Shown here in pieces: positions 1 through 25,791 of a stretch of 25,791 nucleotides of DNA. A model generated the notes under the pieces. It ran no database searches, was not told the DNA's origin, and saw only the letters and a list, made by a program, of their open reading frames with translations. The stretch is from a virus. A program made the translations under genes and the position numbers. The DNA lies in the IMG/VR virus record IMGVR_UViG_3300044844_000359, positions 1 to 25,791 of that record; one strand, 5' to 3'. Each line of letters begins with the position of its first letter. The stretch's first letter is position 1.

Positions 1-1895
1 CATTAGGGGTTCAAGGGTTTAATGATACACTCTCTAAAGTGGCTTCAAAAGTATTAACTTCGCAAAAAGGTTCTGACTATTTGGTGCAATCGGACGCTGA
101 CAAAGCTAATGCACTTTCTGACCTTTTAAAAAACCCTGATAAAATAGCTTCGGGTGCTACGGCTCTGTTTACCTCCACACAGACTAAAGGGATTGATGGT
201 CTTCTACCTGTAGGCACTTTCAAAGATGCTAATGGTAATTTTGTATATAATGGCGGGGAAATACAACCCGAAAATATGTCTGAGTTTGTACAAAAGTTCG
301 CTACTCAAGATAAAGGTGAGTATCACGCCCCTGTTTTTGACGAAGTATCACAAACATATAAAGCATCCCCATTAGGGAAAGCAACCTCTCCTTATACCAA
401 CACCCTATACAGTTTATTAGGCTCTGCTAAAAACCCCTTTGCTTCAGATTATAAAAGCTCTCTTGAATCAAGACAGCCGGCTGCAATGACATCAACGCAG
501 TTAGCAAGCCTAAACAAACCGTTTAAAGATAACCCTACGGCTAAAGATTTACTAAACCTACAGAACTCTGCAGGTATGATTAAGGGTAACGAACTCACTA
601 AAGGCTCATCGCTTAGTCCTAATTTAATAGACCTTTACCAAACTAATCCTGATGGTAGCGCTATAAATAGTCCTTGGGTTGCAGATACTGACCTGATGAA
701 AATCCCCACTACAACTATACCAACTATTGATACGTCAACGGAACTTGTGCAGTTAGACCCAGGTGGCTTATTGCGGGGTAATACAGTAGTTGACCCTAAC
801 CTTGCAGATAATCAAGCTACCGCTGATAAGATAGCGGCAGGTAAAGCCGCAGCAGATAAAGCTACTGCTGATGCGGGTGGTATTACGTCTCTGACTGGGG
901 GTAAAAGTAAGAAATCGGGAGGATTTCAACCCGACCGTGACATATATGGGCAAGTTCTTTATAGAAATCCATATGGGACTGGGGAATATATTGACAATGC
1001 GGTTGACGCTACGTTTAATGATACCTTTCGAAACCACCCTTACTGGGGGAGTTACATTGAAAAGGGGCTCGTTAATATATCTAATTCTGAGAAAGAAGCC
1101 TGGATAAATCAAGCGTTAGCAGAAACAATGCCTAAAGACAGGGGACCTAAACCTGTAGTTGACCCTGCATTGGAGGCACGGCGCATAGCGGCAGACCAAC
1201 TTGATACTCAGAATAGAATTGCAAAACAAACAGCAGCGGCTGAAGTGGCACGGGGCATATTTAGCGGTAGTCGCGGAAAAGAAGATTCGGAGCGACTTAT
1301 TTTTGCACTCGACAATAATCTTGACCCAACGCAAAGATTTATGCCTGAGTTTGATAAGCTGTTTTACGCATCTAAAAACCCTACTGTTGTTGGCAGCGGT
1401 ACAGACACTACATTTAATACTGCACCTGGTAATACTGGGGCTGTAGGGGTAGCAGGTAAATCGGATGCGGAAATAGGTGCAGGTTTACTAAATCAAAACC
1501 CAGATGGTACTGTACAGAACACAACTCTACTTCCCCCTGGTAAACTATACACTCCTCAATTAGACGCAGCTATAACACAGCAGAGACAAGGCCCTTTAGG
1601 TATAGCGGGTAATCCTAATGTTGGTGGGTTTACTACTGCGGATAATATGAATACCAACGTAACGGGGGTTGGGGCACCTATCACATCTCTACTGACGCCT
1701 AACACTGGTGCGGCGGGTACACCAAACATTCAAAACACAGGGCTAGCTAACCAACAAGTAGCACCCACATACACGCAAGCTAACTACATAACCCCTGAAA
1801 CGAGAAATGGGGAGATGTTTCAAAATGCGTTGAAAGCGGACCCGTCCCTAAAAGCTTTGGCTGATTGGTCAGCAACTCAAGACCCATCACGGTAA
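1..1895 (+). CDS. Unrecognised virion-type protein, 5'-truncated by window edge
   Basis: The reading frame is open to the left edge (first full codon at base 3, read as LGVQGFNDTLSKVASK), so the GTG at 39 is probably not the start and the gene begins outside the window. About 630 residues are visible. I do not recognise the family. The chain is rich in Asn, Thr, Pro, Gly and Gln, with an Ala/Lys-rich stretch around residues 270-290 and a more globular, aromatic-rich patch around residues 305-355 (YGQVLYRNPYGTGEY). The low-complexity, Gly/Asn/Thr-rich C-terminal third resembles phage internal or tail-associated proteins. It ends in a TAATG overlap with the GNAT-fold gene, so it heads or continues the rightward structural operon. 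Virion function is inferred only from composition and neighbours. Confidence 0.8.
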   Translation, partial: LGVQGFNDTLSKVASKVLTSQKGSDYLVQSDADKANALSDLLKNPDKIASGATALFTSTQTKGIDGLLPVGTFKDANGNFVYNGGEIQPENMSEFVQKFATQDKGEYHAPVFDEVSQTYKASPLGKATSPYTNTLYSLLGSAKNPFASDYKSSLESRQPAAMTSTQLASLNKPFKDNPTAKDLLNLQNSAGMIKGNELTKGSSLSPNLIDLYQTNPDGSAINSPWVADTDLMKIPTTTIPTIDTSTELVQLDPGGLLRGNTVVDPNLADNQATADKIAAGKAAADKATADAGGITSLTGGKSKKSGGFQPDRDIYGQVLYRNPYGTGEYIDNAVDATFNDTFRNHPYWGSYIEKGLVNISNSEKEAWINQALAETMPKDRGPKPVVDPALEARRIAADQLDTQNRIAKQTAAAEVARGIFSGSRGKEDSERLIFALDNNLDPTQRFMPEFDKLFYASKNPTVVGSGTDTTFNTAPGNTGAVGVAGKSDAEIGAGLLNQNPDGTVQNTTLLPPGKLYTPQLDAAITQQRQGPLGIAGNPNVGGFTTADNMNTNVTGVGAPITSLLTPNTGAAGTPNIQNTGLANQQVAPTYTQANYITPETRNGEMFQNALKADPSLKALADWSATQDPSR

Positions 1896-2323
1896 TGATA
1901 ACCGTCCATGCAGTACCTCTTGAGTTTGTGCAACAGACATGGCCTTTAGCGAGACCTCACATTATCGCTGGGTTGCAGGAAGGGAGTGGTGAGAATTCAC
2001 CTAACATGACGTATAATGACGACCATGTACTAAGCTATCTTGTCAGCGGTAATTGGGAGCTTTTTGTAGCTGTGGATGAGGATAACGTAATGAGAGGGGC
2101 TGCAACTATCTCGTATATTAACTACCCACTGCATCGTGTTGCCTTTATCACAGCAGTAGGCGGTAGACTGATTGCCAGCCAAGATAGTTTTAACCAATTA
2201 AAAAATTTATTTAAAGCACGCGGAGCTACAATGATTCAAGGGTACGGACGCCCAGCTATTGTTAGACTCTGGAAACGCTTTGACTTTCAACCTCGCAGTA
2301 CCTTACTGGAAGTATCAATATGA
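1895..2323 (+). CDS. GNAT-fold acetyltransferase-like phage protein
   Basis: 142 residues from the ATG at 1895, which overlaps the upstream TAA by one base (TAATG). A TTG-start extension to 1865 is possible but lies inside the upstream gene and is unnecessary. The pattern of an N-terminal helix, a central strand pair (WELFVAVDEDNVMRGAATISY) and a late segment (GATMIQGYGRPAIVRLWKRFDF) resembles the compact GNAT fold of phage morphogenesis-module proteins, including T7 gp13-type proteins. That resemblance is from general family knowledge, not a search. A catalytic acetyltransferase activity is not shown; in T7-like phages the protein is linked to virion assembly. The gene overlaps the next one by 4 bp (ATGA), suggesting translational coupling. 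Confidence 0.75.
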   Translation: MITVHAVPLEFVQQTWPLARPHIIAGLQEGSGENSPNMTYNDDHVLSYLVSGNWELFVAVDEDNVMRGAATISYINYPLHRVAFITAVGGRLIASQDSFNQLKNLFKARGATMIQGYGRPAIVRLWKRFDFQPRSTLLEVSI

Positions 2324-4053
2324 TTATTAAAAGTTTTAAAAAGTATTTTTTTACTTATGTCGTACCGACATTTTACGGTGGTGGTAGCGGGGGTGGTCAA
2401 AATACGACTGTGCAACAGCGTAATATCCCTAAAGAGCTTGCTCCTTATTATGAAGTGCTACTTAACTCAATGACAAAGCAAGCGTTTACGTCTAAGGACA
2501 ACCCTGGAAAACCCGCACCAGAAATAGACAGCAATTGGAAACCTCAAACATCTAATTACGCAAAAGGGGGGGAGGTTAAAGGGTATGCTGCTGGCGGTAC
2601 TAGTATTGCGGATAGTTTAAAGTCTTTAGGCGTTAATACATCAGGTACTGGTACATTCTCTCCTACAGGGATTACACCTTATCAACCTGCTGGTTTTCTC
2701 ACTGACCCCGCTACAGGTAAGTTTGACCCTAACAGAATGACTCAGGGTGCCACAGGCTTGCAGAATATGTCTTACTCTACTGCGGCTAATATGAAGTTAC
2801 CTGAACAGAATCAAACTGCAGCTGACTTAACTAATATTGCTGCTACGGGTGGGCTTAACACAGCGTCTAAAGCAATGGATTATGGAGACGCTGGATATAA
2901 TGCAGGGCTTAACTCAACTACTATTGGTAACGCCGCTGCGGATACAGCGTCTCAAAACGCCTACGCTCTAGGGAATAACGCGCTGGACTACGGTGGTTTA
3001 GGTGCTGTATCAGGGGTGACCGGTCAAGGGTTAGGCGTTCAAGGTGGTATGGCGTATGGTGCTCAAGGTGCTGGTTATGGGAATACAGCCGCTGGGGTAG
3101 GGACAGACTATGCCAAGCAGATAACAGACAATGCAACTGTTAACCAGTACATGAACCCCTACCTGCAACAATCGTTGCAACCTCAGTTAGACTTGATGGC
3201 ACAGCAAAATGATATCGCCAATCAAAAAGCTAACTCGCAGGCGGCGCAACAAGGAGCGTATGGCGGTAGTCGTCAAATGGTGCAGAATAACCTCAATGAC
3301 CAATCTAACAAATTAGCGCAAGCAAACCTTATTGGTCAAGGCTACAACACAGCGTTTAATAATGCTCAAGCTAACATTGGTAAAGCCTCAGACTTATCAC
3401 TACAAGGGTTGCAAACAGGCATACAAGGCGCTAACACAGGGCTTCAAGGCGTTAATACTCAACTGTCTGGCACAGCGCAAGGTATGCAAGGTGCTGGCGT
3501 AGGGTTATCTGGTGTAGGTGCGGCTACCAATGCGGGTCAATACGGTCTTCAAGGCGCTCAAACTGGACTTGCAGGACAAGCACAAGCAATACAAGGTGCT
3601 CAAACCGGACTTCAAGGTGTTCAAGGTGCACAGGCTGGCTATGGTCTTGCAGGGAATGCGGGGCAACAATTGGCGTCACTTGGTAATCAACAGTTAGCAC
3701 AGCAACAATCCATTGCAGGGATGCAAAACGCCTACGGTGCACAGCAGCAAGCACTTGGTCAGCAAGCCATTAACAACGCAATTAGCTATAACGACTACCA
3801 ACAGAAATATCCTTGGGAAATCATGGGTAATGTTGCTAATGCACTTAATGGTGTGCAGACAGGTAATTTAAGTACGTTTGCCCCTGCACCTAGCGTGCTT
3901 TCTAATTTAGCAGGGGCAGCTACAACAGGGGTAGGTTTATACGGTGCTAGTGGTGGGTTTAAGAAGAAGGGTGGTATTATTAAAAAGCCTAAAGCTCAAG
4001 GTAGTGGTATTGGTGACTTAGCGGTATATAACGCGATGAAAGGAGGAAAATAA
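2320..4053 (+). CDS. Gly/Ala/Gln-rich virion protein with heptad repeats
   Basis: 577 residues. The start ATG overlaps the upstream TGA (ATGA at 2320-2323). The N-terminus is a short basic-hydrophobic stretch followed by GGGSGGG and a conserved-looking QRNIPKELAPYYEVLL segment. A GG-motif (AKGGEVKGYAAGG) lies near residues 80-92. Residues about 195-265 are Gly/Ala-rich. Residues about 273-325 form a helical Gln/Asn-rich section with the GAYGGSRQMVQ motif seen in many phage internal-type proteins. Residues 356-446 form regular heptads of pattern G-[AV]-x-x-x-[LIM]-[QS]. The tail is Lys/Gly-rich (FKKKGGIIKK). Composition, size and position between a GNAT-fold gene and another coiled-coil gene suggest an internal or tail-tube-associated virion protein. 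The exact role is unknown. Confidence 0.85.
   Translation: MIIKSFKKYFFTYVVPTFYGGGSGGGQNTTVQQRNIPKELAPYYEVLLNSMTKQAFTSKDNPGKPAPEIDSNWKPQTSNYAKGGEVKGYAAGGTSIADSLKSLGVNTSGTGTFSPTGITPYQPAGFLTDPATGKFDPNRMTQGATGLQNMSYSTAANMKLPEQNQTAADLTNIAATGGLNTASKAMDYGDAGYNAGLNSTTIGNAAADTASQNAYALGNNALDYGGLGAVSGVTGQGLGVQGGMAYGAQGAGYGNTAAGVGTDYAKQITDNATVNQYMNPYLQQSLQPQLDLMAQQNDIANQKANSQAAQQGAYGGSRQMVQNNLNDQSNKLAQANLIGQGYNTAFNNAQANIGKASDLSLQGLQTGIQGANTGLQGVNTQLSGTAQGMQGAGVGLSGVGAATNAGQYGLQGAQTGLAGQAQAIQGAQTGLQGVQGAQAGYGLAGNAGQQLASLGNQQLAQQQSIAGMQNAYGAQQQALGQQAINNAISYNDYQQKYPWEIMGNVANALNGVQTGNLSTFAPAPSVLSNLAGAATTGVGLYGASGGFKKKGGIIKKPKAQGSGIGDLAVYNAMKGGK
3385..3657 (+). repeat. 13 glycine-led heptad repeats (protein-level)
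   Basis: Residues 356-446 of the 577-residue protein divide without gaps into seven-residue units such as GANTGLQ, GVNTQLS, GTAQGMQ, GAGVGLS, GAQTGLA, GQAQAIQ and GAQTGLQ. Gly or Ala leads nearly every unit. Position 6 is Leu, Ile or Met in most, and position 7 is usually Gln or Ser. At DNA level the units are diverged, with related stretches such as cttcaaggcgctcaaactgg, so the periodicity appears maintained in the protein rather than being recent slippage. Confidence 0.8.
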
Positions 4054-4054
4054 G

Positions 4055-5731
4055 ATGATGAATACCCCTTCTATGTACTCAGTTGACCAGTTGCTTAAAG
4101 CTCGGCAAAACGGTGTGCCTGACTACGTTGTAGTTCCTATGCTACAAAAAGCAATGGCTCAAAAGCAAGCGATGGCGCAGCAACAAGCGTTGCAACAAGG
4201 TGCACCTAAACCTCCCGTAGCACAGCAAATCTTAGACGCTGCTCATAATGATGTCATGCAAGAACACATGGCACGCAGACCACGCGAAGAGATGACACCA
4301 GTGCCGTCATCTCGTGAAGAAACTAAAGGTATCGATGCGCTACCTAGTGGTATCGATGAGAGCGACTACGCGCAGGGTGGGATTATTGCGTTTAAAGAAA
4401 GAGGTTATGTTGATCCAGAGTTGATGGGTGAAGATGGTTCGGATATACCTGGAGCAATACCCTCTACTGACAACAATATCGTTGGACTTAGACCTATTGG
4501 TGCAGACACAGGGTTTCAAAAATTCAGATCACACCTAGATGCTCTTAATGCAGGGGATAAGAATTTAGAAATATATGGCCGTAAACATGGCATTGATACC
4601 TTGGAAGATGTCGTTAGTAGATGGGCACCTAAAGGTGATGGTGATAATGACCCAGAAGCTTACGCGGCTATTGGTCATAAAATGCTTGGTACAAAACCAG
4701 GTCAAAAATTTGATTTAAGTGACCCTGCTGAAAGAAGTAAGATTTTATCTGTTATTGCTAAAGTTGAGCATAATCAAAATTATTCCCCTGATAAAATACA
4801 AAGTATGTTGTCAGGGGGCGGAGATTCAGTTGGAGCTAAACAACAATCAGCCCCACAGCAAGGTAACCCAACAGGTGGTATTGCAAGCTTGGCATATCCA
4901 TCTGCTCCAGAAGAGCAACAGCAACCTTACACCCAAGAAGAGACTACACCAGAGTATGAAGGTAAACGACTTCAAGACTACTTAGGTGAAGATCCTAATA
5001 TGGCTAAACGTGAAGCAAGACTTGCTAAACGTGAAGCTGACTTGTCTGAAGAGAAAGACAGATCACCTTGGATGGCTCTGATGCAAGCGGGTCTGTCTAC
5101 AATGGCGGGGACTTCTCCTAATGCGTTTGCTAACATTGGTGCAGGGGCAAGTGAAGGGTTGAAAGCCTATGGTGAAGCTCGCAAAGACCTCAGCAAAAGT
5201 TCCGATAAACTTATGGATTTACGCGGTGAAATTGAAGATGCGCAGTATGCTCATGAGCAGGCTGTTAAAACGCATGGTTGGGACAGCGCTGAAGCTAATA
5301 AAAAAGCTAATATGTTGGTTGCTAAAGAAAATCAAAAAGCTAAGTGGGATTACAAAAAAGACGCTGCTGAATTTGAATTGAAAAAATTTGAAGCTGAAAA
5401 TAAAGGTAACCTCCAAGGGGCTGAAGCTGAGTATTATCAATCCGGTAAAAGTCGTAATAATCAAGCTATTATTGATTCAAAATCAGAAGCGTTAAAAACT
5501 AAGCAGATGGCTGATATTTCAAGAACAGTTAATGCGGAGGTTACTCAATTTGCTAAACAGCAAGATCCAAAAACATTAACATTACCTTCTCAAGAGCAAA
5601 TTGATAATTATAGAGCAGCTCGAGAAAAATATCACATGGGAAGATACGGTATGAGTTCACCTGACACCGAGGTTGCACCTCCAGTAAATGTAGGTAATCC
5701 AAATTACAACGTAAAAAATTATTTTAAATAA
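4055..5731 (+). CDS. Coiled-coil virion-type protein with RWAP-type domain
   Basis: 558 residues. The start at 4055 sits 8 nt after a strong AGGAGG. The N-terminus (MYSVDQLLKARQNGVPDYVVVPMLQ) leads into an Ala/Met/Gln-rich helix and a GG-motif (YAQGGIIAF, about residues 106-114). Residues about 150-245 form a compact domain with GIDTLEDVVSRWAPKGDGDN, AYAAIGHKMLG and a late KVEHN. This resembles the RWAPP-type domain of small phage proteins often labelled structural protein P5 (recalled, not searched). Residues about 315-500 are strongly helical and charged (KREARLAKREADLSEEKD, then DRSPWMALMQAGLSTMAG and long Lys/Glu/Ala heptads). The polyvalent gene follows after 9 nt. An internal or ejected virion protein is likely, but its role is not established. 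Confidence 0.85.
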   Translation: MMNTPSMYSVDQLLKARQNGVPDYVVVPMLQKAMAQKQAMAQQQALQQGAPKPPVAQQILDAAHNDVMQEHMARRPREEMTPVPSSREETKGIDALPSGIDESDYAQGGIIAFKERGYVDPELMGEDGSDIPGAIPSTDNNIVGLRPIGADTGFQKFRSHLDALNAGDKNLEIYGRKHGIDTLEDVVSRWAPKGDGDNDPEAYAAIGHKMLGTKPGQKFDLSDPAERSKILSVIAKVEHNQNYSPDKIQSMLSGGGDSVGAKQQSAPQQGNPTGGIASLAYPSAPEEQQQPYTQEETTPEYEGKRLQDYLGEDPNMAKREARLAKREADLSEEKDRSPWMALMQAGLSTMAGTSPNAFANIGAGASEGLKAYGEARKDLSKSSDKLMDLRGEIEDAQYAHEQAVKTHGWDSAEANKKANMLVAKENQKAKWDYKKDAAEFELKKFEAENKGNLQGAEAEYYQSGKSRNNQAIIDSKSEALKTKQMADISRTVNAEVTQFAKQQDPKTLTLPSQEQIDNYRAAREKYHMGRYGMSSPDTEVAPPVNVGNPNYNVKNYFK

Positions 5732-5740
5732 GGATTAGAT

Positions 5741-8700
5741 ATGGCATCTTTTGATTTAGCAGCAGCACGCGCCGATGGGGCATCTGACCATCAAATAGCT
5801 GAAAGTTTAAGTGAGTTAACGGATTTTAATCTTGATGCTGCTTTATCTGATGGTGCATCATACGATCAAATTATTAATAGTTTAATCCCTATTGCTAATG
5901 AAAAAGTACACGAAGAGCGTACAGGCTTCATGCCTCACGCAAAATCAGCTTTAGAGGATATCATCCCTAAAGTAGAAGAAGGGGTGTCTACTGGAGCAGA
6001 GCTTCTAGGTATGCAGAAAACAGCTGAGGAGATGAAAGCCAAAGCTGAGGAAGCTAAACGCAATAAAACACATTTTGCTGAAGAGACTACGCAAGAAGAG
6101 GTTGATAAAGCCAACACTGAGGACGGTCTACTTGGAGCTACTCCTAAATGGTTATCTAGAAATGTCACTGAGCCTTTAGGCGGTATGGCTGGTTTCGCTC
6201 CAGCTATGGCGGCATTACCTGTAGCGGGCACGATGGGTGCGATTGGTACAGCTGGTGGTTTAGGTCTAGCTGCGACTCAAGCACTTGCAAACACAGGTGA
6301 AGCGCGTGAGCGTAATCCAGAGTTATCACCAGAAAGAGCCTTTGCAACAGGTATAGGTACAGCTGCACTAGACGTTGCTGGTGTTCCAGGAACAGGTCTT
6401 TTAGGTAAAGGTGCCGCTAGATTAGTTGAAAAAGCAACAGGTCGAGTTACTGCCAAAGCCGCTGAAGAGATGGTTGCTAAAGAAGCAACATTAGCTAGAG
6501 AAGCTGAAACTGCAAAACGTACGGCTGATGGGACAATCAACACGGCTGAAGGGCAAGCGGCTATTCATCAAGCCGAGCAAGATGCTGCTAGAGCGGCATT
6601 AGATAAAATACCTGATGAGCGTACCAAGTTAAACTTACTTCGTGACTTTGCGGCTGGCACAGCTTCAAATGCAGTGACTGTACCTACCTTTATGGCGGGT
6701 CGTGAAGCGGCTATGCGTCTTGGTACAGGTGAAGAGCAACAATCTCTTGGTGATATAGCGCAAGGATTTAAAGAGAACCTACCTTTAGCTCCAGTGTTTG
6801 GCGCACTACACGCAGTGGGTCATAACCCAGAGAAAGTAGCTAGAGAACAAGCAGAGCAGAGAGTATCTGATATAGGTGCTACACCAGAAGCCACTGCGGC
6901 TAGAGAAAACTTAGCTCAAGAGCAAGCAGCTAAGCAAGCTGAGACTGAACGGACAACACCTTTTCATGAGTCTAAAATTGCTGACCCTGCTGCGGTATGG
7001 GAAGATATGCGTGTGCATACTGACCGTGCAGATGAAGACTCCCCTAGTTGGGAGAATCTACCCGATGAGGCTAAAGTTAAATTCTCTAGTCAGATTGATG
7101 AATTAAATAAAATCTCAACACCCGATAAGAAGAATCCAGAGGTACTTGTACCCACTAAGAAAGTCATCAAAGCGTTTGATGAGGTTGCTGGACCTTCTCA
7201 AAAACCTATGCAAGCTGAAAAAGAAGCTTGGCATAGCACCTTTGGTGAAGAAGCTCATCCCTATGAGAACATCCCTGAAGAGTCTAAAGCGCAGTGGCGT
7301 ACACTTACCTCTAAAGAAGAGCATACCTTTCCACACCTAACAACGGGTGAACCTGTACCTACTAAACAAGCTGAATCTTTATACAAGAAAGCTACTAAGC
7401 CTGAGCATCCTTATGAGGATTTAAAACCTGAACTTGTTCCAGCGGCTAAAGCGTATGATGCGTATGTTAAAAAGTCTAAAGAAAGTGAGTTACCTAAATT
7501 TAGAGATTTAGGGGTTGAAGGTCGAAAAACTGTATATGACCAATACTCCAATGCAAAAACAGGCGCTCAAGAAATCACTCAAGCTGATATGGGTCCTATT
7601 TTAGATACGCATGCAAAAGAAAGTCCCGATTGGAATCCAGAAGCACCTAGTGAGCGCGTACCTTATACTGAACAAGAGATTCGCCCAAAGGCTGAGAAAG
7701 TAGAACCTGTAGCGCAAGAAGAAACAGTTACGCAAGAACCTGTAGCGCAAGAAGAAACAATACCTGAAGATAATACTCATGTGTATGAAGATACTACACC
7801 GTCAGAAAATGACACAGGTCATACCGTAGAGTCTTTAAAAGAGCACATGACACCAGAAATGCGCAAGATGGTGGACAGTGGCAAAGCGGTACTTCATGAT
7901 ACACATGAAACGCTACCTTCTGATGTAATTTCTCCAGAAACAGTTAAAGGTTTAGTTACCCCAGAAGGTGTTGCTCACTTTGTGGCAAGTAAACTAACCC
8001 CAGAAAACCTACATGGTGTGTTCCTACATGAGGTAGGTGTTCACGCGGGTATGGCTAAAATGCTTGGTCCTAAAGTTTGGGAGAATGTTAAATCGCAAGT
8101 GCTAACCCAAGCGGGTAAACCCTTTGAAGAAGCTCGCAAAGCAGTCCCTAGCGATACACCGGATCATTTAAAAGCTGAAGAGATAGTAGCTCACTTAGTT
8201 GAGCATAGTCCTAATCTACCTATTGTTAAACGCATCGTAGCGGCTATTCGCAACTTTGCTCGTCAACACTTAGGTGCTAATTTAAAAGCCACTGAACATG
8301 ACTTGCGTCATCTTGCTGAGAAAGCGATACGTCATGAAGCTAAGTCAGCTAAACGTACTACTAGAGAAGGTACAGCTTATTCTTATGTTGGTAAAAAAGC
8401 AAAAGGTGCAGATAAATCAGCATTTGACCGTGCAACTAAAATGGAAAAAGAAGGTGTTGAAGCTCGTAAAGATTTCACACCAGAACAGCGTAAAGAAACT
8501 ACTCCTTATACATCTCAAGGTGTAGCTAAAGAAGACGCTATTGTATTAGGTAGTTCTTCATCTAAAGCTGAGAATCGTTATTCTCGTGTAGTTGAAAAAC
8601 AATTATATTTATCTAAAGAGCGCATTAATCGTTTGTTAAAAGAGTATGCTTATACAAATGATGATAGTAAAACAAAAGCATTTGTTGCTTATGTTTCTCC

Positions 8701-11700
8701 AAAAGACTTTTTAGAAGCGACTACTACAAAAGAATTTTTAAAAAGAATTGAAAAAGAAACAACACCTTTAAATATAAAAGAAATGGCTGATGAAACTCAA
8801 CCAATTACATTATATGGCAGTTTAAAAGGTAACACGTTTGAAATTGATAGCCATGAAGGTCGGCATAGAATGATGGCTCTTCAAAATGAAGGTATTACTA
8901 AAGTACCAGTAGTATTTGATATGGGTAAAGGTCAATCTTTAGAATTTATAAATAAACTTTTAGTTAAGGGTCAAGATTTTGATACTGAGAAAGGTGCTAA
9001 TTTTAATGTGATTCATGCAACGCCAATTAGTTATGATTATGCTGAAAATGGTGGTTTAAGACATGAGTACGAACCTGAAAAAGAAACTGATATCCGCTAT
9101 TCACGCATACCCGATGAAGCCAAAGCCTTATCTGAAACTGGCAATACCATGCAGCGACCAGAGAAGGAAGAGAAAAAGAAAACAACGACAGAAGAGTTTG
9201 TTAAAAAGTATGTTGATAACTTGTACGGTCTAACTAAGACGTTAGATGAGAATCTTCCAGATTACTTTCATGCAGGGAAGTTTCGAGCAGATAAACTTCT
9301 ACATGATATGTCACAAGCGATGAACAAGATGAATCATATCTTTAAAACAGGTATGTACAAAGTTAATGATGACGGTACAGTTGGTGTGATGCAAGTACCT
9401 GTTAAGATGAGTAACGGGCATACCCGCAATGTCTCGCTTGAAACCATGCAAGATCAGATGGACAAGTTAGGTTCATGGGGACGTGAAGCCTTTCAAAATG
9501 CCGCGTTTGTTTATGATAAGCAGTCACTTGCTAAACGTGATCCTAGAAAGCTACCAGAGAAATATAGAAAAGATCCTTCTCTTTTAACTAAAGAAGTTGC
9601 AATGGCTGATGCGTTAGTTGCTAAACACCCAGAAATTCGTGACGCACTCAACTCTTGGCACGCGCTCAATAAATCTAATGTAGATGGTCTTTACAAATCG
9701 GGTTTAATTTCACCTCAACAACACAGAGAATGGAGTACAGCTGACTTCTATATGCCAAATTTTGTGCTTAATGAAGAAGTGATGAGTCACATGGGTGTTG
9801 AAAAAGCTGAAGGTATTAAAGTTGGCAACACCATGACTAAGGTGTTTAGAGAAAGAACGGGTGACGAGCATACTATCAACGCTTGGGAAAACATGGCTAA
9901 ACATATTACCAGCTGTACGCTCGCTGTTATGGCTAATGAGGGTAAGAAAGCCGCTGCTGAACAGTTAACTCATTTAGGTAACGCTCATAAAGTAGATGCG
10001 TCTAAGAAGTTTGAGCGTGGTAATTTTGCCGTTATGGAAAACGGTAAACGTGTATTCTATAAACTTGATGATCCTTCAATTGTCCCAGCAATGGTGACTA
10101 TTCATAATGAGCTTGGTGGATTGTTTAAGCTTGCTCGCGGAACATCACGTTTAATTTCTTTAGCAAATACAAACTCACCTAAATTTTGGCTATCTGAGCT
10201 TATACGAAATCCAATTCAAGCCTCTTTAACTAATGATTTAGGATGGGTGACCCCAGTTGATACAATGAAGTATATGATCTCACCAATGAGTGGGCGTAAA
10301 AAAGAAATTACTGAAAAGTTAAAATCAGCTGGTGTGATTGGTGTTATTCACAATACAGTGGATCCTCGTGAGCACGGTGAGTTTATTAAAAACATTGGTA
10401 AAGGGGCTGTTGAAAAAGGATCCTTTTCTAAAGGTAAAACTAAAGTAATTAACGCATTAAATAAAACTCACGTACTCATTGACGCTGCAACTAAAGTTAA
10501 TATCTATGAGATGGCTTTTAAAAAAGCTAAAAAAGATTTTAATTATACAGATGCTCAAGCTAATACCTACGCTATTATGAAAGCTCGTGAATCATTTATG
10601 CCAGCTATGCGTGGTAATTCTGAAGCTATGCAAAATCTAAAATATGTGATGCCATTTTTAGCATCACAGATATTTGGTATTGAACAAATGCGACGAGCGG
10701 CTATGGGTGCAGGGGTACCTAAAGCACAGCAAAAAGCATTTAGACGAAAAGTCGCAAGCAAAGTTGCTACTGCTGGGTTTATGGCTGGTGCATTGTCGCT
10801 TTATTTCTTAAACAATGCTCAGTATCAAGCGCAAGGCGCATATGATACATTACCATTCCCAACAGGAACTGGTGATAATGATTTTGTTAATATCCCACTG
10901 CCAAAAGAATTATCATTTATAAAATGGTTACCTGAAATGATGATGCAATACAGTGCAGGTACACGAGCAGGGGATGCGATTTTAAAATCAGCAACTACAC
11001 TTGGTAAAGGTATGCTTCCCGCCGGTATTGGTGAAACGCTTGTACCTATACCAGCGTTTGTAAAAATACCAGCTGAGGTGATTACTAATTACAATTTTCA
11101 TACTGGACGTGGTATAGAGACTCCAGCCGAGTTAACTCAACCTGTTGCGAATAGAGGTGAGAACCGAGTTGCTAGAGCCGCCGATTGGTTAAGTAAACAT
11201 GGTGGAGCTGAGATTGGGTTATCCCCTGCTAAGATTGAATACATTGCTAAAGGTCTTGGTGGGCAACTCGTAGGGGTGACTATGTGGGGTATGGATAATG
11301 TCCTTCCAGAAATAAACGATGAGATTGTAGAAAGACCCTCTACTGATATTTGGTCTAATCCTGTACTATTTGGAAATATGATTCCTAATCCAAATAAAAG
11401 CGTTTATAAATCGGATTTCTATGATGAAGTTAACCGTGCTGATGAGATTCACGCTCAAGCTGAAAAGTATAAAAAGGCGGGAAACCGTGAAGCATATAAC
11501 GAGTTAATCAATTCTGGCAATAACAAAGCACTCTACAACGTATCAACTAATTTGAATCGTATTAAGAAAGAAATTGGAGATTTGAATAAACAGATTAATG
11601 CTGTTAAGACTGCTCCAAACACTCGATTTACACCTGAAAGACGTAAAGAGTTAATTGATAAGTACACTCAAATGGTAAATCAAAAAGCCAAAATTGGTAA

Positions 11701-11731
11701 TGATATGTACAGAAAAGCCACAGGACAGTAG
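5741..11731 (+). CDS. Large polyvalent ejection-type protein: metallopeptidase, ParB-like and LPD38-like regions
   Basis: 1996 residues. The ATG follows taaggattagat. Regions seen: residues 4-23 and 29-48 are two copies of an F-x-L-D/A-A-A...DGAS..QI..SL motif. Residues about 140-230 are Gly/Ala-rich and hydrophobic. Residues about 650-660 repeat EPVAQEET. Residues 763-768 are HEVGVH (HExxxH) with EEIVAH at 813-818 and a following FARQHLGANLK segment, a pattern typical of zincin metallopeptidase domains in polyvalent proteins. Residues about 946-1122 hold a ParB-like cassette with DSHEGRHRMM at 1036-1045, bounded by RYSR at 946 and 1119. Residues about 1478-1500 (NSPKFWLSELIRNPIQ) and the helical C-terminus resemble the LPD38 domain. 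A hydrophobic stretch lies near 1675-1690. Polyvalent proteins are thought to be packaged and injected with phage DNA; that role here is inference. Confidence 0.9.
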   Translation: MASFDLAAARADGASDHQIAESLSELTDFNLDAALSDGASYDQIINSLIPIANEKVHEERTGFMPHAKSALEDIIPKVEEGVSTGAELLGMQKTAEEMKAKAEEAKRNKTHFAEETTQEEVDKANTEDGLLGATPKWLSRNVTEPLGGMAGFAPAMAALPVAGTMGAIGTAGGLGLAATQALANTGEARERNPELSPERAFATGIGTAALDVAGVPGTGLLGKGAARLVEKATGRVTAKAAEEMVAKEATLAREAETAKRTADGTINTAEGQAAIHQAEQDAARAALDKIPDERTKLNLLRDFAAGTASNAVTVPTFMAGREAAMRLGTGEEQQSLGDIAQGFKENLPLAPVFGALHAVGHNPEKVAREQAEQRVSDIGATPEATAARENLAQEQAAKQAETERTTPFHESKIADPAAVWEDMRVHTDRADEDSPSWENLPDEAKVKFSSQIDELNKISTPDKKNPEVLVPTKKVIKAFDEVAGPSQKPMQAEKEAWHSTFGEEAHPYENIPEESKAQWRTLTSKEEHTFPHLTTGEPVPTKQAESLYKKATKPEHPYEDLKPELVPAAKAYDAYVKKSKESELPKFRDLGVEGRKTVYDQYSNAKTGAQEITQADMGPILDTHAKESPDWNPEAPSERVPYTEQEIRPKAEKVEPVAQEETVTQEPVAQEETIPEDNTHVYEDTTPSENDTGHTVESLKEHMTPEMRKMVDSGKAVLHDTHETLPSDVISPETVKGLVTPEGVAHFVASKLTPENLHGVFLHEVGVHAGMAKMLGPKVWENVKSQVLTQAGKPFEEARKAVPSDTPDHLKAEEIVAHLVEHSPNLPIVKRIVAAIRNFARQHLGANLKATEHDLRHLAEKAIRHEAKSAKRTTREGTAYSYVGKKAKGADKSAFDRATKMEKEGVEARKDFTPEQRKETTPYTSQGVAKEDAIVLGSSSSKAENRYSRVVEKQLYLSKERINRLLKEYAYTNDDSKTKAFVAYVSPKDFLEATTTKEFLKRIEKETTPLNIKEMADETQPITLYGSLKGNTFEIDSHEGRHRMMALQNEGITKVPVVFDMGKGQSLEFINKLLVKGQDFDTEKGANFNVIHATPISYDYAENGGLRHEYEPEKETDIRYSRIPDEAKALSETGNTMQRPEKEEKKKTTTEEFVKKYVDNLYGLTKTLDENLPDYFHAGKFRADKLLHDMSQAMNKMNHIFKTGMYKVNDDGTVGVMQVPVKMSNGHTRNVSLETMQDQMDKLGSWGREAFQNAAFVYDKQSLAKRDPRKLPEKYRKDPSLLTKEVAMADALVAKHPEIRDALNSWHALNKSNVDGLYKSGLISPQQHREWSTADFYMPNFVLNEEVMSHMGVEKAEGIKVGNTMTKVFRERTGDEHTINAWENMAKHITSCTLAVMANEGKKAAAEQLTHLGNAHKVDASKKFERGNFAVMENGKRVFYKLDDPSIVPAMVTIHNELGGLFKLARGTSRLISLANTNSPKFWLSELIRNPIQASLTNDLGWVTPVDTMKYMISPMSGRKKEITEKLKSAGVIGVIHNTVDPREHGEFIKNIGKGAVEKGSFSKGKTKVINALNKTHVLIDAATKVNIYEMAFKKAKKDFNYTDAQANTYAIMKARESFMPAMRGNSEAMQNLKYVMPFLASQIFGIEQMRRAAMGAGVPKAQQKAFRRKVASKVATAGFMAGALSLYFLNNAQYQAQGAYDTLPFPTGTGDNDFVNIPLPKELSFIKWLPEMMMQYSAGTRAGDAILKSATTLGKGMLPAGIGETLVPIPAFVKIPAEVITNYNFHTGRGIETPAELTQPVANRGENRVARAADWLSKHGGAEIGLSPAKIEYIAKGLGGQLVGVTMWGMDNVLPEINDEIVERPSTDIWSNPVLFGNMIPNPNKSVYKSDFYDEVNRADEIHAQAEKYKKAGNREAYNELINSGNNKALYNVSTNLNRIKKEIGDLNKQINAVKTAPNTRFTPERRKELIDKYTQMVNQKAKIGNDMYRKATGQ
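7703..7759 (+). repeat. 24-nt direct repeat, period 33
   Basis: The sequence at 7703-7726 recurs exactly at 7736-7759, encoding EPVAQEET twice with a VTQ link. It lies in the acidic, disordered-looking spacer just ahead of the metallopeptidase domain, so it probably reflects a recent in-frame duplication in a linker. Confidence 0.9.
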
Positions 11732-11733
11732 AT

Positions 11734-11771
11734 AAAAAAATACCCCACAGGCAGTTTAGTTCTGTGGGGTA
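11734..11771 (-). terminator. Intrinsic terminator for the leftward transcripts
   Basis: A perfect 10-bp stem (taccccacag at 11741-11750, ctgtggggta at 11762-11771) encloses an 11-nt loop. On the - strand the stem is followed by seven Ts (A run at 11734-11740), so it is a classic rho-independent terminator for the leftward operon ending at 11803. On the + strand no T run follows, so termination of the rightward operon here would be weaker. Confidence 0.9.
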
Positions 11772-11790
11772 CAAAGGAGAGGAGTAACAC

Positions 11791-11835
11791 ATGAAACACA
11801 ATTCAAACCAACAAAGCCGACTCATCAATAGATAG
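11791..11835 (+). CDS. Possible 14-residue microORF behind a strong RBS
   Basis: The ATG at 11791 stands 7 nt after aaaggagaggag, one of the best Shine-Dalgarno matches in the window. The frame encodes MKHNSNQQSRLINR before TAG at 11833. It sits just after the hairpin at 11741-11771 and overlaps the 3' end of the opposing 286-residue gene. It could be a real micropeptide, the remnant of a gene whose body was lost, or chance. There is no homology evidence. Confidence 0.25.
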   Translation: MKHNSNQQSRLINR

Positions 11836-12663
11836 TTTGTCGAAATCAATTTGAAGGCATTTTACACCATTAGACGATGTCATGTCAACCTTGACTAATT
11901 TAATGACGCCATCCACTTCTTTCTTAGCTGCATCAATAACATCAGCAGAGTCAATGTCATTAACCCTGCACCATCCATCAAACTGCGCTACAGCAATATA
12001 GAAAACACCTGCGTCTTTTGCGTAACGTGCAACAGCTACATCGTTAACTACTGTTTGCTCAAGTACGGTATTACGTTTATTTTTATTTGAGATAATAATG
12101 AGATGCTTGTTAGCTTTGACAAAGTTAAAAACACTTTCATTTAAAAACGATGATGCGCGATCTATCTCAGTCTCACCGTCTTTTAAATGTTCAAGTCCAA
12201 TGGGGATAGAGGTGATACTAGTGCCCACAGCGTCTGCGCATTCTTGCGTCTTGCGTTGCTTGAGCACAGCTTGATGCTCTAGCTCATCTAAAGCGCGTAC
12301 AGCCGAGAAAGCAACATAAGCATACACATCGTCAGATACGATATTAAGTCGCGTTACAACGCCAAATATAGGTAAAGAATGGCTATAGCATTTATCAAGA
12401 TACGCCTTTAACTTCTGTTCATTGTGAACCCCATCTCCAAATATAGATTCTTCATCTACCGTAAATGAGAACACATCACCGTCAACTCTGTTAGCCATGA
12501 CGACAGCAAGTGAGTGTGAGCGTCTGCCCGCTTTTACAGTAAACTCTGGTGCGGCATCGATGATGACAACCTCTAGGTGATTATCATTGGGGAGTTTAAC
12601 TATTTTCTGTGACGCTGCAACTACATAAAACTTACCTTCACTTATGAATAATTTATTAGCCAT
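11803..12663 (-). CDS. Unrecognised 286-residue protein
   Basis: The last gene of the leftward operon, starting 1 nt after the stop of the HNH gene and ending 32 nt before the terminator stem. I do not recognise the family. The sequence is an alternation of short strands and helices with balanced charge and no signal peptide or membrane segment. An early strand pair (FYVVAASQKIVKL, LEVVIIDAAPEF) precedes a basic AGRRSHS segment, and later blocks include LIIISNKNKRN and VFYIAVAQFDGWCRVND. It looks like a soluble globular protein. The ribosome-binding site is weak (gtgagtaagtaat), and translation may depend on coupling to the upstream gene. Confidence 0.85.
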   Translation of the reverse strand: MANKLFISEGKFYVVAASQKIVKLPNDNHLEVVIIDAAPEFTVKAGRRSHSLAVVMANRVDGDVFSFTVDEESIFGDGVHNEQKLKAYLDKCYSHSLPIFGVVTRLNIVSDDVYAYVAFSAVRALDELEHQAVLKQRKTQECADAVGTSITSIPIGLEHLKDGETEIDRASSFLNESVFNFVKANKHLIIISNKNKRNTVLEQTVVNDVAVARYAKDAGVFYIAVAQFDGWCRVNDIDSADVIDAAKKEVDGVIKLVKVDMTSSNGVKCLQIDFDKLSIDESALLV

Positions 12664-12664
12664 A

Positions 12665-12961
12665 TTACTTACTCACTTTGCGACTACCTGGTGCTTTGTT
12701 TTTAACAGTTTTACCTTTAGCTTGAGAGAACGCACGGTTCACCTCAGGAGCAATTAAACGCAGATTAGCTTTAGTATTTGAACCTCCTTTGCTAAGTGGC
12801 TTCTTATGATCTATATCTTTACCTTTGCGAACAACACCTTCTTTATCCATCTCACGTCTTGCACGTTGACGATCAGCTCGTAGTTCTCTTGCTTTAGGCT
12901 TTTGCATTTCAAGCTCATGTTCATTTTTGTAGTTTCTATCTTTTGGATTCTTATACGGCAT
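12665..12961 (-). CDS. HNH-type nuclease-like small protein
   Basis: 98 residues after an aaggatagacaaa leader. The first 45 residues are very basic and helical (KARELRADRQRARREMDKEG). Residues 50-70 read DIDHKKPLSKGGSNTKANLR, the core of the HNH fold (D51-H52, GG at 59-60, N66), followed by a short helix (APEVNRAFSQ) where the last metal ligand would lie. No Cys knuckles are present. Small HNH proteins of this type occur in many phages and may cut DNA during packaging or act as free-standing endonucleases. Here the gene sits far from any packaging gene, so its role is open. Confidence 0.75.
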   Translation of the reverse strand: MPYKNPKDRNYKNEHELEMQKPKARELRADRQRARREMDKEGVVRKGKDIDHKKPLSKGGSNTKANLRLIAPEVNRAFSQAKGKTVKNKAPGSRKVSK

Positions 12962-13124
12962 TTTGTCTATCCTTCTCTAAATGTAATTGGTTCTTAACTA
13001 ACCATCGGTAATAAGCTTTTTCTGGTGAGTCAGCTGTGCAAGGTATCGTATCCCATGCACTGTAACACACCCAAAAGTTATGAATCTTTCTGATGTGAGG
13101 TTTAATCTCATTATCGTTTTTCAT
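12951..13124 (-). CDS. 57-residue hypothetical protein
   Basis: I place the start at the ATG at 13124 (MKNDNEIKPH), preceded by gtaggg at the usual distance. The longer frame to 13202 runs through the upstream zinc-finger gene and is unlikely to be used. The pattern HNFWVCYSAWDTIPCTADSPEKAYYRWLVKN (in pieces: an aromatic strand, a second strand, then SPEKAYYRW helix) resembles small phage proteins with a W-x-C...SP..AY..W layout. No function is known. The 3' end overlaps the HNH gene start by 11 bp. Confidence 0.75.
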   Translation of the reverse strand: MKNDNEIKPHIRKIHNFWVCYSAWDTIPCTADSPEKAYYRWLVKNQLHLEKDRQNAV

Positions 13125-13314
13125 AAACATCCCTACAGTCTGCATCGCACCATCTTCTTGCGTAACCGGTAAATTCACCACAGTTCCAACAATGCCCGTC
13201 ATGGTTACTAATATCCATCTTTGCCGCTTTTTTTCTAATAGCGGCTATAGCCTTCTCTCGGATTAACTCCTCATGATAAGCCGCGAGGTCTGTATTACCT
13301 TCTTCTGTTGCCAT
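13111..13314 (-). CDS. Zinc-finger miniprotein
   Basis: 67 residues from the ATG at 13314 (MATEEGNTDL), preceded by gagaaagaaaaag. An ATGA-coupled start at 13398 is possible, but the added 28 residues are Leu/Pro-rich and unlike a protein N-terminus, and they lie over a strong inverted repeat. A helical N-terminal half is followed by CWNCGEFTGYARRWCDADC, a C-x2-C...C-x3-C zinc-binding pattern resembling the short Cys knuckles of phage DksA-like or DUF2116-like proteins. Nucleic-acid or protein binding is inferred. It overlaps the next gene by 14 bp. Confidence 0.75.
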   Translation of the reverse strand: MATEEGNTDLAAYHEELIREKAIAAIRKKAAKMDISNHDGHCWNCGEFTGYARRWCDADCRDVYEKR

Positions 13315-13338
13315 CTTTTTCTTTCTCGTTAAATTGGG

Positions 13339-13385
13339 CTGACTTGGCAGCGACCATAAATTAATTGGTGGGAGCACCAAGTCAG
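13339..13385 (-). promoter_or_regulatory. Inverted repeat with an alternative inner hairpin
   Basis: In the 80-nt gap between the DUF3310 gene and the zinc-finger gene, ctgacttgg (13339-13347) pairs perfectly with ccaagtcag (13377-13385). An inner hairpin, ttggtg (13365-13370) with caccaa (13375-13380), uses part of the same right arm, so the two folds exclude one another. In the leftward mRNA this lies 25-70 nt ahead of the chosen start at 13314. Confidence 0.5.
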
Positions 13386-13394
13386 ACCATGTAA

Positions 13395-13748
13395 TCATCT
13401 TGGGTTATATAGTAATATTAAACGGTTTACGTACCATTGCGATTTTTGCAAGTCTTCATATGCTTTTCCTTTGTTTCTAAAGCGCCACATGTACTTAAAT
13501 GCATTACCTCTTAGATATCCAATAAACTCTTCTGGCGTAAGCATCGCTTCCATTGCATCAATGCATTCTATTGTACCATTTGCATAGTGGGGAGGGGAGT
13601 TCACCATGTCCTCATTACTAGAAGGCTGAGTTGACCAGTAAGCAAAGGTGTCACCATGCTCATTTTTTAGAGAATTATGTACAGAATCGCCTGTATAAAA
13701 CTGACCTTGTGTGTAGGCATTGTAAATTGTTTTTGGTTTGTCTTTCAT
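13395..13748 (-). CDS. DUF3310 protein, T7 gp1.7-type nucleotide kinase family
   Basis: 117 residues with cgggagctaacact-type leader (gggag before ATG). The first 47 residues are variable. Residues 48-117 match the DUF3310 pattern: MVNSPPHYANGTIECIDAME, then FIGYLRGNAFKYMWRFRNKG and KAYEDLQKSQWYVNRLI. In T7 the related gp1.7 is a dTMP/dGMP kinase, also tied to sensitivity to dideoxythymidine. Here it lies two genes from ThyX and in the same operon as dUTPase, so a role in dTMP phosphorylation is reasonable inference. Enzymatic activity is not shown by the sequence alone. Confidence 0.85.
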   Translation of the reverse strand: MKDKPKTIYNAYTQGQFYTGDSVHNSLKNEHGDTFAYWSTQPSSNEDMVNSPPHYANGTIECIDAMEAMLTPEEFIGYLRGNAFKYMWRFRNKGKAYEDLQKSQWYVNRLILLYNPR

Positions 13749-13966
13749 AGTGTTAGCTCCCAGCCTGTAGGTTTAATGATGTGCATCTTTAAAAACTTCT
13801 TGCACAGTTTGTTATCTAATGAACTTTCGTCTTTACGTTTACGTCTTTGAATTGCATTTTGCATACCCATTTGATGCATACACATTTTGCAAGTTAAACT
13901 CAGTTTAGCAAAAAGAATGTCGGGCTTTTTAACACCGCACTCTTCGCATTGTCTAAAGTCATTCAT
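13745..13966 (-). CDS. Small Cys-knuckle protein
   Basis: 73 residues coupled to its downstream neighbour by ATGA at 13745-13748. Two CxxC pairs (CEEC at residues 7-10, CKMC at about 27-30) make a plausible zinc site, followed by a basic helix (NAIQRRKRKDE) that could touch nucleic acid. The start overlaps the ThyX stop by 8 bp and has aaggaa upstream. The gene is not recognised beyond a zinc-finger-like miniprotein. Confidence 0.75.
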   Translation of the reverse strand: MNDFRQCEECGVKKPDILFAKLSLTCKMCMHQMGMQNAIQRRKRKDESSLDNKLCKKFLKMHIIKPTGWELTL

Positions 13967-14543
13967 CGTCTAGTTCCTTAAAGATGTTAGGTGCAATGCT
14001 ATGTAGTTGACGGTTAATTTCATGTGCTACTGCGCGTATCTCCCACTGCACTTCTTTACCACTACGTAGTTTAATGAAGTCATACCACGCTTGGAAGTTG
14101 CCTACTGCAAGAAGTTCTGTGCCTATCCCCTGCGGTAAAAAGAATCTTGCATCCTCTTTTTTAATCCCCATTTCAATTAAGCCGTCATATAAATTAACGG
14201 CAGCGGTTACATAAGCTCTTGCTTGTTCACCATAAATGTCATCTACACTATTTGGAATAATCATTTTCATGTGTTCATCATTGCAGTATCGCTGACTACG
14301 TTGCAAGAAATCAAGATGCTTACTGCGAACAAACTGATGTGAACAAATACGGCTAATATCCTCAATCAAAAACGTAGCATGAGCAAAACGTAGTGTTGAT
14401 AAATGTCCTTTCGTTACGCAGTGATATGCTCTCTTAATACACTGCTCTGGTGATTGTTCACCTGTCTTACCGTAGCATATTCCTGCAAGTAATCCGATAT
14501 GTTCTTCTGGGTTAGGCGTGTGCTGAACTAGGGTTACTTTCAT
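13959..14543 (-). CDS. thyX: FAD-dependent thymidylate synthase (ThyX), divergent signature
   Basis: 194 residues from the ATG at 14543 (MKVTLVQHTP), overlapping the upstream stop (ATGA) and preceded by gggagg; a start at 14558 is less likely. ThyX makes dTMP from dUMP using methylene-tetrahydrofolate, FAD and NADPH. Supporting blocks are SPEQCIKRAYHC with GHLSTLRFAHATF, the signature region SHQFVRSKHLDFLQRSQRY, FFLPQGIGTELLAVGNFQAWYDFIKLR and QWEIRAVAHEIN. The usual signature RHRxxSxxxxSxRY reads R73-S74-K75...D78....S83-x-R85-Y86, so the central His and first Ser are replaced. Length fits the family. It sits in one operon with dUTPase and a gp1.7-type kinase. The enzyme may be active with variant chemistry or have a shifted function. 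Confidence 0.88.
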   Translation of the reverse strand: MKVTLVQHTPNPEEHIGLLAGICYGKTGEQSPEQCIKRAYHCVTKGHLSTLRFAHATFLIEDISRICSHQFVRSKHLDFLQRSQRYCNDEHMKMIIPNSVDDIYGEQARAYVTAAVNLYDGLIEMGIKKEDARFFLPQGIGTELLAVGNFQAWYDFIKLRSGKEVQWEIRAVAHEINRQLHSIAPNIFKELDDE

Positions 14544-14848
14544 ATTTTGTCCTCCCACGAGAAGTTGTATCTATCTTTTACTTTATATATCAGTAAACCT
14601 CTTTCATCAAACTCATCTTCCTCCACCTCATCACACGTAAACTCAGGCATAGTACCAAAAGTATAAGGAGATTTCTCATCAGGTACGCTGTCATATAACA
14701 AGCGTAATGCTTCTTGCATATTCCAGAACTTATCCATCACCTCTGTAAACTCTTTAAAAAACTCTTCAGTGACCTCAACTTCTTTACCAAACCCATCACC
14801 TATATCATATATGGGGTAGAGCTCATCCTCACTAACTTTTAGTTTCAT
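14540..14848 (-). CDS. Acidic 102-residue hypothetical protein
   Basis: ATGA-coupled on both sides (14540-14543 and 14845-14848), with ggtgagaagaa ahead of the ATG. The protein is very acidic, particularly residues 55-85 (PDEKSP, DEVEEDEFDERG), and has an amphipathic helix around EEFFKEFTEVMDKFWNMQEALRLL (in two parts). No membrane segment or Cys motif. Unrecognised. Its strong coding signal and exact coupling argue that it is expressed. Confidence 0.8.
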   Translation of the reverse strand: MKLKVSEDELYPIYDIGDGFGKEVEVTEEFFKEFTEVMDKFWNMQEALRLLYDSVPDEKSPYTFGTMPEFTCDEVEEDEFDERGLLIYKVKDRYNFSWEDKI

Positions 14849-15144
14849 TTCTTCTCACCTTTAAATGTTAGTTGCTTGCCCTCAGGAGTCATAAAACCAG
14901 TAAGACCTAGGTCATTATCAAAACTTCTAAAGCTATGTAGTCGCTGTCTTATAACCACTAAGGGTTCGTTAGTGCCTTCTCTTGTGCCTATGCGTATTCT
15001 AGGTGGTGATGCTTCTGGGTAATCTTCAGCTTGACTTAGGTATATACCCTCAATAGTTTGCAGTGCCTCGATAAGTCTCCGTAAATCTAACCCATGACTA
15101 TAAAAGAGCTTCATCACTACATCCATACATTCTTCTTCATTCAT
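14845..15144 (-). CDS. 99-residue hypothetical protein
   Basis: Starts with ATG after ggagagaagaa and overlaps both neighbours by ATGA. An N-terminal helical region (MNEEECMDVVMKLFYSHGLD, then LRRLIEALQTIEGI) leads to a strand-rich part (PRIRIGTREG, PLVVIRQRLHSF). The C-terminal residues GEKK are encoded by the Shine-Dalgarno region of the next gene. Not recognised. Confidence 0.8.
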   Translation of the reverse strand: MNEEECMDVVMKLFYSHGLDLRRLIEALQTIEGIYLSQAEDYPEASPPRIRIGTREGTNEPLVVIRQRLHSFRSFDNDLGLTGFMTPEGKQLTFKGEKK

Positions 15145-15344
15145 TTCTTCTCTCCAGTAAGCTGATAAGGATGACAGGTTAAATTCCAGCGAGTAAAGTG
15201 AGTACCCATAGATTTAAGAACAAAGTCCTGTCGTGTTGCCGCTGATTCACATGATACCTTGTCTGAAAAAATAGCTGATGTTTGTGTAATCTCACCGTGT
15301 GAGATGATTGTACTAATTAGTATGTAAGCTGTTGTTGCTATCAT
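15141..15344 (-). CDS. 67-residue protein with N-terminal hydrophobic segment
   Basis: Coupled by ATGA to both neighbours, with ttggagaaacaaa as leader. The N-terminus (MIATTAYILISTIISHG) is hydrophobic enough for a signal peptide or weak membrane anchor. The rest contains two Cys residues (CESAATRQ and LTCHPY) that could form a disulfide if exported. It is similar in plan to the 82-residue gene at 19246-19494 (hydrophobic start, two Cys). Function unknown. Confidence 0.75.
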   Translation of the reverse strand: MIATTAYILISTIISHGEITQTSAIFSDKVSCESAATRQDFVLKSMGTHFTRWNLTCHPYQLTGEKK

Positions 15345-15787
15345 TTTGTTTCTCCAATGTGGCGGTAACGTCTTCCACCATTAACAAGAAATCTAAGCTC
15401 ATCAACACAACTACTCCAGCAGTCATCATCTTCATCAAATGTGATTTGAAATTCAACCCAAGGGTCAACACGTCTTTGTGCCACTTCTGCGTACTTAGCT
15501 ATCATTTCTGCGTGTGGGTGTGGTGTGATTACTGGTTCTGGTCTATCTATTAAAATCGTTTCTTTGCTGTCTGACCATAATTCCAAACCATCTTTTACTA
15601 TGATAAAATGAAGTCTAAACGCTGCATGTTGTGATTTTTTAGTATATTTATCCCAATCTACATTAACTTGCACACCTGTTTGCTTTTTGTTCCATTCGTG
15701 AAATGTATCAAATAATTTTAGATGTGGTGATTTATTAATAGCAAGTTCAGCCAATTCCATAATCTGATCGTTTGTTAATAATGCCAT
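15341..15787 (-). CDS. Two-module phage protein (FHEWN plus RRxDPWxEF)
   Basis: 148 residues from the ATG at 15787 (MALLTNDQIME), one base after the upstream TAA and preceded by ggagaaataac; an earlier ATG at 15808 lies inside the upstream gene. The N-terminal module (LLTNDQIMELAELAI...FHEWNKKQTG) matches that of the 76-residue neighbour. The C-terminal module (HAEMIAKYAEVAQRRVDPWV, then EFQ and an Asp-rich strand, RRYRHIG) matches the C-terminal part of the gene at 17814-18104. Between them lies a strand-rich insert. The modules look like a shared phage accessory family with no known function. Confidence 0.82.
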   Translation of the reverse strand: MALLTNDQIMELAELAINKSPHLKLFDTFHEWNKKQTGVQVNVDWDKYTKKSQHAAFRLHFIIVKDGLELWSDSKETILIDRPEPVITPHPHAEMIAKYAEVAQRRVDPWVEFQITFDEDDDCWSSCVDELRFLVNGGRRYRHIGETK

Positions 15788-15788
15788 G

Positions 15789-16019
15789 TTATTTCTCCAA
15801 TATTGCAATACATCTATCTATGACAGGCTTGGTTATTATTGGCATATCCCACTCGCTAATATAATCCAAATGTTCTCTAGTTTCTTTTAAAGCGTCTAGC
15901 AATTCACTAGTTTTCTTTTCGTTCCATTCATGAAACTCCTCATATAAATCTTTACTTGTTGATTGGTTACTAGCAATGCCAACCAATTCCGCAATTTGTT
16001 CGTTTGTTAATAAGCTCAT
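15789..16019 (-). CDS. 76-residue paralog of the FHEWN module
   Basis: Starts at an ATG coupled (ATGA at 16016-16019) to a 39-codon gene upstream, with gaaggtaaaaa as leader. Residues 1-38 (MSLLTNEQIAELVGIA...FHEWNEKKTS) align closely with residues 1-40 of the next gene, so the pair arose by duplication. The C-terminal half (LLDALKETREHLDYISEWDM) is helical and unlike the paralog. It ends with AILEK, the SD of the downstream gene. Function unknown. Confidence 0.8.
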   Translation of the reverse strand: MSLLTNEQIAELVGIASNQSTSKDLYEEFHEWNEKKTSELLDALKETREHLDYISEWDMPIITKPVIDRCIAILEK

Positions 16020-16135
16020 TTTTTACCTTCTTTTATTTTTAAAGTATGCAATTCACCAATTCTAGCGGCATTGATTAACCATGCTAATTGGCGCAATATT
16101 CCTTGTTGTTCTTTTACATATTGCTCAGGTGTCAT
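16016..16135 (-). CDS. 39-residue gene between dUTPase and the FHEWN genes
   Basis: Encodes MTPEQYVKEQQGILRQL followed by AWLINAARIGELHTLKI and a KEGKK end. It starts in an ATGA overlap with the dUTPase stop (16132-16135) and ends in an ATGA overlap with the next gene (16016-16019). An aggga element stands before the ATG. Exact coupling on both sides is strong evidence that this short frame is translated. It is helical, with a hydrophobic central face, and is not recognised. Confidence 0.75.
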   Translation of the reverse strand: MTPEQYVKEQQGILRQLAWLINAARIGELHTLKIKEGKK

Positions 16136-16572
16136 TTCCCTGTACTCCCGAAGCCACCCTCGCCACGTTCAGTGCTACTACTGAACTCCTCTACCTCTAT
16201 AAACTCTGCTCGAATTACTGGAACAAAAAGCATCTGTGCAATCCTGTCTTGTGGGGATATTTTATACAACCCGTTACCTGTGTTCTTAATACTAACTTTA
16301 AGCTCACCTTGATAGTCACTGTCGATAAGCCCTACCGAGTTACCCAACTTGATACCATAGTTATGTCCAAGTCCACTACGAGGCATGATAAGAGCCGCCG
16401 CTTCTACGTCATGGATATTTATTGCAATACCTGTCGGTATCATCGCAACCTCACCTAAATCTAACTTAATCGGTTTTGTGATGTTAGCTCTTAAGTCTAC
16501 TGCCGCACTGCCCAAAGTTTCATAGGCAGGAATAACTACATTCTTTGTTAACTTCTTAATTTCAATTTTCAT
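16132..16572 (-). CDS. dut: dUTP diphosphatase (trimeric dUTPase)
   Basis: 146 residues, normal for the trimeric family. It hydrolyses dUTP to dUMP and pyrophosphate, keeping uracil out of phage DNA and feeding thymidylate synthase. All five motifs are present: 1, AAVDLRA (23-29); 2, PRSGLG (64-69); 3, GLIDSDYQGEL (81-91), with the catalytic Asp in this block; 4, DRIAQMLF (109-116); 5, RGEGGFGSTG (136-145). The ATG shares a base with the upstream stop (TAATG) and is preceded by ggagaacgata. It ends in ATGA with a 39-codon gene. Located in the same operon as ThyX and the gp1.7-type protein. Confidence 0.97.
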   Translation of the reverse strand: MKIEIKKLTKNVVIPAYETLGSAAVDLRANITKPIKLDLGEVAMIPTGIAINIHDVEAAALIMPRSGLGHNYGIKLGNSVGLIDSDYQGELKVSIKNTGNGLYKISPQDRIAQMLFVPVIRAEFIEVEEFSSSTERGEGGFGSTGK

Positions 16573-16976
16573 TATCGTTCTCCAATACCGTGTTCTTTTT
16601 CTACTGCCCTGACAAACTTAAAATATGGATTATTATCAATGTAACCATACTCGTTTAAAAAGCCGTAGACAGAACCAACATCATCTTTAACATGGTCAAG
16701 AGTGAATCCTGCATTGTATCCAATGTTGAAAATTTCATCATCACTCAAAGGCTCACGTTTTGGTGGTGCTAGGTAGAGTGGCACATAATCTTTGTGGTTA
16801 GCATAATAACTATCATCTGTAAGACCGCCTTCTCCTTTTGTTGACATCCACGCCACAGGCACTTGCTCATCTAGGTCTAGTTCAGCTTGTATATCCCAGT
16901 ACAAATCATAATGAGTTTCTTTTAGTTCGAGCAGTGTATCTCGCACTCTTTTTAACAACTCTCTTTCTTTACTCAT
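16572..16976 (-). CDS. Phage protein with PVAWM and PLYLAPPKREPLSDDEI motifs
   Basis: 134 residues. An N-terminal coiled helix (ERELLKRVRDTLLELKE) is followed by EQVPVAWMSTKGEGG, VPLYLAPPKREPLSDDEI and a C-terminal FVRAVEKEHGIGE. This order (P-x-AW-M, PLY..PP.R.PLSDDEI, A-x-E-x-x-HGI) is that of a very widespread family of phage proteins of unknown function; the resemblance is recalled, not searched. The final IGER is encoded by the Shine-Dalgarno of dut. The leader gggtgattt is modest. Confidence 0.82.
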   Translation of the reverse strand: MSKERELLKRVRDTLLELKETHYDLYWDIQAELDLDEQVPVAWMSTKGEGGLTDDSYYANHKDYVPLYLAPPKREPLSDDEIFNIGYNAGFTLDHVKDDVGSVYGFLNEYGYIDNNPYFKFVRAVEKEHGIGER

Positions 16977-17002
16977 AAATCACCCACATTTGATATACAT
17001 CG

Positions 17003-17629
17003 TCAATTACACTTCGAAAAGCCGCAGCTTACGCAAGTAACACAGCCATCCATCAATATTAAAGACTTGGTATTACATGACGTGCATAACTCAGCATTCT
17101 TTAAACCTTCTTCACCAACTTCTTCTTTCTTAGCTCCCAAGTACGCTTGTTGATGTTCATCCACTTCGACTTTAATCACGCCCGTTGCAACCAGATGTTG
17201 TTCGATAACTGTTCCTATCTCTGCTACGAGCGATGGCATATACACACCACCGCGTTTGTAATAACCCCCTTTTGGGTCAAATACGTTTTTAAATTCTTCA
17301 ACCAAAAACGAGCTGTCGCCACCTTTACGCCAAACTGCTGACACTAGTCTAGTCAATGCCAACACCCACTGAAAATGCTCCATATTTTTAGAATTGATAA
17401 ACATCTCATAGGGGTGGCGCTCGTCACCATTCAGCACCATATCGTTAATCGTGATGTACAGCGCGTGCTCTGACTGAGGTGTCTTAATCTTATACGTTGT
17501 CCCTTGCAGATACTCTGGTCGGGGCAGTAGCTCGTGCATCTTCTCTACATCTACAGGTAGTTCAGTTGTCAAGGAATCCTTGTCTACTACTTTGTATCCT
17601 GTAATCTTTTGTTCAATCTTGTGTGTCAT
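17003..17629 (-). CDS. TSCPD / NrdJb-like protein (class II ribonucleotide reductase partner)
   Basis: 208 residues. Blocks GTTYKIKTPQSEHALYITIN, FINSKNMEHFQWVLALTRLV, AVWRKGGDSSFLVEEFKNVF, DPKGGYYKRGGVYMPSLVAE and a Cys-rich end (C182-x2-C185, C196-x2-C199-x2-C202, C207) match the TSCPD domain that ends class II (B12-dependent) ribonucleotide reductases. In some proteobacteria it is a separate protein (NrdJb). No catalytic NrdJ/NrdJa is seen in this window, so this protein either assists a host or distal phage reductase or has an independent role. It lies in the same operon as dut and thyX. The start overlaps the upstream 65-residue gene by 17 bp and has only a weak ribosome-binding site. 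Confidence 0.85.
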   Translation of the reverse strand: MTHKIEQKITGYKVVDKDSLTTELPVDVEKMHELLPRPEYLQGTTYKIKTPQSEHALYITINDMVLNGDERHPYEMFINSKNMEHFQWVLALTRLVSAVWRKGGDSSFLVEEFKNVFDPKGGYYKRGGVYMPSLVAEIGTVIEQHLVATGVIKVEVDEHQQAYLGAKKEEVGEEGLKNAELCTSCNTKSLILMDGCVTCVSCGFSKCN

Positions 17630-17810
17630 TTTTCATCATCCGTATAGTTTGAGGGGGTTTGCCTTCAATCCAGCTTGTTGCATACATCATCCCTTCTATA
17701 AACTGCTTAGCTTTTTCATCAGTTTTCCAAGGGTAATTATCAACGCAAGTCTCTATAAACAAACGTGTTTGCGCTATGCGCTCTTTGTACTCTATGTTCT
17801 CACCGCTCAT
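17613..17810 (-). CDS. 65-residue hypothetical protein
   Basis: Begins 3 nt after the upstream stop and overlaps the TSCPD gene by 17 bp. Largely helical (NIEYKERIAQTRLFIETCVD, FIEGMMYATSWIEGK) with no Cys pair or membrane segment. Its Trp-containing helix and acid/base balance suggest a soluble small protein. Unrecognised. Confidence 0.7.
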   Translation of the reverse strand: MSGENIEYKERIAQTRLFIETCVDNYPWKTDEKAKQFIEGMMYATSWIEGKPPQTIRMMKNDTQD

Positions 17811-17813
17811 GAT

Positions 17814-18104
17814 TCACGCAACCTTAACCCAACGGTAGTCATACTCTGAATAAAACCCCTGTTCGTGAGTCATCGGTTCCCAGTCCCCGTTAGAGTTATA
17901 CTCAAACTCTATCCAAGGGTCATACCTTCTAGCCGCTGCCTCCGCATACCTAGCCAGTATTTTTGCGTGACGATGTATTCGTCTGTTTTCGTTCCACTCT
18001 ATTAGTTCCTCTGTAAGATGACTTACCATATGTTCTGTATTTATGTATCCTCTGGCTATAGAGATAACAACTTCTATGTCAGCATCACTTAGTTTATTAT
18101 TCAT
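17814..18104 (-). CDS. 96-residue paralog carrying the RRxDPWxEF module
   Basis: The ATG follows agaggtaagt. The N-terminal part (LSDADIEVVISIARGY...LIEWNENRR) is a diverged form of the FHEWN module at 15341-16019, and HAKILARYAEAAARRYDPWI with a following EFEY aligns with HAEMIAKYAEVAQRRVDPWV in the 148-residue protein. The end (YSEYDYRWVKV) parallels RRYRHIG. The three genes form one duplicated family within 3 kb. Function unknown. Confidence 0.82.
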   Translation of the reverse strand: MNNKLSDADIEVVISIARGYINTEHMVSHLTEELIEWNENRRIHRHAKILARYAEAAARRYDPWIEFEYNSNGDWEPMTHEQGFYSEYDYRWVKVA

Positions 18105-18106
18105 AC

Positions 18107-18265
18107 TTACCTCTGATGTCTTATGTCATTAAAAATAGGGCGTTGTTCTTTGCACTTGTCGCACTCACGATACCCACGACTTTGATACACCCGCCAATGG
18201 GCGTGCTTACAATTCACTGCGCTAGGCACAGGCGTTACTGCTTCTACCTTTTTAACTTTGTCCAT
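18107..18265 (-). CDS. 52-residue zinc-finger-like protein
   Basis: I choose the ATG at 18265 (MDKVKKVEAV), 5 nt after gagga; the in-frame extension to 18319 runs through another gene. A Lys/Val-rich N-terminus leads to CKHAHWRVYQSRGYRECDKC and KEQRPIF, a Cys/His set (C, H, C-x2-C) able to bind one zinc. Small proteins of this kind are common in phage genomes, without known roles. It overlaps the membrane miniprotein gene upstream by 22 bp. Confidence 0.72.
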   Translation of the reverse strand: MDKVKKVEAVTPVPSAVNCKHAHWRVYQSRGYRECDKCKEQRPIFNDIRHQR

Positions 18266-18333
18266 AGTATCCTCATTGATAAGCCAATAAACCCTACATA
18301 GGCAACAAGTGCCACCCAATCATCTAAGGTCAT
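18244..18333 (-). CDS. 29-residue single-pass membrane miniprotein
   Basis: Encodes MTLDDWVALVAYVGFIG followed by LSMRILWTKLKR. One hydrophobic helix is flanked by an acidic N-terminus and a basic C-terminus, so N-out/C-in topology is expected. The ATG lies after aagggg with an alternative in-frame ATG two codons earlier (18339). It overlaps the upstream 30-residue gene by 14 bp and the downstream gene by 22 bp. The tight packing between two other small membrane or coil genes supports translation. Function unknown. Confidence 0.6.
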   Translation of the reverse strand: MTLDDWVALVAYVGFIGLSMRILWTKLKR

Positions 18334-18412
18334 TGTCATCCCCTTTTGTGTACTCAATCATAAAACAGACCATAGTAATTCCAATTACAGTCCAGTACGT
18401 TATCTCAGCCAT
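18320..18412 (-). CDS. 30-residue membrane miniprotein
   Basis: Encodes MAEITYWTVIGITMVCFMIE then YTKGDDNDLR. The hydrophobic run is long enough for one membrane pass, and the tail is polar. The ATG is preceded by gaggtgttag and overlaps the stop of the coiled-coil gene by 8 bp. It is adjacent to a second membrane miniprotein. Unrecognised. Confidence 0.6.
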   Translation of the reverse strand: MAEITYWTVIGITMVCFMIEYTKGDDNDLR

Positions 18413-18554
18413 CTAACACCTCTTGTTCTTCCATCGCTCGGAGCATCAGCTTGAGTTGCTGTATCTCTGCGAGCAGTTTTAATTTCACTTTCTTTAACTC
18501 TTTCTTGTTTTTCTGCGCCATCTCAAGGCGTTTAAACATTTCTTGTTTTGTCAT
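18405..18554 (-). CDS. 49-residue coiled-coil protein
   Basis: Starts in an ATGA overlap with the membrane gene upstream (18551-18554). The sequence (MTKQEMFKRLEMAQKNKKEL, then KKVKLKLLAEIQQLKLMLRA) is a basic amphipathic helix with Leu/Met at heptad positions, so a short coiled coil is likely. Perfect coupling with the upstream frame argues for expression. Function unknown. Confidence 0.7.
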   Translation of the reverse strand: MTKQEMFKRLEMAQKNKKELKKVKLKLLAEIQQLKLMLRAMEEQEVLDG

Positions 18555-18754
18555 CTCACCACCATATCACCTTGCGCATTGCGCTGAATCTCATAGATAC
18601 CATATACTTTTTGGTCTCGTATCATGAACTCGCCTATTTTTGTTTTGATTACTGTTTCATCATTGCGGTGTACAAGTTCATCAATTAAGATTCCTCCACA
18701 CATCCCCACAACAAATGATATTACCAGCATTACCGTTTCAAAATTGTCTTTCAT
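18551..18754 (-). CDS. 67-residue membrane-anchored protein
   Basis: Coupled by ATGA at both ends. Residues 7-25 (TVMLVISFVVGMCGGILI) form one membrane helix after a short charged N-terminus. A soluble strand-rich tail follows (IGEFMIRDQKVYGIYEI). The Gly/Cys-containing helix could pack against another small membrane protein from this cluster. Unrecognised. Confidence 0.75.
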   Translation of the reverse strand: MKDNFETVMLVISFVVGMCGGILIDELVHRNDETVIKTKIGEFMIRDQKVYGIYEIQRNAQGDMVVR

Positions 18755-18948
18755 AGTGATACCATCCTGTGTTTAATTCTATCTTTAGCCATGTTTAAGT
18801 TGTCTATACTCCACACATAACTTGGTCTACGCCTACTCACTTGTACTGACCCACACGGCGGGAATTTTAGCTTCTCCAAATGAAACAGCAACGTAGTCTT
18901 CGCTATCTTATGCAACTCACAGTATTCTTTAAGCGTCATGGCTGTCAT
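18751..18948 (-). CDS. Small HTH DNA-binding-like protein
   Basis: 65 residues; the ATG at 18948 stands after an excellent aggagg (spacing about 6), while a second ATG three codons in is too far. MTLKEYCELHKIAKTTLLFHLEKLKF has the helix-turn-helix order of small excisionase/MerR-like phage regulators, followed by a two-stranded wing (GSVQVSRRRPSYVWSI) and a basic helix (MAKDRIKHRM). DNA binding is inferred. It is a candidate regulator for the dyads at the two leftward promoters. It overlaps the preceding gene by 20 bp. Confidence 0.72.
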   Translation of the reverse strand: MTAMTLKEYCELHKIAKTTLLFHLEKLKFPPCGSVQVSRRRPSYVWSIDNLNMAKDRIKHRMVSL

Positions 18949-19249
18949 TAGCTTCCTCCTGTTTACTATGAACTAACCCAAGCTCTACATCTGCCCACTC
19001 GTGAGCCTCCCACCATGCACATTTATATTGCGCGTAATCTTTGCCACCTGAATCAGTAAACCACTGTACAGAGTATTTAGGTCTCCATCCATTCCCGACA
19101 AGCGTTGGCACTTCGTCCCTCCAGTCATAATTCCTTCCGTGTATAACAATTTCTGCTTTTACTATTACACCTTTATCTCCGTAGATATTAGTAACTACGT
19201 CCCCTGGGCGATAAAAAGGTTTAGCTCCTACAGCTTCTTCTTTAATCAT
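18929..19249 (-). CDS. 106-residue strand-rich hypothetical protein
   Basis: ATGA-coupled to the 82-residue gene upstream. The early segment YRPGDVVTNIYGDKGVIVKA resembles the small beta-barrel (SH3/KOW-like) start of phage modifier proteins, followed by Trp-rich strands (GWRPKYSVQWFTDSGG, CAWWEAHEWADVELG). No membrane segment. The function is unknown; a nucleic-acid-binding barrel is only a guess from its pattern. Confidence 0.75.
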   Translation of the reverse strand: MIKEEAVGAKPFYRPGDVVTNIYGDKGVIVKAEIVIHGRNYDWRDEVPTLVGNGWRPKYSVQWFTDSGGKDYAQYKCAWWEAHEWADVELGLVHSKQEEANDSHDA

Positions 19250-19494
19250 TGCACTGTCCCCGTAGCTGAATCATTACACACCGCAGTGATGATACGAGTC
19301 GGTCTTTTGCTCATCTGATATGCGCCTACTGCAAACTGCCATTCCTCTCGTGCATTTGTACAAGCCGTCATGCTGTCGTAGGGGATTACACTCGTAGTGT
19401 AAGCAATCGTTTCGTGAGCTGTCGTGCGACCTTTCTTATCTATGTTGGTGTCAATCGTTAAGAATGACAGTGTTAATACTAATGTTGCGCTCAT
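19246..19494 (-). CDS. 82-residue protein with N-terminal hydrophobic segment
   Basis: The ATG follows aaggagttacac, a strong site placed across the upstream stop. MSATLVLTLSFLTIDTNIDK could be a signal peptide or anchor, though it lacks the basic residues usual at its start. Two later Cys residues (ACTNAREEW, AVCNDS) could pair. Its plan resembles the 67-residue gene at 15141-15344. Unrecognised. Confidence 0.72.
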   Translation of the reverse strand: MSATLVLTLSFLTIDTNIDKKGRTTAHETIAYTTSVIPYDSMTACTNAREEWQFAVGAYQMSKRPTRIITAVCNDSATGTVQ

Positions 19495-19504
19495 GTGTAA
19501 CTCC

Positions 19505-19741
19505 TTATGCTACGAATTTATTTTTATTATCAATTCTGTCTTGTATAAAATCCATATTCTCTCTAACTAATGGTTCTATACCTTTAATCAATTCTTCTTG
19601 TGCCTCATCATTTACCATCATAAACAGTGAGGCTAATCCTTTATGAAATACGATAGAAAGTTCAGCCATATCAGCGGGATCACCCATTGAATCTTTGAGC
19701 AACTCGTTTACTATTTTTATGTACTTAGCTTCTTTATTCAT
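19505..19741 (-). CDS. 78-residue helical hypothetical protein
   Basis: ATGA-coupled to the 55-residue gene upstream. The whole chain is predicted helical and acidic in its middle (DSMGDPADMAELSIVFHKGL, DEAQEELIKGIEPLVRENMD) with a basic C-terminus. No Cys motif or membrane segment. Not recognised. Confidence 0.75.
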   Translation of the reverse strand: MNKEAKYIKIVNELLKDSMGDPADMAELSIVFHKGLASLFMMVNDEAQEELIKGIEPLVRENMDFIQDRIDNKNKFVA

Positions 19742-19905
19742 CGTTTTGTCTCCAGTACAGCGTTGCGTAGCATCTTACGCAGTCTTGTGTTTTCAGTTTG
19801 TGTAGCACTTTGCATAGCGGCAAGTGCAAGGAATAACAGTATCATCAATAAGTAAGCTGCGTTACTTTCATCTAGCCATGTTAAGATATCAATTAGCTTT
19901 TCCAT
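19738..19905 (-). CDS. 55-residue membrane protein
   Basis: Encodes MEKLIDILTWLDESNAAYLL, then MILLFLALAAMQSATQTENT and RLRKMLRNAVLETKR. One hydrophobic helix (about residues 15-31) is followed by a polar linker and a basic amphipathic tail. The leader is ttggagaaacaag, nearly the same as that of the gene at 15344. The stop is ATGA-coupled to the next gene. Function unknown. Confidence 0.75.
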   Translation of the reverse strand: MEKLIDILTWLDESNAAYLLMILLFLALAAMQSATQTENTRLRKMLRNAVLETKR

Positions 19906-20062
19906 CTTGTTTCTCCAAATAAGTTTTTAGTTGTGATTCTTCTACCAGTGATTGCACTTGCTCTGGTGTTAACCAGTGAGCTGGTCTTTTTGCTGTTGGG
20001 TAATCATCTGGGTCATAATCTGTTTCGTAACTTGCATCATAGTCATAATCAAAGTCATTCAT
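19889..20062 (-). CDS. Very acidic 57-residue protein, first gene after a promoter
   Basis: Encodes MNDFDYDYDASYETDYDPDD, then YPTAKRPAHWLTPEQVQSLV and EESQLKTYLEKQDGKAN. The first 20 residues contain nine Asp/Glu and five Tyr, a DNA-mimic-like or otherwise strongly acidic segment. The rest is one helix. It is the first gene after the promoter at 20101-20129, with aaaaggatacaacg as leader. Its stop overlaps the 55-residue gene by 17 bp. Early expression and acidity would suit a host-interaction protein, but this is speculation. Confidence 0.75.
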   Translation of the reverse strand: MNDFDYDYDASYETDYDPDDYPTAKRPAHWLTPEQVQSLVEESQLKTYLEKQDGKAN

Positions 20063-20100
20063 CGTTGTATCCTTTTAGGTTTTTGTTGAACTCGGAAAAT

Positions 20101-20129
20101 AGTTTAAATCCGAATCGTAACTATGTCAA
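20101..20129 (-). promoter_or_regulatory. sigma70-type promoter for the leftward small-gene operon
   Basis: On the - strand TTGACA (20129-20124) and TAAACT (20106-20101) are separated by exactly 17 bp, giving a perfect -35 and a good -10. Transcription would begin near 20094, about 30 nt before the ATG at 20062, in the 89-bp gap after the helicase gene. Confidence 0.8.
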
Positions 20130-20142
20130 TAAAATATTGACA
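20124..20142. promoter_or_regulatory. 19-bp dyad overlapping the -35, candidate operator
   Basis: tgtcaata, aaa, tattgaca is a perfect 8-3-8 inverted repeat. It contains the whole -35 hexamer of the promoter at 20101-20129 and extends upstream of it. No T run follows, so it is not a terminator. A repressor or activator site is likely. Confidence 0.6.
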
Positions 20143-20151
20143 TTTATTTTA

Positions 20152-21483
20152 TTAGCGCAGTGCTTTTAGGAGAGAAGATTGTGAAATGTCTTTATCTTTC
20201 AACACGTTAACTACACGCTCATCGATGGTGTTCTCTGCCACTAGATGCACAATTCTTACCGGCATCGTCTGCCCTTGCCGATGAAGACGAGCATTGAATT
20301 GTTGGTAATACTCAAGATTCCAGTTCAGTGAGAACCAGACAATAAGTGAGCCACCATGCTGAATGTTTACGCCATGACCACAGGCTTGGGGGTGGGCAAA
20401 TAGTAATTTTATTTTTTTAGCATTCCAATTATCGATGGTGGATTGCTTGGCATCTAAAAGGATACCAGTGCCGAACCTTTTCTGAAGCCTTTCCAAATCA
20501 GACTTATAGTTATACGCAACAAGAATGTTATCGCTTTCATTTAAATCAATCAGCTCAGCAAGTGCATCAAGCTTCTCATCATGAGTCACAACGTAGTTGT
20601 GAAACTCATCAGTGTACTGTGATCCGTTAGCGTACTGCAAAAGTTTATTGGCAAGCACCCCTGCGCTCAGTGCTTCTATTTCATGACCTTCAATCTCAGT
20701 GAATAGATTCTTCTCAAATTCTTTATAGTCATTGAGCACTGACTTACTTAAGATCACCGTCTCATACAAGTAGATGCGCTCAGGCAGTTCAAGATAATCT
20801 TCTGCTTGCATAGACAAGGTGTAGCTACTCATTAGCTTTTCAATCTGCTGTTGAGCACCTTCTCTTGGTGTGAACTTATAACCCATGAAGTCAGTCTCAA
20901 AGAAGCGATGCTTGAATACCGTCATGGTTTTACCTAGTGATGCACCATAGTCAACGAGGTAGCATTGTGGCCACAGGTCTAGCAGTCCGTTGGGGGAAGG
21001 TGTACCAGTGAGCAGTAGCATATAGTTAACAAAGGGGAGAGTCTTCTTGATAGCTTTGAATCGTTTACTTCCAGCATTCTTAAACGATGAACTTTCATCA
21101 AGTACCACCATATCGAACGGAAAGTTTTTACCGTAATGGGTGACAATCCATTCTATATTCTCTCTGTTGATAACGTACACATCAGCATCAAACTGTAGGG
21201 CTTTGAGCCGAGCTTGCTGCGACCCTGTCACTATCTGAAAGCGTAGACCTTTTAGATGTGACCAGAGCGCAGCTTCTTGCTTCCATACACTATTTGCTAC
21301 ACGCAGGGGTGCGACTACAAGCACTTTATTTACGCAGAAGCTGTCTATTAAATCACTGATAGCGGTGAGTGTAGACACGGTCTTACCCATCCCCATAGAG
21401 AGTAATAGCATGGCGCGTTTCTTTTCTTTGATAAAGTCAACAGTGTGGAACTGATACTTGTGCATATTACTTTTATGTAGCAT
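20152..21483 (-). CDS. SNF2-family DNA helicase/translocase
   Basis: 443 residues, the short form found in phage replication modules. ATP-driven DNA translocation is expected. Motifs: Walker A SMGMGKT (29-35), Ia VLVVAPLRV (54-62), Walker B-type DES in VVLDESSSFK (129-131), III LLTGTP (157-162), and VI QFNARLHRQGQ (395-405), preceded by VNIQHGGSLIVWFSLNWN. The DES box and final HRQGQ are typical of SNF2 helicases in phages. The ATG shares its A with the upstream TGA (TGATG) and follows gaggatttactg. In related modules the gene follows VRR-NUC, as here. It is the last gene of the replication operon. Confidence 0.93.
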   Translation of the reverse strand: MLHKSNMHKYQFHTVDFIKEKKRAMLLLSMGMGKTVSTLTAISDLIDSFCVNKVLVVAPLRVANSVWKQEAALWSHLKGLRFQIVTGSQQARLKALQFDADVYVINRENIEWIVTHYGKNFPFDMVVLDESSSFKNAGSKRFKAIKKTLPFVNYMLLLTGTPSPNGLLDLWPQCYLVDYGASLGKTMTVFKHRFFETDFMGYKFTPREGAQQQIEKLMSSYTLSMQAEDYLELPERIYLYETVILSKSVLNDYKEFEKNLFTEIEGHEIEALSAGVLANKLLQYANGSQYTDEFHNYVVTHDEKLDALAELIDLNESDNILVAYNYKSDLERLQKRFGTGILLDAKQSTIDNWNAKKIKLLFAHPQACGHGVNIQHGGSLIVWFSLNWNLEYYQQFNARLHRQGQTMPVRIVHLVAENTIDERVVNVLKDKDISQSSLLKALR

Positions 21484-21767
21484 CAGTAAATCCTCGTCAC
21501 GTCTTCAATCCATGCATCAACTTGCTTGATTGAGTTGAGTACATAAACCTTAGCACCTAACGCTCTACGCTTTTCATGATCTCTTTCTTGAGCTGGTGTT
21601 GCGTGTCTTCCTGGTGCTTTGAGTTCTACAAATGTTACGTTACCTTCGGGTAATGTGACCACGCGGTCAGGTACACTGCGTCTGCCCGGCGACGTGAACT
21701 TTTCACATAGCCCACCAATCTCTTTGACTTTATCGCATAAGTATTTCTCAACTTGTTTTTCTAACAT
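21483..21767 (-). CDS. VRR-NUC domain nuclease
   Basis: 94 residues, the usual length of stand-alone phage VRR-NUC proteins. The fold is a PD-(D/E)xK nuclease: the P33-D34 start of motif (SVPDRVVTLPEG), E48-x-K50 (FVELKAPG) and Q60 in TPAQERD. A typical structure-specific nuclease for branched replication or recombination intermediates; its target is not shown. It overlaps the polymerase gene by 20 bp and the helicase by one base, suggesting coupled production of the three. The leader is gaggatataggtt. Confidence 0.93.
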   Translation of the reverse strand: MLEKQVEKYLCDKVKEIGGLCEKFTSPGRRSVPDRVVTLPEGNVTFVELKAPGRHATPAQERDHEKRRALGAKVYVLNSIKQVDAWIEDVTRIY

Positions 21768-23550
21768 AACCTATATCCTCTAATAACTCTTTTGCTTTTG
21801 TAATGTAGTAATTTAAGTCCACGTCTACAGGGAATGTATCAGGAAGTACCATGCATGGGCGACACGCTTGTGACAGTGGAACTTTATTACCGTTCTTCTT
21901 GTACTCTAATTGTTTATCTTGCAAAGCAGGGGTATTGCTGTGATAGAAGCGAATGGCTTTACCGAGATACTCACCATCAAAGATAGCCCCACCGGTTACT
22001 CTACGACAGCTAATGAACTTTCCAATGTCTTTACACTCGCTGATAGTTTGCTCAACGGGTGTACCCTTGATGACTCGTTGTGTCACTGCGTCATAGACTA
22101 TGCGACCATCGGGGTTCTTTCCAATCGACTCTCCGGCAAAGATCCCTTTACCTTTGTATGAGCCATTTGTTTTGATTGCAAGGTATGAGTTTACATCTCG
22201 TGAGGCTATTGCTCGGTACTCAGTCTTTTCTAATTGATATGATGTCTGAAGCTCCCAGTCCCATAATAGTTCATTCACTAACTCTAATTTACTTTTATGA
22301 TAATAAATGACCACACCATCTGTATTAGCACTAACTACCTTAATGCCTTTGTCTTCAAGTGTTTCAATTAACATGAGGAGAGATAGTTGTCCGGTAATCG
22401 TAGTTTGCAATAAAAGCTCAGGTGAGTATAAGAAACTGTACTTACTGCCGAACTTACCGTACCCAGAGTTGGTCGTTATCTTAAGTGTGTCGGCAGTTAC
22501 CTTGTCACCGCTACGTTTAGCCTCAGCACGTCTAGCTACAATTGATTTGTATAATTCTAAAAATTTAACCCCTAAGTTTTCTGGATAAAGACCTTGTTGC
22601 ATAATGATGTTTGGGTAAAAACCCGTTACATCAGCGTCTTCTAAATGATAGTCTTCTTCACATTTAATGTACTGCGCTTTCTCACAGGAGTGAATACCAC
22701 CAATACCCATCTGATACTCTGTTGTTCCTACAGTGATACGCTCACCTAACCACTTAGGGCATTCAAGTGTTCCGCTATCAGCAATGGTAAACTTCTCAGT
22801 GAGTAATCGATTGAACACATCCTTTAGGTGTTGTGATTTGAACTTGATGATTTTAGGATCACGATAGTTGAAGCTAAACTTAGGCGGATAGCTTTTCGCT
22901 TTGAACTTTGCAGCAGGTATCTTATAGAGCGATTGCATCTCAGACTTGATGAGTGCTTCAGCAATCTGCGCATCAGACTTAGAATTAAGATTGATGCCGT
23001 ATTGTTTGCTCATTGATTTGCGCAGTTCAATCTGAGGTAATAGGGTAGTGTATAGAAGCTGCGTTAACTCTAAGTCATTTCGACAGTACACTTTGAGTTG
23101 CTCACGCTGAGCCGGTGAGATAATCTCATCAGGCTCTATAGGTAGATCTTGCAGGGTTTTACAATGTAGTCTACTACCGTACACTTTAAGACTTCCTTGA
23201 CCGATAGCGATTTCAATTAAGTCTATGTGATTGTAGTCAGCAACGGTTAGGTCGCGTTGACGCGTGATGTGCCAAGCTGGAAAGCTAGACATAATAAGGT
23301 CAGTGCTGAACTTATGTAGAGCTTTTGTGTTGTAGCCAGACAGCGCAGCGGTAATCATGGGAAGGTCATACTTGTATCCGTTGAAGCTTACTGTTTCGCG
23401 CTTCATTGTATCGCGTATGAGTTTGATGTCGTCTTCAGATAGTGACGCGTTATCGTAGATTTCTACTTGACGTACACGATGTGTCTCTGTGTTAAGCGCA
23501 GCGAAGAGCCAGTAGTTTTGGTAGCATTCTGTGTCAATGATGATAGCCAT
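21748..23550 (-). CDS. Family B DNA polymerase with 3'-5' exonuclease
   Basis: 600 residues; replicates phage DNA with proofreading. Exonuclease motifs: I D6-x-E8 (DTECYQ), II N57...D62 (FNGYKYD), III Y155...D159 (YCRND). Polymerase motifs: A D307 in DVTGFYP, B KITTNSGYG (357-365, matching KxxxNSxYG), C NTDG (409-412). A late SYLAIKTNGSYKGKGIF holds the KxY-like region. Motif C usually reads DTDS; here the first Asp is Asn, while the second (D411) remains. The length is closer to short or protein-primed family B enzymes than to 800-900-residue enzymes, but no terminal-protein gene is visible. The leader aaggacacctatt is nearly repeated before the next gene upstream. Confidence 0.9.
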   Translation of the reverse strand: MAIIIDTECYQNYWLFAALNTETHRVRQVEIYDNASLSEDDIKLIRDTMKRETVSFNGYKYDLPMITAALSGYNTKALHKFSTDLIMSSFPAWHITRQRDLTVADYNHIDLIEIAIGQGSLKVYGSRLHCKTLQDLPIEPDEIISPAQREQLKVYCRNDLELTQLLYTTLLPQIELRKSMSKQYGINLNSKSDAQIAEALIKSEMQSLYKIPAAKFKAKSYPPKFSFNYRDPKIIKFKSQHLKDVFNRLLTEKFTIADSGTLECPKWLGERITVGTTEYQMGIGGIHSCEKAQYIKCEEDYHLEDADVTGFYPNIIMQQGLYPENLGVKFLELYKSIVARRAEAKRSGDKVTADTLKITTNSGYGKFGSKYSFLYSPELLLQTTITGQLSLLMLIETLEDKGIKVVSANTDGVVIYYHKSKLELVNELLWDWELQTSYQLEKTEYRAIASRDVNSYLAIKTNGSYKGKGIFAGESIGKNPDGRIVYDAVTQRVIKGTPVEQTISECKDIGKFISCRRVTGGAIFDGEYLGKAIRFYHSNTPALQDKQLEYKKNGNKVPLSQACRPCMVLPDTFPVDVDLNYYITKAKELLEDIGYVRKTS

Positions 23551-23568
23551 AATAGGTGTCCTTATAAT
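23541..23568. repeat. 28-bp direct repeat, copy 1 (polymerase start region)
   Basis: tgatagccata (23541-23551), a 7-nt variable core and tccttataat (23559-23568) recur at 23838-23865 with 25 of 28 positions identical. The repeat covers the first codons (ATG GCT ATC) and ribosome-binding site of the polymerase gene. Confidence 0.85.
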
Positions 23569-23847
23569 TTAATCCCAACTATCAAGTTGAGTTTTATTTT
23601 CTGAAATAAATATTTTTAATTTTTCAATGGTGGTGTTAGCAAAACGAATTGCCATCTCATTAGACAATGGGTGAAAACTAACTATATGGTTATAGTTCAC
23701 ATTTAACATTAAAAATTTTTTTCTTTTGATCTTAAATAAAAAGAAGTTTTGATAATACTCAGCGTACATTTTAGTAACACTACCAGTCCAACCATATTCT
23801 TCTATTTTAAAATAATAGCCTTTGTACTTAAATTTCATGATAGCCAT
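23569..23847 (-). CDS. 92-residue basic protein inserted at the polymerase start
   Basis: Starts at the ATG at 23847 (MAIMKFKYKG) after aaggacactcctt; a start three codons later is possible. The chain is rich in Lys, Phe and Tyr (MKFKYKGYYFKIEEYGWTG, FFLFKIKRKKFLML) and more AT-rich than its neighbours, with strands early and a C-terminal helix (IEKLKIFISENKTQ). I do not recognise it. It is bracketed by two copies of the polymerase initiation region, so it probably arrived by insertion with duplication. Confidence 0.75.
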   Translation of the reverse strand: MAIMKFKYKGYYFKIEEYGWTGSVTKMYAEYYQNFFLFKIKRKKFLMLNVNYNHIVSFHPLSNEMAIRFANTTIEKLKIFISENKTQLDSWD

Positions 23848-23865
23848 AAGGAGTGTCCTTATAAT
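23838..23865. repeat. 28-bp direct repeat, copy 2 (start of the 92-residue gene)
   Basis: The partner of 23541-23568, 297 bp away. It carries the start codons and ribosome-binding site of the 92-residue gene, so both genes begin with MAI. Confidence 0.85.
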
Positions 23866-23876
23866 AGATAGATGTT

Positions 23877-23914
23877 AAAAAACCTCTAAGCTCGTTTAAG
23901 AAAGTTTAGAGGTT
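23877..23914 (-). terminator. Intrinsic terminator or attenuator ahead of the polymerase operon
   Basis: aacctctaa (23881-23889) pairs with ttagaggtt (23906-23914), a 9-bp stem with a 16-nt loop. On the - strand it runs into six Ts (A run at 23877-23882). It would stop transcripts coming from the SSB gene before they reach the polymerase, so partial readthrough or another start is needed. Confidence 0.65.
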
Positions 23915-23924
23915 GGATTGATAG

Positions 23925-23953
23925 AACTAAGCCTATTGATAAATTGCTTAGTT
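23925..23953. repeat. 8-bp inverted repeat
   Basis: aactaagc (23925-23932) and gcttagtt (23946-23953) form a hairpin with a 13-nt loop, the second of four structures in this noncoding stretch. Confidence 0.6.
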
Positions 23954-23972
23954 AATAAGAGATTTGTTACTT

Positions 23973-24062
23973 AGAACTATCAATGAAACACCCTGCGGTT
24001 GAGTGTATCTGTAGCAAGAACATTCCTAGAATTGAGGTACAGGATGTTTCATTGATAGCTCT
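23973..24062. repeat. 90-bp palindromic element with 23-bp arms
   Basis: The arms at 23973-23995 and 24040-24062 are inverted copies with 21 of 23 positions paired, including a perfect run covering ctatcaatgaaaca. The 44-bp centre has no obvious gene. No target-site duplication is seen. Confidence 0.75.
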
Positions 24063-24082
24063 GCACCAAAATGGTGCAGAGC
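24058..24082. repeat. Strong hairpin 11 nt after the SSB stop
   Basis: gctctgcacca (24058-24068) and tggtgcagagc (24072-24082) form a perfect 11-bp stem with a 3-nt loop. It is stable, but no T run follows on either strand, so it is more likely an RNA-processing or 3'-end-protecting structure than an intrinsic terminator. It shares five bases with one arm of the longer palindrome. Confidence 0.7.
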
Positions 24083-24092
24083 ATAGTACTAC

Positions 24093-24608
24093 TTAGAACT
24101 CGTCATCAAGCTCATCAAAGTCGTCATAGGTGACGCCTTTGTTATCGCCAAATGCGTCACCGTCTTTAGCGAACTGAACGCCAAATAAGTTTCCTAAAAT
24201 TTGTTTACCACCTAATGGATGGTCACTGTACCAGAACTCAATGATTGCGTTAACGTAACAACCTGCGTAAATTCTACCATCTTCTTCGGTTAAAGGTGTT
24301 TTGTCTCTATCAATAACTAAAAGGCGTTTAGTGCTACCACCTTTTAAAGCCATTTGACCTTCATAACCATCATAGTCTTTGTCATCACCGTCAGTGAAAC
24401 AGGTGACCTTCAAACCTTTAGGTGTTTTACCTTGGAACTTCTCAGCTAAAAATGCATCAATCGCATCTTGAGTTTGCTTGTGCTGAGGTGAGCCTTTAGG
24501 CATTAAGAATGTCGCTTCATACTTGGTTTCTACACCATTAAACACAGCTTTTCTAAAGATAGCTGGGAAGCTTAAACGTACGTTTTGTAATTTTAATTTA
24601 GCACTCAT
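24093..24608 (-). CDS. Enc34/DUF2815-type single-stranded DNA-binding protein
   Basis: 171 residues, normal for the family. It should coat single-stranded DNA during replication. The start KLQNVRLSFPAIFRKAVFNG, then ETKYEATFLMPKGSPQ, the later GRIYAGCYVNAIIEFWYSDH and the very acidic end YDDFDELDDEF match the DUF2815 family, whose Enc34 member has a gp2.5-like OB fold. The acidic tail is typical of phage and bacterial SSBs that bind partner replication proteins. The gene is first after the promoter at 24658-24686, with aaaaggatacaatc as leader. Confidence 0.92.
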   Translation of the reverse strand: MSAKLKLQNVRLSFPAIFRKAVFNGVETKYEATFLMPKGSPQHKQTQDAIDAFLAEKFQGKTPKGLKVTCFTDGDDKDYDGYEGQMALKGGSTKRLLVIDRDKTPLTEEDGRIYAGCYVNAIIEFWYSDHPLGGKQILGNLFGVQFAKDGDAFGDNKGVTYDDFDELDDEF

Positions 24609-24657
24609 GATTGTATCCTTTTAAATTTAAGTTGTGGTGGCTAAGTTGCCGATGTCA

Positions 24658-24686
24658 ATTGTACGCTGACACTTTTGAGGTGTCAA
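24658..24686 (-). promoter_or_regulatory. sigma70-type promoter for the replication operon
   Basis: On the - strand TTGACA (24686-24681) and TACAAT (24663-24658) are exactly 17 bp apart. Transcription would begin near 24651, giving a leader of about 40 nt to the SSB start at 24608. The -35 lies only 3 bp past the stop of the methyltransferase gene. Confidence 0.82.
24667..24685. promoter_or_regulatory. 19-bp dyad inside the replication promoter, candidate operator
   Basis: tgacactt, ttg, aggtgtca is an 8-3-8 inverted repeat with one imperfect pair. It spans most of the -35 hexamer and the spacer. A bound regulator would hide the -35. Confidence 0.5.
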
Positions 24687-24689
24687 CTT

Positions 24690-25791
24690 TTATTTTTGTA
24701 ATTCTTTTAGTATACGCTCACCAATCCAAGCAACCACTGGAACTGCCCAGCTATTACCCAATGCTTTATAGCGAGGACCATCAGGACAATCCACTGCTGG
24801 TTTTTTACGCCAAGGTATTTGCGTATAGCCATCGGGAAATCCTTGCAGACGTTCACATTCTGTTGGTGTTAATCTGCGTACTGCCATTTGTTGTGCTACA
24901 AACTCACGCTCACCACCTTGACGTGAACCTTGACCTTTGTAGTATGACGCATCAAGTGTGCCTGCTACGTCAGACATGGTATGCAAAACATTAGTACCGA
25001 CAACAGCGTTCGTTAAGGCATTAGAAACATCGGTTTCATTGACATACAACCCGCCATCTGGTCTATCTTTTCTTGTACCATTGGCATCGCAAAAAGTGAT
25101 GTTATAAGCAACTGCATTAACTGCTGCTCTTGTTAATGAATAAGCTGTTTCTTCTGATATACCTAAATGATTTCCATGTCCATCTGGGCGTGCGTGATAG
25201 TTTTTACCTGTGCTAAAAGCATCAGTATGAATACCATAAGTAACCAAATCAGTCGCGTCTTTATAGTCACGCGCAGCGCAGGTGCTTGCAACATCATCTG
25301 TGCTGTACTCACCTATGCGTTGTTTGTTGTATGTTCCAATGCCGCTTTGAGCATCGGTGGTAGTTGTTTCCCGCGAGTTTCTGCTCGGCGCAGTATCCCT
25401 GCGCAAGCCATCGAACTCAAAAAGAACTTCTGCGGGATTGAAGTCGTTTCTAGCACTTGCGACAACAAACACACGCTTGCGACGTTGGGCCAGTCCGAAA
25501 TATTGGGCATCGAGGACGCGCCACGCGACTGCTCTTTTTGGTCCAAACACACAACCAGCGTTTGTCCATTTTTTCCCTGATGGCCTAAGCTCACCATCCT
25601 CTCCTGCGAGTCCAGCCAAGAAACAGCCGAAAGCATTGTCTTTTGTACTGAGGACTCCTGGCACGTTTTCCCAGAAGATAATTGCGGGTACATCTCTGAC
25701 TGAATCAATTGCATTGGCTATCTCACAAAATGTTAATGATAAATTCCCTCGCGCATCATCGAGTGATTCTCGATTCCCTGCGATGCTGAAG
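24690..25791 (-). CDS. C5-cytosine DNA methyltransferase, truncated at right edge
   Basis: The frame is open to the window end: the first visible codons read FSIAGNRESLDD, the sequence that follows the catalytic PCQ motif in this family, so the active-site Cys lies just outside. The GTG at 25664 is an internal Val of motif VI (FWENVPG), not a start. Other blocks are motif VIII QRRKRVFVVA, a variable target-recognition region of about 150 residues, motif IX RRLTPTECERLQGFPDG and motif X YKALGNSWAVPVVAWIG. About 366 residues are visible. Phage enzymes of this type methylate cytosine at the 5 position and may protect phage DNA from host restriction. Target sequence unknown. Confidence 0.93.
   Translation of the reverse strand, partial: FSIAGNRESLDDARGNLSLTFCEIANAIDSVRDVPAIIFWENVPGVLSTKDNAFGCFLAGLAGEDGELRPSGKKWTNAGCVFGPKRAVAWRVLDAQYFGLAQRRKRVFVVASARNDFNPAEVLFEFDGLRRDTAPSRNSRETTTTDAQSGIGTYNKQRIGEYSTDDVASTCAARDYKDATDLVTYGIHTDAFSTGKNYHARPDGHGNHLGISEETAYSLTRAAVNAVAYNITFCDANGTRKDRPDGGLYVNETDVSNALTNAVVGTNVLHTMSDVAGTLDASYYKGQGSRQGGEREFVAQQMAVRRLTPTECERLQGFPDGYTQIPWRKKPAVDCPDGPRYKALGNSWAVPVVAWIGERILKELQK

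Follow-up and report, generated by a model that had tools for sequence, protein, structure and literature searches.

A modular noncoding-RNA array probably reduced to a single cassette between the ssb and DNA polymerase genes of a virus record

The ssb-pol gap

The window, by which we mean the whole 25,791-bp virus record analyzed here, contains a 245-nt gap within a replication block on the minus strand that comprises a C5-cytosine methylase, ssb, the gap, a 92-aa ORF, a DNA polymerase (pol), a VRR nuclease, and an SNF2 helicase. Read along that strand, the ssb stop codon is followed by an 11-bp hairpin, a cassette that we refer to as unit A, a tail, and a terminator, after which come the 92-aa ORF and pol. 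Based on its sequence, a candidate sigma-70-like promoter is the probable source of a transcript that would include the RNA array discussed below, and ssb lies directly upstream of that array. The features are as follows (contigs used for comparison carry L numbers):

24658..24686, minus strand: sigma-70-like promoter, TTGACA-17-TACAAT, 5' of ssb (predicted; consensus scan, 11/12 matches)
24093..24608, minus strand: ssb, Gp2.5-like / Enc34-type ssDNA-binding protein (phrog_112, E=2e-40; Pfam Enc34_ssDNA-bd, E=2e-28)
24058..24082, minus strand: 11-bp perfect hairpin GCTCTGCACCATTTTGGTGCAGAGC, before unit A (repeat search and folding)
23977..24058, minus strand: unit A, 82-nt cassette closed by CTATCAATGAAACATCCTG / CAGGGTGTTTCATTGATAG (five homologues, 98.5% of pair cells kept)
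23917..23984, minus strand: tail unit ATTGATAGTTCTAAG ... CTTAGTTCTATCAAT (conserved in L005, L006, and L370)
23925..23953, minus strand: 8-bp hairpin (AACTAAGC/GCTTAGTT) within the tail (repeat search, folding, and pairing probabilities)
23877..23914, minus strand: intrinsic terminator, stem AACCTCTAA/TTAGAGGTT plus U tract, ending the ssb-array stretch before pol (same-slot terminators in L005, L006, and most relatives)
23569..23847, minus strand: 92-aa ORF between the terminator and pol (28-nt, 89% repeat of the pol leader and start)
21748..23550, minus strand: pol, the DNA polymerase gene that follows the slot (phrog_1252, E=5e-178)

The sequence-only reading had described this gap as a nest of inverted repeats, and a repeat search recovered every repeat it listed: the 23-nt arms at 23973-23995/24040-24062 (21/23 paired, i.e., 91%), the arms of the 8-bp hairpin (23925-23932/23946-23953) and of the terminator stem (23881-23892/23903-23914), the three copies of the octamer (23917-23924, 23977-23984, and 24051-24058), and the 11-mer TACTTAGAACT at 23968 and 24090. 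These repeats are far above chance. When the 245 nt were dinucleotide-shuffled 1000 times, no inverted repeat scored above 12, compared to 17 for the best one in the real sequence, and no perfect short-loop hairpin scored above 9, compared to 11. The folding z score was -7.2 for the minus-strand RNA and -7.4 for the plus strand; given this near equality, energy alone cannot pick the strand, and it is the wobble pairs and the orientation of the genes that do so. The proposed terminator is likewise real, with a hairpin and a U tract that exists (at 23877-23882) on the minus strand only, that is, on the strand of ssb and pol.

The closure of unit A as an 82-nt unit is a 19-bp helix, and the closing helix ranges from 19 to 23 bp. 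Unit A is present, nearly unchanged, in five viral contigs (the window, L005, L006, L370, and L351). Across these five homologues, 98.5% of its pair cells are standard versus 32-62% when the pairing is slid, and among them one pair has changed on both sides (from A-U to G-C), several others vary to G·U, and one U·G pair never varies; all of the wobbles are of the U.G type. The inner helix is weak. Covariation within unit A is thin, amounting to one compensatory pair in five sequences with an indecisive shuffle control, because the sequences are near-identical, and it is not what supports the RNA reading given below. A scan for the interior of unit A returned mostly chance matches in coding sequence, the real ones being only L308 (the L006 contig) and L310 (the L005 contig).

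The tail can also be closed as a unit (TGATAG..CTAAG / CTTAG..CTATCA), and the 8-bp hairpin within it is an alternative pairing of the same CTTAG; in L370, the outer helix of the tail is continuous over 13 bp. Because the 5' arm of the tail is the 3' arm of unit A, the two closures are mutually exclusive. In the window, a partition function computed over the full 245 nt clearly favors the closure of unit A, in which the middle octamer pairs with its upstream copy (P of about 0.90), and pairing of the middle octamer with the terminator-proximal copy has a P of about 0.002. The 11-bp hairpin (24058-24082) occupies the place of the short pre-unit separator hairpins of relatives and recurs in L005 and L006 with an altered loop.

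Searched against Rfam 15 (including GOLLD, ROOL, HEARO, and DicF), the gap gave best matches with E values of at least 0.1, far under the gathering score, and unit A and the separators described below match no Rfam 15 family. ARAGORN and Rfam detect no tRNA in the window.

Downstream of the terminator, the start of the 92-aa ORF nearly copies the pol leader and first codons (TTATAAGGACAC..TATGGCTATCAT; 28 nt, 89%). This ORF is missing from L005 and L006 and had no match in PHROG and Pfam searches; it appears to be a recent insertion between the terminator and pol with a duplicated start.

Arrays and separator hairpins in relatives

In the relatives L005 (ssb and pol each 88% identical) and L006 (85% and 87%, respectively), the gap measures 428 nt and 758 nt, and both contigs retain unit A, the tail, and the terminator. 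The L005 gap holds two units, namely unit A, a separator, and one other unit; the L006 gap holds four or more, that is, unit A and at least three further units. In total, 24 distinct contigs (31 table entries before duplicate removal) carry an array between an upstream ssb and a downstream pol on one strand, at 47-88% protein identity. The units differ inside but resemble one another at their ends, with a CTATCA (or CTATGA) start, a TGATAG end, and 13-24 paired bases; the long closing helix of unit A is thus the closure common to all units of the array. Each separator runs from TGATAGTT to AACTATCA, ends that are complementary to the unit ends, so that the separators can also be closed. The CTATGA start opens many units in L040, L352, L366, L370, L380, and L413, where the fifth pair of the closing helix thereby becomes a G.G mismatch, and it recurs across unit families.

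Clustering yielded sixteen unit families of 60-190 nt. Some units are tRNA-like, with a T-arm, a D-arm, and an acceptor stem that continues into the closing helix; they score above the gathering threshold of the Rfam tRNA model, and the anticodons assigned by ARAGORN are nonsense. The extension of the acceptor stem into the closing helix would preclude normal charging of these units. Two families, of 161 and 184 nt (L032, 1867-2007 and 2131-2310), have complex multihelix folds, are common to several phages, and look like undescribed RNA families. Arrays also occur outside the ssb-pol slot, in early regions and in tRNA clusters. The arrays of L370 and L351 carry unit A with neither ssb nor pol as a neighbor, the L370 array following directly upon an early promoter-like region, and of the contigs followed up from a 16-mer scan, L058 was the one with an array unit.

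Most other relatives have a short ssb-pol gap, as do the named phages Vibrio LP.1 and Pseudoalteromonas PHS21, and in the metagenomic relatives it usually holds just an intrinsic terminator. The presence of a terminator in most relatives indicates that a terminator by itself is the ordinary state of this slot and that the array has been added upstream of it, after ssb. Set against these arrays, the window is a reduced member: it has one unit and the tail, multiunit alternation with separators is not seen there, and it lacks both the GGAAAGAC and the GGCTGA/TCAGC separator hairpins that L006 and L005 carry. Given the single unit and tail, the array in the window could be decaying. These comparisons show units being gained, lost, and shuffled between phages, and the gap of the window is best read as a one-cassette remnant of an array common to many related phages in the same slot.

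Where one strand has a G·U pair, its complement has an A·C mismatch; an excess of G·U therefore points to selection on the transcribed strand as RNA. Among 37 distinct oriented closing stems, we counted 627 Watson-Crick pairs alongside 38 G·U and 11 A·C (p=1.4e-4), and the orientation of the array agreed with the direction of transcription in every ssb-pol case examined.

The separators were analyzed in the same way. All IMG/VR contigs were searched with the pattern TGAYNGC-NN-GGAAAGAC-NN-GCA, in which pairing of the NN positions was not demanded; among the matches listed, these positions pair at 121/122 viral sites, compared to about 10% in the control, with 109 hairpins fully Watson-Crick, 12 with one U·G pair, none with A.C, and 13 stem types in all. 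Pairing was likewise found in bacterial and archaeal genomes sampled at one per species, across many phyla. In phages, the GGAAAGAC hairpin lies in noncoding stretches and between or just before tRNA genes (e.g., Pokken and Microcystis phage Mwe-JY26). The form TGACAGC-NN-GGAAAGAC-NN-GCA has a GAAAGA hexaloop and constitutes an RNA motif with covariation that is widespread in phages and prophages across many phyla; it is not in Rfam and is often situated immediately 5' of tRNAs.

The same hairpin is contained in long structured leaders of lambdoid phages (L301, phage mEp390, 2000-2780; L135, 7240-8000); such leaders lie close to the repressor or immediately follow an early-promoter-like site, and they may possibly provide RNA-based antitermination in place of N. 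HK022 has no GGAAAGAC-type hairpin at 25000-31500, which leaves the separators with no sequence link to the put antiterminator RNA. Two other identities were considered for this hairpin and set aside: it does not fit the hammerhead core (CUGAUGA, GAAA) and matches no Rfam ribozyme, and the resemblance of GGAAAGAC to 23S A2058 is apparently an 8-mer coincidence.

A second type of separator is a pair of hairpins, GCGTA-GGCTGA-TACGC ... GCCGG-AGATCAGCA-CCGGC, that was found in 34 stem/loop combinations with both stems paired; the search required pairing, so the variety is informative and the pairing is not. The GGCTGA and TCAGC loops, whose letters are fixed by the search pattern, are suggestive of kissing.

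What the gap may encode

A cis-acting termination/antitermination switch, in which the alternative pairing of the octamers opens or closes the terminator and thereby sets the amount of polymerase, has several features of the gap in its favor. There is an intrinsic terminator between ssb and pol, three octamers and a shared arm permit two exclusive closures (of unit A or of the tail), and shared-arm alternation runs throughout all arrays. We nevertheless consider this reading, which the sequence-only reading had raised as its termination switch, to be unlikely given that the alternative octamer pairing has so low a probability in the full 245 nt, that neither closure overlaps the terminator stem, and that unit A is also found in arrays with neither ssb nor pol beside them. 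Its occurrence at other genomic sites in two contigs argues for an independent RNA cassette and not a pol switch. Moreover, a terminator between ssb and pol is normal in most relatives, which have it without any array, and so the terminator is no evidence for a switch.

A role at the level of DNA, as a replication origin, a cruciform site, or the terminal repeats of small mobile cassettes, would fit inverted repeats that fold equally well on both strands, as well as the shared CTATCA/TGATAG ends and the cassette-like gain and loss among relatives at direct repeats. An origin had been among the earlier proposals. The asymmetry of the mismatches speaks against all of these, since G.U falls on one strand (38 versus 11 in the closing stems and, among the matches listed, at least 12 versus 0 in the separator hairpin), a bias that indicates pairing at the RNA level. 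The direction of the arrays follows that of transcription in every ssb-pol case examined, arrays are also located in early regions and tRNA clusters, outside the replication slot, and there is no GC-skew turn at the gap (weak evidence only); a DNA-level element is therefore quite unlikely. It is also quite improbable that the gap is an ordinary ssb 3' untranslated region (UTR), with hairpins that guard an abundant ssb message, a terminator that keeps pol low, and no independent RNA function. Its position directly past the ssb stop codon, the strong hairpin that begins 10 nt on, and the conserved terminator are all what a 3' UTR would have, but such a region fails to account for the conservation of unit A in its unpaired parts, for the presence of unit A in contigs without a neighboring ssb, and for arrays of diverse units, including tRNA-like ones.

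We consider it likely that the gap encodes RNA and represents, in shortened form, a modular array of noncoding RNAs that follows ssb and ends at the pre-pol terminator, with products that would be transcribed with ssb, processed, and active in trans. The structured RNA that had been one of the earlier options is supported, and it extends to a larger, modular arrangement in which this RNA is one cassette. Insofar as comparison among sequences can establish them, we regard five parts of this proposal as established: that the RNA is structured, which strand it is on, that the cassettes are modular, that the slot between ssb and pol is conserved, and that a terminator ends it. In the proposed mechanism, the array would be made within the ssb transcript, which would stop at the terminator, and the terminator would also hold pol below ssb. 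The long closing helices would serve as processing stems that are cut by RNase III-type enzymes, by analogy to DicF and rRNA precursors, thereby freeing stable small RNAs. The released RNAs would then act in trans on the host during infection. As a conjecture about function, host takeover or counter-defense seems the likeliest role, and the different sets of units in different phages fit tools for host range or counter-defense.

Several known systems resemble parts of this model. In rRNA precursors, long stems are cut by RNase III-type enzymes. DicF, from the dicBF operon of the Escherichia coli Qin prophage, is a small RNA of phage origin that is encoded in an untranslated part of a phage operon and is reportedly cut free by RNase III and RNase E; in contrast to the arrays, it stands alone, its sequence showed no relation to unit A, and the window has no Rfam match. 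Phage tRNA arrays are polycistronic noncoding operons of structured RNAs, among which the T4 array includes RNA C and RNA D as extra stable RNAs, and the GGAAAGAC hairpin lies between tRNAs in several phages; most of the units described here, however, are something other than tRNAs, and in place of free acceptor ends they carry long closing helices. GOLLD and ROOL are large, ornate, cage-forming RNAs carried by phages near tRNAs (PMC12286853). They share with the arrays a large noncoding RNA content in phages, often adjoining tRNAs, and differ in that they are single large RNAs rather than repeated, interchangeable units of 60-190 nt; in addition, the arrays have no Rfam match to them.

Phage P1 and a possible wider class

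The second type of separator also occurs in a Pseudomonas-type prophage (L066), in one E. coli and one Salmonella phage-plasmid, and in the gap between dmt and ban of phage P1. This P1 gap (68677-70232; L461) is about 1.5 kb of noncoding sequence on the transcribed strand and contains closed units and separators; an example is the unit at 69726-69825, closed by CACTACAACGTTGAGAACACTGG / CCAGTGTTCTCAACATTGTGGTG and followed by a GGCTGA-type separator. For the same interval, the P1 record lists only tRNA-Asn, tRNA-Thr, a “dicF-like region,” and two small opposite-strand ORFs. Its separator pair, GCACA-GGCTGA-TGTGC ... GTCGG-AGTTCAGCA-CCGAC, also punctuates the arrays of the relatives of the window phage. 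The P1 gap differs from those arrays in its arms (CACAAC.../...GTTGTG versus AACTATCA/TGATAGTT), in the genuine tRNAs embedded in it, and in its position at dmt-ban and not at ssb-pol. Judged by this grammar, the dmt-ban gap looks like a structured-RNA array, and P1 thus appears to carry such an array elsewhere in its genome; a search of the open-access literature turned up no account that treats it as an array of RNAs.

The P1 genes plp and upl lie antisense to the dmt-ban array, and their annotations may be spurious. The ends of P1-type arrays (L459, 2894-3017; L460, 3098-3218; L461, 2281-2400) give a partial match to Rfam STnc100, with E values of about 1e-5 to 1e-4; this match is below gathering, and the array-end element may be a distant relative of the STnc100 small RNA. 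In the Salmonella jumbo phage SA002 (L458), an unannotated cluster of degenerate tRNA-like sequences (2019-2620) lies beside a AATAGGAAACTTGGG..TTGAAAGTACA motif that is also found in separators of freshwater arrays.

Taken more broadly, we tentatively suggest, as a possibility that we hold with less than even confidence, that these loci belong to an unrecognized class of element: arrays of interchangeable structured RNAs, punctuated by complementary ends and a small set of conserved separator hairpins, exchanged as cassettes, and processed to stable RNAs that would act on the host, perhaps by decoying or inhibiting its RNA-targeting defenses, and ranging from phages of freshwater bacteria to P1, phage-plasmids, and jumbo phages. 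As an organization of phage noncoding RNA, the array is apparently widespread and undescribed, with no description of such arrays found in the open-access literature; the known kind of system to which it belongs is the phage noncoding-RNA/tRNA operon. Given that P1, P7, and RCS47 share the same unit and separator grammar in their dmt-ban gaps, the question can be addressed in E. coli K-12. Noncoding gaps in phage genomes are usually ignored. If the arrays are operons of processed RNAs, then phages would possess a modular RNA toolbox akin to their small accessory genes, and the punctuation marks described here would make that toolbox searchable in any genome.
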